Shown here: piece after piece, positions 1 through 64,000 of the stretch
Position numbering within the stretch: position 1 is the stretch's first letter
Layout: each line of letters begins with the position of its first letter
Assembly (NCBI GenBank): GCA_023667315.1
Contig: JAMPAI010000005.1
Location: forward strand, 1 to 64,000
Length of the DNA stretch: 64,000 nucleotides
Direction of reading: 5' to 3'
Origin: Ruminococcus flavefaciens
GTDB taxonomy: Bacteria > Bacteroidota > Bacteroidia > Bacteroidales > P3
Made by a program: the position numbers and the translations under genes
The notes under the pieces: model-generated
Database searches by the model: none
Told to the model about the DNA's origin: nothing
The model's input: the letters and a program-made list of their open reading frames with translations, nothing else

Positions 1-71
1 AAACAAAAACAGTTAAACAGCCCCTAATGTGTCAACCTTTTTCAGGGAAAGTCACATTCGGGCTCCAAAAC

Positions 72-155
72 TTGCAAAAAGTTGCAAAATCAGCATGAAA
101 CAACCTGCAAAAAGTTGTAAATTTGCCATTGAAAAACCCGCAAAAAGTTGCAATA
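72..155 (+). repeat. Three 18-bp direct repeats, 33-bp period, upstream of ATPase gene
   Basis: Three near-identical copies sit at 72-89, 105-122 and 138-155, with core GCAAAAAGTTGCAA (GTTGTAA in the second). Corresponding bases are exactly 33 bp apart. Copy 1 contains two self-complementary TTGCAA half-sites whose starts are 10 bp apart, one helical turn. The last copy abuts the ATG at 155. The arrangement looks like a phased operator or iteron array for a DNA-binding protein, possibly autoregulating the ATPase. The function is inferred; the repeats and the phasing are seen directly. Confidence 0.85.
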
Positions 156-1564
156 TGCTTGAACGGAAGATATTTAAAAAACTCAACGACTGGCGAATAT
201 CAAAAAAAAAGAAAGCCCTGCTTGTAAAAGGCGCCCGACAAGTCGGTAAAACAACCAGTATCCGCGCATTCGGCAAAAAGCACTACAAGCATTACATCGA
301 AATCAACTTCGAGAAGACCCCTTCGGCACGGGAGGCCTTTGCCGGCGATTTGGACGCTAAAACAATAATCCTCAACCTGTCGGCCATGGGCTACGGCCCC
401 TTTGAGAAAGGGAATACGCTCGTATTCTTCGATGAAATCCAGAGTTGCCCCGCCGCCCGCACCGCCATCAAGTTTTTGGTAGAAGACGGAGCCTACGACT
501 ATATAGAATCTGGTTCGCTACTGGGTATCAACTATAAAGAAGTATCCTCCTATCCTGTCGGCTTTGAAGAACAGGTGGAGATGTACCCACTTGACTTCGA
601 GGAGTTCTTATGGGCTAACGGCGTTTCGCCCGACGTCATCGCGCGGCTTCGAACAGCCTATGAACGCCTTATTCCCTTGCCCGACTTTCTACACGAGCAG
701 ATGATGGGCCATTTCCGCCGCTTTCTGATTGTAGGCGGGATGCCGGAAGCTGTCATGGCCTTTCTGTCGAATAATGATTTGGAGAGAACCCGCCGCGTGC
801 AGGCAGCGATACTGGACGGCTACCGCAACGACATCGCCAAATACGCCGGCAGTGAACAGCATTTAGCCAAGCAGGTGTTCGACGCCATTCCCGAGCAACT
901 CTGCAAAAAAGACAAGCGTTTCGTATTGGCCACTCTGGAGAAGGGTGCCTCGCAACGCAAGTTCGGCGATGCCACGCAGTGGTTGGCCGATGCAGGTATA
1001 GCCTATTTCTCTTTCAATGTCAGCGCTTTCGAACTCCCGTTTTCATTCTCGGAGAAGCGAAATCTATACAAACTCTTTATGCTCGACACGGGTCTGTTGA
1101 GCCACATGAGCCTGAAAGACATCCAATTTCCCGTTCTCAACGGCGAGATAGACATCAACGAAGGGGCGCTGACCGAAAATTTTGTAGCCGTGGAATTGGT
1201 CAAGCATGGCATATCGTTGAACTACTACGACAAGAAAAGTCGTCAGGAACTCGATTTCATCTTTCCCGAGCGGAACCGCATCTCGGTTATCGAAGTCAAG
1301 TCGGGCAACAGCTACACACGCCACGCCTCTCTGAACGCCATCCGCACCGCCTACCCCGACCGCATCCACCGCTCCATAGTGCTGAGCAAGTATAACGTTT
1401 TCGTTAAGCCAAATGAGCCATCGAAAACTTGTTTTCAAGATGGCCATGGCGAGAAAACGGGCGCGAAAGCGAATATCCGCCATGACGAAGCGTTTGGCAG
1501 TGATGCCCCCCACCGCACGGATGAAGTGGTATATTACCCCCTGTATATGGTGATGTTTGTGTAG
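155..1564 (+). CDS. AAA family ATPase with DUF4143 C-terminal domain
   Basis: A 469-residue protein of the widespread but poorly characterised AAA_14/DUF4143 ATPase family. Near the N-terminus VKGARQVGKTTS is the P-loop, and FFDEIQSCP is the Walker B motif. The C-terminal part carries the nuclease-like DUF4143 pattern (LDFIFPERN...SVIEVKSG), resembling a PD-(D/E)XK fold with D, E and K conserved. The frame stays open upstream to 29, but those extra 42 codons are made of the AKSCK-encoding repeats, so MLERKIFKKL at 155 is the better start. About 40 residues (roughly 1406-1525) separate KYNVFV from the terminal VVYYPLYMVMFV, a junction that is normally short in this family as I recall it. Substrate and biological role are unknown. 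Confidence 0.85.
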   Translation: MLERKIFKKLNDWRISKKKKALLVKGARQVGKTTSIRAFGKKHYKHYIEINFEKTPSAREAFAGDLDAKTIILNLSAMGYGPFEKGNTLVFFDEIQSCPAARTAIKFLVEDGAYDYIESGSLLGINYKEVSSYPVGFEEQVEMYPLDFEEFLWANGVSPDVIARLRTAYERLIPLPDFLHEQMMGHFRRFLIVGGMPEAVMAFLSNNDLERTRRVQAAILDGYRNDIAKYAGSEQHLAKQVFDAIPEQLCKKDKRFVLATLEKGASQRKFGDATQWLADAGIAYFSFNVSAFELPFSFSEKRNLYKLFMLDTGLLSHMSLKDIQFPVLNGEIDINEGALTENFVAVELVKHGISLNYYDKKSRQELDFIFPERNRISVIEVKSGNSYTRHASLNAIRTAYPDRIHRSIVLSKYNVFVKPNEPSKTCFQDGHGEKTGAKANIRHDEAFGSDAPHRTDEVVYYPLYMVMFV

Positions 1565-1611
1565 GGGAGAGTGTTAGGTTATGTATTATTTGATGATAAT
1601 TTTTGGAAAGT

Positions 1612-3363
1612 ATGAGGATACAAGATGTTTTTGCCAACTTTGATATAATTGACAAAAAATGTTTTAGCTTTCATGAACTAGTTTCCGCAATAAATGCTTT
1701 GGGGAAAGATGAAACTAAGAAACCGGAACATCAGTATGAGTACGTAGCTTTCAGTCTTCAGCCGCAACATGGCGAGAATCCTTGGGGAAATTATTATTTT
1801 GGTCCATATCTCACTGGGACTGATAACGAGGGAAATATTGTTTATATTCCATCAAGGGATCAGATCACACCAAATGCGGTTTTATATTGGGAAAAAAGGT
1901 ATAAAGAAGTTATAAATCCGTTATTAAAGATGCGCTACGCCGCACTAGTATGGGATTACAAAAAAACGATAGTACATGATAACTATGAACCCAATCTATA
2001 TCGTATTCTCGTTGATAGTATGTTGGAGGTTTGTAATGGCGATTATCAATGCCATCCTGCATTAACAATCAATGTTTTGGAACGCTTATTTGATATAGCT
2101 AAAGGGCAGCCACAAGACTTATTGCTAGTTAAGCAAGCCTATGCCAATTTCGAAATACGGCATGCAGAAGATAAAAATGTACGTTATTGGGCATCACGAT
2201 TCGAGATGATGCTTAAGTATAAAAACAGTTTTACTCAAAAAGAAAAAGAGGATATTGTGGCAGAGCATGAAGCTCGTTTGGAAAGACTCAATACCCCTGA
2301 TGAAAATGATAGAGTTAGTCCTTGGAATATTCAGGCACAAGTATCGCTTCTAGCAGACTATTACAATTCATGTTCTCAGAAAGATGACATTATGCGATTA
2401 TTACAAATTTTAGAACAAGCGTTTTACAAAGAAAAGATCCATATGACTAGATTACAATTTATTGGTAATCTAGAACGTGTTTTGAAGTTGTATCGTCATT
2501 ACAATCTTTCTGATGAAGTTAATCGCGTTTTGTTGAATATACAACAATTAAGTATTGGCACTACTAGCGAGTTAGAGTCGGTTGTGTATGAGCTCGAAAC
2601 TCCTCAGGAATTTTTTGAATTAGCAGACAGAATGTTTGGCAAGAAAGCAACAACAGATGAAGAACGATTAAATAATTTTGCTGGTTATTTTTTACCGAAA
2701 AAGGCGAAAGAAGAGGAAAGTTTGAAAAAAATTGCGGAGGAAGCGCCTTTGCAATCTATTTTTAAGACACAATTGAAAGATGAAAAAGGACGACCAACAT
2801 CTGTAGTTGGCCCAATTGAAGAAGATCTAGAGGGTAATCTTGCGTATTATATAGCGGAGAAACTTTCTTTACAGGGTGGATTTCTCCGTGTAGCGATTGA
2901 CAAATTATTTGCAGCTGGTATCTCAATGGAGAAGATTATGAATAATGTAATAGTTATATCTCCGATTTTTGACGAGGAACGTTATGCAATAATACGAGAG
3001 GCGCTTGATTTTTTGGTTGAAGGTAGATATATCTTATTCAGTCATTTGATTGTCCCTCAGATAGAGCATACAGTATGCAATCTAGTAGAAATGGCAGGAG
3101 GAAGTATACTTCGTTTACAAATGCATGGCAAAGGATTTCAATTAAAAACGCTTGATGAGTTGCTCCGAGAAAGAAAGGCAATTGATATTTTAACTGAAGA
3201 TGGTGCATATTATCTTCGTCTAGTTTTGACACATCAGATAGGACTAAATATTAGAAATTTAATGTGTCATGGAATACTTCCTGCAGAACATTTTGGTAAA
3301 GAAACTGCAATGAGATTGTTCCATGTACTCATTTTTTTGGGGCTTTGTCAAAAAGAGAAATAA
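1612..3363 (+). CDS. DUF4209-like protein with HEPN-type RX4H motif
   Basis: A 583-residue, predicted mostly helical soluble protein of unknown function with no signal peptide or membrane segment. The C-terminal stretch (LTHQIGLNIRNLMCHGIL, about residues 538-555) matches the end of DUF4209 proteins. R548 and H553 form an RX4H pattern of the kind used by HEPN ribonucleases. The gene is clearly AT-richer than its surroundings and uses AT-rich codons, which suggests recent transfer. ATG at 1612 is preferred over a TTG three codons earlier. It starts 47 bp after the ATPase gene on the same strand and could be co-transcribed with it. The family assignment rests on motif memory, so it is moderate; nuclease activity is only an inference. 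Confidence 0.6.
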   Translation: MRIQDVFANFDIIDKKCFSFHELVSAINALGKDETKKPEHQYEYVAFSLQPQHGENPWGNYYFGPYLTGTDNEGNIVYIPSRDQITPNAVLYWEKRYKEVINPLLKMRYAALVWDYKKTIVHDNYEPNLYRILVDSMLEVCNGDYQCHPALTINVLERLFDIAKGQPQDLLLVKQAYANFEIRHAEDKNVRYWASRFEMMLKYKNSFTQKEKEDIVAEHEARLERLNTPDENDRVSPWNIQAQVSLLADYYNSCSQKDDIMRLLQILEQAFYKEKIHMTRLQFIGNLERVLKLYRHYNLSDEVNRVLLNIQQLSIGTTSELESVVYELETPQEFFELADRMFGKKATTDEERLNNFAGYFLPKKAKEEESLKKIAEEAPLQSIFKTQLKDEKGRPTSVVGPIEEDLEGNLAYYIAEKLSLQGGFLRVAIDKLFAAGISMEKIMNNVIVISPIFDEERYAIIREALDFLVEGRYILFSHLIVPQIEHTVCNLVEMAGGSILRLQMHGKGFQLKTLDELLRERKAIDILTEDGAYYLRLVLTHQIGLNIRNLMCHGILPAEHFGKETAMRLFHVLIFLGLCQKEK

Positions 3364-3417
3364 AATCTTTGTATGATTTTTTAACTATTTAATATAGTTG
3401 TATTTAGAATCACCGCG

Positions 3418-3795
3418 TTGCTTTACAAAGGAGAAGACGGCGATACGCTCAGCCTTATCGGCGTGGCTTTCGTCATGGCCTCTTCGCTCTCCTTCCTATG
3501 CGATTTATATCGTGGGCACCGCCCCATGCCCCAAAACATCGCCACGCTCAAACTCATGTTCTACGGACTGGCTTTCGGTATGCTCGTGTTTCTTGTGCGC
3601 CTCGACTTCGGACAAAACCTGCAACTCGTCTTCCGACCCATACCTGTGGGCTCCCTCGTTGCATTAGCCATCTTTCCCAGCGTCATTTCGTTGGGCTGCA
3701 CCACCTTGGCCATCCAATACATCGGTTCCACACCTGCGGCCATTGAACCCTCTTTTCCTCTCTGTTTTCACAAATTCATCGTATCCTCGCATTAA
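3418..3795 (+). pseudogene. EamA/DMT transporter remnant
   Basis: The translated segment is GC-rich and hydrophobic. It contains motifs of the second EamA domain of ten-helix drug/metabolite transporters: SLIGVAFVMASSLSF, then SLGCTTLAIQYIGSTPAAI. In an intact protein the last motif runs on into GALEPVTAV and two more helices; here it breaks off into EPSFPLCFHKF and stops. The first five helices are missing upstream and there is no convincing start codon. It is therefore a fragment truncated at both ends, directly after the AT-rich DUF4209 gene. The accessory genes may have inserted into or next to an EamA gene. It is not expected to encode a working transporter. Confidence 0.7.
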
Positions 3796-3815
3796 AATTA
3801 TATCAACAATCAACC

Positions 3816-4709
3816 TCACAGCCCACGCACCCCCTCCCGATACCTTTTCAGTTCTGATTCAGGGAAAGCCGCTATCGCACGGTCGAGTTCCCTGAGAATA
3901 ACAGCTTTGTCCTTCGGCAAGACACCGGTTATCGGCACGGTGTTGGAGACATGGTTGGCAAGGATATTGGTCTTTATTCCCAACCGGCTGATAAAGGTTC
4001 GCAACTCCAGCAGGCGTTCCATTTCCGGTTCCTCCTCGTAGGTTCCGGCAATCACATCTTGATACAGAGCTGATTCCGGAAAAACAGTAAGCGAAACGAT
4101 ATTGATGATATAGGGATTCAACTTGTTCAGCACTTCTGCGGAAGCCAATGCGGAAGCCTCGCCCATGCCTTTTCCTCCAAGTCCGTTGAGATAGACCACA
4201 TTGTATTTGATGCCCGCTTCATCGAGCTTTGAAAGCTGTTCAAGAATATCTTCGGCTTGATATCCCTTGTTCATTCTTTCCAAAGTCGGATTATGGGCGG
4301 TTTCCATACCGATATTGATATTGTCGAGTTTCATGTGCCTCAAATTCTTCAACTCCTCCACACTCTTGGGGGCGACATCCGTAACTCGGGCGAACATTCC
4401 GAAAGACTCCATGTGCGGCAGATATTTCCTCAGCAAAATGGCAACATCCATCAGTTTGTCATAACTCATGACAAAAGGATTCGCACCTATAAGATATACC
4501 CTGCGGGCGCGCGGCTGCCATTGGCGTATCACCCGAAGATCTTCCTCCACTTCGCTCAAGGGCGACATCTTGAACGGAGTGCCGTGATACAGGCTGCAAA
4601 ACTTGCACCGATGCCAAGTGCAACCCGATGTAACTTGCAAAAGCTGTGAATTGGCTTCATACGGCGGCCTCCATATCGGACCTGTAAAATGCAATTTCGG
4701 TTCCATCAT
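3816..4709 (-). CDS. Radical SAM protein
   Basis: A 297-residue radical SAM enzyme of unknown substrate. Near the N-terminus TSGCTWHRCKFCSLY supplies the three cysteines for the [4Fe-4S] cluster (C30, C35, C38), spaced CX4CX2C rather than the classic CX3CX2C. This variant occurs in a group of stand-alone radical SAM proteins related to COG1032. Following motifs (IGANPF, LKNLRHMKLDNINIGMETA, VVYLNGLGGKG) fit the TIM-barrel strands and the SAM-binding glycine region. The start is MMEPKLHFTG at 4709; a longer open frame to 4850 would overlap the divergent regulator and has no homologous look. It is divergent from the HxlR gene and has a good promoter of its own. Confidence 0.85.
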   Translation of the reverse strand: MMEPKLHFTGPIWRPPYEANSQLLQVTSGCTWHRCKFCSLYHGTPFKMSPLSEVEEDLRVIRQWQPRARRVYLIGANPFVMSYDKLMDVAILLRKYLPHMESFGMFARVTDVAPKSVEELKNLRHMKLDNINIGMETAHNPTLERMNKGYQAEDILEQLSKLDEAGIKYNVVYLNGLGGKGMGEASALASAEVLNKLNPYIINIVSLTVFPESALYQDVIAGTYEEEPEMERLLELRTFISRLGIKTNILANHVSNTVPITGVLPKDKAVILRELDRAIAAFPESELKRYREGVRGL

Positions 4710-4738
4710 TCCTCGATTATTTTTGTAATTTCGTACCG

Positions 4739-4769
4739 CAAAACTACCCGATAATGAAAATAGAAGCAA
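4739..4769 (-). promoter_or_regulatory. Promoter of the radical SAM gene
   Basis: On the minus strand a -33 TTG (4769-4767) is followed after 20 nt by TAGTTTTG (4746-4739), a full match to the Bacteroidota TAnnTTTG -7 box. It lies about 30 bp before the start codon at 4709. Confidence 0.6.
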
Positions 4770-4843
4770 TAACTTACAAGAAGGTTCGCCCCTTACTGAA
4801 AAGTTAGTTCCGCTGATCTTCAACCCGTTTTGCACACGCCGCC

Positions 4844-5233
4844 ATGACAAAAAAATTAGACTACGGATATTGCAAGGCCGCGCCGATGCTCGAATGGCTC
4901 GGCAACAAATGGGCCTTGGTGGTTCTCGTAAAGATTGCGGAAAATGAACCTGTGCGATTTAACGAACTGTATCGGAACATTCCGTCCGTTTCCGAAAAGG
5001 TCTTGGCGCAAGTACTCAAACAACTCACCTCCGACGGCATCATCTGCCGGCAACTGTTCCCTGATGTACCGCCTAAGGTGGAGTATTCCATCACCGACTT
5101 CGGCAAGACCCTACTTCCCCATGTGAATGCCCTTCTCCACTGGGGGCAGGAAAACTTCGAGCGGATTATGATGAATCGGAAAAGTACAGACACAACCGCG
5201 ACGGCTACACCGAAGCCAAATCGGAACTCGTGA
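4844..5233 (+). CDS. HxlR family transcriptional regulator (C-terminal frameshift)
   Basis: A winged helix-turn-helix regulator of the HxlR family, which commonly senses electrophiles or redox change. The characteristic N-terminal pattern DYGYCKAAPMLEWLGNKWAL carries the conserved cysteine (C10). The wing (PKVEYSITDFGKTLLPHV) is complete. After residue ~111 (MMNRK) the frame ends in a low-complexity tail TDTTATATPKPNRNS. In the -1 frame the DNA instead reads EKYRHNRDGYTEAKSELVKRITALAKQ and ends with TAA at 5278-5280, which looks like the native C-terminus. One base (probably a G in the CGGAAAAG at 5177-5184) appears deleted. The DNA-binding domain is intact, so the shortened protein may still work. 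It is divergent from the radical SAM gene, a possible target. Confidence 0.8.
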   Translation: MTKKLDYGYCKAAPMLEWLGNKWALVVLVKIAENEPVRFNELYRNIPSVSEKVLAQVLKQLTSDGIICRQLFPDVPPKVEYSITDFGKTLLPHVNALLHWGQENFERIMMNRKSTDTTATATPKPNRNS

Positions 5234-5428
5234 AACGCATCACCGCACTGGCGAAACAGCAAAAAGACAATAGGTCTTAATTTTGTTACTGCGGTAAATT
5301 TTACGGCGGTAAAAATCCCTCAAAGCCCGCTCACTGCGGACAGCAAGAACGCCTAAAAACAAGCCCGTAAAATTGCTAACTTAGCGGCAGGTTTCGAACA
5401 GGTTCTTTATCCGGGTAACGGTCGGATT

Positions 5429-7570
5429 ATGAGGAAGATTGTTTTAACAGGATTGCTTTTGTTGGCCGCCTTGCACAGCGAGGGGCAGAACTTCCTTACC
5501 GGGACGGACAGCCTGCTTTATGCCCCTGCCCTGCAGAGTGTAACCATATCGGGGCAGCGCGGCAACAAGATCACCCCCCTGGAAACCACGCTGAACACCG
5601 TTATGCTCAAGAAGGCGGACATTATGTCGAACCTCTCGGGAAGCCTTATGCAGACCCTTTCGGGCATTCCCGGCGTACAGGCCATGACCATCGGTTCGGG
5701 CAGTTCCAAGCCCGCCATCCGCGGCCTGGGGTTCAACCGCACCGTGGTATCCGAAAACGGCGTGAAGCACGACGGGCAGCAATGGGGCGAGGATCACGGG
5801 CTGGAGATAGACCAGTTCTCGGTGGATGAAGTGGAGATCATCAAGGGTCCGGCCTCGCTGGCCTACGGCTCTGACGCCATCGGAGGCGTGATCAGCCTGC
5901 AGAGCAATGTGGCGCCCAAAAAGAAGTTCGGCGGCAGCGTTCGCCTCTTTACCCGCAGCAACAACGAATCGATAGGCGGCAACGCGCAGGTCTACGGGCG
6001 CAAGAAAAGGTTCTGGTACCGCGCCGACCTTACCTATACCGACTATGCCGACTATATGGTGCCCGCCGACAGCATACGGTACTACGACTACAACATAGCC
6101 CTCTACCGGCACCGCGTGCGCAACACCGCCGGCAAGGACCGCAACGGAAGCCTGACCTTCGGCTATACGGGCAACAACGTCTCCACCAACGTAAAGGTAT
6201 CGGACGTGTATTCCAAGAGCGGTTTCTTCGCCGACGCCCACGGGCTGGAAGTGCGGCTGTCGGACATCGACTACAACCGCTCCATACGCGACATCGACCT
6301 TCCCTACCAGTTCGTGAACCACTTCAAGGTGGTGAGCAACACCAAATGGAACGCCGGCAATTCCCGATGGATCGGCACGATCGCCTATCAGAACAATATC
6401 CGCGAGGAACATTCCGAACCCGTGTCGCACGGCTACATGCCCAAGCCCACCGGCACGCTGGAGCGGCGCTATGTAAAGCACACCGCCAGCGCCGCCCTCG
6501 GCATGACCCTGCCCCTGGCGCACAGGAACACCCTCAGCGCGGGGTTCAACGTGGATTACCAACACAACCGGCGCGGCGGCTGGGACTTCGTGATTCCCGA
6601 TTTCGGCACGGTATCCGAAGGGCTGTACGTATCCGACAAATGGCAGGCCAACGAGCAATGGGCCGTCAGCGCGGGCATCCGCCTGGACGGCATCCACACC
6701 CATATCCATTCCTACTACGACTGGTATCCGACCCCGCAGGCCAACGGCGACCCGGTGTATATGAAACGGGCCTCCAAGCTGAACCGCTCCTTTTTCAGCT
6801 TTACCTACAGCGCGGGCGTAAGCTTCGCCGACAAGGGCTGGTCGTTCAAGGCCAACATCGGCAAGAGTTTCCGCGCACCCTCGCCCCAGGAACTGGGCAT
6901 CGACGGCATCAACTACAACGTGTTCCGCTACGAGAAGGGCAATGCCGCGCTCAAACCCGAACAGTCTTACCAACTGGACGCTGGTGTGTCGTGGACGGGA
7001 ACGAGGTTCGAGTTCGCGCTCGACCCCTACATCAACTATTTTCCGAACTACATCTACCTCAACCCCACCTCCTCGTATGTAGAGGGGCTGCAATCCTATT
7101 ACTACACCCAGAGCCGCGTGTTCCGCTACGGCATGGAGGCATCGCTGGCCTACCGTTTCCTGCCCGACTGGAAACTGGGTCTGAAAGGGGAATACCTCTA
7201 TGCCGTTCAGCTCTCGGGAAACAAGAAAGGCTATTCGCTGCCCTTCTCGCCTCCCGGTGCCGTACATGTGGAACTTACCTACAGCCTGCCCGAGACCGAC
7301 GGGAAAAACGGAGGGTTCTTTACCCTCGACCTGAAACTAGCCGCCCGCCAGGACCGCATCGTCCCGCCCGAAAAGAGCACGCCGGGCTATGTGCTGCTCA
7401 ATGTGTCGGCAGGCAAGGACTTCGCCATAGGCAACAGCACGCTCAAGCTGAACCTTAAGGTACAGAACCTGCTGAACACCAAATACTACGACCACACCAG
7501 CTATTACCGCCTGATAGACCTTCCCGAACCCGGATGCGACGTTTTCCTTATGGTGGAATGGGTGTTTTAA
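5429..7570 (+). CDS. TonB-dependent outer membrane receptor
   Basis: A 713-residue TonB-dependent receptor. It starts with a cleavable signal peptide (MRKIVLTGLLLLAALHSEGQ). A plug domain follows, with the VDEVEIIKGPASLAYGSDAIGGVI region near residues 130-155, and then a long C-terminal beta-barrel ending in an aromatic residue (VFLMVEWVF). There is no carboxypeptidase-like N-terminal extension, so it is not a SusC-type glycan transporter. The plug contains the His/Asp/Glu segment KHDGQQWGEDHGLEIDQ, reminiscent of metal or metallophore receptors. It lies 29 bp upstream of a DUF4625 lipoprotein, presumably in the same operon. Metal uptake is an inference. Confidence 0.9.
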   Translation: MRKIVLTGLLLLAALHSEGQNFLTGTDSLLYAPALQSVTISGQRGNKITPLETTLNTVMLKKADIMSNLSGSLMQTLSGIPGVQAMTIGSGSSKPAIRGLGFNRTVVSENGVKHDGQQWGEDHGLEIDQFSVDEVEIIKGPASLAYGSDAIGGVISLQSNVAPKKKFGGSVRLFTRSNNESIGGNAQVYGRKKRFWYRADLTYTDYADYMVPADSIRYYDYNIALYRHRVRNTAGKDRNGSLTFGYTGNNVSTNVKVSDVYSKSGFFADAHGLEVRLSDIDYNRSIRDIDLPYQFVNHFKVVSNTKWNAGNSRWIGTIAYQNNIREEHSEPVSHGYMPKPTGTLERRYVKHTASAALGMTLPLAHRNTLSAGFNVDYQHNRRGGWDFVIPDFGTVSEGLYVSDKWQANEQWAVSAGIRLDGIHTHIHSYYDWYPTPQANGDPVYMKRASKLNRSFFSFTYSAGVSFADKGWSFKANIGKSFRAPSPQELGIDGINYNVFRYEKGNAALKPEQSYQLDAGVSWTGTRFEFALDPYINYFPNYIYLNPTSSYVEGLQSYYYTQSRVFRYGMEASLAYRFLPDWKLGLKGEYLYAVQLSGNKKGYSLPFSPPGAVHVELTYSLPETDGKNGGFFTLDLKLAARQDRIVPPEKSTPGYVLLNVSAGKDFAIGNSTLKLNLKVQNLLNTKYYDHTSYYRLIDLPEPGCDVFLMVEWVF

Positions 7571-7599
7571 GGCTTGCAAACGCTTAAAAACGATATACG

Positions 7600-8058
7600 A
7601 TGATAAAGAAACTGCTTTTACTGACGCTGCCCCTCCTGATGTTCGCCTGCAAGGACAACAAGGAAATAGACATGGAAAGTCCGAAGATCGCCGGCGGGGA
7701 AACCGAATCGCCGTTCAACTGCCAGACGATCCTGCGGGGCGAAACCTTGCCGGTAAGCTTCTTGCTTACGGATAACGAGGAGTTGGGTTCCTACAATATC
7801 GAGATCCACAACAATTTCGACCACCACAGCCACTCCACCTCGGCCGAGGATTGTCCGTTCGACCCCGACAGGGAAGCGGTGAACCCCTGGATTTACAACA
7901 AAGACACCGATATTCCGGCGGGGCTGCAATCGTATGCGCTCTCCATGAAAATTGCCGTGCCGAACGATGTGGACACGGGCGACTATCATTTCACGGTACG
8001 GGTCACCGACAAGGCCGGATGGCAGAGCTTTAAGGCCGTGAGCCTGAAAATGCGCTGA
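7600..8058 (+). CDS. DUF4625 lipoprotein
   Basis: A 152-residue lipoprotein. The N-terminus MIKKLLLLTLPLLMFACKDN has a lipobox ending at C17. The mature part resembles DUF4625: a beta-sandwich region with GETLPVSFLLTDNEELGSYNIEI followed by a His-rich loop, HNNFDHHSHS, around residues 69-78. It is paired with the TonB-dependent receptor just upstream and probably acts as its surface or periplasmic partner. The histidine cluster suggests metal binding, which is not proven. No strong terminator follows. Confidence 0.75.
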   Translation: MIKKLLLLTLPLLMFACKDNKEIDMESPKIAGGETESPFNCQTILRGETLPVSFLLTDNEELGSYNIEIHNNFDHHSHSTSAEDCPFDPDREAVNPWIYNKDTDIPAGLQSYALSMKIAVPNDVDTGDYHFTVRVTDKAGWQSFKAVSLKMR

Positions 8059-8143
8059 AAAAGCCCGTTTCGGGGCGAATTTCAACCATAGCCATCTTTC
8101 TGTATTTCAATTCGCTCCGAAGATTTTAACATTTTTTTAAGAA

Positions 8144-8171
8144 TTGCCGATGTTCTTTATGCCTATCTTTG
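8144..8171 (+). promoter_or_regulatory. Promoter of the moxR-bat operon
   Basis: TTG at 8144-8146 and TATCTTTG at 8164-8171 with a 17-nt spacer match the Bacteroidota -33/-7 pattern, with a slightly short spacing. It lies 24 bp before the moxR start codon and is the only consensus promoter seen before the long bat gene run. Confidence 0.5.
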
Positions 8172-8195
8172 CCCTGTTGCTAAAAAAAACATATC

Positions 8196-9191
8196 ATGGA
8201 TCAACAGGTTGACATCAAAGAACTCAACGACAAAATCCAGCAGGCAAGCTCTTTCGTGGACTTGCTTTCGATGGAGATGAAGAAGAACATCGTGGGGCAG
8301 AAAGACATGGTGGAAAGGCTCCTGATCGGGCTTTTGGCAAACGGCCATGTGTTGCTCGAAGGGGTGCCGGGACTGGCCAAGACCCTTGCCATCAAGACCC
8401 TCGCCACCGCCGTCGATGCCAATTTCAGCCGCATCCAGTTTACCCCCGACCTTCTGCCCGCCGACCTTATCGGCACGCAGATCTACAGTCAGAAAGACGA
8501 GAACTTCATTACCCGCAAGGGCCCCATCTTCGCCAACTTCGTATTGGCCGACGAAATAAACCGTGCCCCGGCCAAGGTGCAGAGCGCCTTGCTGGAAGCC
8601 ATGCAGGAACGCCAGGTAACCATCGGCGAGGAAACCTACAAGTTGCAGGATCCCTTCCTGGTGCTGGCCACCCAGAACCCGATCGAGCAGGAAGGCACCT
8701 ACCCCCTGCCCGAAGCCCAGGTGGACCGTTTCATGCTCAAGTTGGTGATCGGATATCCGCAGAAGGAAGAAGAAAAGCTGATTATCCGTCAGAACGTTTC
8801 CAACAAATACCCCATCGTCAACAAGGTGGTCGATACGCAGGAAATCATCAAGGCCCGTGAACTTACGCGCGAGATCTATGTAGATGAGAAGATAGAGAAC
8901 TACATCACCGACATCGTTTTCGCCACCCGCTACCCCGAACAGTACAGGCTGGAGAAATACCGCAGCATGATCTCGTTCGGTGCCTCGCCCCGTGCCAGCA
9001 TCAACCTGGCGCTGGCCTCCAAGGCCTACGCCTTCATCAAGCGCCGCGGCTACGTGATTCCCGAAGACGTGCGCGCCGTATGCTTCGACGTGATGCGCCA
9101 CCGTATCGGACTCAGCTACGAGGCCGAGGCCGAGAACGTGACCACCGAAAACATCCTCAACGAAATCCTCAACACCGTGGAAGTTCCATAG
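8196..9191 (+). CDS. MoxR family AAA+ ATPase
   Basis: A 331-residue MoxR-type AAA+ ATPase, the usual first gene of the bat operon. It is thought to act as a chaperone-like ATPase for the von Willebrand factor A proteins encoded downstream. Walker A is EGVPGLAKT (about 55-63), Walker B is VLADEINRAP (about 116-125), and FLVLATQNPIEQEGTYPLPEAQ is the sensor/arginine region typical of MoxR. The C-terminal lid domain is complete. The DUF58 gene follows after 37 bp. Confidence 0.93.
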   Translation: MDQQVDIKELNDKIQQASSFVDLLSMEMKKNIVGQKDMVERLLIGLLANGHVLLEGVPGLAKTLAIKTLATAVDANFSRIQFTPDLLPADLIGTQIYSQKDENFITRKGPIFANFVLADEINRAPAKVQSALLEAMQERQVTIGEETYKLQDPFLVLATQNPIEQEGTYPLPEAQVDRFMLKLVIGYPQKEEEKLIIRQNVSNKYPIVNKVVDTQEIIKARELTREIYVDEKIENYITDIVFATRYPEQYRLEKYRSMISFGASPRASINLALASKAYAFIKRRGYVIPEDVRAVCFDVMRHRIGLSYEAEAENVTTENILNEILNTVEVP

Positions 9192-9228
9192 AATCTGCCT
9201 CCCGAATGGATTCTTAAAACGACGAACG

Positions 9229-10089
9229 ATGGAAACTTCCGAATTATTAAAGAAGGTGCGGAAAATCGAGATAAAGACCAAGGCTTTATCCCGTCAGATA
9301 TTTTCCGGACAATACCACAGTGCTTTCAAGGGGCGCGGCATGGCGTTCAGCGAGGTGCGCGAATACCAGTACGGCGACGACATCCGCTTTATCGACTGGA
9401 AGGTGACCGCCCGCTTTCACAAACCCTACGTGAAGGTGTTCGAGGAAGAGCGCGAGCTTACCGTGATGCTGCTTATCGACGTGAGCGCGTCCGGGCTTTT
9501 CGGCAGCGTGACGCCCAAGCGCGAGACCATCAGCGAGATCGCCGCCATCCTCGCGTTCTCGGCATCGCAGAACAACGACAAGGTGGGCGCGATATTTTTC
9601 AGCTCGGAGGTCGAGAAATACATTCCCCCGCAGAAGGGCCGCACGCACCTGCTGCGCATTATCCGCGAGATGATCGATTTCGAGCCCGTGCACAAAGGCA
9701 CGGACATCAGCGCGGCGCTGCGTTTCCTGCGCAACGTGCAGAAACGCAAGAGCACGGCCTTCCTGCTTTCCGACTTTATGGACGCGCAGTACGAGGAGGC
9801 GCTCAAGATTGCCTGCAAGGCGCACGAACTGATCGCCATCCACGTGGCCGACCCCATGGAGGCCTCGCTGCCCGACTGGGGGCTGCTGCGCATCCAGGAC
9901 AACGAGAGCGGAAAGACCTTCATGATAGACAGTTCCTCGTCCCGCAACCGCAAGGCTTTCGAGGCCTACCGCCAGGAATCGGACAGAAAGCGCAACACCG
10001 TGATGGCCAAATACGGTATCTCGCATGTTTCCGTACGCACGGGCGAAGACTACGTGAAGCCCCTTATCAATCTGTTTAACAAGCTATGA
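9229..10089 (+). CDS. DUF58 domain protein of the bat operon
   Basis: A 286-residue soluble DUF58 protein, related to von Willebrand A folds. It contains the family hallmark YQYGDDIRFIDWKVTARF (about residues 46-63) and a degenerate metal-site strand LLIDVSASGLFG. It always accompanies moxR in this type of operon and is thought to link the ATPase to the membrane-anchored Bat proteins. Its stop overlaps the next start by 4 nt (ATGA), indicating translational coupling. Confidence 0.9.
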   Translation: METSELLKKVRKIEIKTKALSRQIFSGQYHSAFKGRGMAFSEVREYQYGDDIRFIDWKVTARFHKPYVKVFEEERELTVMLLIDVSASGLFGSVTPKRETISEIAAILAFSASQNNDKVGAIFFSSEVEKYIPPQKGRTHLLRIIREMIDFEPVHKGTDISAALRFLRNVQKRKSTAFLLSDFMDAQYEEALKIACKAHELIAIHVADPMEASLPDWGLLRIQDNESGKTFMIDSSSSRNRKAFEAYRQESDRKRNTVMAKYGISHVSVRTGEDYVKPLINLFNKL

Positions 10090-11096
10090 GAATAAACAAC
10101 AACCTGCGGATTTTCCTGTGCCTGCTCTGTATGGGCCTGCCCGGCCTGAGCCTGGCGCAGAAAGAGGTGCGCGTATGGGCGGAGTTCGACACCTCGGGCT
10201 GGATCGGCGACGGCCTGGAACTGCGCCTGTGCTGCCTGAGCGACGCGCCCGAGAAGGTGAACTTCCCCATCCTGCAAGACCGTATCTCAAACGACCTGCA
10301 ACTGGTTCCCGAAGACAGCCTGCGCGTGAAGACCTCCTCCGAGGCCGCCACCGGGCTTTCGCTGCGTTCGGTTTCCTACCGCTTCTCGGCCTATAAGGAA
10401 GGCGTTTACACAATGCCGGCCTTTCCGTTCGAGTTCGTGCGGAACGACAGCCTGCTGCAGTTCCGCACCGATACGGGGATCGTGCGTTTCTTCGCGCCCG
10501 TGGTCGATACGGTGCAGCCCATCAAGGACATACGCGCCACCTTCGAGGTGAGCCGCAAGGAACTGTTCGGCGAATATTTCGACCGCTACGGTTTCTGGCT
10601 GTGGATCGTGCTGGGAGTGGCCGCACTGGTTGCCGCCGGCCTCCTGCTGTGGAGACGCTTCAGGCAGGGCAAGCCACTCTTCGTGCCGCAGAAGCCGCCC
10701 GTTCCGCCTATCGACCGGGCGCTCGCAGAACTGAAAACGCTTAAGGAAAAGCAGCTCTGGCAGCAGAACCGCATTAAGGAATACTATACCGAGCTTACCG
10801 ACATCCTGCGCGTGTACCTCTCCGGGGGCATGGGCATCGCGGCCGTGGAAATGACCAACGAAGAGCTTTCCGCCGCCCTTAAGGAGAACCTCGGCGACAC
10901 GCCGGAACATCTCTCCGCCCTGCTTTCTGTCCTGGATCGTTCGGTGCTGGTGAAATTCGCCAAAGTGCTGCCGCCGCCCGACGAACACGAAGACAGTTTC
11001 AGGAAGGTTTCCGGTTTCCTGGATTACCGCAAGGCCAAGGAAGCCGAACAGACCACGGAAAACGGGGAGAGCAGTGAGGCTCCCGAAACAAAATAA
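10086..11096 (+). CDS. BatD-like/DUF4381 membrane protein
   Basis: A 336-residue protein with a signal peptide (to about residue 24, LSLAQ), a periplasmic beta-rich domain, and one transmembrane helix near residues 160-182 (FWLWIVLGVAALVAAGLLLWRRF). A cytoplasmic helical tail (IKEYYTELTDILRVYLSGG) is typical of DUF4381. It occupies the usual position between the DUF58 gene and batA. Two proline-rich turns (VPQKPPVPPI) follow the helix. It is probably a membrane partner of the VWA proteins; the biochemical role is unknown. Only 5 bp separate it from batA. Confidence 0.8.
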   Translation: MRINNNLRIFLCLLCMGLPGLSLAQKEVRVWAEFDTSGWIGDGLELRLCCLSDAPEKVNFPILQDRISNDLQLVPEDSLRVKTSSEAATGLSLRSVSYRFSAYKEGVYTMPAFPFEFVRNDSLLQFRTDTGIVRFFAPVVDTVQPIKDIRATFEVSRKELFGEYFDRYGFWLWIVLGVAALVAAGLLLWRRFRQGKPLFVPQKPPVPPIDRALAELKTLKEKQLWQQNRIKEYYTELTDILRVYLSGGMGIAAVEMTNEELSAALKENLGDTPEHLSALLSVLDRSVLVKFAKVLPPPDEHEDSFRKVSGFLDYRKAKEAEQTTENGESSEAPETK

Positions 11097-11101
11097 ACGC
11101 C

Positions 11102-12094
11102 ATGGAAAACCTCGTTTTTGCCTATCCGTCCGTGCTGTGGGGGCTGCTACTGGTGCCCGTAGCGGGCTGGTGGCTGTTCGCCCGCGACAAGAAGACGCAT
11201 CCCTACCTGCACTATTCCGACTCGGGCTTCGTTTCCGCGCTCAGGAAAAGCTGGCGGCAACGCCTCTACCCGATGCTGCATGTGCTCCGCCTGCTGGCGC
11301 TGGCCCTGCTTATCGTGGCTTTGGCGCGCCCGCAGGCCAAGAGCAAAAGCAGCAGCAAGAACATCGAGGGGGTCGATATCGTGATGGCGATGGACATATC
11401 GGGCAGCATGCTGGCCGAGGACTTCTCGCCCAACCGTCTGGAAGCCTCCAAGCAGCTGGCGCAGGATTTTATCCGCGAACGCGAGAACGACCGTATCGCC
11501 GTGGTGGCCTTCAGCGGGGAAGCCTATACGCAATGCCCCCTCACGATAGACCACGGCATTCTCGAAAACCGCATCAAGCAGCTTAAGAGCGGGCTTATTC
11601 CCGACGGAACGGCGCTCGGCGACGGCCTGGCGGTCAGCATCAACCGCGTGCGCCAGAGCAAGGCCAAGAGCAAGGTGATCATCCTGCTTACCGACGGAGT
11701 GAACAACGCCGGCTCCATCGACCCGCTCACCGCCTCCGACCTGGCCAAAACCTACGGGGTGCGCGTCTATACCATCGGCGTGGGCACCAAGGGGCTGGCC
11801 CCCTATCCGTACAAGACGCCCTTCGGCATCCAGTACCAGAACGTAAAGGTGGAGATCGACGAGAGCCTGCTCTCGCGCATCGCCCAGGAAACCGGCGGGA
11901 AATATTTCCGCGCCACTTCCAAGAGCAAGTTGCGCGAGATCTTTGAAGAAATCGACAAACTGGAAAAGACCAAGATCGAGGTACTTTCTTTCGAACACCG
12001 TTCCGAAGAATACAAGCCGTTCCTGTGGGCGGCGCTGACGCTGCTGCTCCTGGAACTGATCGGACGTCTGTTCATCTTTAAAACCATGCCGTGA
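11102..12094 (+). CDS. batA: BatA, membrane-anchored VWA protein
   Basis: A 330-residue aerotolerance protein. It has N-terminal membrane helices (about 7-25 and 57-75), then a von Willebrand A domain with an intact metal-ion-dependent adhesion site: DISGS (D98, S100, S102), with LLTDGVNN further on. A C-terminal helix (LWAALTLLLLELIGRLF) closes the protein. In Bacteroides the bat genes were linked to oxygen tolerance; the exact mechanism is unresolved. The stop overlaps the start of the next gene by 4 nt (ATGTTT within CCGTGATG). Confidence 0.92.
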   Translation: MENLVFAYPSVLWGLLLVPVAGWWLFARDKKTHPYLHYSDSGFVSALRKSWRQRLYPMLHVLRLLALALLIVALARPQAKSKSSSKNIEGVDIVMAMDISGSMLAEDFSPNRLEASKQLAQDFIRERENDRIAVVAFSGEAYTQCPLTIDHGILENRIKQLKSGLIPDGTALGDGLAVSINRVRQSKAKSKVIILLTDGVNNAGSIDPLTASDLAKTYGVRVYTIGVGTKGLAPYPYKTPFGIQYQNVKVEIDESLLSRIAQETGGKYFRATSKSKLREIFEEIDKLEKTKIEVLSFEHRSEEYKPFLWAALTLLLLELIGRLFIFKTMP

Positions 12095-13902
12095 TGTTTA
12101 TCATAGAAAATCCCCAGATACTATACCTCCTGCTGCTTATCGTTCCCTTTGCGGGCGCGTTCTACTGGAACATGCACCGCAAGCGCAAACGCATGGACGC
12201 ATCCGGACCATACCCGGACATACGCCGGCAGATGCCGCAGTATTCGGTGGGCAAGCAGCACCTTAAGTTCTACCTCTGCGTGCTGGCCTACGCCCTGATC
12301 GTTTTCTGCCTCTCCAACCCCCAGCTGGGCACTTCGGTAAAGAAGGCCGAGCGCAAGGGCGTGGACGTAATGGTGGCGCTGGACATCTCGAACAGCATGA
12401 ACAGCAACGACATCCAGCCCTCCCGCCTGATGCGTGCCAAACAGGCGGTGATCCGCATCTTAGACAAGATGGAAAGCGACCGTATCGGCCTGGTGGTCTT
12501 TGCCGGAGACGCCTACCTGCAACTGCCCCTCACCACCGACTACGGGGCGGCCAAGCTGTTTATCAGCAATATCCAGACCTCCGACCTGAGCCGTCAGGGT
12601 ACGGCCATCGGGGCGGCCATCGACCTGTGCGCGCAGAACTTCGACCCACAGCACGAGAACGTGCACAACAAGGCCATCATCGTGATCAGCGACGGCGAGA
12701 ACCACGAGGACGACGCGGTGTCGGCCGCCCAGAACGCCGCCAAACGGGGTATCGTGGTGAGCACCGTGGGCATGGGTTCGCCGCAAGGGGCGCCCATTCC
12801 CGAATACAAGAACGGACAGGTGGTGGCCTATAAGAAAGATGCCGACGGCAATGTGGTGATTACCCGCATAAACCGCGCCATGCTCGAAGAAATCGCCAAG
12901 GCGGGCAAGGGCTTCTATGTGGAGGCCAACAATATCTCCTCGGGCGTGGAAACCGTGTTCTCCAAACTCGCCGAATTAGACAAGGTATCGTTCGAAAGCC
13001 GGAACATTTCCGATTACGAGACCCGCTACACATATTTCCTCGCCATGGCCGTACTGATCCTCTTATTGGAAATCTTCCTGTTCGAAAAGAAGAACCCGCT
13101 CTTGAACCGCAAGCGTATCTTCGGCGACAAGACCGCCTCCCGCGGCACGGCCGCCCTGCCGGTATGGGGCTGCCTGCTGTTCCTCGCCTTGGGTACGGGT
13201 TCACTGAACGCACAGACCGCCATCCCCACCCATCAGGGCAACAAGTTCTATCTCGACGGCAAGCTGCACGAGGCCGAAATCGCCTACCTGAAGGCCCTGC
13301 ACAGCGACAGCACCTATTACAAGGCCAGATACAACCTGGCCAACGCCCAATACGGACAGAAGAACTACGAGCAGGCCCTGGAGAACTACCGCTCCGTGAC
13401 CGAGAACCCCGCGCTGGGCAAGGCTGAGAAAGCCTCGGCCTTCCATAACCTCGGCAATACCTTCGTGCAGCAGAAAGACTATCAGAAGGCGGTGGATTCC
13501 TATATCCAGGCGCTCAAGCAGCAGCCTGGACGCACCGACACACGCTATAACCTCGCCTACGCCCAGCGCATGCTGCTGCAACAACAGCAGCAACAGCAGA
13601 ACCAGCAGCAGAACCAACAGGACAAGCAGGACCAAAAGCAGGATCAGCAGCAACAACAGCAGCAGAACCAGCAACAGCAAGACCAGCAGAAAAAACAGGA
13701 TCAACAACAACAGCAGCAGAACCAGGCCCAGGACAAGCAAGGCCAGGAGCAACAGCAACAGATGTCGCCCCAACAGAAAGCCAGGCAACAGGAGGCCGAG
13801 CGCATGCTCCGCGCACTGGAGAACCAGGAAAAGAACACCCTGGAAAAGATAAAGAAAAGCAAAGACCAGGGCAAGGGTTCACCCGTTGAAAAAGACTGGT
13901 AA
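12091..13902 (+). CDS. batB-batC: BatB-BatC fusion: VWA domain plus TPR and Gln-rich tail
   Basis: A 603-residue protein that joins two normally separate Bat proteins. Residues 1-340 are BatB-like: two N-terminal helices, a VWA domain with DISNS (98-102), and a helix near 313-332. Residues about 351-376 (LPVWGCLLFLALGTGSLNAQ) look exactly like a BatC signal peptide kept inside the fusion. They are followed by BatC TPR repeats (about 377-490). The tail (about 492-560) is almost pure glutamine with Lys/Asp/Asn. The frame is continuous with no stop between the parts. An internal cleavage or extra membrane pass at the relic signal is possible. The neighbours are batA and batD. Confidence 0.9.
   Translation: MMFIIENPQILYLLLLIVPFAGAFYWNMHRKRKRMDASGPYPDIRRQMPQYSVGKQHLKFYLCVLAYALIVFCLSNPQLGTSVKKAERKGVDVMVALDISNSMNSNDIQPSRLMRAKQAVIRILDKMESDRIGLVVFAGDAYLQLPLTTDYGAAKLFISNIQTSDLSRQGTAIGAAIDLCAQNFDPQHENVHNKAIIVISDGENHEDDAVSAAQNAAKRGIVVSTVGMGSPQGAPIPEYKNGQVVAYKKDADGNVVITRINRAMLEEIAKAGKGFYVEANNISSGVETVFSKLAELDKVSFESRNISDYETRYTYFLAMAVLILLLEIFLFEKKNPLLNRKRIFGDKTASRGTAALPVWGCLLFLALGTGSLNAQTAIPTHQGNKFYLDGKLHEAEIAYLKALHSDSTYYKARYNLANAQYGQKNYEQALENYRSVTENPALGKAEKASAFHNLGNTFVQQKDYQKAVDSYIQALKQQPGRTDTRYNLAYAQRMLLQQQQQQQNQQQNQQDKQDQKQDQQQQQQQNQQQQDQQKKQDQQQQQQNQAQDKQGQEQQQQMSPQQKARQQEAERMLRALENQEKNTLEKIKKSKDQGKGSPVEKDW
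13570..13765 (+). repeat. CAG/CAA-rich low-complexity tract
   Basis: A run of CAA and CAG codons with interspersed AAC, GAC and AAG encodes the Gln-rich tail of the BatB-BatC fusion. Such tracts can change length by slippage. The minus-strand frame is Leu-rich, which explains the long antisense open frame here. Confidence 0.8.
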
Positions 13903-13927
13903 GTTGAATCGGAAAAGAAAACGACAC

Positions 13928-15814
13928 ATGAACATAAGCAACCATACAATACGGAAAATCCTGCACACGCTCTGCCTGCCCCTGCTCTTGTTCGGGCTTA
14001 CGGCGGCGGCATGGGCGCAGGAACCGGTGCTGAGCCTGCGGGCGCCCTCCACGGTGAGCGCGGGGCAGGCGTTCGAGATCTCGTACTCCATCAACGTGCG
14101 CGGTTCCAAGTCGTTCCGCGCGCCGGCCTTCAAGGGGCTCGACCTGCTGTTCGGCCCGGCGCAGTCGCAGTCGAGCAGTTTCCAGTTTGTAAACGGCAAG
14201 CAGTCGCAAAGCTTCACACTCTCCTATACCTACCAGTTGCGCGCCCCCCAGCCGGGCAGCTACCGTTTCGGCAAGGCCAGCATCGTGGTCGACGGCAAGA
14301 CCTACGAGTCGGATCCGTTCAACCTGGAGGTTACGCCCGCCGCACAGAACACGGCACAGCAAGGCACGCAAGGCCAGCGGCAGAACCCGAACGCCCGTTC
14401 CCAAACCCGTGAGGAAGCCGCCGTGCCTGCCGAAGTAAGCGACAAAGACCTGTTCGTTACCGCTTCGGTGAACAAACGCACTCCCTATGCCGGCGAGCAG
14501 GTGCTGCTTACCTACCGTATCTACACCGCCATTCCCGTAGAACAGTTCAGTATCTACAAGACCCCTTCCAACAAGGGCTTCTGGACCGAAGAACTGAAAC
14601 TCAACGCCGACGAACAGGAGCAGGATGTAATCGACAACAAGCTCTACGTGTATGCCGATATCCGCAAGGTGGCGATCTTCGCCCAGGAAGCGGGCGCGCA
14701 CACGCTCGAGCCCATGGAGGTGGAGGCCCTGGCGCAGGTGCAGGCTCCACGGCGGCGCTCGGGCAGCATTTTCGACATGTTCGACGATGCGTTCTTCACC
14801 CCTACCCAGACAGTAAAGAAGAACCTGCGTTCCAAAGCCCTGCGCATCAACGCCAAGCCCCTGCCCGCCGAGGGCCGCCCCGCCTCGTTCGACGGCCTGG
14901 TGGGCGACTACAGGATCGACTTCAACTACGACAAGAACCAGCAGATAAAGGCCAACGAGGCCGTTACGTTTACCTTTACCGTATCGGGCAAGGGCAATAT
15001 CGAGATGATCCACGCCCCGCAGATTCAGTTCCCGCCCGATTTCGAGGTCTATGAACCCAAGATCTCGCACAACAAGCAGGTGTCGGCCAACGGGGTGAGC
15101 GGCTCGGCCACGTTCGAATACATCGTGGTGCCGCGTAACCGGGGGGTATATAAGATCAACGCCTTCCAGTATTCGTTCTTCAATCCTCAGACCGAAAGAT
15201 ATGTGGAGAAGACCGTTCCCGAAATCGTGCTGAACGTGGAGAAAGGCAAGGACATGCCTGTGGCGGAGGCCGGTTCTAACCATGTTTCCGGTGCTTCGGG
15301 CGATATCGGCTATATCCGCACCCGGACGGGCAAATGGAACAAGGCGGGGCAGACGTTCCTGTTCTCGCTGGGCTTCTGGCTCATCCTGCTGGGCGAATGC
15401 GCGCTGTTCGCCGCCTTCCTGCTGATTTACCGCAAACGCATTGAACGGAACGCCGACATCGTGGGCACAAGGAACCGCAAGGCCGCCAAGGAAGCCAAGC
15501 GCTGCCTGCGCAAGGCGGTGTTCCTGCTGGACGAGAAGCACAAGGACGCCTTCTATATCGAGATTTCCCAGGCGCTTTGGGGCTTTCTGGCCAACAAGCT
15601 CAATATACCGCAGGCCGAACTGTCGTTGGACAACGCCCGCAGCGGGCTCAAGGCAAGGGCGGTAAGCGAGGAGCTTACCGAACAATTCATCAAGACCCTG
15701 GAGCATTGCGAATTCGAGCGTTTCTCCCCCGCCCCCACGGGTCTGGAAGGCATGAAAGCGCTCTATTCCGAGGCGGAGAACATCCTCTACCGGGTCATCG
15801 ACACCTTAACATAA
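13928..15814 (+). CDS. batD: BatD protein
   Basis: A 628-residue BatD family (oxygen tolerance) protein. It has a signal peptide (about residues 10-30, ending TAAAWAQ), then tandem beta-sandwich domains starting EPVLSLRAPSTVSAGQAFEISY. A single transmembrane helix near 476-500 (FLFSLGFWLILLGECALFAAFLL) precedes a cytoplasmic helical domain. ATG at 13928 is preferred; the frame is open to a TTG at 13886, but that would overlap the previous gene and add a Lys/Arg-rich stretch before the signal peptide. In related genomes batE follows directly; here two glycosyltransferase genes come first. Confidence 0.9.
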   Translation: MNISNHTIRKILHTLCLPLLLFGLTAAAWAQEPVLSLRAPSTVSAGQAFEISYSINVRGSKSFRAPAFKGLDLLFGPAQSQSSSFQFVNGKQSQSFTLSYTYQLRAPQPGSYRFGKASIVVDGKTYESDPFNLEVTPAAQNTAQQGTQGQRQNPNARSQTREEAAVPAEVSDKDLFVTASVNKRTPYAGEQVLLTYRIYTAIPVEQFSIYKTPSNKGFWTEELKLNADEQEQDVIDNKLYVYADIRKVAIFAQEAGAHTLEPMEVEALAQVQAPRRRSGSIFDMFDDAFFTPTQTVKKNLRSKALRINAKPLPAEGRPASFDGLVGDYRIDFNYDKNQQIKANEAVTFTFTVSGKGNIEMIHAPQIQFPPDFEVYEPKISHNKQVSANGVSGSATFEYIVVPRNRGVYKINAFQYSFFNPQTERYVEKTVPEIVLNVEKGKDMPVAEAGSNHVSGASGDIGYIRTRTGKWNKAGQTFLFSLGFWLILLGECALFAAFLLIYRKRIERNADIVGTRNRKAAKEAKRCLRKAVFLLDEKHKDAFYIEISQALWGFLANKLNIPQAELSLDNARSGLKARAVSEELTEQFIKTLEHCEFERFSPAPTGLEGMKALYSEAENILYRVIDTLT

Positions 15815-15867
15815 GGGATTACTGTTAAAAGTCTCGCATATCACTACGGCGGCTCAAAAACATTAGA

Positions 15868-16902
15868 ATGAAAAGGATTTGCATCTGCGGAGCTTTCAGG
15901 TTGGGCAAGAAACCAAAAGGCGGGCAAGAAATCAAGACCGTTATTTTGGCGGACGCATTGGAGGCCGAATTCGGCAAAATCCTCAAGATTGATACACTTG
16001 CGGCCAACAGCACGTTCAAAATACCCTTTCAGCTCCTGTGGGCAATGATTTTCTGTCCGGATATAATTATCTTACCTGCACAAAACGGCATTGTCGTATT
16101 GTCCCGTCTATTGGTTTTATTAAACAGGTTGTTTCACCGGAAACTGCATTATTCCGCCATCGGAGGCTGGCTTCAAGATTTATTGAAAAGTAAACCCACA
16201 ACCTTGGCCGCGCTAAAAAAATTCACCGGCATTTACGTGGAGACGCAAACGATGAAAACCGCCCTGTCTTCATTGGGGTTGGACAACGTGTACGTGGTAC
16301 CGAACTGCAAACCACTTTCAATTATCAGTCAAGAAAATATTTTCAAAGAATATAAAGAACCTCTTAAATTGGTTACCTTTTCCCGGGTAACCGAGAAAAA
16401 AGGTATCGGAACGGCCGTAGAAACCGTAAAGGCATTAAACGAAAAGTATGGCCGCGAAGTTTTTCAACTTGACATTTACGGCCCCATTGATCAAGAAGAT
16501 GAAAGTTGGTTTGAAAACCTTAAAAATACCTTCACTCCTTCCATTTTTTACAAGGGGAACATTCCCTTTGACCGAAGCGTTGAAACACTCAGCCCCTATT
16601 TTGCCTTGCTGTTTCCCACCCAATACTTCACGGAAGGCATACCGGGAACAATCATAGATTCCTACGCAGCCGGTGTGCCTGTTATCGCTTCCCGCTGGAA
16701 AAGCGCTTCAGACGTAGTGGAAGACGGCATCAGTGGTTTTGTCTATGAATTTGGCGACAAGCTTGCTTTGGAAGCGATTTTGGAGCGTATCGTTGCCGAT
16801 CCGGATATGATTGTACAACTTAAAGGGAATTGCCTTCGCAAAGCAGAGGATTACCTGCCTCAGAAAGCATTAAAACCAATATTCAACAACATATCCAACT
16901 AA
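15868..16902 (+). CDS. Glycosyltransferase family 4 protein
   Basis: A 344-residue GT-B fold glycosyltransferase, probably using a nucleotide sugar to build a surface polysaccharide or glycan. The C-terminal donor-binding region is recognisable: KLVTFSRVTEKKGIGTAVE, then TEGIPGTIIDSYAAGVPVIA, where the usual EX7E motif has Asp in the second position. No signal peptide is present. Base composition is clearly AT-richer than the flanking bat genes. It sits 53 bp after batD and 52 bp before a second glycosyltransferase gene. The acceptor and sugar are unknown. Confidence 0.85.
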   Translation: MKRICICGAFRLGKKPKGGQEIKTVILADALEAEFGKILKIDTLAANSTFKIPFQLLWAMIFCPDIIILPAQNGIVVLSRLLVLLNRLFHRKLHYSAIGGWLQDLLKSKPTTLAALKKFTGIYVETQTMKTALSSLGLDNVYVVPNCKPLSIISQENIFKEYKEPLKLVTFSRVTEKKGIGTAVETVKALNEKYGREVFQLDIYGPIDQEDESWFENLKNTFTPSIFYKGNIPFDRSVETLSPYFALLFPTQYFTEGIPGTIIDSYAAGVPVIASRWKSASDVVEDGISGFVYEFGDKLALEAILERIVADPDMIVQLKGNCLRKAEDYLPQKALKPIFNNISN

Positions 16903-16920
16903 AATCTTCACAACAAGCCT

Positions 16921-16928
16921 TATCTTTG
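16921..16928 (+). promoter_or_regulatory. -7 box before the second glycosyltransferase
   Basis: TATCTTTG matches the -7 consensus 26 bp before the start codon at 16955. No clear TTG -33 box is present at the right distance, so this may be a weak or regulated start. It could also supply transcription to batE downstream. Confidence 0.35.
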
Positions 16929-16954
16929 GTACGCTATTTTATATACCGGGAATT

Positions 16955-18055
16955 ATGAAAATCTGTTTTTTGGTCGCTGATATTTCTCATACGGGCGGTG
17001 TGGAGCGCGTTACATCGAATCTCGCCGGAGCCTTGAAGCAAAGCGTCAAGAATATTGACATTGAGATTGTTTCTCAATTCAAATCCGAACCGAAACTCTG
17101 GTATTCATTTGACGGATGCACCATTCATTATCTAAATGGAAAAGATTACGAAGCAAAGCCCCATTCGCTCAAACGTATGTTCAGGATATTGGGAAATGTA
17201 ATCCATGTCAGAAGATTTTTCAAATCACACCACTATGACTACATAGTCAGCCAATCGTTTCCCAATACCGCACTTTTATACCTGGCCGGCACCTGTATGA
17301 AAAACGTACTGGCGGTGGAACATGTAAAATATGACTATTACAACAATCTGCTTAAATCTTTCCGTCTGCATGTGTACAAAAAGACTGCGAAAGTAGTCGT
17401 GCTCACCAATAATGACAAAGAATGTTACGACCGTTACCTGCCCCCAACACAAACCATACAGATTCCCAATCCGGTTGTTGTTCCTGAATACCGCCAATCG
17501 CCATTAAACAAAAAACAAGCGGTTGCCATTGGGCGCCTGCAGTATCAAAAAGGGTTCGACACCTTGACCGATGTCTATGAGATTGTTCACCAGAAGCATC
17601 CTGAATGGATTGTCAATATCTATGGCAACGGAAACTATCGTAAACAAATCGAAAAGCATATAAAGGCGAAAGGATTGGAAAACGTTGTAATCCTGAAAGG
17701 TAGAACCGACAATGTACCTGCCGTCATGGAAGAATCGGCGTTCTTTATCTTATCTTCCCGGTTTGAAGGTTTTGGAATGGTGATTGCCGAAGCGATGTCT
17801 CAAGGTTTACCTGTGGTTAGTTTTAACTGCCCTACCGGGCCTGCCGATATTGTAAAGAACGATTTCAACGGGATCCTGGTCGAAAACCAGAATGTAGAAA
17901 AGATGGCAGACGCCATTTGCTATATGATTGAAAATCCGGAAGAACGAAAACGTATGGGAAAGAATGCCCTAAGCACGGCGAAATGTTTTGGAGGCGATAT
18001 TATCGCCAGCCAATGGATTCAACTTTTCGATAGTCTTCGGCACGAGTCCCGATAG
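16955..18055 (+). CDS. Glycosyltransferase family 4 protein
   Basis: A 366-residue GT4 glycosyltransferase. The N-terminus MKICFLVADISHTGGVERV has the Gly-rich acceptor-domain loop. The C-terminal donor site shows AIGRLQYQKGFDTL and EGFGMVIAEAMSQGLPVVSF with an intact EX7E motif. It is AT-rich like its upstream neighbour, and the two look like one imported pair. The batE start follows 26 bp after its stop. The product (lipopolysaccharide, capsule or protein glycan) cannot be told from sequence. Confidence 0.9.
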   Translation: MKICFLVADISHTGGVERVTSNLAGALKQSVKNIDIEIVSQFKSEPKLWYSFDGCTIHYLNGKDYEAKPHSLKRMFRILGNVIHVRRFFKSHHYDYIVSQSFPNTALLYLAGTCMKNVLAVEHVKYDYYNNLLKSFRLHVYKKTAKVVVLTNNDKECYDRYLPPTQTIQIPNPVVVPEYRQSPLNKKQAVAIGRLQYQKGFDTLTDVYEIVHQKHPEWIVNIYGNGNYRKQIEKHIKAKGLENVVILKGRTDNVPAVMEESAFFILSSRFEGFGMVIAEAMSQGLPVVSFNCPTGPADIVKNDFNGILVENQNVEKMADAICYMIENPEERKRMGKNALSTAKCFGGDIIASQWIQLFDSLRHESR

Positions 18056-18081
18056 CCTAAATTATTCGACACATAAAAAAG

Positions 18082-18849
18082 ATGAAAGCGCTCATGCAAA
18101 AATTCATTTCAACCGCAATTCTAACTCTGATTTTTTCGGCTGTAAAGGCCGACACTCCCTATCAGGAAGCCTTCGGCAAGGGCAACGACTTTTACGCGCA
18201 GGAAAATTACGTCCAGGCCATCGAGCAATATCAGACGGCATTGGAAAGCGGCTACGAATGCTGGGAAGTGTTCTTCAATATCGGGAACGCCTACTACCGT
18301 TCGGGCAATTACCCGCAGGCCATACTCTACTACGAACGGGCCGCGAAACGGGCGCCCGGGCAGCCGGAAATCCAGGCCAACCTACGCCTGGCCGAAAGCA
18401 AGATCGCCGACCGGTTCGAGCAGATGCCCGTGTTTTTCGCCACCGCGTGGTGGCAGTCGGTGGTGGCCCTGTTCAGTGCCGACGGCTGGGCCATCGTGTT
18501 GGCGGTTCTGTTCTTCCTTGCACTGGCAAACCTCTGCCTCTATCTTTTCGGGCACGGCTACATGCAAAAGAAAACCGGCTTTTACGGACTTTCGCTAAGC
18601 ATCGTGCTGTTCGTGGCCGGACTTTTCGCCTCCATGGAAAGCTATCGCCGCAGCCGGCAGGAATACGCCGTGGTGATGCAGGTTTCGGTGGATGCCAAGA
18701 CCTCGCCCGAAGACCGCAGCCAAACCGCCTTTACGCTGCACGAAGGCAGCAAGGTGCTGATCGAAGACCAAATCGGGAATTACGGGAAAGTGCGCGTAAA
18801 GAACGGCTCGCGCGCCTGGGTGCCGATGGAGTGCCTGGAAAAAATTTAG
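18082..18849 (+). CDS. batE: BatE, TPR and SH3-like protein
   Basis: A 255-residue BatE protein. It has a signal peptide (to about residue 23), TPR repeats (QEAFGKGNDFYAQENYVQAIEQY and FFNIGNAYYRSGNYPQAILYYERA, about 27-105), two transmembrane helices (about 134-190), and a C-terminal SH3-like domain (VQVSVDAKTSPEDRS to SRAWVPMECLEKI). It belongs functionally with batA-D upstream, from which it is separated by the two glycosyltransferase genes. GC content returns to the bat-like value here. Confidence 0.9.
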   Translation: MKALMQKFISTAILTLIFSAVKADTPYQEAFGKGNDFYAQENYVQAIEQYQTALESGYECWEVFFNIGNAYYRSGNYPQAILYYERAAKRAPGQPEIQANLRLAESKIADRFEQMPVFFATAWWQSVVALFSADGWAIVLAVLFFLALANLCLYLFGHGYMQKKTGFYGLSLSIVLFVAGLFASMESYRRSRQEYAVVMQVSVDAKTSPEDRSQTAFTLHEGSKVLIEDQIGNYGKVRVKNGSRAWVPMECLEKI

Positions 18850-18894
18850 ACACTGCCCCAATGGTGCCTTTGGCCTTCCATCCGAACAGTGTCT
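18850..18894. terminator. Imperfect inverted repeat between convergent batE and lpxC-fabZ
   Basis: GACACTG (18850-18856) pairs with CAGTGTC (18888-18894) around a 31-nt loop with some internal pairing. It lies directly after the batE stop and before the convergent lpxC-fabZ end. There is no clear T-run, so a terminator role is tentative. Confidence 0.3.
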
Positions 18895-18923
18895 GAACAA
18901 GTTGTTGCCGAGAAACCGGCGGA

Positions 18924-20348
18924 TTATTTTTCGGGAAGCGCCGGAGCCTCGGGATTGCGCGCCAACTGCGCCAACATATCGGCTTCCGCCACAATCTGAT
19001 TGCCTACATACGCCCAGCCTTTCATGTTGCACAATCCCCTGCGCAAGGGCGAAATCGGCGTAAGCTTGAATATCAGCGTGTCGCCCGGCACCACCTTGTG
19101 GCGGAACTTCACGTTGTCCATCTTCAGGAAGTAGGTCAGGTAGTTTTCGGGGTCGGGATACTGGGTCAGCATATAGATGCCGCCCGTCTGCGCCATGGCC
19201 TCGATAATCAGGACGCCGGGCATTACCGGTTCGTCGGGGAAGTGGCCGGTAAAGAAAGGCTCGTTCATCGTTACGTTCTTCACGCCCACCACCTGGTCTT
19301 TGTCCATATAGACAATCTTGTCCACGAGCAGGAACGGAGGACGGTGGGGAAGAATCTTCTTGATCGCGTTGACGTCGTAAAGAGGGGTTGCCGTTATGTC
19401 GAACGGCGGCAAAGCTTCAGGTGCCATATCTTTTTGCATTTGTTTACGTATAACCTTGATGAATTCTGTGTTGCTGAAATGTCCGGGACGCAGGGCATCG
19501 ACCGAGGCGTGCATGTAGCAGCCCAGCAAGGCGCAGTCGCCCAGCAAGTCTAAGAGTTTGTGACGGGCGGGTTCGTTCTTGAAATGCAGGTCCACGTTGT
19601 TGAGGATGCCTTCTTTCACCGCCACGGCGGGTTTGTTGAACAATGACGCCAAACGATTGATTTCTTCCTGCTCCACCTTGCGGTCCACAAACACGATGGC
19701 GTTGTCTAAATCGCCGCCCTTGATAAGGTTCTGTGAATGCAGGAACTCCACTTCGCGCAAGAACACAAAAGTGCGGCATTTGGCAATCTCTTCCGCATAG
19801 CGGTCGCCGAAAGTGTCTATGGAGGCGTATTGCGGCACGATGACCGCCGAATTATAGTCTATCCTGACGGTAAACTCGCGCTTGTCGGAGGGCATGGCCT
19901 TGATTTCGATGCCCTTTTCTTCGTTGCGGAACGTGAAAGGCTTGCGCAGGTCGTAGTAGCGGCGTTCGGCTTCCTGTTCGCAGATGCCCACCTTGAGGAT
20001 GGCCTCGGTAATGATGCGCGCGCTGCCGTCGAGAATGGGCATTTCGGGACAGTCGGTCTCGATAATGGCGTTGTCGATTTCCAGGCCCACCAAGGCCGAC
20101 AGCACGTGTTCGATGGTCGCCACCATCACCCCGTCTTTCACCAAGGTGGTGCCGCGCGAGGTATCGCCCACATATTCCGCCAATGCCTTTATTTCCGGCT
20201 GTTCGGGCAAATCCACCCGCTTGAATACGAACCAGGTGTTTTCCGGAGCCGGCTTTATCGTAACCTGTGCCATCTTTCCGGTGTGCAGTCCCACGCCCGA
20301 AACGGTAACCGGCGCCTTGAGCGTCCGTTGCTTGACAATATCTGACAT
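18924..20348 (-). CDS. lpxC-fabZ: LpxC-FabZ bifunctional enzyme
   Basis: A 474-residue fusion typical of Bacteroidota. Residues 1-310 are LpxC, the zinc UDP-3-O-acyl-N-acetylglucosamine deacetylase that commits lipid A synthesis; TIEHVLSAL (E80, H81) and KLLDLLGD with RPGHFSNTEF carry zinc ligands and catalytic residues. Residues from about 323 are FabZ, the 3-hydroxyacyl-ACP dehydratase of fatty acid elongation; FTGHFPDEPVMPGVLIIEA contains catalytic H369 and E383. The protein joins lipid A and fatty acid supply. It follows a beta-helix lipoprotein gene by 43 bp. The usual downstream lpxA is absent: batE converges immediately. Confidence 0.97.
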   Translation of the reverse strand: MSDIVKQRTLKAPVTVSGVGLHTGKMAQVTIKPAPENTWFVFKRVDLPEQPEIKALAEYVGDTSRGTTLVKDGVMVATIEHVLSALVGLEIDNAIIETDCPEMPILDGSARIITEAILKVGICEQEAERRYYDLRKPFTFRNEEKGIEIKAMPSDKREFTVRIDYNSAVIVPQYASIDTFGDRYAEEIAKCRTFVFLREVEFLHSQNLIKGGDLDNAIVFVDRKVEQEEINRLASLFNKPAVAVKEGILNNVDLHFKNEPARHKLLDLLGDCALLGCYMHASVDALRPGHFSNTEFIKVIRKQMQKDMAPEALPPFDITATPLYDVNAIKKILPHRPPFLLVDKIVYMDKDQVVGVKNVTMNEPFFTGHFPDEPVMPGVLIIEAMAQTGGIYMLTQYPDPENYLTYFLKMDNVKFRHKVVPGDTLIFKLTPISPLRRGLCNMKGWAYVGNQIVAEADMLAQLARNPEAPALPEK

Positions 20349-20391
20349 GCTATTCTATTTTCTGCAAAAAAACGTGTAAAGATAACACTTT

Positions 20392-21930
20392 TCAGCGGTT
20401 ATTCCTTTTCCACCTCCACAAAAGGGCGGTTTCCTTGGGATAGAACTCGTAGGCGCCGGCTGCCGGCGGATTGGAACGCAGACGTCCCTTAATGTCCAGC
20501 TCCGCCTTGCCCTGCGCGAAGGCCGGGTCGCCCAGCCCCACCGCAGCCGAAGCCAGGGTGTCGAGATCGAAATCGTAGCCGTCGGCATCCCTGAAATATG
20601 GGTCTTCGTTCCAACGGCAACTGTCGAAGTACCGGCTCGACTGCGCCGGCTCGTATTGGATCAGGCAGCGGGTAAAGAGCATGTTCGCCGCCCCGGCCGA
20701 ATCCAGGTCGATTTCCAGCTGCCGGCTGTTGCGTCCGTAGAAAATGCTGTTGTTGAACCTCGCGCCCTCCAAGATGCCCGCCGTCTTGCCCTCCTCGTCT
20801 TTATTGCTTAGATACAGGCAGCGGTTGTACACCCCGATCATGCCCCCGTAATAGTCGTTGGCGAAGGTGCAGTGCGTAAACGAATAATCGCCGCCCCCGT
20901 TCAGGCAAAGGTTCACCTGGCTTTCGCCAATGCAGAGGTTCACGCCCTCCACCCGCGCGTTGCGGGCCAGGATGCCGTGCCTATCCATATTCTCGATGCG
21001 GGTATTGGCTATCTGCATGCCGTTTCCGTTGTCGGGATCCACCCACAATGCCGTCTGCCCGTTGCGGATCACTGCATAATCCACCGTATGGGGGCCGCTG
21101 GCCGAATCGAGCCATATCCTGCCCCACTGTCCGGCCATGTTCCGGTAACTGCCGTCTTGCCGCAGGGAGGTAAAGGTTACCGGGTCTTCCAGGTTTCCCG
21201 AAATCTGCAGACGGCTGCCCGCCTGCATCCAGATGCCGGAATTGTTGGCGAAATAAAGCCTTGTTCCCGCCGGAAGTTCCAAGGTCTTGCCCTCGGGCAC
21301 GGTAAGATAGCCGTAAATCACATAAGGTTTCCTGTCCGCAAAGGGATAATCGGCCTCGTTCCACAGGAAATACCGGAACGAAAGCGAGTCTTCTTCGTAG
21401 AAACTGCCCTGCAGGGGATCTTTATAGGGAACCCGTATCGAACGGTCGCCCTGCCAGTAATGGGCATCCTGCCCCCAGGCGCACAGCACCACCTGCTGGG
21501 CGGCCATGCCGTTCAGCTCGAAGCGCAGATAGTCCGTCACCTCGAACGGGTCGTCCTGATTGCGGTAATCGAGCACGGTCTGCACGAACAGGTACAGGCT
21601 GTCCTTGCCGCCCAAAACGAGGTTGCGCTGGCTAAGCGCCGTGTCGCCGTTCAGGTTGAAGCGGAAACGCGAGCCCTCTCCGCCGGCCAGATAGACCCGG
21701 CTTATCGTAACGGCCCTGGAGGCCGGATTGCGCACCGTTATGACCTTGGTTACGCTGGTCTGCGTGCTCAGGATGGTGTCGAAACGTATCGTATCCTGCG
21801 AGAACCGCAGATACACCTCGCCCTTCTCGAACTTGCGGTATTCTTCCCGGCAGGAAAAAAGCTGCACCAGGCAGAAAACGCCCAACAGGAATGCCGCCGC
21901 GCGGCCTGTCTTAAAACAAAACTCTTTCAT
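20392..21930 (-). CDS. Right-handed beta-helix lipoprotein
   Basis: A 512-residue lipoprotein with lipobox LVQLFSC (about residues 21-27). The first third is an Ig-like sandwich (LRFSQDTIRFDTILSTQTSVTKVITVRN). It is followed by a pectate-lyase-like right-handed parallel beta-helix with repeated short strands (GIWMQAGSRLQISG, ALWVDPDNGNGMQIANTRIEN, GGDYSFTHCTFAN). No catalytic residues for polysaccharide cleavage can be assigned, and such conserved Bacteroidales lipoproteins are uncharacterised. Its start lies 3 bp after the stop of the response regulator, so the two are surely co-transcribed, and lpxC-fabZ follows. A cell-envelope role is inferred from this context. Confidence 0.8.
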   Translation of the reverse strand: MKEFCFKTGRAAAFLLGVFCLVQLFSCREEYRKFEKGEVYLRFSQDTIRFDTILSTQTSVTKVITVRNPASRAVTISRVYLAGGEGSRFRFNLNGDTALSQRNLVLGGKDSLYLFVQTVLDYRNQDDPFEVTDYLRFELNGMAAQQVVLCAWGQDAHYWQGDRSIRVPYKDPLQGSFYEEDSLSFRYFLWNEADYPFADRKPYVIYGYLTVPEGKTLELPAGTRLYFANNSGIWMQAGSRLQISGNLEDPVTFTSLRQDGSYRNMAGQWGRIWLDSASGPHTVDYAVIRNGQTALWVDPDNGNGMQIANTRIENMDRHGILARNARVEGVNLCIGESQVNLCLNGGGDYSFTHCTFANDYYGGMIGVYNRCLYLSNKDEEGKTAGILEGARFNNSIFYGRNSRQLEIDLDSAGAANMLFTRCLIQYEPAQSSRYFDSCRWNEDPYFRDADGYDFDLDTLASAAVGLGDPAFAQGKAELDIKGRLRSNPPAAGAYEFYPKETALLWRWKRNNR

Positions 21931-21933
21931 GAA

Positions 21934-22650
21934 TCACACGACTAATCGGTATCCGACCCCATGCACGTTGATGATCTCGGCCGAGCAGACCTGCCGCAAG
22001 GCCTTGCGCAGCTTATTGATATACACATCCATGCTCCGCGCGTTAAAGTAGTTGTCCACCTTCCACACATTCACCAGTATCTCCTTGCGTTCCACCACTT
22101 CGTTGGGGGTCTGGCAAAAGGCCTTCAACAAATCGGTTTCCCGTCCTGTAAGCGACACTTCCTCGCCCCGGTTGCTGATCAGTTTCTGGCTCGTTACATC
22201 GAAAACGGCGTCCCCCAGATCGAAACGCAACTGCACATTCCCTTTGTTCCTATCCATAGTACGGCGCAGGATGGCCCGGATACGCAGCAAGAGTTCGTCC
22301 ATGCTGAAAGGCTTGGTCAGATAATCGTCCGCCCCCATCTGGAACCCGCGCAGACGGTCGGTCTCCAAGGTCTTGGCCGTCAAGAAAAGAATGGGGATAT
22401 TCATATCGACCCGCCGCACATCCCTGGCCAAGGCGAAACCGTCTTTTTTCGGCATCATGATGTCGGTAATCAGGAAGTTGAAACCGCCGCGCAGAAACAC
22501 CTCGTAGGCCGATTCCCCGTCCCGGCACAAATAGGTCTTGTACCCTTTGTTATTCAGGTAGGTACGCAGGAAAGAACCCAGGTTCGGGTCATCCTCCGCC
22601 AGCAAAATGGTTATCTGTGTATCCTCGCTCACAGGCAATCGTTCTTTCAT
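21934..22650 (-). CDS. OmpR/PhoB-type response regulator, RprY-like
   Basis: A 238-residue two-component response regulator. The receiver domain has ILLAEDDPNLGSFLR (acidic pair), phospho-acceptor Asp in FLITDIMMPKKDGF, and FLTAKTLETDRLRGFQMGADDYLTKPFS with the conserved Thr and Lys. The C-terminal winged helix (TGRETDLLKAF to MDVYINKLRKAL and GVGYRLVV) is complete. It closely resembles Bacteroides RprY as I remember it. No histidine kinase lies in the window next to it. ATG at 22650 is preferred over a TTG three codons earlier, because a -7 box covers the latter. The beta-helix lipoprotein gene is coupled downstream. Confidence 0.92.
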   Translation of the reverse strand: MKERLPVSEDTQITILLAEDDPNLGSFLRTYLNNKGYKTYLCRDGESAYEVFLRGGFNFLITDIMMPKKDGFALARDVRRVDMNIPILFLTAKTLETDRLRGFQMGADDYLTKPFSMDELLLRIRAILRRTMDRNKGNVQLRFDLGDAVFDVTSQKLISNRGEEVSLTGRETDLLKAFCQTPNEVVERKEILVNVWKVDNYFNARSMDVYINKLRKALRQVCSAEIINVHGVGYRLVV

Positions 22651-22656
22651 CGTTGG

Positions 22657-22664
22657 CAAATTTA
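22657..22664 (-). promoter_or_regulatory. -7 box at the response regulator start
   Basis: TAAATTTG on the minus strand ends 6 nt before the ATG at 22650. With the usual spacing the transcript would begin at or next to the start codon, so the mRNA could be leaderless. No matching -33 box was found. Confidence 0.35.
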
Positions 22665-22784
22665 CAAATTAAACGGTCTTGTCTATCCTATATAATCCAA
22701 AATCGGGATTTTAACGAAGTTCCAATCTATAACAAACTAATTTACATCGTTATAAAATTTAATTTTTGTTAAAGCGAGGACATA

Positions 22785-22820
22785 AAAAAGCGGCGGCACC
22801 GTACGATGCCGCCGCTTTTT
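22785..22820 (-). terminator. Terminator of secDF
   Basis: A perfect 14-bp stem (AAAAAGCGGCGGCA, 22785-22798, with 22807-22820) and an 8-nt loop lie just after the secDF stop on the minus strand, followed by a T-run (A-run 22784-22789 on plus). It separates secDF from the response regulator operon. Confidence 0.9.
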
Positions 22821-22836
22821 ATCGAAGCCATGGAAA

Positions 22837-25800
22837 TTAGGCCTTGGTGGTGTAGATGCCTTTGGCCTTGGCCGCTTCAATATCCTTCTTCTGCTTGCGG
22901 AGCAACAGACGGTAGGAAATGGGCGAAGCGATGAAGATGGACGAATACGTACCGATAACCACGCCGCAGAGGATGCAGAACACGAAACCGCGGATTACCT
23001 CGCCACCGAAGATAAAGATCATCAACAAGGTAACCAAGGTGGTGCAGGAGGTGTTGATGGTACGCGGCAGGGTGCTGTTGATGGCGGAGTTCATGTTGTC
23101 GATGAGCGGATGCTTGGGATAGAGCGCCATGTTCTCGCGGATACGGTCGAACACGATCACGGTATCGTTGATGGAGTAACCGATCAAGGTAAGGATGGCC
23201 GCGATAAAGGCCTGGTCGATGTCGAGGGAGAACGGCAGCACCCCGTAGAAGAGGGAGAACAGACCGATGGAGATCAGCACGTTGTGCACCAGCGCCACCA
23301 GACCGCCCAGACCGAACTGCCAACGCTTGAAGCGCACGGCGATATAACCGAAGATAAAGATCAAGGCGATCGCCACCGCGATGAAGGCCGAACGGGTAAT
23401 GTCGGTGGCCACGGCGGCCCCTACGATTTCGGAGCTGATCTGCCCCACCGATTTGTCTTCGTTAAAGAGCTGGAAGTCGATCGGTTCCACGAAGAAGTCC
23501 TTGCAGCCTTCGTACAGACGATGTTCTACATCGGCATCCACTTCCTGGCCGGTTTCGGTAATGCGGTACTTGGTGGTAACCTTCACCTGGTTGGAGGCAC
23601 CGAAGGTCTTCACTTCGGGGGCGTCGCCGTCGAAAGCGTCGGTAAGGGTGGCGCGCAGGTCGTTGGCGCTCACCACCTGATCGAAACGAACCACGTAGGT
23701 CCTACCACCGGTAAAGTCGATACCCAGGCTCAATCCGCGCACGCAGAGCGAGATAACACAGATGGCCACCACGATACCCGAAACAACGAACGAATACTTG
23801 CTCTTTCCGATAAAGTTGAAGTGAACCTTGGAGAGGAAGTTTTCGGAGAACTTGTGGCTGAAGGTAATCCTGGCGTCGCGGTCCAGCCAGCGGGAGAACA
23901 CCAGGCGGGAAATGAAGATGGCCGTGAACATGGAGGTAAGGATACCGATGCACAGGGTGGTTGCGAAACCCTGGATGGGACCCGTACCGAAATAAAGCAG
24001 GATGATGCCGGTGATCAAAGTGGTCACGTTACCGTCGATGATGGCCGAATAGGCGTTCTTGTACCCGTCGTGGATGGCCATGCGCATCGACTTGCCGGCG
24101 CGAAGCTCTTCCTTGATACGTTCGTAGATGATTACGTTGGCATCCACCGCCATACCCAGGGTCAACACGATACCGGCAATACCCGAAAGGGTCAGCACCG
24201 CACCCAGGGAGGTAAGGATACCGAAGATAAAGAACATATTGATGACCAAGGCGAGGTTGGCCACCCAGCCGGCCCGGTTGTAGAAGATGTACATATAGAT
24301 GAGGATCATCACGAAGGCCAGCAGGAACGAGATCATGCTGTGGTTGATGGATTCCTGACCCAGCGAAGGCCCTACCACGGCTTCCTGCACGATGTTGGCG
24401 GGAGCGGGCAGCTTACCGGCCTTGAGCACGTTGGCCAAGTCCTGTCCTTCTTCCACGGTGAAGCCGCCGGTAATCGAGGAACGTCCGCCGGCGATCTCGC
24501 CGTTTACGGTAGGCCACGAATAGGCCACGTCGTCGAGCACGATGGCGATCGAACGGCCGATATTGTTACCCGTGAGGTTCTTCCATACGCGGGCGCCTTC
24601 GGTGTTCATGCTCATGCTGATTTCCACGCCGCCGTTCTGACCGAAGTCCTGACGGGCGTCGGTAACCGCGTCACCGCCAAGGGGAGCGCGGCCGTCGCGG
24701 GTGTTCACCTTCAAGGCTACCAAGGAGTAGATGTCGGTGTTGTCCTGAACCGGCTTCACCGACCATACGAACTTGGCGTTGCGGGGGAACTTGGCCTTGC
24801 ACTGTTCCAGCATCGCGTTCACCTTGTCCATGTCTTTCTGACGGGCGTAACCCACAACGGGGCCCTGGCGCTGGATGTCGCCCTGATAGAAGGCCGGCAT
24901 CAAGAGGGCGAACAAGGGATTCTGGGCAGCGTACTGGGCTTCGTCCAGAGCCTGTTCATTGTTTTCGGTATTCTGGGCTATCTTGGCCAAGAGGTCGTTG
25001 CTGTCGGCTTCGGCAGCGGCAACTTCTTCCTTGCTCTCGGTGTTCTCGCCTTCATTCAGTTTCTGAACCGAAAGCAGGTAGGCGTTGGCATCCTGCAGAT
25101 AGGGCATCAGTTCGCTGAACTCGTAGGTTTCCCAGAATTCCAGCTGGGCCGTTCCCTGCAGCAGCTTGCGCACACGGGCGGGGTCTTTCACGCCAGGAAG
25201 TTCCACCAGGATACGGTCGGTCTGCGCCAGTTTCTGAACGTTGGGCTGAGCCACACCGAAGCGGTCGATACGGGTACGCAGGATTTGATACGTACGGTCG
25301 AAGGCACCGGCGGTTTCCTTACGGATGGCCGAGATAACCTGCGCGTTGGTGGAGCTGGCGTTCACGTCCTTCATCTCGAAGCTGAAGATCGCCGCCATCT
25401 GCGCGTCGGGGTCCTTTTCGTTCCATACGCGGGCGAACACGTCCACGAAGTTGGTGTTGGGCTCGGTACGGTTCACGATAACGGCTTCGTCCACCACCTT
25501 GTTGAAGAACGAGTCGGTGCTGAAACCGGCCAGGGCGCGCACCACGTCCACCGTGGAGACTTCCATGGTAACGTTCATACCGCCGCGAAGGTCAAGGCCG
25601 AGGTTCAACTCGCGCGCCTTGCATTCCTTGTAGGTGTACTTGCGGATCAAGATGTTGTACACCACGTCGTTGCCGACCGAATCGATAAAGTACTGGTGCT
25701 TCACGTTGTAGATGGAGTCGGCCAGGAAACGTTCGCGCGTCTGGTTACCACCTGCCAAGGCTTTGGCTTCCACCTCGGTGTTCACCTTGGCGTAAGCATC

Positions 25801-25905
25801 GGCCCGACGGTCCACCTTACGGGCAAAGAACGTAAACGACAATTGGAAAAGGCAAATGATAGCGAACGCTATGGCAAAAAACCTTATAACCCCTTTGTTT
25901 TGCAT
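22837..25905 (-). CDS. secDF: SecDF protein translocase subunit (fused)
   Basis: A 1022-residue fusion of SecD and SecF, RND-family membrane proteins that use the proton gradient to complete Sec-dependent export. The SecD half has an N-terminal helix, ELNLGLDLRGGMNVTMEV, a large periplasmic P1 domain, and helices including GIVLTLGMAVDANVIIYERIKEELR. The SecF half starts near residue 700 (YSFVVSGIVVAICVISL, GLSLGIDFTGGRTYVVRF) and has GYSINDTVIVFDRIREN. The region around residues 280-345 is a Glu/Asn/Ala-rich insertion common in Bacteroidota. It is transcribed alone, with its own promoter and terminator. Confidence 0.97.
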   Translation of the reverse strand: MQNKGVIRFFAIAFAIICLFQLSFTFFARKVDRRADAYAKVNTEVEAKALAGGNQTRERFLADSIYNVKHQYFIDSVGNDVVYNILIRKYTYKECKARELNLGLDLRGGMNVTMEVSTVDVVRALAGFSTDSFFNKVVDEAVIVNRTEPNTNFVDVFARVWNEKDPDAQMAAIFSFEMKDVNASSTNAQVISAIRKETAGAFDRTYQILRTRIDRFGVAQPNVQKLAQTDRILVELPGVKDPARVRKLLQGTAQLEFWETYEFSELMPYLQDANAYLLSVQKLNEGENTESKEEVAAAEADSNDLLAKIAQNTENNEQALDEAQYAAQNPLFALLMPAFYQGDIQRQGPVVGYARQKDMDKVNAMLEQCKAKFPRNAKFVWSVKPVQDNTDIYSLVALKVNTRDGRAPLGGDAVTDARQDFGQNGGVEISMSMNTEGARVWKNLTGNNIGRSIAIVLDDVAYSWPTVNGEIAGGRSSITGGFTVEEGQDLANVLKAGKLPAPANIVQEAVVGPSLGQESINHSMISFLLAFVMILIYMYIFYNRAGWVANLALVINMFFIFGILTSLGAVLTLSGIAGIVLTLGMAVDANVIIYERIKEELRAGKSMRMAIHDGYKNAYSAIIDGNVTTLITGIILLYFGTGPIQGFATTLCIGILTSMFTAIFISRLVFSRWLDRDARITFSHKFSENFLSKVHFNFIGKSKYSFVVSGIVVAICVISLCVRGLSLGIDFTGGRTYVVRFDQVVSANDLRATLTDAFDGDAPEVKTFGASNQVKVTTKYRITETGQEVDADVEHRLYEGCKDFFVEPIDFQLFNEDKSVGQISSEIVGAAVATDITRSAFIAVAIALIFIFGYIAVRFKRWQFGLGGLVALVHNVLISIGLFSLFYGVLPFSLDIDQAFIAAILTLIGYSINDTVIVFDRIRENMALYPKHPLIDNMNSAINSTLPRTINTSCTTLVTLLMIFIFGGEVIRGFVFCILCGVVIGTYSSIFIASPISYRLLLRKQKKDIEAAKAKGIYTTKA

Positions 25906-25938
25906 GGTTTAATTGATTTGGGTTTTAAAAAATAGGTG

Positions 25939-25946
25939 CAAAGATA
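25939..25946 (-). promoter_or_regulatory. -7 box of secDF
   Basis: TATCTTTG followed by CACC on the minus strand, 33 bp before the secDF start, fits the TAnnTTTG box. The -33 region has no clear TTG. Confidence 0.45.
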
Positions 25947-25976
25947 CGATTTTTCTTCATTATCGGCAGGCACTTA

Positions 25977-27020
25977 TCAGCGGTAAGTCATTTCCCCGCG
26001 CAAAGGCTCGCCCAACAGGCGGCAAGTCTGTTCGTAGCCTAAGTCTTTTCCCAGCAGGTACATCATCTTGGTTACTGCCGCCTCGCAGGTCATGTCGCCC
26101 CCCGACACCACCCCGGCTTTCTGCAGCTGGGTGCTGGCCGCATACTTGCCCATCTCCACGCTGCCCTCGGCGCACTGGGTAACGTTCAGCACCGGAATCT
26201 TCTTGCCGGCGGCAACGCCCAAGGCTTCGGTAAACTCAGCGGAGGTGGGCGCGTTGCCCGATCCGTAGGTTTCCAGCACAAGCCCCTTCAAATCGTTGTT
26301 TTCCAGGAGCGAACGCATGGTCTGCGGGGTCAGCCCGGGATGAATCTTGAGGATGAGCACCCGGCTGTCTAACTTTTTCTGCACGCGGAAGGCCTCGGTG
26401 GGCTTCTCCTGCGCATAGTCCTTGATGTCCTCGAACCATTTCACGTGCACGCCCGCCTTGGCCAGCACTGGATAATTGGCCGAACGGAAGGCGTCGAAAC
26501 ACTCGGCGCTGTATTTGGTGATGCGGTTGCCGCGGAAAAGACAATCCCCGAAGCACACGCACACTTCCCGCACCACCGGCTCGCCCTTTTCGTCGGTGGC
26601 GGCGGCCATCTCGAGGGCGTTCACCAGATTCGACTTGCCGTCGCTGCGCAACACCCCCACGGGCAGTTGGGAACCGGTAAGCACCACCGGCTTGCCCAGA
26701 TTCTCGAGCATGAAACTGAGCGCGGAGGCCGTATAGGCCATCGTATCGGTGCCGTGCAGCACCACGAAACCGTCGTAGGCGGCGTAGTTTTCCTCAATCA
26801 CCTGCCCGATATGCACCCAGCCTTCGGGGCCCATGTCCGACGAATCGATCAGCTGGGGAAAGCAATAGGCGTTTATCTCCACGTCCAGCAGCTTCAGGCC
26901 CGGAACGGCTTCCATCAGGTTCTCGAAACGGAAAGGCGACAAGGCTCCCGTGGCGGCGTCGCGCACCATGCCTATGGTTCCTCCCGTATATACGATAAGT
27001 ATCTTTCTCTTGCCCGTCAT
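25977..27020 (-). CDS. ansA: Type I L-asparaginase
   Basis: A 347-residue cytoplasmic-type asparaginase that hydrolyses L-asparagine to aspartate and ammonia. Both family signatures are present: ILIVYTGGTIGM at the N-terminus (first catalytic Thr) and VLHGTDTMAYTASALSF (Thr-Asp pair). No signal peptide is visible, consistent with the AnsA type. It is divergent from tryptophanase. The aspartate it yields could feed the aspartase encoded at 58-60 kb. Confidence 0.93.
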   Translation of the reverse strand: MTGKRKILIVYTGGTIGMVRDAATGALSPFRFENLMEAVPGLKLLDVEINAYCFPQLIDSSDMGPEGWVHIGQVIEENYAAYDGFVVLHGTDTMAYTASALSFMLENLGKPVVLTGSQLPVGVLRSDGKSNLVNALEMAAATDEKGEPVVREVCVCFGDCLFRGNRITKYSAECFDAFRSANYPVLAKAGVHVKWFEDIKDYAQEKPTEAFRVQKKLDSRVLILKIHPGLTPQTMRSLLENNDLKGLVLETYGSGNAPTSAEFTEALGVAAGKKIPVLNVTQCAEGSVEMGKYAASTQLQKAGVVSGGDMTCEAAVTKMMYLLGKDLGYEQTCRLLGEPLRGEMTYR

Positions 27021-27046
27021 GTGCTATAGTCTTTTGGAACTGCCTG

Positions 27047-27054
27047 CAAAGGTA
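27047..27054 (-). promoter_or_regulatory. -7 box of the asparaginase gene
   Basis: TACCTTTG on the minus strand lies 26 bp before the ansA start. It is the left arm of a perfect 12-bp inverted repeat (CCTGCAAAGGTA, 27043-27054, with 27087-27098), whose other arm is the tnaA -7 box. Confidence 0.5.
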
Positions 27055-27086
27055 TGAAAACGGCAGAAAGAAATAAATATATTGTG

Positions 27087-27094
27087 TACCTTTG
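27087..27094 (+). promoter_or_regulatory. -7 box of the tryptophanase gene
   Basis: TACCTTTG at 27087-27094, with identical flanking GCAGG, is the mirror image of the ansA box 32 bp away. The leader to the tnaA ATG at 27175 is about 75 nt and contains no recognisable tnaC-like peptide. Confidence 0.5.
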
Positions 27095-27174
27095 CAGGTT
27101 ATGTGCCCGCGCAGCCCGCCCGTAGCGGCTGTCCGATTACGCAAGAAATTAATAATCACTTAAAAATAAAAGAA

Positions 27175-28548
27175 ATGGAATTACCTTTCGCAGAATCTTG
27201 GAAAATCAAGATGGTTGAGCCGATTAAGAAAAGCACGCGTGCCGAACGCGAAAAATGGCTTAAGGAAGCTCACTACAACGTGTTTCAATTGAAATCGGAA
27301 CAGGTTTACATCGACTGCATCACCGACTCCGGTACCGGTTCGATGAGCGACCGCCAGTGGGCCGCCATGATGATGGGCGACGAAAGCTATGCCGGTGCTT
27401 CCTCCTTCTTCCGCCTCAAGGACACCATCACCCGCATCACGGGCTTCCAATACGTGATTCCGACTCACCAAGGCCGCGCCGCCGAAAACGTGCTGTTCAG
27501 CCACCTGGTGAAAGCCGGCGCCGTGGTTCCCGGAAACTCCCACTTCGACACCACCAAGGGCCACATCGAAAGCCGCAAGGCCACTGCCCTGGACTGCACC
27601 ATCGACGAAGCCAAGGACACCCAGCTCGAAATCCCCTTCAAGGGTAACGTGGATCCCAAGAAACTGGAAAAGGCCTTGGCCGAACACGCCGACAAAGTGC
27701 CTTTCATCATCGTTACCGTTACCAACAACACCGCCGGCGGCCAGCCCGTGTCGATGCAGAACCTGCGCGAAGTGAGGGCCATCGCCGACAAGTACAAGAA
27801 GCGCGTTATCCTCGACTCCGCCCGTTTCGCCGAAAACGCCTACTTCATCAAGACCCGCGAAAAAGGCTACGAAAACAAGACCATCAAGGAAATCGTAAAG
27901 GAAATGTTCTCCTTGGCAGACGGCATGACCATGTCGGCCAAGAAAGACGGTATCGTGAACATGGGCGGTTTCATCGCCACCCGTCACGAAGACTGGTACG
28001 AAGGCGCCAAGTGCTTCTGCATTCCTTTCGAAGGCTACCTCACCTACGGCGGTATGAACGGCCGTGATATGGACGCCCTGGCTGTCGGTCTGGACGAAAA
28101 CACCGAATTCGACAACCTCGAAACCCGTATCAAGCAGGTGGAATACCTGGCCAAGCGCCTCGATGAATTCGGCATTCCCTACCAGCGTCCCGCCGGTGGC
28201 CACGCCATCTTCGTGGATGCCGACCGCATCCTGACCGAAGTGCCCAAGGAAGAGTTCCCCGCCCAGACCCTGACCGTGGAACTGTACCTCGAAGCCGGTA
28301 TCCGCGGCTGCGAAATCGGCTACATCCTGGCCGACCGCGACCCCGTTACGCGCGAAAACCGTTTCGGCGGCCTCGACCTGCTCCGTCTCTGCATTCCGCG
28401 CCGTGTGTACACCAACAACCACATGGACGTGATTGCCGTTGCCCTCAAGAACGTGTTCGACCGCCGCAAGGAAATCAAGCGCGGTGTCAAGATTGTTTGG
28501 GAGGCCGAGCTGATGCGTCACTTCACCGTTCAGTTGGAAAGACTCTAA
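27175..28548 (+). CDS. tnaA: Tryptophanase
   Basis: A 457-residue pyridoxal-phosphate lyase that converts L-tryptophan to indole, pyruvate and ammonia. Visible signatures are TDSGTGSMSDRQWAAMM near the N-terminus, IPTHQGRAAENVLFS, VTVTNNTAGGQPVSM, and MSAKKDGIVNMGGFI with the PLP-binding lysine. The C-terminal RRVYTNNHMDVIA is typical. ATG at 27175 is chosen because the longer open frame would begin upstream of the -7 box. The gene ends at a strong terminator. Tyrosine phenol-lyase is the main alternative for this fold; tryptophanase is favoured by overall resemblance. Confidence 0.9.
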   Translation: MELPFAESWKIKMVEPIKKSTRAEREKWLKEAHYNVFQLKSEQVYIDCITDSGTGSMSDRQWAAMMMGDESYAGASSFFRLKDTITRITGFQYVIPTHQGRAAENVLFSHLVKAGAVVPGNSHFDTTKGHIESRKATALDCTIDEAKDTQLEIPFKGNVDPKKLEKALAEHADKVPFIIVTVTNNTAGGQPVSMQNLREVRAIADKYKKRVILDSARFAENAYFIKTREKGYENKTIKEIVKEMFSLADGMTMSAKKDGIVNMGGFIATRHEDWYEGAKCFCIPFEGYLTYGGMNGRDMDALAVGLDENTEFDNLETRIKQVEYLAKRLDEFGIPYQRPAGGHAIFVDADRILTEVPKEEFPAQTLTVELYLEAGIRGCEIGYILADRDPVTRENRFGGLDLLRLCIPRRVYTNNHMDVIAVALKNVFDRRKEIKRGVKIVWEAELMRHFTVQLERL

Positions 28549-28601
28549 TCGTATTCCGAACTTCGTTTCTTGCCTACCCGTAGCGTAAGAAAACGTTGCC
28601 G

Positions 28602-28635
28602 AAGGGTGGCCGCATATTTCCGGCCACCCTTTTTT
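28602..28635 (+). terminator. Terminator of tnaA
   Basis: An 11-bp perfect stem (AAGGGTGGCCG with CGGCCACCCTT) and an 8-nt loop, followed by a run of T, lie 54 bp after the tryptophanase stop. Confidence 0.92.
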
Positions 28636-28671
28636 CCTTAACCCAAAACATAAACACTGTTGAATTTCCGC

Positions 28672-31074
28672 ATGTCCGCCCGTAGGTTTTCCGTATTCCG
28701 CACCGTTTTGCGGGCATGCCTCCTTGCCTGTATCCCCCTGCTGTCGGTTTCCTGCAACAATGTGGCGCACCTCTCGCCCGACCAAAGCCTGCTGGTAAAG
28801 AACAAGGTGAAGGTCTCCCGGGGCGGAGAGGTCTCCAAGATGGACATGACCAATATGCTGATTCAGGAACCGAACAGCAAGATTCTGGGCGCACGCATCC
28901 GTCTGGGCATCTACAACGGGGCCAAACCCGACAAGCACAACTGGTGGAACAACAAACTGCGCGAATTGGGCGAGCCTCCCGTGGTGTTCGATTCCTCGGC
29001 CATCGTTTCCTCGCAGGAACGCATCCTCATGCACGCCGCCAGCAAAGGCTATTTCTATCCCGAACTGACGTCTGAGGTTAAGCGGAAGGGCAAGATGAAC
29101 CGCAAGGTGGTGGTTTCCTATAACCTTAGGCTGGATGAACCCTACCGGCTGCGCGACGTGGCCATCTCGGTGCTGGACGACAGCCTGCAGGGCCAGTTCG
29201 ACGACTGGGAGAAACGCACCCTGCTCAAGCCGGGCATGCAATATAAGGTAAGCACCCTGGACGCCGAACGTTCCCGCATCGCCGAGAAACTGCAGAACCT
29301 AGGCTACTGGGCGTTTTCCAAGGACTATGTGTCGTATTCCGTCGACAGTTCACTCAATTCCAAGCAGATGGATGTCCTCCTGCTGGTCAAGAAAATGTAT
29401 TCCAAACAGAACGACAGCCTTACGGGGGAACCGATACTGCTTCACCACAAGAAATACTACATCGACAATGTATATCTCTTTCCGCAATCCCGCTCGAAGA
29501 TAAACGAACGCGACTTCGACACCGTGGCGTTCGAGAATGTCTCCCGGCGCGACAGGCGCAAGGGCATTTTCCGCCCCACCTACCACTTCATCAACCAGGG
29601 AAAGCCCATCATCAAGTATAAGCCCCTGCTGCAAAAGACGTTCCTTAGAAGCGGCGACCTTTACTCCCTGCAGAACGTAAGCCAGACCTACAACAACTTA
29701 GGCGACCTGCGGGTGTTCCAGTACAACAGCATCAGCTTTACCGAAAAGCCCTACGACACCACCCTCTCCTATATCGACAACAACCGCCTGGACTGCAATA
29801 TCCATATCATCCAGGGCAGCCGTTTCGGGTTCAGCGTGGAAGGACAGCTCACAACCTCGTCGGGTATCCAGGGCATTGCCGCCGTAATCGGCTTCCAGAA
29901 CCGCAACACCTTCGGCGGAGGTGAGATCCTGAACTTGAAACTGCGCGGCGTATATGAATTTCAGGTAACGGCCGACCAGCAGAAGAACAAGACCTTCCTG
30001 AACACCTTCGAGGTAAAGGCGGAGGCCAGCCTCGAGTTTCCCCGCTTCCTGCTGCCGATAAGCCTCGACCGGTTCTCGCAGTATTTCCGCCCCTCCAGCA
30101 TCATCGCGGTAAGTTACAGCTATCAGCTTAAACGCGACTATTCCCGGGGAACGTTCAACGCCACCTTCGGTTACCGCTGGCGGCAGAACATGGGCGAGCA
30201 CGTGTTCAACCCGATCGAAATCAGCACCATCCAGATGGGCAACCTTTCGGAACGTTTCGAAAAGGCCCTGCAGGAATATCAGGAGAAAAAGAACTACCGA
30301 CTCTATTACCAGTATTCCGACCACTTTATCCTGACCCCGCGCTACCGCTTTACCTACAACGACCAGCGCCAGGGCGAGATACGCGATTTCAACCGCCTCA
30401 AGGTGGAAGTGGAAGTGGCGGGCAGCCTGCTCTACGGCATCGCCTACGCCATTCACGGCGAACAGCCCCAAAACGCGGGCTACAAGCTGTTCAACCTGCC
30501 CTTCTCGCAATACACCCGCGCCGAGGTGGACTACGCCCACCACTTTACGTTCGGCGAGAAGACGAGCCTGGTGCTGCGCGCCGACTTAGGGGTCGGCTAC
30601 AGTTACGGGAATTCCAAGTCGATGCCTTACGAAAAGGCGTTCTTTGCCGGCGGAAACAACAGCTTGCGCGCCTGGCCGCTGTATCAGCTGGGGCCCGGCG
30701 GGTACGCCCACCCCAAGGGCACGCCCGACTTCGAGCGTCTGGGCGACATCCTGATGGTGTTCAATATCGAACAGCGTTTTCCCATCGTGGGCGGGCTGCG
30801 CGGTGCCGTATTTCTGGATGCCGGCAACATCTGGCTGTTCCGCACCAACGAGACCTACCCCAACGGCGTGTTCTCGCCCAAGCGGTTCTACAAGGAATTC
30901 GCGCTGGGAACCGGCCTGGGGCTGCGCTACGACTTTAAGTTTTTCCTTATCCGCATGGATATCGGTGTTCCCTTGCGCGACCCCTCGCTGTCGGGCACCA
31001 AAGACAGCTGGGTCATCAAGCATTTCAAGCTGAAAGACCTTATCTTCAACTTCGGTATCGGTTATCCTTTTTAA
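28672..31074 (+). CDS. BamA/TamA family outer membrane protein
   Basis: An 800-residue Omp85-superfamily protein. The N-terminus has a lipobox (LLACIPLLSVSCNN), unusual for proteobacterial BamA but common for the Bacteroidota TamL-like proteins. Periplasmic POTRA-like domains follow (YRLRDVAISVLDDSLQG, KYYIDNVYLFP). The barrel ends in the surface-antigen domain with KAFFAGGNNSLRAWPLYQLGP (the conserved lid-lock loop) and DLIFNFGIGYPF with a terminal Phe. It probably helps insert or export outer membrane proteins. ATG at 28672 is favoured over a TTG four codons earlier. The acyltransferase gene follows after 7 bp. Confidence 0.9.
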   Translation: MSARRFSVFRTVLRACLLACIPLLSVSCNNVAHLSPDQSLLVKNKVKVSRGGEVSKMDMTNMLIQEPNSKILGARIRLGIYNGAKPDKHNWWNNKLRELGEPPVVFDSSAIVSSQERILMHAASKGYFYPELTSEVKRKGKMNRKVVVSYNLRLDEPYRLRDVAISVLDDSLQGQFDDWEKRTLLKPGMQYKVSTLDAERSRIAEKLQNLGYWAFSKDYVSYSVDSSLNSKQMDVLLLVKKMYSKQNDSLTGEPILLHHKKYYIDNVYLFPQSRSKINERDFDTVAFENVSRRDRRKGIFRPTYHFINQGKPIIKYKPLLQKTFLRSGDLYSLQNVSQTYNNLGDLRVFQYNSISFTEKPYDTTLSYIDNNRLDCNIHIIQGSRFGFSVEGQLTTSSGIQGIAAVIGFQNRNTFGGGEILNLKLRGVYEFQVTADQQKNKTFLNTFEVKAEASLEFPRFLLPISLDRFSQYFRPSSIIAVSYSYQLKRDYSRGTFNATFGYRWRQNMGEHVFNPIEISTIQMGNLSERFEKALQEYQEKKNYRLYYQYSDHFILTPRYRFTYNDQRQGEIRDFNRLKVEVEVAGSLLYGIAYAIHGEQPQNAGYKLFNLPFSQYTRAEVDYAHHFTFGEKTSLVLRADLGVGYSYGNSKSMPYEKAFFAGGNNSLRAWPLYQLGPGGYAHPKGTPDFERLGDILMVFNIEQRFPIVGGLRGAVFLDAGNIWLFRTNETYPNGVFSPKRFYKEFALGTGLGLRYDFKFFLIRMDIGVPLRDPSLSGTKDSWVIKHFKLKDLIFNFGIGYPF

Positions 31075-31081
31075 TGAGTGT

Positions 31082-31630
31082 ATGAAAACGTTTGCCACTT
31101 TCTTACTTCGCCTGGCCGGCTGGAAGGTTAACGACTTTATCCCGCCCCAAAACAGATACGTGCTGATCGTGGCGCCGCATACTTCGTGGACGGACGCCTT
31201 GATAGGCCGGCTGGCGTTCTGGACCAAGAAACTGCCGGCGCGCTTCTTCATCAAAAAGGAATTCTTCGTGTTTCCGTTCGGCTGGCTGCTCAAGGCCCTG
31301 GGCGGGATGCCCATCAACCGGGAACAGGCGCAGCACGTGGTGGAACATGCGGTGAACCTGCTTTCCACGCACGAGAAACTGGCCTTGATCATTACGCCCG
31401 AGGGTACGCGCCAACGCACCGAACGCTGGAAAAAGGGGTTCTACTACATTGCCAAGCGCGCCCGGGTGCCGCTCTACGCGGGCATCGTGGATTACAGAAC
31501 CAAGACCTGCACCGTCTTGCCCGAACCGCTCGACACCGAACAAGATCTGGACGCGCTGACAGCGGATCTCCGCCGGATTTACGCGCAGGCCACGGGCAGG
31601 GAGCCTGATAAGTTCGCGCTGCCGAAATAA
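31082..31630 (+). CDS. 1-acyl-glycerol-3-phosphate acyltransferase-like protein
   Basis: A 182-residue PlsC-superfamily acyltransferase. HTSWTD is the HX4D catalytic motif, GGMPINRE the glycerol-phosphate binding block, and ITPEGTRQRTERWKKGFYYIA the third block with EGTR. It is shorter than housekeeping PlsC (about 240) and has no clear N-terminal transmembrane anchor, so the acceptor may be another lipid. It is co-directional with the Omp85-type gene upstream. Confidence 0.85.
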   Translation: MKTFATFLLRLAGWKVNDFIPPQNRYVLIVAPHTSWTDALIGRLAFWTKKLPARFFIKKEFFVFPFGWLLKALGGMPINREQAQHVVEHAVNLLSTHEKLALIITPEGTRQRTERWKKGFYYIAKRARVPLYAGIVDYRTKTCTVLPEPLDTEQDLDALTADLRRIYAQATGREPDKFALPK

Positions 31631-31639
31631 AAATTAGCC

Positions 31640-31670
31640 TTGCCTTTCTTGTAAAATAATCGTACCTTTG
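31640..31670 (+). promoter_or_regulatory. Promoter of tRNA-Ser
   Basis: TTG (31640-31642), a 20-nt spacer and TACCTTTG (31663-31670) match the Bacteroidota promoter fully, 53 bp before the tRNA. Confidence 0.6.
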
Positions 31671-31723
31671 CGCCCTCTTTGCACTTGGTGTTCGGGCAAA
31701 GAGGCATTCCAGAACACGATGAA

Positions 31724-31811
31724 GGAGAGGTGGCCGAGTGGTCGAAGGCGCACGCCTGGAAAGTGTGTAAGCGTCAAAAGCGCTTCCAGGGTTCGAATCC
31801 CTGTCTCTCCG
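31724..31811 (+). tRNA. tRNA-Ser (GGA anticodon)
   Basis: An 88-nt cloverleaf: acceptor GGAGAGG with TCTCTCC (one G-U pair), D-loop GGCCGAGTGG, anticodon stem CACGC/GTGTG with loop CTGGAAA (anticodon GGA at 31758-31760), a long class II variable arm, T-arm CAGGG-TTCGAAT-CCCTG, discriminator G. CCA is not encoded. It reads UCC and UCU. Confidence 0.97.
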
Positions 31812-31820
31812 CAAAGAAAC

Positions 31821-31856
31821 AAAGAAAAGCCGCTGAATTACAGCGGCTTTTCTTTT
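31821..31856 (+). terminator. Terminator after tRNA-Ser
   Basis: A 15-bp perfect stem (31821-31835 with 31841-31855), 5-nt loop AATTA, and T-rich 3' arm lie 9 bp after the tRNA. Confidence 0.92.
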
Positions 31857-31922
31857 GCAGGAACGAAACCAGGGACTAATACTCGCTCTCCTTATCCTTG
31901 ACCTCTCGCAGGACAATACCTC

Positions 31923-31953
31923 TTGCATACCCTCCTCTTTTTCGTTAACTTTG
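31923..31953 (+). promoter_or_regulatory. Promoter of the holB-PSP1-gldH-PBP1A operon
   Basis: TTG (31923-31925), a 20-nt spacer and TAACTTTG (31946-31953) lie 21 bp before the holB start codon. Confidence 0.6.
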
Positions 31954-31974
31954 CGAGTTTAGGATTTTTGCACC

Positions 31975-33159
31975 ATGCGCTTCAGAGACATCATCGGGCA
32001 ACGCGAGCTTATCGAAAAGCTGATGGCCGCCGTGAACAACGGACGCATACCCCATGCCCAGCTGTTTTGGGGCGCGGAAGGCAGCGGACAGCTGGCCTTG
32101 GCCACCGCCTATGCCCAGTACATCAACTGCCGGAACAAGGTGCACGCCTCTTCGGGCGAGGATTTGGGCGGGCTTTCGTCCGATTCGTGCGGCAAATGCC
32201 CTTCCTGCCTTAAATTCCAGCAGATCGCCCACCCCGACCTGCACTTCGTCTATCCCAACAACGCCGACGGAAGCCGCATCAAGAAAGACTCCCAGAGCCT
32301 CGACTATATCGAGCAGTGGCGCGAGTTGATGCTGGCAAACCAAGGTATCTTCAGCCTCAACGAATGGACGGAGGCCATGAATATCGGCACCAGGCAGCCC
32401 ATCATCAACGTGCGCGACTGCCGCCAGATCTTGCAGACCCTGAGTCTCAAGCCCGCCGAAGCCGCATTCCGCGTGGTGATCGTGTGGCTTATCGAGAAAC
32501 TGGACGTAACCACCTCCTCCATCCTGCTCAAGACCTTGGAGGAACCCGAACCGCAAACGGTTTTCCTGCTGGTTTCCGAAAATCCCGACCGTATCCTGCC
32601 CACCATCCTGAGCCGTACGCAAATGGTAAAGGTGCCCCGCCTCGAACCGGCCGACCTTGAAGCCTACCTGCGCCAAAAGGGGCTGAGCGCCGAAGACGCG
32701 CGCGACCTGGCCTCACGCAGCCAAGGCAACCTCGTGGAGGCCAAGCTGCTGTCGGGCAACAACGAGATGCGCAAGAACTTTCACGAAAGTTTCGCCGACT
32801 GGATGCGGCTCTGCTTCAAGGTGGACATGCCGGGTCTGGTGGCGCTGAGCGAACGGATGAAAGACCTGAAGGGCGAACCCGTCAAGCTGTTCCTGCAAAG
32901 CTGCCTCAACGAGATACGCGCCTGCCTGCTTGTCTCCAACGGCTGCGGAGCCTGGGTGCAGGGCGATGCCGCCGAAAAGACATTCTGGCAGAATTTCTCG
33001 AAATTCGTAACCGCCGCCAACGTGCGCCAGTACTACGATTTATTTAACGACGCCATCTATCAGATAAGCCGGAACGCCGATATATCCAGCCTGTTCACCG
33101 ACCTGAGCATACGCCTGTGCCGGATATTGGCCATGGCAAAAAACAACGCTTCGAAATAA
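31975..33159 (+). CDS. holB: DNA polymerase III subunit delta'
   Basis: A 394-residue clamp-loader subunit. The N-terminal AAA+ fold has a degenerate Walker A (GAEGSGQLALA, no Lys), as expected for the non-hydrolysing delta' subunit. A cysteine cluster (INCRNK, then DSCGKCPSCLKF) forms the zinc module. LLKTLEEPEPQTVFLLVSENPDRILPTILSRTQ is the conserved sensor/SRC region, here SRTQ. It heads a tightly packed operon with a PSP1 protein, GldH and PBP1A. Confidence 0.92.
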   Translation: MRFRDIIGQRELIEKLMAAVNNGRIPHAQLFWGAEGSGQLALATAYAQYINCRNKVHASSGEDLGGLSSDSCGKCPSCLKFQQIAHPDLHFVYPNNADGSRIKKDSQSLDYIEQWRELMLANQGIFSLNEWTEAMNIGTRQPIINVRDCRQILQTLSLKPAEAAFRVVIVWLIEKLDVTTSSILLKTLEEPEPQTVFLLVSENPDRILPTILSRTQMVKVPRLEPADLEAYLRQKGLSAEDARDLASRSQGNLVEAKLLSGNNEMRKNFHESFADWMRLCFKVDMPGLVALSERMKDLKGEPVKLFLQSCLNEIRACLLVSNGCGAWVQGDAAEKTFWQNFSKFVTAANVRQYYDLFNDAIYQISRNADISSLFTDLSIRLCRILAMAKNNASK

Positions 33160-33165
33160 TACATC

Positions 33166-34557
33166 ATGGATCAAGATATTTTACGCAAGACCTCCTATCG
33201 CGACCAAAGCGAAGAACGCGATTTCGTACGGCCCGAAACCGCCGGGAATCCCGAAGAGGAAACCCGCGAGGACGTATTCATGCGGCTTACCGCCGACGAA
33301 AACATCTACAACAGCCGGGGGCTCGCCCACGCGCCCAAAATGGACGAAAGCTGCCGCGAACGCTACCTGCAGATGGGCTGCTGCGCCCAGATGCACAGCT
33401 GCCAATGGACGGACGCATTCCCCGCCATGAGCGCCGAAAGCGAGTTTCCCATCGTGCAGGTGCGCTTCAAGAACACGCACAAGGAATTTTTCCGCCTGCC
33501 CGAAAACGAAGACCCCAAGATCTTCCACACCGGCGACATCGTGGTGGTGGAAAGCACCAACGGCCACGACACGGGCGTTATCTGCCTGCAAGGGGAACTG
33601 GTGCGGCTTCAACTGAAGAAACGCAACCTCAAGCCCGACGCTCCCGAAATACGCAAGATTTACCGCAAGGCGCGCCAGAACGACGTGGACAAATGGACCG
33701 AGACCATCCAGGCCGAGAAGGAAATGCAGCGCCGGGCAAGGGTCATCGCCGCCCAGCTGGGACTCAGCATGAAGATAAACAACGTGGAGATTCAGGGCGA
33801 CTTTACCAAGGCCATCTTCTACTACACGGCCGACGACCGTGTGGATTTCCGCCAGTTGATTAAGCTCTATGCCGAGGAGTTCAAGATCCGTATCGAGATG
33901 CGGCAGATCGGCGCCCGTCAGGAATCGGGCATCCTGGGCGGCATCGGCGCCTGCGGCCGGGAACTCTGCTGCGTAACCTTCCTGCACAATTTCTCGTCGG
34001 TGGGCACGCACGCGGCAAGAGTTCAACAAGTGTCGCTCAACCCGCAGAAACTGGCCGGACAGTGCAGCAAGCTCAAATGCTGCCTCAACTACGAATACGA
34101 AGTGTACGCAGACGCCATGAAGTCGATGCCCGACGCCAAGGCGATCCTAAAGACCGAGAAGGGCGATGCCCGCTGCGTGAAGATGGATCCCCTGCGCAGG
34201 CGGCTCACCTATTCCTACATCGAGATTCCCGGCAGCTACGTGGACCTTACCGCCGACCAGGTGTTCGACATCCTCGACCGCAACAGGAACGGCGTAACGG
34301 TAACCGAACTGGAGGAACTTACCAAAGACACGCGCAAACCCGAAAAGACACAGCCCGAGTTCAAGGCCGTGGTGGGACAGGACGACCTGACCCGCTTCGA
34401 CAAGCCCAAGGAAAACAAGGGACGCAACCGGGGCGAAAGGCGCAAGGGCAACGGGAACGGAGGCAACCATAACGGCAACACCTCCAAACCCAACAAGAAA
34501 CCCGCGCACAGTCTGCAGAAACCCGTTTTGAAGAACAACCATGAGAACCGCGAATAA
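33166..34557 (+). CDS. PSP1 domain protein (RicT/YaaT-like)
   Basis: A 463-residue protein with the PSP1 core (FHTGDIVVVESTNGHDTGVI to FYYTADDRVDFRQLIKLYAEEFKIRIEMRQIGARQ). The cysteine-rich motif ACGRELCCVTFL...CSKLKCCLNYEYEVY resembles the iron-sulfur ligands of Bacillus RicT. The N-terminus adds a short charged extension, and the C-terminal 60 residues are Lys/Asn/Gly-rich and probably disordered. It lies 6 bp after holB and overlaps gldH by 17 bp. The holB-PSP1-gldH order is conserved in Bacteroidota; the molecular function there is not established. Confidence 0.88.
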   Translation: MDQDILRKTSYRDQSEERDFVRPETAGNPEEETREDVFMRLTADENIYNSRGLAHAPKMDESCRERYLQMGCCAQMHSCQWTDAFPAMSAESEFPIVQVRFKNTHKEFFRLPENEDPKIFHTGDIVVVESTNGHDTGVICLQGELVRLQLKKRNLKPDAPEIRKIYRKARQNDVDKWTETIQAEKEMQRRARVIAAQLGLSMKINNVEIQGDFTKAIFYYTADDRVDFRQLIKLYAEEFKIRIEMRQIGARQESGILGGIGACGRELCCVTFLHNFSSVGTHAARVQQVSLNPQKLAGQCSKLKCCLNYEYEVYADAMKSMPDAKAILKTEKGDARCVKMDPLRRRLTYSYIEIPGSYVDLTADQVFDILDRNRNGVTVTELEELTKDTRKPEKTQPEFKAVVGQDDLTRFDKPKENKGRNRGERRKGNGNGGNHNGNTSKPNKKPAHSLQKPVLKNNHENRE

Positions 34558-35020
34558 ACTGCTTGCCGGCATACTGGCCGCGGGCGCGTTCTGCCTGCTG
34601 GCGGCCTCCTGCCAGCGCAGCACCCTGCTCAACAAGACCTTCGACACGCCCCAGCCGGCCTGGGCATATCTGGAGCCGATATGCTTCGACCTGATGGTGG
34701 AAGACACCGTGCAGCCCTACGACGTAACGTTCAGCCTCAAGCATACGCGCAACTTCGCGTGGATGAACTCCTTTTTCCTGATCACCACCGTATTTCCCGA
34801 TATGGAGACCACGGTCGATACCCTGGAATGCATCCTCTCCACGCCCGACGGGAAATGGCTCGGCAGCAAGCTGGGCAAATACCGCAGCTTAGGCTTCCTA
34901 TACAAACAGCATATCTTTTTTCCCATGCCCGGACAGTACCGGTTCGAGGTAAGGCACGCCATGCGTAGCGACAGCCTGCAGAACATTGTCTCGGTAGGGA
35001 TGAAAATTCAACGCTCATGA
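34541..35020 (+). CDS. gldH: GldH family gliding-motility lipoprotein
   Basis: A 159-residue lipoprotein (lipobox LLAASC near residue 22) matching GldH by length, by the motif FFLITTVFPD, and by its place between a PSP1 gene and PBP1A. GldH is needed for gliding and type IX secretion in Flavobacterium, but homologues persist in non-gliding Bacteroidales. A T9SS-secreted protein encoded at 49 kb in this window makes a secretion role plausible. Its stop overlaps the next start (ATGA). Confidence 0.85.
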   Translation: MRTANKLLAGILAAGAFCLLAASCQRSTLLNKTFDTPQPAWAYLEPICFDLMVEDTVQPYDVTFSLKHTRNFAWMNSFFLITTVFPDMETTVDTLECILSTPDGKWLGSKLGKYRSLGFLYKQHIFFPMPGQYRFEVRHAMRSDSLQNIVSVGMKIQRS

Positions 35021-37344
35021 AGGCAAAACCTTCCCAAACCAAAGAAACCGTCAGAAACTTCAAGCGTTACCGCCGTATCTTATGGAGCATTTTCGGAGCC
35101 TGCGTAGGCTTCGTGGTGCTGCTCTTCTGCGGTATCGGATGGGGACTGTTCGGGTTCATGCCCTCGTTCGAGGATCTGGAAAACCCCACCAGCAGCCTTT
35201 CTTCCGAAATCATCTCGTCCGACCAGGAGATTCTGGGGGCATATTATATCGAGAACCGCACCAACGTGGAGTTCAACGAACTCTCGCCCTATCTGGTGCA
35301 GGCGCTCATCGCTACCGAAGACAGCCGTTTCTACAACCACAGCGGCGTGGACCTGCGTTCCTTGGGGCGCGTCTTCTTTAAGTCGATTTTGCGGGGCGAC
35401 CGCAGCGGGGGCGGCGGCAGCACGATAACCCAGCAGCTGGCCAAGAACCTCTTTCCCCGCAAGGAACTTTCCAAGATGGGGCTGGCGGTGCGCAAGCTCA
35501 AGGAATGGGTCATCGCCGCCAAACTGGAACGCAACTACACCAAAGACGAAATCATCGCCATGTACTTCAACACGGTGGATTTCGGAAACAACGCCTACGG
35601 CATCAAGATTGCCGCCGCCACCTATTTCGGCAAGCTGCCGGGCGAACTCGCTCCCGAAGAGGCCGCCGTATTGGTGGGCATGCTGAAGGCCACCTCCTAC
35701 TACAATCCCTTACGCAACCCGCAGAACGCAACCAACCGCCGCAACGTGGTGTTCTCCCAGATGCGCAAGGCCGGTTTCCTGAACCAAAGCGAATACGAGG
35801 AACTCTGCGCCAAGCCCATCGACATGTCGCATTTCTCGCGGCAGAACCACGAGGAAGGCCTGGCCACCCACTTCCGCGAATACCTTCGCCAATACCTCAC
35901 CCAATGGTGCAAGGAACACAAGAAACCCGACGGCAAGCCCTACGACCTGTACCGCGACGGGCTAAAGATCTACACCACCATCAACTCGCGCATGCAGCGC
36001 CACGCCGAGGAAGCGGTGGCCGAATGGATCGGCGGTACCCTGCAGAACGACTTCTACAAGGACGTGAAGGGTTCGAGCCGTTACGCCCCTTTCTCGGCCG
36101 ACCTGACCCGCGAGGAAGTGAACAAGTTCATGGAACAGGCCATGAAGAACTCCGACCGCTACCGTGCCATGAAGAAAGCCGGGGCTTCGGACGAGGATAT
36201 CAAGAAAGCCTTTCACGAAAAGGTGGCCATGAAGGTGTTTACCTGGCAGGGCGGCGAGAAAGACACGGTGATGTCGCCCTGGGACTCGCTCTGGTACCAC
36301 AAGTGGTTCCTGCACTGCGGCCTTATGTCGGTGGAACCGCAGACGGGTTACGTGCGCGCCTATGTGGGCGACATCAGCTACAAATACTTCAAGTACGACA
36401 ACGTGTCGCAGGGAAGGCGGCAGGTGGGTTCCACCTTCAAGCCTTTCGTATATACACTGGCCATGCAGGAGGGCGAGTTCAAGCCCTGCACCCAGGTGCC
36501 CAACGTGCCGGTATGCTTTCCGCTGCCCGACGGCGAGGAATGGTGTCCGGCCAACTCGTCGAGCAAGCGCGAGGGCGAGATGGTGAGCCTGCGCTGGGCC
36601 TTGGCCAACTCGGTGAACTTTATCTCGGCCTACCTCATCAAGCGTTTCCCGCCCGAAGCGGTCATCAACCTGACCCGCCGCATGGGTATCACCGCCCCCA
36701 TGGAAGCGGTGCCCTCCATCTGCCTGGGCACGATGGACATATCGGTTAGGGAAATGGCGAGCGCGATGTCCACCTACGCGAACCAGGGCATCCATATCGA
36801 CCCCATCTTCATTACCCGTATCGAAGACAAGCACGGCATCGTGATCGAGAACTTCGCGCCACACCAGGAAGAAGCCATGAGCGCCAAGACCGCCTACCTG
36901 ATGCTCGACCTGATGAAAGGCGTGGTGGATGAAGGCAGCGCGGGACGCCTGCGCTGGCGTTACGGACTCAAGATGCCGATTGCCGGCAAGACGGGAACCA
37001 CGCAGAACCATTCCGACGCCTGGTTCATGGGCATCACGCCCACCCTCACCACCGGCATCTGGGTGGGTGGAGAACTGAGGTCCATCCACTTCAACAGCAT
37101 GCGCCTGGGGCAAGGGGCCAACGCCGCCCTTCCAGTCTGGGGCATCTATATGAAGAAGATCTACGAAGACGAGGAACTGGCCTTTCCGCAAGACGACTTT
37201 GAGAAACCGGAAGGCGTGGATGCAGAGCTCCGCTGCAAGGACGAGAAGCGCGTACCCGTAAGCGAGGAGGAAGAACCCGAAGAAGAACAAGTGCCGGTAC
37301 AGGACTTTCCCTCGGAAGATGAGAATTTAAATAGTTTAATGTAA
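35017..37344 (+). CDS. Penicillin-binding protein 1A (transglycosylase/transpeptidase)
   Basis: A 775-residue class A PBP that polymerises and cross-links peptidoglycan. It has an N-terminal membrane helix (about 22-45). The GT51 glycosyltransferase domain has IATEDSRFYNHSGVDLRSLGR and GGSTITQQLAKNLF. The transpeptidase domain has active-site SXXK in GSTFKPFVY, SVN in NSVNFISAYL, and GKTGTTQNH. A Glu/Asp-rich cytoplasm-like tail (SEEEEPEEEQVP) ends the protein. It is the last gene of the holB operon and stops in front of a strong bidirectional terminator. Confidence 0.95.
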   Translation: MKAKPSQTKETVRNFKRYRRILWSIFGACVGFVVLLFCGIGWGLFGFMPSFEDLENPTSSLSSEIISSDQEILGAYYIENRTNVEFNELSPYLVQALIATEDSRFYNHSGVDLRSLGRVFFKSILRGDRSGGGGSTITQQLAKNLFPRKELSKMGLAVRKLKEWVIAAKLERNYTKDEIIAMYFNTVDFGNNAYGIKIAAATYFGKLPGELAPEEAAVLVGMLKATSYYNPLRNPQNATNRRNVVFSQMRKAGFLNQSEYEELCAKPIDMSHFSRQNHEEGLATHFREYLRQYLTQWCKEHKKPDGKPYDLYRDGLKIYTTINSRMQRHAEEAVAEWIGGTLQNDFYKDVKGSSRYAPFSADLTREEVNKFMEQAMKNSDRYRAMKKAGASDEDIKKAFHEKVAMKVFTWQGGEKDTVMSPWDSLWYHKWFLHCGLMSVEPQTGYVRAYVGDISYKYFKYDNVSQGRRQVGSTFKPFVYTLAMQEGEFKPCTQVPNVPVCFPLPDGEEWCPANSSSKREGEMVSLRWALANSVNFISAYLIKRFPPEAVINLTRRMGITAPMEAVPSICLGTMDISVREMASAMSTYANQGIHIDPIFITRIEDKHGIVIENFAPHQEEAMSAKTAYLMLDLMKGVVDEGSAGRLRWRYGLKMPIAGKTGTTQNHSDAWFMGITPTLTTGIWVGGELRSIHFNSMRLGQGANAALPVWGIYMKKIYEDEELAFPQDDFEKPEGVDAELRCKDEKRVPVSEEEEPEEEQVPVQDFPSEDENLNSLM

Positions 37345-37380
37345 AAACAAATAAAGGGCTTTCGCCCTTTATTTGTTTTT
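37343..37380. terminator. Shared bidirectional terminator of PBP1A and AraC genes
   Basis: A perfect 17-bp stem (37343-37359 with 37364-37380), loop TTTC, and T-run on both strands. The right arm includes the last sense codons and the TAA of the convergent AraC-type gene. Confidence 0.95.
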
Positions 37381-38277
37381 ATACTCCGAGGGAGAGAGCC
37401 CCGTTTTCTCCTTGAAGTATTTTCCAAAGAACGACTGGTTGGCGAAATTGAGCATGTCGGCAATCTGCTGTATCGTGTATTTGCGGCTTTTGAGCAGGGC
37501 GCGGGCCTCGAGAATCACGAAATCGGAAATCCAGTCGCCGGCAAAACGGCCGCTTACCCTGTGCACCACCTGCGAGAGGTATTTGGGCGTTACGCAGAGT
37601 TTGTCGGCGTAGTAAGTGATGCTGCGTTCCTGCGTGTAATGCCGCTGCACCTCCTCCATAAAGCGGTTGTAGAGTTCCTGGCTGCGGCCGAACCTCTCTT
37701 TCGGCGCGGCCTCCCTTTCCTTATTCGAAGCCAGCAAGGCGTTCACCACATCATAGGTAACCACCTGCATGTAGCCGAGCAGGGAATCCCGTAAAAACGG
37801 ATTTTCCGTCTCCCTTATCTTGGCCTTCATCAGATCGTAAACCGTCATGCATTCTGTCATCACATTCTCCGGCAAGTGCGCCATGGGTGCGATCAGTTTC
37901 CGCTGCTGCAACAGCATGGCCAGCCCCGATTGGTTGGTAACCGGAAAGGACTCGGGAATAAAGGCGATCAAGGCCACCTTGGCGTTCCTTCCCATGCCGC
38001 AATACTGGCCGATGATGCCCGACTGTCCCACCAGCACGTCGCCCGAATGCAGTTCGAAATCCTGCAGGGTGAGCCTGAACCTGAGGTTTCCCGACAGGCA
38101 GAACAACACGAAGGTAAAGGATATCTTAAACGGATGCTTTTCAAAAAAACGCTCCACATCCGCCGATGAATGCCCGTCCCGGATGTTGTCCAATAACAGG
38201 ACCTGCTTGTCCAGATGCGCGGAGTCGCCATGTTTGGACAAGAAGCCCAGATTCAGGTCTAAGTAAGGTGCTTCCAT
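37369..38277 (-). CDS. AraC family transcriptional regulator
   Basis: A 302-residue regulator. The N-terminal two thirds form a cupin-like sensor domain (FKISFTFVLFCLSGNLRFRL, DVLVGQSGIIGQY). The C-terminal AraC DNA-binding domain has both helix-turn-helix units (ITYYADKLCVTPKYLSQVVH, then YTIQQIADMLNFANQSFFGKYFKEKTGLSPSEYKNK). The divergent RND efflux operon, 156 bp away, is the obvious target. The last codons lie in the terminator stem shared with PBP1A. Confidence 0.93.
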   Translation of the reverse strand: MEAPYLDLNLGFLSKHGDSAHLDKQVLLLDNIRDGHSSADVERFFEKHPFKISFTFVLFCLSGNLRFRLTLQDFELHSGDVLVGQSGIIGQYCGMGRNAKVALIAFIPESFPVTNQSGLAMLLQQRKLIAPMAHLPENVMTECMTVYDLMKAKIRETENPFLRDSLLGYMQVVTYDVVNALLASNKEREAAPKERFGRSQELYNRFMEEVQRHYTQERSITYYADKLCVTPKYLSQVVHRVSGRFAGDWISDFVILEARALLKSRKYTIQQIADMLNFANQSFFGKYFKEKTGLSPSEYKNK

Positions 38278-38303
38278 AACACCAAAATAATACTTTTAGG
38301 ACA

Positions 38304-38337
38304 CAAAAATACTCTTTTCGCGAAATCAAAACGCAAA
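38304..38337 (-). promoter_or_regulatory. Promoter of the AraC-type gene
   Basis: On the minus strand TTTG (38337-38334) is followed after 22 nt by TATTTTTG (38311-38304), 26 bp before the start codon. The spacing is slightly long. The facing efflux promoter has only GAATTTTG (38399-38406), one mismatch from consensus, which would fit activator dependence. Confidence 0.4.
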
Positions 38338-38433
38338 TTTATCATCTTTTAGAACAATAACAAATCCGATTAGACGATAAAAATCACAATACAAAAACGG
38401 AATTTTGCGGCCGATTTCAAGACCAAGAACACC

Positions 38434-39483
38434 ATGAGAAAAACCATCATCCTGCTGCTCGTTGCCGGATTGTTCTGCGCCTGCCACCGTTCCGCCCAAC
38501 CCGATGCCCCCTTGCGGAGCGTGGTCCTTGCAAGCCCCGTGTCCCTCGAAGCCTCCACCGTAAAGACCTTTTCGGGCATCGTGCGCGAGGCCCACCTCAT
38601 CAACCTCGGCTTCAAGACCGCCGGGCAGATCGAGAAAATCCACGTAAAGGAAGGCGATTTCGTGACCCAAGGCCAGCTGCTGGCCGAACTGGACGACTCC
38701 GACTACCGCTTAGGCGTGGAAGCCCTGCAGATTCAGTACAACCAGATAAAGGACGAGGTGGAGCGCACCTCGCGCCTGTTCAAACAGAAAAGCGTGTCGG
38801 CCAACGACTACGAAAAGGCGCGTGCCGGGCTCAAGCAACTGGGCATACAGCTCCAGGTGAACAAGAACAAGCTGGCCTACACCAAACTCCACGCCCCCAC
38901 GGACGGATACATTTCTTCTGTAAACTTCTCGCCCGCCGAGATGGTGGATGCCGGAACGGCGATGTTCTCGCTGATGGACGTATCGCGCATGGAAGTGGCG
39001 GTGGACATTCCGGTGGATGAATACCGGGAATGCAGACGCTTTACCTATTATTACTGCAAGGCGGGCAACGGCCGCCGCTATCCGATGGATTTCGTAAGCC
39101 TCGCGCCCAAAGCCGACGGCAACCAGCTCTACCGGCTGCGCCTGGCCTTTGCCGAACCGCCCCACGGGGAGTTTACCGCCGGGCTTAACGTGGAGGTGGG
39201 CATCGGGGTAGCCGATTCGGGTGCCGCCACCGGCTTCGCGCTCCCGCCCTGCGCCCTTTTCGAACAGCAGGGCGATGCCTTTGTATGGGTGTTGAACGCC
39301 GACTCCACGGTTTCCAGCCGCAGGGTTTCGTTTGGCCGCCTCGATGCCGAAGGCCGTGCCGTGGTAAACGGACTAAGCGGGAATGAACGTATCGTGCGCG
39401 CCGGAGTGAACGTATTGCGGGAGGGCGAGAAGGTTCGCGTAATGCCGCAGCAAGGCGAAACCAACGTGGGAGGGCTGCTCTAA
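38434..39483 (+). CDS. RND efflux periplasmic adaptor (lipoprotein)
   Basis: A 349-residue membrane fusion protein. A lipobox (VAGLFCAC) anchors it to a membrane. Lipoyl/barrel-sandwich halves flank a short coiled coil (GQIEKIHVKEGDFVTQGQLLAELDD and KLHAPTDGYISSVNFSPAEMV), and beta-barrel and membrane-proximal domains follow. It links the inner membrane pump to the outer membrane channel. The stop overlaps the pump gene by one base (TAATG). Confidence 0.93.
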   Translation: MRKTIILLLVAGLFCACHRSAQPDAPLRSVVLASPVSLEASTVKTFSGIVREAHLINLGFKTAGQIEKIHVKEGDFVTQGQLLAELDDSDYRLGVEALQIQYNQIKDEVERTSRLFKQKSVSANDYEKARAGLKQLGIQLQVNKNKLAYTKLHAPTDGYISSVNFSPAEMVDAGTAMFSLMDVSRMEVAVDIPVDEYRECRRFTYYYCKAGNGRRYPMDFVSLAPKADGNQLYRLRLAFAEPPHGEFTAGLNVEVGIGVADSGAATGFALPPCALFEQQGDAFVWVLNADSTVSSRRVSFGRLDAEGRAVVNGLSGNERIVRAGVNVLREGEKVRVMPQQGETNVGGLL

Positions 39484-42400
39484 TGAGGATAACTGAATTC
39501 TTTATGCGGCGGCCGCTGCTGTTCTGGTCGTTTATCGCCGCCATACTGATTGCGGGCGTGCTGTCGTTCCGGCAGATGCCCAAATTGGAAGACCCCGCCA
39601 TATCGGCCAAGCAGGCCATGGTGGTGGTGCCCTGGCCGGGAGCCTCTGCGCACGAAATGGAACTGAAGGTGGCGCAGCTTATGGAAGACGAGCTGCGCAC
39701 CCTGCCCGACGTGCACAAGGTAAAGACCGAATGCCGGAGCGGTTCGGCCATGTTTACCGTGGAATTCCAGATGTCCGTGCTTGCCGAAGATTTGGAACAG
39801 CACTTCGACCTGTTGCGCCGCAAGGTGAACGATGCGGCCATGCGCCTGCCCCAGGGATGCTACGACCCTATCGTGATCGACGACATGATGGACGTCTACG
39901 GCATCTGCTACGCCCTTACGGGCGAGGGATACGACTATCCTGAGATGTACCGCTACGCCCGGTTCATACGCCGCGAGCTGATGGACGTAAAGGGCGTGAA
40001 GCGCATCAATATCGTGGGCAACCGCGACGAGGTGATCGACATCACCCTTTCCAAGGAACAGATTGCCCGCAACGGCATCGCCCCCACGCAGATCATGTCG
40101 GTCCTGCAGCCGGCCTGCAAGACCGTGAACGCGGGTTCTTACGCGAGCGGTTCCGACCGGATTCCGCTGTTCGTGAATTCCTCGATAGAAAACGAACAGG
40201 ACATTCGCCGGCTGCAGATCCAGACCATGGACGGCAAATGTATCCGCATCGGGGATATCGCCAAGGTGGAACGGGGCTTTTCGGAGCCCCAGCGCAACGG
40301 CTTCTTCGTGAACGGCAAGCCCGCCCTGGTGATCTGCGCGGCCATGGAAGCCGACGTGGTGGTCCCCGATGTGGGCAAGGCGGTGGACGAACGACTTTCG
40401 GAAGCCATGCAGCGGGTTCCGGTGGGTTTTCAGGTGGAGAAGATTTTCTTTCAGCCCGACAAGGTGAACAAGGCCATTTCCTCCTTTATGTGGAACCTCG
40501 TGGAGTCGGTGGCCATCGTAATCCTGGTGCTGGTGCTGATGATGGGGCTGCGGAGCGGCCTTATCATCGGTTTCGGGCTGGTGCTTACCGTGGCCGTGTC
40601 CTTTCCTGTCCTGAATATGATGGGCACCACCCTGCAGCGTATCTCGCTCGGGGCGTTCATCGTGGCCATGGGCATGCTGGTGGACAACGCCGTGGTGGTG
40701 ATGGACGGCATACTGATGGATAAACGGCGGGGGCTTGGTCCCAAGACCTACCTGTACCGCATCGGCAAGAACACGGCCCTGCCGCTTCTGGGCGCCACCA
40801 TCATCGCCGCCTCCACCTTCCTCTGCGTTTACCTCTCGCCCGACACCGCCGGAGAATACGCCAGCGACCTCTTCCTGGTGCTGTGCGTGAGCCTGCTCGC
40901 CAGCTGGGTGCTGGCCCTGGTGCAGGTGCCCTTCTGTGCCAAGTCGTGGCTGCCGAGCCGCCCCAAGGCGAACGGCAAAGAAAAGAAAGACCTTACCGAC
41001 TCGTCCGTGCACCGCCTTATACGCCGTGCCATCGGTTTTCTGATCGGCTACAGGCGCACGGCCATCGTAAGCGCGTTCGTGCTGCTGGCGTTCAGCATCT
41101 TCGGCATGACGAAGGTGAAGAACCTTTTCTTTCCCGACTTCGACTACAACCAGTTTGTGGTGGAATGTTTCTTCCCCTCGGCCACCAACGCCGACACGGT
41201 GCGCGACAAGATGCTGCAGATGAGCGGCATGCTCTCGGGGCACCCCGGTATAGAGCGGGTGGCCATGAGCCAGGGCAGCGCGCCCGCCCACTACTGTCTG
41301 GTACGCCCCATGACCTCCGGCGGAGACTGCTACGGCGAGTTGATCGCCGACTGCAAGGATTACAGAACCTTGGTGAGGCAACTGCCCCATATCCGCCGCC
41401 AGTTGCGCGAAGCCTTTCCGGAAGCCTATATCCGCACCCGCAAGTACAATTTCTCGATATCCACCAGCCACACGGTGGAAGTGGAATTCTCCGGCCCCGA
41501 CCCCGATGTGTTGCGTTCCCTGAGCGCACAGGCCGAGGACATCATGCGCCAATCGCCCTACGTGGACGCCTATTCGGTGCAGAACAACTGGAAACCGGCG
41601 GGCAAGGCGCTCGCGGTGGATTACGTGCAGCGGGACGCCTTGCGCTCCGGCATCAACCGGGGAGATGTGGCCAACGCGCTGCTGGCCGCCACCGACGGCA
41701 TGCCGGTGGGCGTGCTCAACGATCAGGAACGCATGGTGATGCTGAACCTGCAGGTGCGCGAGGCCGATGGCAGCCGCATCAGCGACCTGAGCGACATTCC
41801 CGTGTGGAGCATGATGAACGTGCATATCTCGGAAGACGAGCTCAGGGGCATGCTCTCGGGCGGCAACACGATGGGCGAGCTGCAGGACAAGGTGTTCCGC
41901 GCCACCCCCCTGGGCAATATCGCGAACGGCCTGCGCCTGGACTGGAACGAAGAGGTGGTGAGGCGGCTCAACGGACGCCGCGTCATCGAGGCCGAATGCG
42001 ACCCGGATCCCGACAATTCCCATGCCACGCCCGCCAAGGTGATTGCCGACATTCAGGATAAGATCGAGGCCATTCCGCTGCCCGAAGGCTATGCCATGCG
42101 CTGGGTGGGCGACGGCGAGGTGCAGGGCGAGGCCATCGGCAACCTGCTTAAGTTCGTGCCCATCACGATTTTCCTGATTCTGGGCATCCTCTTGCTTCTG
42201 TTCAACAGCTGGCGCAAGGTGATTCTGATCCTGCTCTGCTTTCCGTTCGTATTCTGCGGCATCGCCCCCGCCCTGCTTCTGAGCGGCCAGCCAATGACCT
42301 TCATGGCCATTATCGGCATCCTGGGGCTTATCGGCATGATGGTGAAGAACGCCATCGTGCTCGTGGACGAGATAAACCGTCTGCAGACCGAGGAGAAACG

Positions 42401-42629
42401 CCCCGCCTACACGGCCGTGGTGGAGGCCACCGTGTCGCGCGTGCGCCCGGTGCTGATGGCCTCCCTGACCACCATCGTGGGCATGGTTCCGCTGGTGGCC
42501 GACCCGATGTACGGATCCATGTCCATCACCATCATGGGCGGACTGGCCGTGGGCACGCTGATCACGCTGATCCTGCTGCCCCTTTTCTACACGGCCATGT
42601 TCCGTATCCGCAAACCCGCCAACGCCTAA
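39483..42629 (+). CDS. RND family efflux pump permease
   Basis: A 1048-residue HAE1/AcrB-like pump with the typical two-fold repeat: an N-terminal helix (RRPLLFWSFIAAILIAGVLSF), two periplasmic loops, and two six-helix bundles. The proton-relay helix has GMLVDNAVVVMDGI (one Asp where AcrB has two), and the second half has GLIGMMVKNAIVLVDEI. Substrate pockets cannot be predicted from sequence. The TolC-type gene follows after 12 bp. Probably it exports drugs, bile salts or other toxic compounds under AraC control. Confidence 0.95.
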   Translation: MRITEFFMRRPLLFWSFIAAILIAGVLSFRQMPKLEDPAISAKQAMVVVPWPGASAHEMELKVAQLMEDELRTLPDVHKVKTECRSGSAMFTVEFQMSVLAEDLEQHFDLLRRKVNDAAMRLPQGCYDPIVIDDMMDVYGICYALTGEGYDYPEMYRYARFIRRELMDVKGVKRINIVGNRDEVIDITLSKEQIARNGIAPTQIMSVLQPACKTVNAGSYASGSDRIPLFVNSSIENEQDIRRLQIQTMDGKCIRIGDIAKVERGFSEPQRNGFFVNGKPALVICAAMEADVVVPDVGKAVDERLSEAMQRVPVGFQVEKIFFQPDKVNKAISSFMWNLVESVAIVILVLVLMMGLRSGLIIGFGLVLTVAVSFPVLNMMGTTLQRISLGAFIVAMGMLVDNAVVVMDGILMDKRRGLGPKTYLYRIGKNTALPLLGATIIAASTFLCVYLSPDTAGEYASDLFLVLCVSLLASWVLALVQVPFCAKSWLPSRPKANGKEKKDLTDSSVHRLIRRAIGFLIGYRRTAIVSAFVLLAFSIFGMTKVKNLFFPDFDYNQFVVECFFPSATNADTVRDKMLQMSGMLSGHPGIERVAMSQGSAPAHYCLVRPMTSGGDCYGELIADCKDYRTLVRQLPHIRRQLREAFPEAYIRTRKYNFSISTSHTVEVEFSGPDPDVLRSLSAQAEDIMRQSPYVDAYSVQNNWKPAGKALAVDYVQRDALRSGINRGDVANALLAATDGMPVGVLNDQERMVMLNLQVREADGSRISDLSDIPVWSMMNVHISEDELRGMLSGGNTMGELQDKVFRATPLGNIANGLRLDWNEEVVRRLNGRRVIEAECDPDPDNSHATPAKVIADIQDKIEAIPLPEGYAMRWVGDGEVQGEAIGNLLKFVPITIFLILGILLLLFNSWRKVILILLCFPFVFCGIAPALLLSGQPMTFMAIIGILGLIGMMVKNAIVLVDEINRLQTEEKRPAYTAVVEATVSRVRPVLMASLTTIVGMVPLVADPMYGSMSITIMGGLAVGTLITLILLPLFYTAMFRIRKPANA

Positions 42630-42641
42630 CGTAAAAGAAAG

Positions 42642-43961
42642 ATGAAGACTTTATATGTTTCCCTCCTATGCTGCCTCGCCTGTGTATGCGCACCGGCACA
42701 AGCCCCCGCAACCCTGAGCCTTTCGCAACTCAAGTGCCGCCAATTGGCACTGGAACACAGCGAAGATCTGCAGCAGGCCGAGAACCGGCTCCGACAGGCG
42801 GAACTGGACAGGAAGATAGCCACCACGGCCTACTTTCCCAACATCGCGGGCTCGGCCACGGGAGCCTACATGCTGCCCGACATGGACGTGATGGGTATGG
42901 AACTAAGGATGCGCGGCACCTATATGGCGGGCATCACGCTGACCCAGCCCGTGTATGCGGGCGGCAAGATCACGGCGGGCAGGCGCCTGGCCAAAATCGG
43001 CGAGGAGGCCGCCGCCGAGCAACTGCAGCTGGCCCGCATGGACGTGATCGCCGAGGCCGACAACGCCTACTGGACCTACGTGGCCGTGGGGCAGAAGGTT
43101 GCGATGCTGCAAAGCCTGCAATCGCAGATGGACACGCTCCGCCTGCAGGTAGGCACCGCCGTTTCTGCCGGCATGGCCACCGACAACGACCTGCTGCGCA
43201 TCGAGGCCAAACGCAGCGAAATCCTCTATCAGCTGCAACGGGTGCAAAACGGGCTTGAACTCTGCCGTATGTCGCTCTGCCGGCTTATCGGAGCGGAATT
43301 CGATACCGAAATAGAGGTCTCCTCTACGATAGGCGACATTTCGGAACCTTCGCCGAAACTGCCCGCCTCCATCAAGAACCGCCCCGAACTGAGCCTGCTC
43401 GAGAAGCAGGTGGCCGCGGGCAGGCAGCAGGTGCGCATGGAACGGGCGGACATGCTGCCCCAGATCGGGCTCTCGCTCGGCTACACGTATTACGGCAATA
43501 TCAAGCTGCACAGCATGATGGACGTGGGCAACGGCATGATGATGCCTATCGACCATGAGTTCCGCGACGGCATCGGACTGGCCATGCTGGCGGTAAAGAT
43601 TCCCATCTGCCACTGGGGCGAGAAAACCAAGCAGGTAAAGAAAGCCAAGTACGCGTTGAACAATGCCGAACTGGACTTGCAGAAGAGCAGCAGGCTGCTG
43701 TCGATCGAGGTGCAGCAGGCCATCCGGAACTTACAGGACGGCTATCTGCTGGTGCAGACCGCCGAACTGGGCGTGCAGCAAAGCAATGAGAACCTGCGGG
43801 TAATGCAAAACCGTTACGCGGCGGCGATGGCCACCCTGACCGAACTGCTCGACGCCCAGTCGCAATGGCAGCAGGCGCAAAGCAACCTGATCGAGGCCCA
43901 GACGCAATACAAGATCCACGAAACCGGCTACCTGCGCGCCACCGGCATGCTGTTCTATTGA
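42642..43961 (+). CDS. TolC family outer membrane efflux protein
   Basis: A 439-residue outer membrane channel. It has a signal peptide (to about residue 23, ending APAQA) and then two homologous OEP repeats of long coiled-coil helices (LALEHSEDLQQAENRLRQAEL; SIKNRPELSLLEKQVAAGRQQVRMERADMLPQIGLSLGY is split over the repeat boundary). It completes the tripartite pump encoded with the adaptor and permease. Confidence 0.93.
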   Translation: MKTLYVSLLCCLACVCAPAQAPATLSLSQLKCRQLALEHSEDLQQAENRLRQAELDRKIATTAYFPNIAGSATGAYMLPDMDVMGMELRMRGTYMAGITLTQPVYAGGKITAGRRLAKIGEEAAAEQLQLARMDVIAEADNAYWTYVAVGQKVAMLQSLQSQMDTLRLQVGTAVSAGMATDNDLLRIEAKRSEILYQLQRVQNGLELCRMSLCRLIGAEFDTEIEVSSTIGDISEPSPKLPASIKNRPELSLLEKQVAAGRQQVRMERADMLPQIGLSLGYTYYGNIKLHSMMDVGNGMMMPIDHEFRDGIGLAMLAVKIPICHWGEKTKQVKKAKYALNNAELDLQKSSRLLSIEVQQAIRNLQDGYLLVQTAELGVQQSNENLRVMQNRYAAAMATLTELLDAQSQWQQAQSNLIEAQTQYKIHETGYLRATGMLFY

Positions 43962-43992
43962 GGAAGTTCTCTATCCGAAACCGTTTTTTTTC

Positions 43993-44022
43993 ACGGGCGG
44001 TGTACTTCGGTACACCGCCCGT
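43993..44022. terminator. UUCG-capped hairpin between tolC-type gene and higA
   Basis: A 13-bp perfect stem (43993-44005 with 44010-44022) closes on the extra-stable C(TTCG)G loop. A T-run precedes it on the plus strand and a weak T-rich stretch follows. It lies between convergent genes and probably ends transcription from at least one side. Confidence 0.7.
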
Positions 44023-44027
44023 CTCGT

Positions 44028-44387
44028 TTATAATCCGAGTATGGCAGCCGGGGCGATTCCGAGAATGGAGCACAAGGCACGGGCAATGCGCAGGGTGGGT
44101 TCTGAACGCCCCGCGATGTAATCGTTTACCCGCGAAGGGCTGACCCCCAGTTCAGCCGCCAATTGTTTCTGCGTCATACCCCTTTCTTCGATCGACAGAC
44201 TGATGAGTTCACCCACCGTCGGTTTCTCTATCCGGTGATACTGAAGCTCATAATCCCGCACCACATCGGCCACAATGGTCAACTCAAGTGCACGGCTATC
44301 GTTTGCCGGGGTGTCCTCTCCCACAAGGGGCAACAGTTCTTCCACCCTATTCAACGCGTATTCGTACTGTTTCTTGGTGATTTCCAT
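44028..44387 (-). CDS. higA: HigA-type antitoxin (XRE HTH)
   Basis: A 119-residue antitoxin with a C-terminal helix-turn-helix of the Cro/CI type (MTQKQLAAELGVSPSRVNDYIAGRSEPTLRIARALCSIL). It normally binds and neutralises the HigB toxin and represses the shared promoter. ATG at 44387 is used; the open frame reaches 44414 but would overlap the toxin gene. It lies 11 bp after the toxin gene, giving the toxin-first order characteristic of higBA. Confidence 0.88.
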   Translation of the reverse strand: MEITKKQYEYALNRVEELLPLVGEDTPANDSRALELTIVADVVRDYELQYHRIEKPTVGELISLSIEERGMTQKQLAAELGVSPSRVNDYIAGRSEPTLRIARALCSILGIAPAAILGL

Positions 44388-44398
44388 GGCTCTCGTTT

Positions 44399-44698
44399 TT
44401 ATATGGTGCAACAATCTATCTTATCGTATTCGGCATGCGTACCAACAAAACGTATAAAGACATATCCGATGGTAAACTTCACCACGACCACAAGGCGGTA
44501 TCGGTTACCCCGGATATCGAAGACGTAGTGCTGGTTCCCCGCATAATCGGAGGCCGGAAAATCCGCCCGTATGTCGGCGAGCGTATGCCATTCGGCTTCT
44601 TCCGTCAGATGATACCAACGCTCCAAAGCCACCCTCGAATCCTCCCGACCCGGAGTTTCAAAGAATTCTTTGAGCTTTTTATGTGAGATAACGCGCAT
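44399..44698 (-). CDS. higB: HigB-type toxin, mRNA interferase
   Basis: A 99-residue RelE-superfamily toxin of the HigB family, which cleaves mRNA on the ribosome. Family motifs are MRVISHKKLKEFFE at the start, FDIRGNRYRLVVVVKFTIGYVFIRFVGTHAEYDKID near the end. It is followed by its antitoxin gene and has its own promoter. All expected regions are present, so the module looks intact. Confidence 0.9.
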   Translation of the reverse strand: MRVISHKKLKEFFETPGREDSRVALERWYHLTEEAEWHTLADIRADFPASDYAGNQHYVFDIRGNRYRLVVVVKFTIGYVFIRFVGTHAEYDKIDCCTI

Positions 44699-44714
44699 AA
44701 CCTTAATCCTGCTG

Positions 44715-44722
44715 CAAAGTTA
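44715..44722 (-). promoter_or_regulatory. -7 box of higBA
   Basis: TAACTTTG on the minus strand, 16 bp before the toxin start. The upstream AT-rich sequence carries an imperfect palindrome around 44731-44747 that could be the HigA operator. Confidence 0.45.
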
Positions 44723-44793
44723 CGCATAAATTTTGAATTGCAGAATATTTTTGTATTTTTATTCCGCTATACAAAATCTGATTGAGGCAAGGC

Positions 44794-45423
44794 TCAGGCG
44801 TTTTGCGCGCCGCCCAGCAACTCCACGAAACCTTTCTTGTTGAACTGATAGTAACGTTCTATCATTTCCGGGCTGTCGTTTTCCAAGAGGAGCAGCATCT
44901 CGCGGGCGAATTCGAGGGTTGCCGAGCCGTTGGCGGTAACGATGCCGCCGTCGCTTACAGCCTGTTCGTTCCGATAGCCCGCTTCGTTGGTGTAGTTGGC
45001 GCCGCCCCATGATTTCAACTGCTCCAGGCCGTTGCCCGTATGCTTCACGGCGTTCAGGTAACCGTGCTTGGCCATAAAGGAGGCCCCGTTGCAGATGGCA
45101 CCCACCGGAATGCCCTTCTCCAAGGCACGCTTCACGATAGGAACCACCCTGTCGGCTTCCTTTTCCATCCAGCCGTAACCGCCCACCAGCACCAAGGCGG
45201 CATAATCCCCGGGCATGGTGTCGAACGAATAGTCGGGCAAGGTGCGGAACCCTCCCACCGAGCGCACCGGATCCAAGGTGGGCCCCACCGTCCTGTTGAT
45301 GTATTTAGGTTCCGGCCTGTAGCCGAAATCTCCGTTGAGGATGGCCTGAGCCAGATAAACGGCCTCGTGCCCGGCATAGTCGTCGAGCAGGAGGTATAAG
45401 ACCATGGGCGTGTCAGTTTTCAT
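44794..45423 (-). CDS. DJ-1/PfpI family protein (class I glutamine amidotransferase-like)
   Basis: A 209-residue cytoplasmic protein of the DJ-1/PfpI superfamily. The nucleophile elbow is GAICNGASFM with the catalytic cysteine; YAALVLVGGYGWMEKEADRVVP precedes it and ANGSATLEFAREMLLLLE follows, as in YoaZ-type stress-response members. Members act as deglycases, proteases or chaperones, so the reaction is open. Its ATG overlaps the stop of a frameshifted small upstream ORF by 4 nt (ATGA). Confidence 0.85.
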   Translation of the reverse strand: MKTDTPMVLYLLLDDYAGHEAVYLAQAILNGDFGYRPEPKYINRTVGPTLDPVRSVGGFRTLPDYSFDTMPGDYAALVLVGGYGWMEKEADRVVPIVKRALEKGIPVGAICNGASFMAKHGYLNAVKHTGNGLEQLKSWGGANYTNEAGYRNEQAVSDGGIVTANGSATLEFAREMLLLLENDSPEMIERYYQFNKKGFVELLGGAQNA

Positions 45424-45607
45424 TCCTGTTGTTTTTTTCTTGTCTTTTCAAACAGCCATTCAAGCCGTTCCGGTGTATAGCTCAAATCGCAGGTCCGGCC
45501 ATGAGACCAACCGTTTTCGATATCCAGCCTGACCACACCGCCTTTTTTCTGTAGTTTGTCAAAAAAAGCCTTGTATAATCGCCAAAAACGCCTCTACTCA
45601 TCACCAT
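45420..45607 (-). pseudogene. Small ORF broken by a frameshift at a T7 run
   Basis: ATG at 45607, preceded by a purine-rich AGGAAAGGAAAG, opens a frame (MVMSRGVFGDYTRLF) that runs into seven T (minus strand; A-run 45561-45567). One extra T, or a -1 slip, leads into the frame FDKLQKKGGVVRLDIENG...LEWLFEKTRKKQQE, which ends in the TGA overlapping the next start. The joined product would be 62 residues with no recognised family. The 4-nt coupling to the PfpI gene suggests it is, or recently was, a real gene. Confidence 0.5.
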
Positions 45608-45655
45608 TCTTTCCTTTCCTGCAAATTTACTCATTCCAGCAGAATCCCCAACGAA

Positions 45656-45802
45656 GCTCCGCCCAAAATACTCCGCCTCGGCAAAAACAAATGAATTTGT
45701 TTTTGCTCTCGACTTATTCGTGATTTTTGGCTCCGCCCAAAATACTCCGCCTCGGCAAAAACAAATGAATTTGTTTTTGCTCTCGACTTATTCGTATTTT
45801 TG
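45656..45802. repeat. Tandem duplication of a 74-bp promoter-bearing unit
   Basis: Two copies (45656-45729 and 45730-45802) are identical except for one extra G in the first copy near its end. Each holds a 26-nt palindrome (12-bp arms GCAAAAACAAAT, 2-nt spacer) followed by TCTCGACTTATTCGT. This, with the small broken ORF, fills the 418-bp space between the PfpI and nitroreductase genes; 45608-45655 shows nothing else. Confidence 0.9.
45770..45802 (+). promoter_or_regulatory. Promoter of the nitroreductase gene
   Basis: TTTG (45770-45773) lies in the right arm of the palindrome; after 21 nt comes TATTTTTG (45795-45802), 39 bp before the start codon. In the first repeat copy the inserted G spoils the -7 box (GATTTTTG). 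Confidence 0.55.
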
Positions 45803-45841
45803 TGAGCCGTCGGAGGATGGCGGTTTGCAAAATTATCGGTC

Positions 45842-46603
45842 ATGAACGAACAGGACACGCTTAACCTTATCTTGAACCATCGGAGCATTCGCAAATACCG
45901 GAACCGGGATATTCCGCAGGAAGTACTCGACAAGGTGCTGGAAGCCGGCACACGGGCATCCAACACCGGCAACATGCAGATGTACAGCGTAATCGTTACG
46001 CGCAGTGCCGAGATGAAAGAAAAACTCTCGCCCCTGCACTTCAACCAGCCCATGATACGGCAGGCACCCGTAGTGCTCACCATCACCGCCGATGTGGCGA
46101 GGTTCCACCGCTGGTGCGCCATCAACGGTGCCGAGAAATCGTACGACAACTTCCTGTGGTTCGTGTGCGGCTGCGTGGACTCGATGCTCTTTGCCCAGAA
46201 CCTCTCCATTGCCGCCGAAGCCTGCGGACTGGGGCTCTGCTACCTGGGAACCACCCTCTACATGGCCAAGGAAATCGCGCAGATGCTCGAACTTCCCCAA
46301 GGCGTGGCCCCCATCACCACCATCACCCTCGGCTATGCGGACGAACAGCCCGCCCTCTCCCACCGCCTGCCGCTCCATGCGGTGGTTCACTACGAGAAAT
46401 ACCGCAAGGATTCCGACGAAGACATACGCCGCCAGTTCGCCGACATCGACAATTCCGAGCTGACCCGCCACCTGCTTCAGGAAAACAACCTGCCCAACCT
46501 CGCCCAGGTGTTCACCCAAAAGCGCTACCCCAAGAAAGACAGCGTAACCTTCTCGAACCGCCTGCTCGATTTCCTGACGGAAAACGGATTCATGGCGCAA
46601 TAA
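45842..46603 (+). CDS. Nitroreductase family protein
   Basis: A 253-residue flavoprotein of the NfsA/FRP branch of the nitroreductase family, using FMN and NAD(P)H to reduce nitro compounds, quinones or flavins. HRSIRKYRNRDIPQEVLDKVLEAGTRASNTGNMQMYSV is the N-terminal FMN-binding block (shown in part), and AAEACGLGLCYLGTT with ITLGYADEQP forms the second. The C-terminal extension (DFLTENGF) is typical of NfsA-like proteins. The promoter comes from the duplicated cassette. Confidence 0.9.
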   Translation: MNEQDTLNLILNHRSIRKYRNRDIPQEVLDKVLEAGTRASNTGNMQMYSVIVTRSAEMKEKLSPLHFNQPMIRQAPVVLTITADVARFHRWCAINGAEKSYDNFLWFVCGCVDSMLFAQNLSIAAEACGLGLCYLGTTLYMAKEIAQMLELPQGVAPITTITLGYADEQPALSHRLPLHAVVHYEKYRKDSDEDIRRQFADIDNSELTRHLLQENNLPNLAQVFTQKRYPKKDSVTFSNRLLDFLTENGFMAQ

Positions 46604-46639
46604 TTCTTGAAACAAACCCTCAAAACACCGCATAACACA

Positions 46640-47587
46640 ATGAATCAAGCATTAACCAAAACCGACTTCCGGTTTCCCGGACAAAAGAGCCTCTACGTGG
46701 GCAAGGTACGCGACGTTTACAATATCGGCGACAAGTACCTGGCCATGGTCGTTTCCGACCGCATCTCGGCCTTCGACGTGGTGCTGCCCAAAGGCATCCC
46801 CTTCAAGGGTCAGGTGCTGAACCAGATTGCCGCCTACTTCCTTGACGCCACTGCCGACATCCTGCCCAACTGGAAAATCGCCTCGCCCGACCCGATGGTT
46901 ACCGTGGGCAAGTTCTGCGAGCCTTTCAAGGTGGAAATGGTGGTGAGAGGCTACCTTTCGGGACACGCATGGCGCGAATACAAGGCCGGCAAGCGCGAGT
47001 TGTGCGGCGAGAAACTGCCCGACGGACTCAAGGAGAGCGACCCGCTGCCCCGCCCCATCATCACTCCCACCACCAAGGCCGACGTGGGACATGACGAGGA
47101 TATCTCGAAGGAACGTATCCTCGAACTGGGTCTGGTGAGCCGCGAAGACTACGAACAGTTGGAAAGATACACACTGGAGCTCTTTGCCCGCGGCCAGGAA
47201 ATGGCGCGGCAGAAGGGCCTGATTCTGGTGGACACCAAGTACGAGTTCGGCAAATGCGAGGGAAAAATCGTGCTGATCGACGAAATCCACACCCCCGACT
47301 CCTCGCGCTATTTCTATGCCGAGGGCTACGAGGAACGGCAGAAGAAGGGCGAGCCCCAGCGCCAGCTTTCCAAGGAATTCGTGCGCGAATGGCTTATCAG
47401 CAACGGATTCCAAGGCCAGGCGGGACAGAAGGTGCCCGAAATGACGGATGCTTTTGTACAGCAGGTTTCCGAGCGCTACATCGAGCTCTACGAACATATC
47501 ACGGGGCTGAAGTTTCAGAAGGCCGACACCTCGCAGCTTTCGGAACGCATCGAGAAGAACGTTACCGAATTCCTCGAATCCCGCTAA
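46640..47587 (+). CDS. purC: Phosphoribosylaminoimidazole-succinocarboxamide synthase
   Basis: A 315-residue SAICAR synthetase, the purine-pathway step that joins CAIR and aspartate. Motifs are [32 protein letters not shown], then [16 protein letters not shown] and [10 protein letters not shown] with [13 protein letters not shown]. The length fits the longer, yeast-like form usual in Bacteroidota. ATG at 46640 is chosen over a TTG at 46607. It ends at a GC-rich terminator. Confidence 0.95.
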
Positions 47588-47595
47588 ATCACAAC

Positions 47596-47618
47596 AACGC
47601 CCCGCCCGCCGGGGCGTT
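47596..47618 (+). terminator. Terminator of purC
   Basis: A 9-bp stem (47596-47604 with 47610-47618, AACGCCCCG) and CCCGC loop followed by TTTT, 8 bp after the purC stop. Confidence 0.9.
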
Positions 47619-47649
47619 TTCATATCCATAACCTTCAAAAAACGGCATT

Positions 47650-48972
47650 TTGGGCAAGATTGCTCCGACCGACGGCGGTCAACGAAGCCTCAACAGCCAG
47701 ATACTGCATCTGGCTGTTCCCAACCTGATCAGCAACATCACCGTGCCGCTCTTAGGTGCGGTGGATCTGGCCATGATGGGGCGTATCAACAGCCTCACGG
47801 CCATGGGCGCCATTTCGCTGGGCGCGATGATCTTTAACTTTATCTACTGGAGCCTGGGCTTCTTGCGGATGGGAACCTGCGGTTTCACGGCGCAGGCCTT
47901 CGGGGCCAAACGCCTGGACGAAAGCGCGCTGATTCTGTTCCGCGCCCTGTTTATCGCGCTCTGCGGCTCGATGCTGCTGTGGATCTTGCAGACCCCGATC
48001 CTGAAGGTGGCGCTTTGGGCGGCCTCTCCCGAAGCGGAATTGGCCGAAACCACGGCGCGTTACTTCCGCATCCGTATCTGGGCCGCGCCCGCCACGGTGG
48101 CTTCGTTCGCCTTTGCCGGCTGGTTTATCGGCATGCAGGATTCCAGAACGCCCATGTGGACGGCCATCCTGATCAATATCGCCAACATCGGCTTCAATTA
48201 CCTGTTTGTGTTCGTGTATCGTCTCGGTTCGGAAGGCGTGGCGCTCGGCACAGTGCTGGCGCAATACACGGGCCTGCTGTTCTACCTCGGTTTCGCCTAT
48301 AAGAAACTCCGTCCGCACCGGCGGCTGTGGAATTGGAAACAGGTGTGGAACGCCTCGGCCATGAAACGCTTCCTGAACGTGAACTCGGACATCTTTCTGC
48401 GCACGCTGCTCATCATCCTCGTATTCGCGTTCTTTACCGCCCAGTCGTCGCGTTTCGGCAATGAGACATTAGTGCTGAACACGCTGCTCTACCAGTTCTT
48501 TATCTTCTATTCATTCGCGATGGACGGCTTCGCCCACGCCGCGGAAGCCCTCTGCGGCAAGTTTACGGGCAGCGGACAACAGGCGGAGAAAAAGCGCACG
48601 GTAAAACAGGTTTTCGTGTGGGGTGCCGGCATCGCGCTGGCGTTCACGCTGGCCTACGCCCTGTTCTTCGGCGGCATCCTGCGCCTCTTTACTCAGGATG
48701 CGGTGATTTTAGAGATGAGCCGCACGTATTACGCCTGGATTCTAGGCATCACCTTGATAGGATTCCCGGCCTTCCTGTGGGACGGGGTGTATGCCGGTTC
48801 GCTCGCCTCCCGCGCCATGCTGCTTACGATGGGCATTGCCACGCTGGGATTCTTCGCCCTGTTCTATCTTTTCCGCACGCCCCTGCAGAACCACGCGATA
48901 TGGCTGGCCATGACCGGCTTCCTCGTACTGCGCGGCCTCACTATGGGAGCCTGGTGGCGGAAGGTTATTTGA
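47650..48972 (+). CDS. MATE family efflux transporter
   Basis: A 440-residue twelve-helix exporter of the multidrug and toxin extrusion family (DinF-like branch). ILHLAVPNLISNITVPLLGAVDLAMMG opens the first helix; GFLRMGTCGFTAQAFGA and the paired motif in the second half are typical. The start is a TTG at 47650; no ATG is available before the first helix. It is a stand-alone gene between two terminators. Confidence 0.9.
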   Translation: MGKIAPTDGGQRSLNSQILHLAVPNLISNITVPLLGAVDLAMMGRINSLTAMGAISLGAMIFNFIYWSLGFLRMGTCGFTAQAFGAKRLDESALILFRALFIALCGSMLLWILQTPILKVALWAASPEAELAETTARYFRIRIWAAPATVASFAFAGWFIGMQDSRTPMWTAILINIANIGFNYLFVFVYRLGSEGVALGTVLAQYTGLLFYLGFAYKKLRPHRRLWNWKQVWNASAMKRFLNVNSDIFLRTLLIILVFAFFTAQSSRFGNETLVLNTLLYQFFIFYSFAMDGFAHAAEALCGKFTGSGQQAEKKRTVKQVFVWGAGIALAFTLAYALFFGGILRLFTQDAVILEMSRTYYAWILGITLIGFPAFLWDGVYAGSLASRAMLLTMGIATLGFFALFYLFRTPLQNHAIWLAMTGFLVLRGLTMGAWWRKVI

Positions 48973-48980
48973 TGTCAAAA

Positions 48981-49015
48981 AAGGCGGGGCGGTTCGTAAA
49001 GAACCGCCCCGCCTT
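48981..49015. terminator. Bidirectional terminator between MATE and T9SS genes
   Basis: A perfect 15-bp stem (48981-48995 with 49001-49015), loop GTAAA. T-runs follow on the minus strand (TTTTTT) and weakly on plus. Confidence 0.93.
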
Positions 49016-49039
49016 GCTTTCCTTGCTTCAGGTCGCTGT

Positions 49040-52000
49040 TTACTGCTTGCTTACCTTGAATGCCCGACCGTCTATCTTCAGCAGATAGATGCCGCTATGG
49101 CAATCGCTCAGATTCATTTCGATGATGCCGGCCGGTACACGGGTTATCTTGCGCACCGAACGTCCCGAAATATCATAGAGGTTGATTTCTTTTGCCCCTT
49201 CGGCCAAGTCGATATGCAGTTTGCCGTCGGTGGGGTTGGGATAGATTCTTACCATAGTTTCCTTTACATTGCTTTCGTTTGCTACATGTTGCAGTTGCAC
49301 TTTTTCCACTACGTCCGCGCCCTTTACGGCAACTTCGCCGCTCACGGCTTCCCCGTTCAGTTCCACCGTATAGGCGTAGGTGCCGTCGGGCACGTTTTCC
49401 ACCTTATATTTCCCGGCAGCCAGTTCCGTCCCGTCGAACGTAACCTTGGCATTAGTCACAGGCTTGCCGTTCTGGTCCGTCACCTCAAAACTTACCGAAT
49501 AATACGAAACATTGTCGCGCAGCAAAAAGATGGTGGAAGGCTTGCATAAGTCCGCACTTCGTATCAACTCGTCCTGAGTCAGGGAAATCGCAGACAAATC
49601 CATCGGTTCTTCTTCCCTAAGCACAATGGCAGAAACAGCATCCAGACTATAATAGCCATAGAACCCGAAATCCATATTGCCTAAATACGCCTGGGGGGCT
49701 TCCTTATAGACGGCCACCACAAGATTCTTGCCCGTGTAGAAGTAAGGACGCTGGAAGTTGATGACAAAATTGCCGCCATCTCTGTCGCCTACCGTAATCC
49801 CGCCGTCAAACACTTTGGTTAATGAAACGGGCGAAGGCACACTCTGCAGAAGACCTTCGTTATTGGTTTCTCCAACATACACCACAAGATGTGTCCTTTC
49901 CGTTTCCTGTTCGAATTTCGTGCGGAACGCGATGCCGCCGATATTGCTTCCGGATTCAAAGGCCAAGTCCTTACGGTTGTAGAGAATCCAGCTCAACGAA
50001 TTGTTGTCGTACATGCTTAATGGCGTGCTGTATGTAATATCTTCGCCTTCGTAGGCATCCACCATACTGCCCTTTATGCCTTCGGCCTGAACCGACACGT
50101 AAAATTCGGACGTGGTGTTGTTGGCAGCGAATTCATCGTCGTCCATAACCAATACCGCCTTCAATACATGCTCGCCTTCCTGGGCGAAGGTATGCTCATA
50201 GACCAGCTTGGCAAAGGCGCCGCTTTCCAATTTCGTGCCGGGCACGCTTCCTATCTCGGTTTCACCGTCGTAGAACTTAAGGCTGTAGCTTTCTACTGCA
50301 TTCTTTCCCTCATTACGCACACAAACGGTGTAGGCATTCTTTACTCCGGCACCGAAAACACGCAGACCCTCTATCTTCGACACTACCGCCAGATCATTTT
50401 CCAATTGCGTGCCGATCTTTACATTATCGATATCGAAGTAGAATTCATCAGGCAATCCGTTGTCACGGGTAACCGTTATGTAGAACTGGCAGATTTTTCC
50501 GGCATAGTCTTTCACATCTATGCTGAACGGCTTATACAAGGTGTCCGATACATGCGCACCGTAGTCTTCATAGTAGATATTCTTCCAGGTCTCCCCGAAA
50601 TCTTCCGATACCTCCACCTGCCACATGAGGTTCTCTCCGGCAAAAGCCTTTCCGGGATATGTTTCATAATCCATAACCCGGTATTCGAATTCAAATACGG
50701 GATCGCTCCCCATAAAGACTGGATTGGTAATGATTTCCCGCGGTCCGTCCATAAACCAGAAACTGTGCGTGATGCGCCGTCCGTTTTCCTTACCGCCGTT
50801 TTCCTCCACATAGAAACTCCCTGTCCAGTTGAGCGGTCGCTGATTCTTGGCTATATTCTCGAAATCCTCATGCAGATAACCCGACAGACCTGGATATTCC
50901 ACCATATCGATCAGGGTGATGTTCAGGGTGGTATCCGATTTCAAGCGCAAAATTCCCCGTGCAGGGACGAAGCCCTCCTTCTCCACCACATAGGCGTACA
51001 TGCGGGCCGGCATATCCTCGAACACATACGTGCCCGCTTCTCCGCTTTGTCCGTTAAGCGTAACAACGGCGTTCTCAACCGTATTGCCGGCTACATCCTT
51101 CACGGCAAAGGTAATGTCGTATTTCTCGTCCGAAACCGACGAATAGAAGAACTTGACATTGGGACGTTGGAATTTAGGATTCCTATCGTTTTCGTTCGGC
51201 TTCATCGGATCGATATTTTCTCCATCTGTAGCTATCGCCATCGCCTCTCCTCCCATCGGAACACTAGTGGCATAAAATCGGTTTGCATCATAGTCGGTCA
51301 AAACCTTTTCTGCGGCAATCCGCGAAAAAGTATATACCGCCAAGGTACGCTCCCCGCTATAGGCGAACGGCTGCGTAAAGTCAAAGCGCACACTTTGATG
51401 ATCGCCTTCGACAAAAGTCATATCGCCATCGAAGACTTTGGTAAAATGAGTCGGATCGATAAACTGTGCCTGATAGTTAACGAATTCAATTCCATTCAAA
51501 TCGGTTTCTCCTATATACACCTGTGTTGCCAATGTAATTTCGGTAGAAAATGAACCTTCGAACATCAAGGCACGGATATCGCCCTTAATGACATTAAGTT
51601 CCTCGGGCATATAGAGAGCAAGAGCTACACTTGTTTGAGCTGTAAAACTAAACGGCTGACCGCCCACCAGCATGTTTCCATTGCCCACTTCCACCACGAT
51701 GCCGCCTTCCTCCTGCACATCGATATTGATGGTAGCGGTATCGTTGTCCGGATTTTGATCGCCTTCCAATACCACCACCGCATACAGTCTATCCGTTCCG
51801 GCCTGCGTAGGGGTAAACTTCAGGGAATGTTCCTTACGGGCTCCCGCCTCTATGCCGGCGGTTACGTTTTCGCTTGCCAGCAGTTTCTTTGTCTGGTCGA
51901 GCAACTGCACGCTATAGACCGTCTGGTCGGCCGAACCGTTGTTGAATACCGTAAATTCATACACCGCCTCTACGTTGACCGTAGGCATGGACGAACCGGA

Positions 52001-52594
52001 AATCTCTCCCTGTATCATCAGGTCGTTGGCCACGGCCTCGGCCTTGGTGCCCACGCCGAAGTTATCGACATAGAGCGAAACCGTACCGGCGTCCGCTTCA
52101 GGCTTGGCTTTGAGCCGTACGTGGCCGTTGGTACCGGCATAACTTTCCGGCAAGGTTGCGCGGAAAAGGGTATACGCAGACGAAGAAACGAAGTCCGAGG
52201 CAGCCACAGTCTTGACGGGTGTCCAGTCTTCGCCGTCGGCGGAAACCGCCAATTCAAGGGTTAAACAATGTTCAGGCGCGTCTCCAACTACACCGTAGGT
52301 CTTGTATTGAAACTCCACGATGGGTTGCGTGCCGAAAGCGCACTGTTGGGTGTAAAACCAATAATCTCCATTGGTTTGAGTCATCTGCGCTTTAATAGCC
52401 ATATCGCTTTCGAATCCAGCGAAATCGGGTTTAAAGGTAGCATTGCCGTGATCGTCGGTGCTTATCTGCCAACCTTCCGGCTTATTCGGTCCCAGGATTC
52501 CGAGCGATTCGAAATCCTCCAGATACCAGGTTTGGGCATGTACGGACAGCATCCCTGCCAGCAGCCCCATCACCAATAAAAGTTTTTTTAACAT
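49040..52594 (-). CDS. T9SS-secreted multidomain adhesin-like protein
   Basis: An 1184-residue secreted protein. It has a signal peptide (MLKKLLLVMGLLAGMLSVHAQ) and a C-terminal type IX sorting domain: VRIYPNPTDGKLHIDL, then INLYDISGRSVRKI and GIYLLKIDGRAFKVSKQ. Between them one four-domain unit occurs twice. Each has a choice-of-anchor J-like sandwich (YLEDFESLGI / YLHEDFENIAK), a CARDB-like domain, a block with VY(I/V)GET and KVFDG, and a carboxypeptidase-regulatory-like fold (AVVTLNGQSGEAGTYVF / AKVTFDGTELAAGKYKV). No protease active site is visible. It probably sits on the cell surface. The TPR/LuxR regulator gene lies just upstream. Confidence 0.88.
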   Translation of the reverse strand: MLKKLLLVMGLLAGMLSVHAQTWYLEDFESLGILGPNKPEGWQISTDDHGNATFKPDFAGFESDMAIKAQMTQTNGDYWFYTQQCAFGTQPIVEFQYKTYGVVGDAPEHCLTLELAVSADGEDWTPVKTVAASDFVSSSAYTLFRATLPESYAGTNGHVRLKAKPEADAGTVSLYVDNFGVGTKAEAVANDLMIQGEISGSSMPTVNVEAVYEFTVFNNGSADQTVYSVQLLDQTKKLLASENVTAGIEAGARKEHSLKFTPTQAGTDRLYAVVVLEGDQNPDNDTATINIDVQEEGGIVVEVGNGNMLVGGQPFSFTAQTSVALALYMPEELNVIKGDIRALMFEGSFSTEITLATQVYIGETDLNGIEFVNYQAQFIDPTHFTKVFDGDMTFVEGDHQSVRFDFTQPFAYSGERTLAVYTFSRIAAEKVLTDYDANRFYATSVPMGGEAMAIATDGENIDPMKPNENDRNPKFQRPNVKFFYSSVSDEKYDITFAVKDVAGNTVENAVVTLNGQSGEAGTYVFEDMPARMYAYVVEKEGFVPARGILRLKSDTTLNITLIDMVEYPGLSGYLHEDFENIAKNQRPLNWTGSFYVEENGGKENGRRITHSFWFMDGPREIITNPVFMGSDPVFEFEYRVMDYETYPGKAFAGENLMWQVEVSEDFGETWKNIYYEDYGAHVSDTLYKPFSIDVKDYAGKICQFYITVTRDNGLPDEFYFDIDNVKIGTQLENDLAVVSKIEGLRVFGAGVKNAYTVCVRNEGKNAVESYSLKFYDGETEIGSVPGTKLESGAFAKLVYEHTFAQEGEHVLKAVLVMDDDEFAANNTTSEFYVSVQAEGIKGSMVDAYEGEDITYSTPLSMYDNNSLSWILYNRKDLAFESGSNIGGIAFRTKFEQETERTHLVVYVGETNNEGLLQSVPSPVSLTKVFDGGITVGDRDGGNFVINFQRPYFYTGKNLVVAVYKEAPQAYLGNMDFGFYGYYSLDAVSAIVLREEEPMDLSAISLTQDELIRSADLCKPSTIFLLRDNVSYYSVSFEVTDQNGKPVTNAKVTFDGTELAAGKYKVENVPDGTYAYTVELNGEAVSGEVAVKGADVVEKVQLQHVANESNVKETMVRIYPNPTDGKLHIDLAEGAKEINLYDISGRSVRKITRVPAGIIEMNLSDCHSGIYLLKIDGRAFKVSKQ

Positions 52595-52664
52595 GGCTTT
52601 AATTTTTAGTTAGTATATAACGCCGCCGAGACTTACATCCGGAAAGCGCGTTTTCTTGACACCG

Positions 52665-52672
52665 CAAAATTA
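52665..52672 (-). promoter_or_regulatory. -7 box of the T9SS protein gene
   Basis: TAATTTTG on the minus strand, about 70 bp before the start codon, with no clear -33 box. The rest of the 283-bp intergenic region (52595-52877) shows no gene or repeat. Confidence 0.4.
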
Positions 52673-52877
52673 AATGCAAAAAACACAGAAAGATAAGCGG
52701 TTTCCAAGGGGCATTCCAATCCCCAAAATACGTTTTTACAACACCATAAATCCGTTTAAATATTTATGTATCAGAAATACGAATAAAGAATCACCCTACG
52801 TTTTACAGGTTCAGAAAACAGCGGGTTGTCCATTACTTTTCCATCCCTTGTCCATTCGTTGTCCGCAGGCCTTCCGC

Positions 52878-53585
52878 TTACAATCCGGCGATAAGATCGT
52901 CTAAATCCACCTCCTTCTCCAAGTTCAGTTTCTTACGCAGACGGTAACGGTTCTTGTTCACCGACTCTTGCGAGAGGTTTAAGAGTTGCGCTATCTGTTT
53001 GGACGACAACCCGATCCGTATATAGGCGCAGAGTTTTATCTCGTTCGGGGTAAGATGCGGGCAGGTTTGTTTCAGATTATCGAAAAAGTGAGGAGCCACC
53101 TGGGTAAAGTGCGCCACGAACTGTTCCCAATAATCGTTATCCATATTTAAATTACTGTCCACCAATCGTTTTATCTTATCAAAACCGCTTTCATCCTTCT
53201 CCGCCCCGGCCTTGAGAGCCGTTTCCTTAACGGCACGCAACACATTGTTCTTGTTGGACAGCAAGAGGGTATAAGAGGTCAACTCCCTGATTTTCTGTTC
53301 AGTCTTTTCTTTCTGCAGAAGACTTATCCTCTTTTCGTTTTCCAATTGTCCGGCAAGTTCCTGCCGCTCTATTTCCTTAAGCAACAGGGTCTGACGGGAA
53401 CGCCGCCTGCGTTCCACGGCCACCAGCCACAGCAGGAGCACCGTAACGATAACGCTCAGCGATGTCACGGCCAGAATCACCATCTGCTTGTTTTTAAGCC
53501 TCAGCGAACGTTCCGCCAATTGGCTCCGGCTTTCGGAAAGTTCCATCACCATATTGACATAGTTCTTCTGCGACTCCCTGTCCAT
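52878..53585 (-). CDS. Membrane-anchored LuxR-type regulator, C-terminal part
   Basis: A 235-residue product, the C-terminal half of a TPR-TM-LuxR regulator. It has a transmembrane helix near residues 33-53 (MVILAVTSLSVIVTVLLLWLVAV), a coiled coil (RQTLLLKEIERQELAGQLENEKR region), and a LuxR helix-turn-helix (LTPNEIKLCAYIRIGLSSKQIAQLLNLSQESVNKNRYRLRKKL). It begins at an ATG two codons after the in-frame TAG that ends the upstream TPR part, so it could be made by reinitiation or read-through. The T9SS adhesin gene is the next gene downstream. Confidence 0.82.
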   Translation of the reverse strand: MDRESQKNYVNMVMELSESRSQLAERSLRLKNKQMVILAVTSLSVIVTVLLLWLVAVERRRRSRQTLLLKEIERQELAGQLENEKRISLLQKEKTEQKIRELTSYTLLLSNKNNVLRAVKETALKAGAEKDESGFDKIKRLVDSNLNMDNDYWEQFVAHFTQVAPHFFDNLKQTCPHLTPNEIKLCAYIRIGLSSKQIAQLLNLSQESVNKNRYRLRKKLNLEKEVDLDDLIAGL

Positions 53586-53588
53586 AGG

Positions 53589-54662
53589 CTACTGCACCCT
53601 ATAAATCAACTGATTATATTTCATCAGGTAATGATAGGAACTGTCGGGCATACCTTGCTCCGAAAAAAGAACGGAAATTTCGTAAGCGAGCGAGGCATAC
53701 GAACTTAAATTACTGTCCATCAATGATATCGAGCAAGCCTTATCGTAGTAGGAACGGGCTTGCGCGTACTCCTTCCTGTAACGAAAGTAATTGCCGATAT
53801 TCTCGTACAAGAGCACCCTTATATTATTGTTTCCGTCTTCCGACAAAAGCTTCAGACTTTCGTTATAGCAGAAATAGGCCGAATCCCTCCGGTCTAAGGC
53901 TGCCTGATATGAACCCAGGTTTAGCCATGCCACCGCCAGAAGATCCTTATGGCCTTCCTTCCCTTGCAATGCCGCCATCGGAGAACGGATAAAGGCGGCT
54001 GCCGCATCGTATTTCTCTTCTATAAACAACAGCCGCGAATAATTGATTTGAAGTCGATACCAAGCCAATGAATTTGTATCCAGTAAATTGAATGCTATGT
54101 CGTAATAACGGCGGCTTTGATCGTAATCGTAGAAATAAGGACTTATATTGCCCAAGGTAACCGCTGTTTCCGCAAACATTTGAGAATCACCGATTTCTTC
54201 AGCCAGACGATGAGCCTCCAAGGCATAGCGGAACGCCACCGTAAAATTGCCGGAAGACAATTCCGTAATGGCCTTGGCATAATTCAGCAACAAACGGTTG
54301 GCGGCATCCCGCATCATGGCGGGATCCTGCAACAGCGAATCGATGCCGGAAGCATAGCGGCTGTGTCCGTTGCTCTGCGAATATTCGGCCAAGACATCCC
54401 AATAGATACATTGCGCCAAAAGATGACGGTCGCCGCCTTTCGATGCCCGGGAATAGAGTTCCCGAATCATTTCCTTGGCCTGCCGCCCCCTGCTGAAATA
54501 ATTCTTTTGAACGAAAGCGACCAGGGAATCCGACGGAAGCCGGGTATAGCCGGCGGAAAATTCCGCCGCCGAAGCGGAGGAGCACAAACCAACAAACGAC
54601 AGGCACACGAAAGCGCAGCCCATCAAACTTCGTCCGAACCGATTCCCTGCCCGTTTATTCAT
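53589..54662 (-). CDS. TPR sensor part of a LuxR-type regulator, N-terminal half
   Basis: A 357-residue periplasmic TPR protein: a signal peptide (MNKRAGNRFGRSLMGCAFVCL region) followed by several TPR repeats (about 50-350: ALEAHRLAEEIGDSQMFAETAVTLGN, LYENIGNYFRYRKEYAQARSYYDKA). It ends RVQ then TAG (53591-53589). The next codons (P, then M) continue in the same frame into the TM-LuxR part. In related proteins I know, the two parts are one chain. ATG at 54662 overlaps the rimO stop by 8 nt, indicating coupling. Confidence 0.82.
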   Translation of the reverse strand: MNKRAGNRFGRSLMGCAFVCLSFVGLCSSASAAEFSAGYTRLPSDSLVAFVQKNYFSRGRQAKEMIRELYSRASKGGDRHLLAQCIYWDVLAEYSQSNGHSRYASGIDSLLQDPAMMRDAANRLLLNYAKAITELSSGNFTVAFRYALEAHRLAEEIGDSQMFAETAVTLGNISPYFYDYDQSRRYYDIAFNLLDTNSLAWYRLQINYSRLLFIEEKYDAAAAFIRSPMAALQGKEGHKDLLAVAWLNLGSYQAALDRRDSAYFCYNESLKLLSEDGNNNIRVLLYENIGNYFRYRKEYAQARSYYDKACSISLMDSNLSSYASLAYEISVLFSEQGMPDSSYHYLMKYNQLIYRVQ

Positions 54663-55953
54663 ACGCAACAACCGTCCCATACAGATCGAAGGCCTCGGCA
54701 GATGTAATCCTTATGTTGTAGAACTCCCCGGTTTTCAACTCGGCGGAATCGGCCGGTATCAGCACCTCGTTGTCTACTTCGGGCGAATCGTAGCGGGTGC
54801 GGCCCACATAGAACTCGCCTTCCAGACGGTCTATCAGCACCTCGTAGGTCTTGCCGATGCGGGTCTGGTTCAGATTATAAGAGATTTCTTCCTGAATGTC
54901 CATGATTTCCTGCGCCCTGCGTTCCTTTTCTTCTTCAGACACCGTGTCGCCCGAGGCGTAGGCCGGTGTGCCTTCCTCGCGCGAATAGGGGAACACGCCC
55001 AGACGGTCGAAGCGGAACGACTGCACAAAGGCCTTCAGTTCCTCGAACGCCGCCTCATCCTCGCCCGGAAAGCCGGTGATGAGCGTGGTGCGGAAAGCCG
55101 CGTCGGGCAGTGCCTCGCGGAAATCCCGCAACAGGGCAAGCGTCTGTTCCTTGCTCGTGTTGCGCGCCATATCCTTTAAGATGGCCGAGTTGATATGCTG
55201 CAAGGGAATGTCCACGTAAGGGCATACCTTGGGCTCGTTCGCCATCACGCGCAGCAAGTCTTTGGGAAAGGCGTGGGGATAAAGGTATTGCAGACGTATC
55301 CAGTGCAGGCCCTCGATACGGCAGAGTTCGCGCACCAAGTCGGCGATGACCCGCTTGCCGTATAAATCCATGCCGTAATAGGTCAGGTCCTGCGCCACGA
55401 GAATCACTTCCCTCACGCCGTTCCCGGCCAGCATGCGGGCTTCCTGCAAAATTTCTTCCTTGGGTCGGGAAATGTGTTGGCCGCGGATCAGCGGAATGGC
55501 GCAGAACGCGCAGCGGCGGTTGCAACCCTCGGATACCTTAAGGTAGGCGTAATGCCTGGGCGTCGTGAGCTTCCGTTCCTTGGCATCGGTTTCCGTATGG
55601 CTCTGCAGGATGGCGTTCACCACTTCCTGCGCGTTATTCACGCCGAACCAGGCGTCCACGTCGGGAATCTCCTCTTTAAGTTCGTTTCCATGCCGCTGCA
55701 CCAGGCAGCCCATCACGAACACCTTGCCCTTTTTGCGCCGGTTCTTGCGGGCGGTCTCGGCCAGGATGGCGTCGATCGACTCCTCCTTGGCATCCAATAT
55801 AAAGCCGCAGGTGTTTATCAGCACCACATCGGCGGTGCGCGGACTGGTTTCGTCCACAATGCCCCAGCCGGCCTTCCTGACATTGCCGAGAATCACCTCG
55901 GAATCCACCGTGTTCTTGGAACACCCCAGACTCACTACTTTTAAGGATGGCAT
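54655..55953 (-). CDS. rimO: Ribosomal protein S12 methylthiotransferase
   Basis: A 432-residue radical SAM methylthiotransferase that modifies Asp88/89 of ribosomal protein S12. The N-terminal UPF0004 domain has SLGCSKNTVDSEVILG; the radical SAM core has EGCNRRCAFCAIPLIRG (CX3CX2C); the C-terminal TRAM domain begins near RIGKTYEVLIDRLEGEFYVGR. The third N-terminal cysteine lies in FVMGCLVQRHG. It follows ftsY by 9 bp in the standard Bacteroidota order. Confidence 0.96.
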   Translation of the reverse strand: MPSLKVVSLGCSKNTVDSEVILGNVRKAGWGIVDETSPRTADVVLINTCGFILDAKEESIDAILAETARKNRRKKGKVFVMGCLVQRHGNELKEEIPDVDAWFGVNNAQEVVNAILQSHTETDAKERKLTTPRHYAYLKVSEGCNRRCAFCAIPLIRGQHISRPKEEILQEARMLAGNGVREVILVAQDLTYYGMDLYGKRVIADLVRELCRIEGLHWIRLQYLYPHAFPKDLLRVMANEPKVCPYVDIPLQHINSAILKDMARNTSKEQTLALLRDFREALPDAAFRTTLITGFPGEDEAAFEELKAFVQSFRFDRLGVFPYSREEGTPAYASGDTVSEEEKERRAQEIMDIQEEISYNLNQTRIGKTYEVLIDRLEGEFYVGRTRYDSPEVDNEVLIPADSAELKTGEFYNIRITSAEAFDLYGTVVAYE

Positions 55954-55962
55954 GACCGATGT

Positions 55963-56937
55963 TTATTTTTCGTTGCCGAACAGCGATTCCACGAAGCTGA
56001 TCTTGTTGAACAGCTGCAGATCGTTTATCTTCTCGCCCACCCCGATATACTTGATGGGAATGCGGAACTGATTGGAGATGCCGATGGCCACCCCTCCCTT
56101 GGCCGTACCGTCTAATTTAGTGAGCGCCAAGGCGTTCACTTCGGTGGCGGCGGTAAACTGTTTGGCCTGCTCGATGGCATTCTGCCCGGTGGAGGCATCC
56201 AGCACCAGCAGTATCTCGTGCGGTGCCTCGGGCACCACTTTCTTCATCACGTTCTTGATTTTCGAAAGCTCGTTCATCAAGCCCACCTTGTTGTGCAGAC
56301 GCCCGGCGGTATCGATAATCACCACATCGGCTTCCTTAGCCACGGCCGACTTAAGCGTGTCGAACGCCACCGAGGCCGGGTCGGAGCCCATGTTCTGCGC
56401 CACAACCGGCACATCCACCCGCCGGCCCCATTCCTGCAGCTGCTCCACGGCGGCCGCGCGGAAGGTATCGGCCGCACCCAGCACCACCTTGGCGCCGCTC
56501 TGCTTGAACTTGTAGGCCAACTTGCCGATGGTCGTGGTCTTGCCGACCCCGTTCACGCCCACCACCATAATCACGTAAGGCTTCTTGCCGTCTTCTTTCC
56601 ACGGGTCGTCCTGCGGGCTTTCCACCAGCAGGGCACAGATTTCCTCGCGCAGCACCTTGTTCAGCTCGTCGGTGCCCAGGTATTTGTCGCGCTTCACCCT
56701 TTCCTGCAGGCGTTCTATAATCTGCAGGGTCGTGTCCACGCCCACATCAGACGTAACCAAGGCTTCCTCCAGATTGTCAAGCACCTCGTCGTCAACGGTC
56801 GATTTTCCGGCCACAGCGCGGGTTATTTTCTTGAAAACGTTTTCCTTGGTCTTGTCCAGTCCCTTCTGCAAAACCTCCTGTTCTTCCTGAACCTGCGTGG
56901 CGGTCTTGTTGCGGGAGAGAAACGAAAAGATTCCCAT
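55963..56937 (-). CDS. ftsY: Signal recognition particle receptor FtsY
   Basis: A 324-residue SRP receptor GTPase that targets membrane proteins to the Sec translocon. The N-terminal helical N-domain is followed by the G-domain: [15 protein letters not shown] (G1), [14 protein letters not shown] (I-box region), [17 protein letters not shown] (G3), [11 protein letters not shown] (G4), and the C-terminal [12 protein letters not shown]. The acidic A-domain is nearly absent, as usual in this phylum. Confidence 0.96.
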
Positions 56938-57049
56938 CTCGATCGATTTTTACGGTAGGTTACAAACACATAAAGGTTCACCGATGTAACCGATGAACCT
57001 CCATGCAAACAACGGGCAAAACACCCGTAAGACACCACGAAAAGCGGAA

Positions 57050-57208
57050 TTAAGCCTTGTTGGCAAAATATTCCTTTACCTTGTCGTTGGCGATGATTTC
57101 TTCCTTGAAAGTATAGGCACCCGTCTTGGGCGACTTAACTACTTTCACTACCTTGGCAAAATCCTTGCCGGTACTGGTTTTCAGGGTTGCAACTACTTTC
57201 TTTGCCAT
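57050..57208 (-). CDS. DUF4295 small protein
   Basis: A 52-residue basic protein (MAKKVVATLKTSTGKDFAKV to VKEYFANKA). It matches DUF4295, a small family of unknown function that sits between rpmG and ftsY in Bacteroidota. It is likely ribosome-associated by context. Its start lies 8 bp after the rpmG stop. Confidence 0.9.
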   Translation of the reverse strand: MAKKVVATLKTSTGKDFAKVVKVVKSPKTGAYTFKEEIIANDKVKEYFANKA

Positions 57209-57216
57209 GGCTCAAA

Positions 57217-57405
57217 CTATTTTATTTCTTTGTGAACCGTCATTCTCTTAAGAATGGGGTTGTACTTCTTCAATTCCAAACGGTCGGGCGTGTTCTTTTT
57301 GTTCTTGGTGGTAATATAACGGGAAGTGCCCGGCATACCGCTGGCCTTGTGTTCGGTGCATTCCAAAATCACCTGAACGCGTGCCTCTTTATTTTTCTTT
57401 CCCAT
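57217..57405 (-). CDS. rpmG: 50S ribosomal protein L33
   Basis: A 62-residue L33. [21 protein letters not shown] and [20 protein letters not shown] are the diagnostic blocks. Zinc-binding CXXC pairs are absent, so it is the zinc-independent form. In most relatives rpmB (L28) comes directly before it; here a promoter does. Confidence 0.97.
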
Positions 57406-57442
57406 GGTTTCTTACTGTTTTAAGGTATTCTGAATAGGGGTG

Positions 57443-57473
57443 CAAAAGTAGTATTTTTTTTTGGATTAACAAA
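57443..57473 (-). promoter_or_regulatory. Promoter of the rpmG-DUF4295-ftsY-rimO run
   Basis: On the minus strand TTTG (57473-57470), a 19-nt spacer and TACTTTTG (57450-57443) match the consensus in both boxes and spacing, 37 bp before the L33 start. Confidence 0.65.
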
Positions 57474-57586
57474 GCACCCCTGTCTTTTTGGCCACGTCGT
57501 CCTATTTTCGTATATTGGCCTGTCAAACAAACAAAACATTAATCAAAACAATCCATCTATCTATTAACCCCCAAAACCATACCGCT

Positions 57587-58180
57587 ATGAAAAAATCGTT
57601 GCTTATCCTGACACTCCTCGCTTTTTCGTTTGCAGGGATTCACGCTAAAGAAGCCATCACGAAAACCGATACCGTGATAATGGTTCCGACCAAAAGGAAT
57701 GTGGTTAAAAAAGACATTCCCGGCAGAGGTTTTGCCAAATCCGTGGAAGTATCGGCAAGTGCCCTTCCCAAAGATGTCGCCAATGTATCGCTGGTGATGC
57801 TGAATGGATACCGGTTTAATAAATATATTTTCATCGGTGGAGGAATCGGTATCACGTACCTCTACGAAAAAGATGTGTGGGAGTATGGTGGCAACAAGGA
57901 GGTAGACATCGACCACAGCGTGGGAATACCTGTGTTCTTCCGTGCAAAATTCAATTTCACGAACAAACGGGTATCACCCTTTTTTGGCGTAGACCTCGGG
58001 GTTGCTTTACTTTGGGACGTTGATCACGAATACAGTTACGATTACGTTGATCCCCGGTTCATCTTCCGTCCGCATATCGGACTTGATATCAACGTCAGCG
58101 AAAAAATCAAACCCTACATTATGGTAGGCGGTTCTGTAGATTGCGGCGCGTTGTTTTTCGGTGTCGGCTGTAAATTTTAA
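57587..58180 (+). CDS. Small outer membrane beta-barrel protein
   Basis: A 197-residue protein with a signal peptide (MKKSLLILTLLAFSFAGIHA). The rest alternates polar and hydrophobic residues as amphipathic strands (YIFIGGGIGITYLYEK, VSPFFGVDLGVALLWD, IKPYIMVGGSVDCGALFFGVGCKF), typical of 8-strand porin-family barrels. ATG at 57587 is chosen; the frame upstream has no signal-like features. It is a single gene ending at a strong terminator. The function is unknown. Confidence 0.8.
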   Translation: MKKSLLILTLLAFSFAGIHAKEAITKTDTVIMVPTKRNVVKKDIPGRGFAKSVEVSASALPKDVANVSLVMLNGYRFNKYIFIGGGIGITYLYEKDVWEYGGNKEVDIDHSVGIPVFFRAKFNFTNKRVSPFFGVDLGVALLWDVDHEYSYDYVDPRFIFRPHIGLDINVSEKIKPYIMVGGSVDCGALFFGVGCKF

Positions 58181-58196
58181 GGATAACCGCAAAACA

Positions 58197-58227
58197 AAAA
58201 GAGCCTGTCCATCGGACAGGCTCTTTT
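58197..58227. terminator. Bidirectional terminator between barrel gene and aspA
   Basis: A 14-bp perfect stem (58197-58210 with 58214-58227) with a 3-nt loop ATC; T-rich on both outgoing strands. Confidence 0.93.
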
Positions 58228-58249
58228 ACTATACATGCCTCCAGGAAGA

Positions 58250-59728
58250 TTACTTCTTGGCCGGCTTGATGTCCAGCTTCACGGGGTTGACCATGTTTTC
58301 GGTCTTCATGATCTTGTCGAGGTCGGCCTTGGTCATCAATTTGTATTTCAGAACCAATTCGATTACGCTCTTGCCGGTTTTCTTGGCTTCCTTGGCGATT
58401 TCGTCGCCCTTGTGGTGGCCGATGTAGGGGTTGAGCATGGTGATGATGCCGATGCTGTTTTCCACCATTTCGCGGCAGCGTTTTTCGTTGGCCTTCAGAC
58501 CGTCGATACAGAGCGTACGCAGGGTGTTGAACGCGTTCTGCAGCAGTTCGATGGATTCGAACACGGCGTAGCACATAACGGGTTCCATAACGTTCAGTTC
58601 CAACTGGGCGGCGTCGGCGGCCATCGTTACGGTAAGGTCGTTACCGATAACGCGGAAGCACACCTGGTTCACCACTTCGGGAATAACGGGGTTCACCTTG
58701 CCGGGCATGATGGAGGAACCGGGCTGCATTTCGGGAAGGAACACTTCCTGCAAACCGCAGCGGGGGCCGGAACCCATCAGACGCAGGTCGTTGCAGACCT
58801 TGCCCAGACGAACCGCCAGACGTTTCAGGCCGGAGGAGTAGTTTACCACCGCGCCGTTGTCGGAAGTTACGAAAACGAGGTTCTTGTCGAGCTTGATCTT
58901 GAGTTTCATCACCGAAGCCAAGGCCTTGGCGCAGGCATCGGCGTAACCCGGTTCGGCGTTGATGCCGGTACCGATGGCGGTGGCGCCCATGTTCACGGTA
59001 AGGAATTCCTGGGCGGCTTCGTCCAAAGCGGCCACTTCACGCTTCAAGCCTTCGGCAAAACCGTTGAAGGTCTGACCCAAGGTCATGGGAACGGCATCCT
59101 GCAGCTGGGTACGGCCCATCTTCACCATCTTGGCGAATTCCTTGCCTTTCTTTTCGAAAGACTTGATGAGCTGCTTGAGCGCGGCCACCATTTCCACATG
59201 GCTCAGGTAGAGGCCGAAGTGCATGGCGGTGGGATAGGCGTCGTTGGTGGACTGGGAGCAGTTTACGTGGTCGTTGGGGTTGCAGTACTGGTATTCGCCC
59301 GGTTTGTGGCCCATGATCTGCAGGGCGCGGTTGGCGATCACTTCGTTGGCGTTCATGTTCATCGTGGTACCTGCACCACCCTGAATCATATCGGAAGCGA
59401 AGGCGTCGTGGTGCTTGCCGGCAATGATTTCCTTGCAGGCGGCCACGATGGCATCCAGCTGCTTCTTATCAACACGCTTGGGGTTGATCTGGTTGTTGGC
59501 GATGGCAGCGCCCCATTTGGTGTAGGCAAACCCCTTGATGAAGTTGGGGTAGCGGTACATGGGCACGTTGCTGATCTTGAAGTTTTCAAAGCCACGAAGC
59601 GCTTGCACGCCGTAAAGGGCGTCGGCGGGAAGTTCCTTGGTTCCCAGCAAGTCGGCTTCTTTTCTCGTTTTGGTGCTTCCCTTTACCGTTTTGGAAGCGG
59701 CGGCAGTCTTAGTTGTTTTTGCAGCCAT
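58250..59728 (-). CDS. aspA: Aspartate ammonia-lyase
   Basis: A 492-residue fumarase/aspartase superfamily enzyme that deaminates L-aspartate to fumarate. GSSIMPGKVNPVIPEVVNQV is the superfamily signature loop; SQSTNDAYPTAMHFG and GRTQLQDAVPMTLGQTF are active-site regions. The N-terminus has a Lys/Thr/Ala-rich extension of about 22 residues before the usual start (KEADLLGTKELPADALYGVQ). It lies 23 bp after an aminotransferase gene, so the two are probably one operon. Confidence 0.95.
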   Translation of the reverse strand: MAAKTTKTAAASKTVKGSTKTRKEADLLGTKELPADALYGVQALRGFENFKISNVPMYRYPNFIKGFAYTKWGAAIANNQINPKRVDKKQLDAIVAACKEIIAGKHHDAFASDMIQGGAGTTMNMNANEVIANRALQIMGHKPGEYQYCNPNDHVNCSQSTNDAYPTAMHFGLYLSHVEMVAALKQLIKSFEKKGKEFAKMVKMGRTQLQDAVPMTLGQTFNGFAEGLKREVAALDEAAQEFLTVNMGATAIGTGINAEPGYADACAKALASVMKLKIKLDKNLVFVTSDNGAVVNYSSGLKRLAVRLGKVCNDLRLMGSGPRCGLQEVFLPEMQPGSSIMPGKVNPVIPEVVNQVCFRVIGNDLTVTMAADAAQLELNVMEPVMCYAVFESIELLQNAFNTLRTLCIDGLKANEKRCREMVENSIGIITMLNPYIGHHKGDEIAKEAKKTGKSVIELVLKYKLMTKADLDKIMKTENMVNPVKLDIKPAKK

Positions 59729-59751
59729 TTTTTCTATTCTTTTGGTGTTTA

Positions 59752-60954
59752 TTATTTACGTGTCGATCCGGGATATACCTTCAAGGCCTCTTCCAGGCAA
59801 TGCATGGCTTCCCGCAAATCTTCTTCCTTAAGTACATAACTGATGCGCACCTCGTTCTTGCCCGAACCCGGCGTGGAATAGAAGCCGGTGGCAGGCGCCA
59901 GCATAACGGTCTTGCCTTCGGTGCTGAAATCCTCAAGCAGCCACTGGCAGAAGCGGTCGGCGTCGTCAATGGGCAAACGGGCCACGGCATAGAACGCCCC
60001 CTTGGGATTGGGGCAGAAACAGCCGTCCATCTTGTTGATGGCGTTCACCACGATATCGCGGCGCTTGGTGTATTCGGCCAACACTTCGGCAAAATATGAA
60101 TCGGGCGCGTCGATGGCGGCTTCCCCGAAAATCTGACCGTAAGTGGGAGGGCTCAGACGGGCCTGCGCCAGTTTCATCGCCGTGGAATACACTTCCTTGT
60201 TCTTGGTCACGAACATACCGATACGGCAGCCGCAGGCCGAGTAACGCTTGGAGATGGAGTCGAGCAGGATCACGTGGTCTTCCAGGCCTTCAAGCTGCAT
60301 TACCGAATGGTACTTGCAGTTGTCGTAGCAGAATTCGCGGTACACTTCGTCGGCCATCAGGAACAGGTCGTGTTTCTTTACGATCTGCGCCAGCACCTTG
60401 AGTTCTTCTTCCGAATAGAGGTATCCGGTGGGGTTGTTGGGGTTGCAGATCAGGATGGCCTTGGTGTTCGGGGTGATTTTCTTTTCGAATTCCTCGATGG
60501 GAGGCAGCGCGAAACCGTTCTCGATCTTGGAGACGATGGGCACCGTCTTTACCCCCGCCTGCTTTCCGAAACCGGAGTAGTTGGCGTAGAAAGGTTCGGT
60601 AACGATCACCTCGTCGCCAGGGTTCAGGCAGGTCATGAACGCGAACAGGATGGCTTCCGAGCCGCCGTTGGTAACGATAATCTCGTTTTCGTTCACATTG
60701 ATGTTGAAGGTCTTGTAATATTCGGCCAGCTTCTTGCGGAACGAGAGGATACCGGCCGAGTGGCTGTAGGCCACCAAAGGCAGGTCGTTGTTCTTTACCG
60801 CGTCCAGCGCCACCTTGGGAGAGGCGATGTCGGGCTGTCCGATATTGAGGTGATAGACCTTGGTTCCCCGTTTTTTGGCTTCGTCCGAGAACGGAACGAG
60901 CTTACGGATAGGGGAAGCGGGCATTTCCTGCCCTTTTTTTGAAATGGAAGGCAT
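59752..60954 (-). CDS. Class I/II pyridoxal-phosphate aminotransferase
   Basis: A 400-residue fold type I aminotransferase of the aspartate/aromatic group. YHLNIGQPDIASPKVAL is the N-terminal motif, NPNNPTGYLYSEEEL the Asn-Pro block, DEVYREFCYD the Asp of the PLP pyridine, and DSISKRYSACGCRIG the Schiff-base lysine. Substrate preference is uncertain; pairing with aspartase suggests aspartate and 2-oxoglutarate exchange. Confidence 0.9.
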   Translation of the reverse strand: MPSISKKGQEMPASPIRKLVPFSDEAKKRGTKVYHLNIGQPDIASPKVALDAVKNNDLPLVAYSHSAGILSFRKKLAEYYKTFNINVNENEIIVTNGGSEAILFAFMTCLNPGDEVIVTEPFYANYSGFGKQAGVKTVPIVSKIENGFALPPIEEFEKKITPNTKAILICNPNNPTGYLYSEEELKVLAQIVKKHDLFLMADEVYREFCYDNCKYHSVMQLEGLEDHVILLDSISKRYSACGCRIGMFVTKNKEVYSTAMKLAQARLSPPTYGQIFGEAAIDAPDSYFAEVLAEYTKRRDIVVNAINKMDGCFCPNPKGAFYAVARLPIDDADRFCQWLLEDFSTEGKTVMLAPATGFYSTPGSGKNEVRISYVLKEEDLREAMHCLEEALKVYPGSTRK

Positions 60955-60976
60955 GATTTTCTGTTTTCAAAAACAA

Positions 60977-61004
60977 CAATCCCCGACTTTTAAACCGGGG
61001 ATTG
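60977..61004 (-). terminator. Terminator after the DUF1573 gene
   Basis: A 9-bp stem (CAATCCCCG 60977-60985 with 60996-61004), followed on the minus strand by a T-rich TTGTTTTTG. It separates the DUF1573 gene from the aminotransferase. Confidence 0.8.
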
Positions 61005-61019
61005 CGTATGATTTCTCAA

Positions 61020-61442
61020 TTAGTTCTTTGCATTTACCGTGCCGCGGATGGAGAGCACCACGCGGTCGGGGTTTCCGTTGGTGGAAACGGTGATGGATTT
61101 GCTGATGCCGCCGATACGGTTGGTATCGTAGTGAACCTTAATGGCGCTTTTCTTGCCGGGCATAATCGGCTCGCGGGGCCAGGAAGGAACGGTGCAGCCG
61201 CAGGAGGAACGCACATCGGAGAGGATCAGCGGTTCGGTTCCGTTGTTTTCGAACACAAACTCGCAATTGCCGTTGGCGCCCTGTTCAATGGTGCCGTAAT
61301 CGTGAACGGTCTTTTCGAATTTGATTCCGGGACCTTCCACTTTTTCGGTGGTTTCAGCCTTATCCACAACGGGAGCGGCCATAACGACGCCGGCGCACAA
61401 CAAAGCGGCCGCCAGCACAAATCCACAAACAAGTTTTTTCAT
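61020..61442 (-). CDS. DUF1573 domain protein
   Basis: A 140-residue exported protein with a signal peptide (LVCGFVLAAALLCAGVVMAAP). It has the DUF1573 Ig-like domain: HDYGTIEQGANGNCEFVFENNG, SDVRSSCGCTVPSWPREPIMPG with a conserved SCGCT cysteine pair, and IKVHYDT. Such proteins are abundant in Bacteroidota; the role is unknown. It is divergent from clpB. Confidence 0.88.
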   Translation of the reverse strand: MKKLVCGFVLAAALLCAGVVMAAPVVDKAETTEKVEGPGIKFEKTVHDYGTIEQGANGNCEFVFENNGTEPLILSDVRSSCGCTVPSWPREPIMPGKKSAIKVHYDTNRIGGISKSITVSTNGNPDRVVLSIRGTVNAKN

Positions 61443-61510
61443 TGCTTTCTGTTTTTAAGTTTTTCTTGGATGAAAGGCGCGAAACACTACCCCATCCTAT
61501 CAAACGGGCG

Positions 61511-61518
61511 CAAATATA
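61511..61518 (-). promoter_or_regulatory. -7 box of the DUF1573 gene
   Basis: TATATTTG followed by CGCC on the minus strand, 68 bp before the start. Upstream TTTG occurs only at 14 nt, shorter than the usual spacer. Confidence 0.4.
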
Positions 61519-61672
61519 CAAAAAGCTGAACGCAAAAGAAAAATTTACGCCATTTTGTCTTGAATATCCTTTGTTTTCAAGCGGTTTCGTGTCAAATTTT
61601 CAGAAAGAAGGCAACAATAAGGCCTCGGCAAGGATTTTGCCTGGATGAACGCAACACTAAAAAAACGAAACC

Positions 61673-64000
61673 ATGACCTTAAACAACTTTACCATCAAGG
61701 CGCAGGAAGCCATCCAGAAAGCACTCGAGCTGGCTTCCGGCAACCAGAACCAGGCCGTGGACGACCTTCACTTACTGAAAGGCCTCCTGCTGGCCGACGA
61801 ACACGTTTTGCCCTTCCTCTTTAAGAAAGCCGGCGCCGATCCGGTACTTATAAACCGCGATCTGGACGCCAGGCTCGAAAGCCTGCCCAAGGTAAGCGGC
61901 GCGTCCGCCCCCTACCTCACCCCCAACGCGGAACAGTGCCTGCTTAAGGCGCAGAACCTGCTTAAGGAATTCCAAGACGAATACGTTACCATCGAGGTGC
62001 TGCTGATCGCCCTGCTGGAACAGAACGCGCAGGCGGCGCAGCTCCTTAAGAACGCCGGCATCAACACCGCCGACATCAAGGCCGCCGTAAAGGAAATGCG
62101 CAAGGGTTCGGCCGCCAAGGACGCCAACGCCGAAAGCACCTACCAGGCGCTGGAGAAATACGCCCGCAACCTCAACGACATGGCGCGCAACGGCAAGCTC
62201 GACCCCGTGATCGGGCGCGACGAGGAGATACGCCGCGTGTTGCAGATCCTGAGCCGCCGAACCAAGAACAACCCGCTGCTTATCGGGGAACCCGGCGTGG
62301 GCAAGACCGCCATCGCCGAAGGCCTGGCGCAGCGAATCGTTAGCGGAGACGTGTCGGAAGGCCTTAAGAGCAAGCAGATTTTCTCGCTCGACATGGGCGC
62401 CCTCATCGCCGGGGCCAAGTACAAGGGCGAGTTCGAGGAACGCTTGAAAAGCGTGGTCAAGGAAGTGATCCAGGCCGAGGGCGAGATCATCCTCTTTATC
62501 GACGAAATCCACACCCTGGTAGGCGCCGGAGGCGGCGAAGGGGCGATGGACGCCGCCAATATCCTCAAACCGGCCCTGGCGCGCGGCGAGCTACGCGCCA
62601 TCGGCGCCACCACCCTGGGCGAATACCAGAAGTATTTCGAGAAAGACAAGGCGCTGGAACGCCGTTTCCAGACCGTGTATGTGGGCGAACCCAACGTGGA
62701 AGACAGCATCTCGATCCTGCGCGGACTCAAGGAACGCTACGAAACCCACCACCACGTGCGCATCAAGGACGAAGCCCTGATTGCCGCCGTGGAACTCTCC
62801 CACCGCTATATCGCCGACCGCTTTTTGCCCGACAAGGCCATCGATCTGGTGGACGAGGCGGCCGCCAAACTGCGGCTCGAAATCGATTCGGTGCCCGAAA
62901 AGTTAGACGAGGCCGAACGCAAGATACGCCAATTAGAGATTGAACGCGAAGCCATCAAGCGCGAGAACGACCCCGCCAAACTGCAGGCGCTCAAGGAAGA
63001 AATCGCCAACCTCTCGGTGGAACGCGACAGCATGAAGGCCAAGTGGAAAACCGAGAAGGAAACGGTAGACGGCATTCAGGCGCAGTTGGACGCTATAGAA
63101 CGTTACAAGTTCGAGGCCCAGCAGGCCGAACGCCTGGGCAACTACGAGAAGGTGGCCGAGTTGCGCTACGGGCGCATCAAGGAAGCCGAAAAGCAGGTGG
63201 AGGAACTCAAGGCGCGACTGCAACAGGAGCAGAAAGAGGGCGCGATGATCAAGGAAGAAGTGGGCAGCGAGGAAATCGCCGACGTGGTGTCGCGCTGGAC
63301 GGGCATCCCGCTGAGCCGCATGCTGCAGAGCGAACGCGAGAAGCTGCTGCATATCGAGGACGAACTGCACCAGCGCGTTATCGGGCAGGACGAGGCCATC
63401 CAGGCCATCTCCGACGCCATACGCCGCAGCCGCGCCGGCCTGGGCGACGAGAACCGCCCCATCGGCTCGTTCATCTTTCTGGGCACCACCGGGGTCGGCA
63501 AGACCGAACTGGCCAAGGCCCTGGCGGATTACCTCTTTAACGACGAAAAGGCGATGGTGCGCATCGACATGAGCGAATATCAGGAGAAGCACACCGTTTC
63601 GCGGCTGGTGGGCGCGCCTCCGGGCTACGTGGGCTACGAAGAAAGCGGCCAGCTTACCGAGGCCGTACGCCGCCGCCCCTACTCGGTGATCCTGCTCGAC
63701 GAAATCGAGAAGGCGCATCCCGATGTGTTCAACATCCTGCTGCAGGTGCTCGACGACGGGCGGCTTACCGACAACAAGGGCCGGGTGGCCGACTTCAAGA
63801 ACACCATCGTGATCATGACCTCCAACCTCGGCGCGGGCTATATACAGCAGGCATTCGAAGACATGAAGCCGGGCGAGGAAGACCAGGCCTACCGCAAGAG
63901 CAAGGCGCAGGTAATGGACGAGCTTCGCCGCACGATGCGCCCCGAATTCCTGAACCGCGTGGATGAAACCATCGTGTTCAGGCCCTTGGACAAGAGCCAG
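61673..64000 (+). CDS. clpB: ATP-dependent chaperone ClpB (partial, 3' end cut)
   Basis: The first 776 codons of the ClpB disaggregase, which resolves protein aggregates with DnaK; the gene runs off the right edge. It has the Clp N domain ([20 protein letters not shown]), the first AAA+ module ([31 protein letters not shown]), and a coiled-coil M-domain (about residues 400-530). The second module follows ([31 protein letters not shown]). The second Walker A has Thr where many relatives have Pro, which I believe is normal in this phylum. ATG at 61673 lies 230 bp from the divergent DUF1573 gene. No exact TAnnTTTG box is visible; TATCCTTTG near 61566 is one base longer. Confidence 0.96.

Follow-up and report, generated by a model that had tools for sequence, protein, structure and literature searches.

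What is the role of a short array of direct repeats that runs up to the start codon of an ATPase gene? The question is raised by the first bases of the window, which is the whole 64,000-nucleotide stretch of a Ruminococcus flavefaciens contig analysed here. A first-pass annotation had described three repeats with an exact 33-bp period that meet the start codon of a DUF4143 ATPase gene. The repeat search, TRF and shuffling all support this array, with copies of 24 bp. The array and the gene that follows it are made up of these features:

67..156, + strand: array of three head-to-tail copies with a 33-bp period (repeat search, TRF, pattern count)
67..90, + strand: copy 1, sequence AAAACTTGCAAAAAGTTGCAAAAT (repeat search)
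100..123, + strand: copy 2 (repeat search)
133..156, + strand: copy 3, which overlaps the ATG at 155 (repeat search)
155..1564, + strand: AAA_14-DUF4143 ATPase gene with a PADLOC PDC-S01 match (domain and model search; start placed from the RKI motif)
890..1009, + strand: presumed winged-helix region, residues 246-285 (fold inferred from sequence)
1175..1300, + strand: predicted PD-(D/E)XK-like nuclease motif, E341, E365/D367 and E380/K382 (alignment)

Both spacings between the three 24-bp units are 33 bp, and copies 2 and 3 are 83% and 88% identical to copy 1, respectively. TRF called the same array at 67-153 with a period of 33. The repeat unit in the window is TGCAAAAAGTTG. Matches to TGCAAAAAGTTGCAA with up to 2 mismatches occur 3 times in the 64-kb window, all inside the array; the chance expectation is 0.18 in 64 kb and 0 of 100 shuffles reached 3. 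Two details of the original description held in part. The pair of TTGCAA half-sites is present in copy 1 (starts at 72 and 82, 10 bp between starts), but it is not general, because in 60 arrays of the 33-bp class the units show no excess of palindromy over shuffles; palindromic units were rejected for this class on the same grounds. The copies had also been placed on one face of the helix, and this is nearly the case: since 33 bp is about 3.1 helical turns, they lie near one face and not exactly on it. Elsewhere in the window, at 45656-45802, there is a 74-bp tandem repeat of two copies with 98% matches.

The domain scan of the window covered two genes, the ATPase and a DUF4209 gene. In the ATPase, Pfam detected AAA_14 (E 3.7e-28, 98.5 bits, cut-off 27) and DUF4143 (E 1.1e-26, 93.9 bits, cut-off 28.1). 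ATG 155 is taken as the true start because the RKI motif directly after it is common to 52 aligned relatives, with R4 invariant. All 52 aligned proteins, the window ATPase included, keep the key residues of Walker A, Walker B and the PD-(D/E)XK-like motif unchanged. Our reading of the acidic and lysine residues listed above is a PD-(D/E)XK-like nuclease motif, and nuclease activity is predicted. A sequence search of the PDB matched the ATPase through its P-loop only, to midasin (best E 3.2e-8) and HslU (E 0.089), and the nuclease part gave a marginal match to a UPF0102 protein (E 0.025). Against PADLOC, the window ATPase matched PDLC04792 (E 2.9e-148), and together with eight relatives that were scanned it matches PDC-S01 models in every case.

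The window array is one case of a far wider rule among DUF4143 ATPase genes. Among the matches listed, 60 of 81 related genomes have a match to the ATPase. The 90 best-scoring of the matches listed from these 81 genomes were examined for lagged self-similarity in up to 200 bp upstream, measured against dinucleotide shuffles (a partial match, G007:C9, was left out). The upstream array was significant in 75 of 90 genes at p<0.01 and in 81 at p<0.05, which leaves 15 and 9 genes above the respective thresholds. In 71 of the 75 significant arrays the lag was 32-34 bp, with 33 the most frequent (56). Tandem repeats as a general trait of promoters were rejected by the controls, in which p<0.01 was reached by 1 of 90 gene-internal regions, 1 of 37 regions upstream of other genes (the 37 window genes only) and 7 of 83 regions downstream of the same genes. 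Clustering of the 87 proteins above 300 aa (60% single linkage) gives 33 clusters, and 26 of these have an array with a period of 31-35. Among 19 named orthologues, 12 were significant at p<0.01 with lags of 31-33, and 17 at p<=0.05; two of the 19, L124 and L125, share their contigs with L008 and L009 from the set of 90, and the partial L142 was left out of a set of 20 loci. These counts bear out the earlier suggestion that Bacteroidales DUF4143 ATPases have a conserved operator-like array in front of them, and the check proposed with it, a search for repeats upstream of homologues, recovered comparable arrays in 75 of 90 genes. A chain of copies, 2-7 in number, short and imperfect, is present in 112 of 120 loci. 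Their 229 spacings, searched in the range 30-36, are distributed as 33 (179), 32 (34), 34 (14), 31 (1) and 35 (1). One locus, L082, has an array downstream only, with about six period-33 copies that begin inside the 3' end of the gene, and none upstream.

What the arrays have in common is their period and position; the unit sequence is private to each gene. The proposal of GCAAAAAGTTGCAA as a shared motif was therefore dropped, as the sequence varies from gene to gene. The unit is TATTGAAAAGTGTAA in L025, TTCGGTCGGAAAAATGTA in L063, CGGATTTTGTGAAA in L045 and AAATTTTACGGAGAGCCGA in L068. Median unit similarity is 8.0 for proteins that are 60-85% alike, 4.5 at 50-60% and 1.1 at 40-50%. Units within one genome are no more different than units between genomes (p 0.74), so among paralogues there is no sign of selection for orthogonality.

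Other DUF4143 subfamilies have other periods. The subfamily of L182, a locus in the window's own genome, carries 23-bp arrays in 18 of 21 loci and in 12 of 13 further ones, 30 of 34 in all (p<0.01). The 13 were chosen from the better remaining matches; L204 and the eight low-scoring loci L209-L216 were left out. All lags in this class are 23 or 46, and 82 of 85 spacings are 23 (range 20-26). In a third subfamily (L116 type) a period of 39-41 bp was found in 6 of 10 loci, and among 20 more distant loci 6 were significant, 4 of these at 41-42 bp. Units of the 40-bp class (L217-L226) look palindromic, unlike those of the 33-bp class, in the three examples seen; palindromic units would suggest dimers, not head-to-tail subunits. 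In the nine proteins scanned against PADLOC the best sub-model tracks the period class: the 33-bp type (six genes) scores best with 04786 or 04792, the 23-bp type (two genes) with 04790, and the L116 type with 04787.

Arrays are also found on plasmids. From 60 matches listed, 13 plasmid-borne homologues were chosen to span taxa, and 8 of them have a lag of 32-33 at p<0.01. These come from Collinsella, Agathobacter, Fusobacterium animalis, Vibrio coralliilyticus, Acinetobacter towneri, Criblamydia, Parabacteroides and Segatella, which represent six phyla (Actinomycetota, Bacillota, Fusobacteriota, Pseudomonadota, Chlamydiota and Bacteroidota). The Glaesserella homologue has lag 33 at p 0.015, the best lags in Vescimonas and Ruminococcus are 42 and 24, and among the 13 no array was found in F. 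vincentii and Rhizobium. Six more plasmid homologues, one close and five distant, were likewise chosen to span taxa from 40 matches listed. Bacteroides uniformis and Prosthecochloris have lag 23 (p 0.005), as does Mycobacterium riyadhense (p 0.02), and no 23-bp array was found in the other three, Thermus, Moraxella and Azotobacter. The Thermus DUF4143 gene TT_P0211 is reported to rise 6.6-fold with a plasmid, only if Argonaute is present (PMC4406477). It was not counted as evidence because of this dependence on Argonaute, and a Thermus homologue, L247, is without an array.

Repeats that reach a start codon might encode an N-terminal protein extension, and an open frame spelling KSC repeats does exist in the window and in some orthologues. 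Across the family only 16 of 87 arrays leave the frame of the ATG open from end to end. The spacing is not a multiple of 3 in 23 of 87, spacings of 32, 34 and 23 bp break the frame, and two stops interrupt the extension of L010, an 88% orthologue. Since the reading frame is mostly closed, the array is not coding. The frames and stops speak against conservation at the protein level and uphold the array as a non-coding element, as first proposed; a coding extension is rejected and we give it practically no credence.

The position of the arrays points to the promoter. The Bacteroidota -7 promoter consensus is TAnnTTTG, and the window has one candidate within the array:

118..125, + strand: TAAATTTG, a match to TAnnTTTG that overlaps copy 2, putative promoter box by the consensus (window sequence)

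Such a putative box occurs no more than 110 bp from the start in 73 of 81 Bacteroidota arrays, where shuffles predict 6.9, and in 67 of 81 it is inside the array span. The 73 box-bearing loci hold 243 copies; 57 begin downstream of the box, the other 186 at it or upstream. The downstream copies, and the abutment of window copy 3 on the start codon, are what would be expected if the repeats acted in RNA, as a leader or a translational operator. Copies at or upstream of the box would be absent from a transcript that starts there; this concerns the 186, and in 33 of the 73 loci (e.g., L011 and L012) it concerns every copy. An action in RNA is on these counts very improbable.

Which protein reads the array was approached by co-variation. 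For each sliding window along the protein, sequence identity was correlated with array similarity after the remainder of the protein had been partialled out. Of 120 loci, 74 combined a clear array near the start with a complete protein, and 60 remained after removal of proteins at least 85% alike. For these 60 genes of the 33-bp class, co-variation is strongest over residues 261-280 of the presumed winged-helix, where the partial r is 0.291. The null maxima had a mean of 0.107 and a highest value of 0.206, and 0 of 300 permutations reached 0.291, in a null from which phylogeny was not removed. The best single columns are S266, followed by K254, A238, L152, G264 and E262. The peak persists for pairs below 50% and below 42% identity, and as a control the 33 bp of DNA just upstream of the array give at most 0.075. 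There is a second, weaker peak at residues 131-160, in or beside the AAA domain. In the 23-bp class (29 proteins) peaks are found at 71-100 and 191-230, with 0.294 vs a highest null of 0.292, and in these 29 proteins co-variation is not localised to the presumed recognition helix. The core GCAAAAAGTTG has 3 matches outside the array in the window's own genome vs 3 for a reversed-pattern control, so no trans targets are evident there.

The best co-variation in the 33-bp class being with the presumed winged-helix, the array is probably read by the ATPase that it precedes. The peaks of the 23-bp class fall off the presumed recognition helix, which would suit a different reader, either a host regulator or the product of a neighbour. 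Such a protein would have to travel with each gene: the units differ by gene, they follow the winged-helix region of the ATPase in the 33-bp class, and array and gene co-occur in many genomes of six phyla. A separate reader is for these reasons unlikely.

Most simply, the ATPase-nuclease would be autoregulated and would cover its own promoter. We consider it likely, though well short of certain, that the array is a private operator of the ATPase gene, one that the ATPase would bind so as to repress that gene. We infer binding, an oligomer, repression and activation by derepression on invasion. The ATPase would bind the array head to tail through its winged-helix, with one protein unit per 33-bp repeat. 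The repeat sequence would serve as the address of each gene, and the period as a ruler set by contacts between neighbouring subunits of the subfamily (33, 23 or about 40 bp). The window array lies over the likely promoter, so a bound protein would silence its own gene. Upon invasion repression would be lost, and the ATPase-nuclease would be turned on. The fixed period of each subfamily predicts the geometry of the DNA-bound oligomer.

A second element lies in front of the array. The window begins at base 1 of its contig, and its bases 1-54 recur at other contig ends of its own genome:

1..54, + strand: right end of a multi-copy element, taken as an insertion sequence, 12 bp upstream of copy 1 (recurrence)

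The element end has 18 matches in its own genome, of which 8 are exact right ends, 9 are left-end variants and L111 is neither. Arrays of different DUF4143 ATPases adjoin 5 of the 8 right ends, and such a gene adjoins 1 of the 9 left ends. The gap between the element end and the first core at those 5 right ends is 18, 19, 20, 20 and 31 bases. In G001 all three right ends, and none of the three left ends, are beside arrays or genes of the DUF4143 ATPase kind. These right ends lie directly upstream of arrays, for the most part some 20 bp short of the first core, as if the element preferred the arrays as landing sites. The family's other genomes gave loci at 24 of 26 places, 23 with enough flank; 9 of these 23 precede genes that resemble AAA_14 ATPases by eye and 14 do not. 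Two of the 9, L162 and L176, look broken. No transposase frame was found beside the ends in L162, L168 and L177, so some ends may be remnants, and in L157, from another genome, an rve-domain transposase is beside a related end.

Right ends upstream of arrays are seen at window 1-54 and in L098, L100, L102, L103, L104, L116, L118 and L119. The gene that a right end faces in L099 looks, by eye, like an AbiEi-type antitoxin. IstB/IS21 was rejected as the identity of the insertion sequence: its 3 own-genome matches, one barely above the cut-off, are in long AAA-type frames, and the same search was positive in 13 of 14 control genomes.

Alternatively, the array might be a cut or recombination site of the ATPase-nuclease, and array and gene together a small cassette able to move or be excised. 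Invariance of the PD-(D/E)XK-like residues in the 52 proteins would fit such an activity. In L068 (G008) the same units are found on both sides of the ATPase gene, L083 too has units on both sides, and the homologous place in the window's own genome (L182, G000:C33) is a single unit without such a gene, as if the gene had been excised or never inserted there. An empty place of this kind fits ordinary recombination between repeats too. Second arrays are few: 4 of the 7 significant downstream regions (of 83) have lag 33, and among those the upstream unit recurs only in L068 and L083. A cassette also leaves the promoter overlap unexplained, and we regard it as quite unlikely.

The private operator remains our preferred reading, and it may be extended. 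In this extension the array would be a sensor on which the ATPase-nuclease is parked, silent and self-limiting. Invading DNA or a phage process would strip or titrate the protein, which would both derepress the gene and free active nuclease. Each genome would hold its own array-ATPase pairs, with a ruler for each subfamily, and the arrays would double as landing sites of the insertion sequence. This is a tentative proposal, possible but on present grounds rather doubtful.

Several known systems resemble the arrays. CRISPR arrays consist of a repeat and a variable spacer with a near-constant period, as is also seen here. The arrays described here differ in having 2-7 short imperfect copies with a gene-specific unit atop a promoter box, and the three 24-bp copies in the window are 83-88% alike, below the near-identity of CRISPR repeats. 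The iterons of plasmid and phage replication initiators are head-to-tail direct repeats of fixed period over the promoter of the binding protein. Head-to-tail order, a fixed period and overlap with the putative promoter of the gene recur here, but the present arrays are mostly in whole genomes with many paralogues and belong to an AAA-type ATPase with a nuclease motif. Since the window's own genome has at least 16 ATPase matches among those listed, a replication iteron is unlikely. Autoregulated toxin-antitoxin operators likewise have repeats over their own promoter and many paralogues per genome. They differ from the present case, in which there is a single gene, no antitoxin was seen in the window and the period is fixed by subfamily.

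A search of titles and beginnings of abstracts (bioRxiv, most subscription journals and the PDC-defining paper being outside its coverage) gave no account of these arrays. In the main text of PMC12988326 and in PMC13356809, both on PDC-S01, a word search gave no mention of tandem or direct repeats, a promoter, an operator or autoregulation. PDC-S01, whose models the window gene and its eight scanned relatives match, is described as an ATPase fused to a PD-(D/E)XK member and as the fourth commonest prokaryotic defence system, with 29,494 bacterial and 9,986 archaeal instances; most such PDC candidates still await validation (PMC12988326). The DUF4143 ATPase family is very common, and its antiviral role is suspected. 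The array before most copies examined provides a candidate DNA substrate for the PDC-S01 ATPase. Such arrays allow proteins and DNA to be paired by sequence alone, and they offer a route to how PDC-S01 genes are turned on. If the sensor proposal were true, it would give a general design for a defence candidate that ranks among the most abundant.
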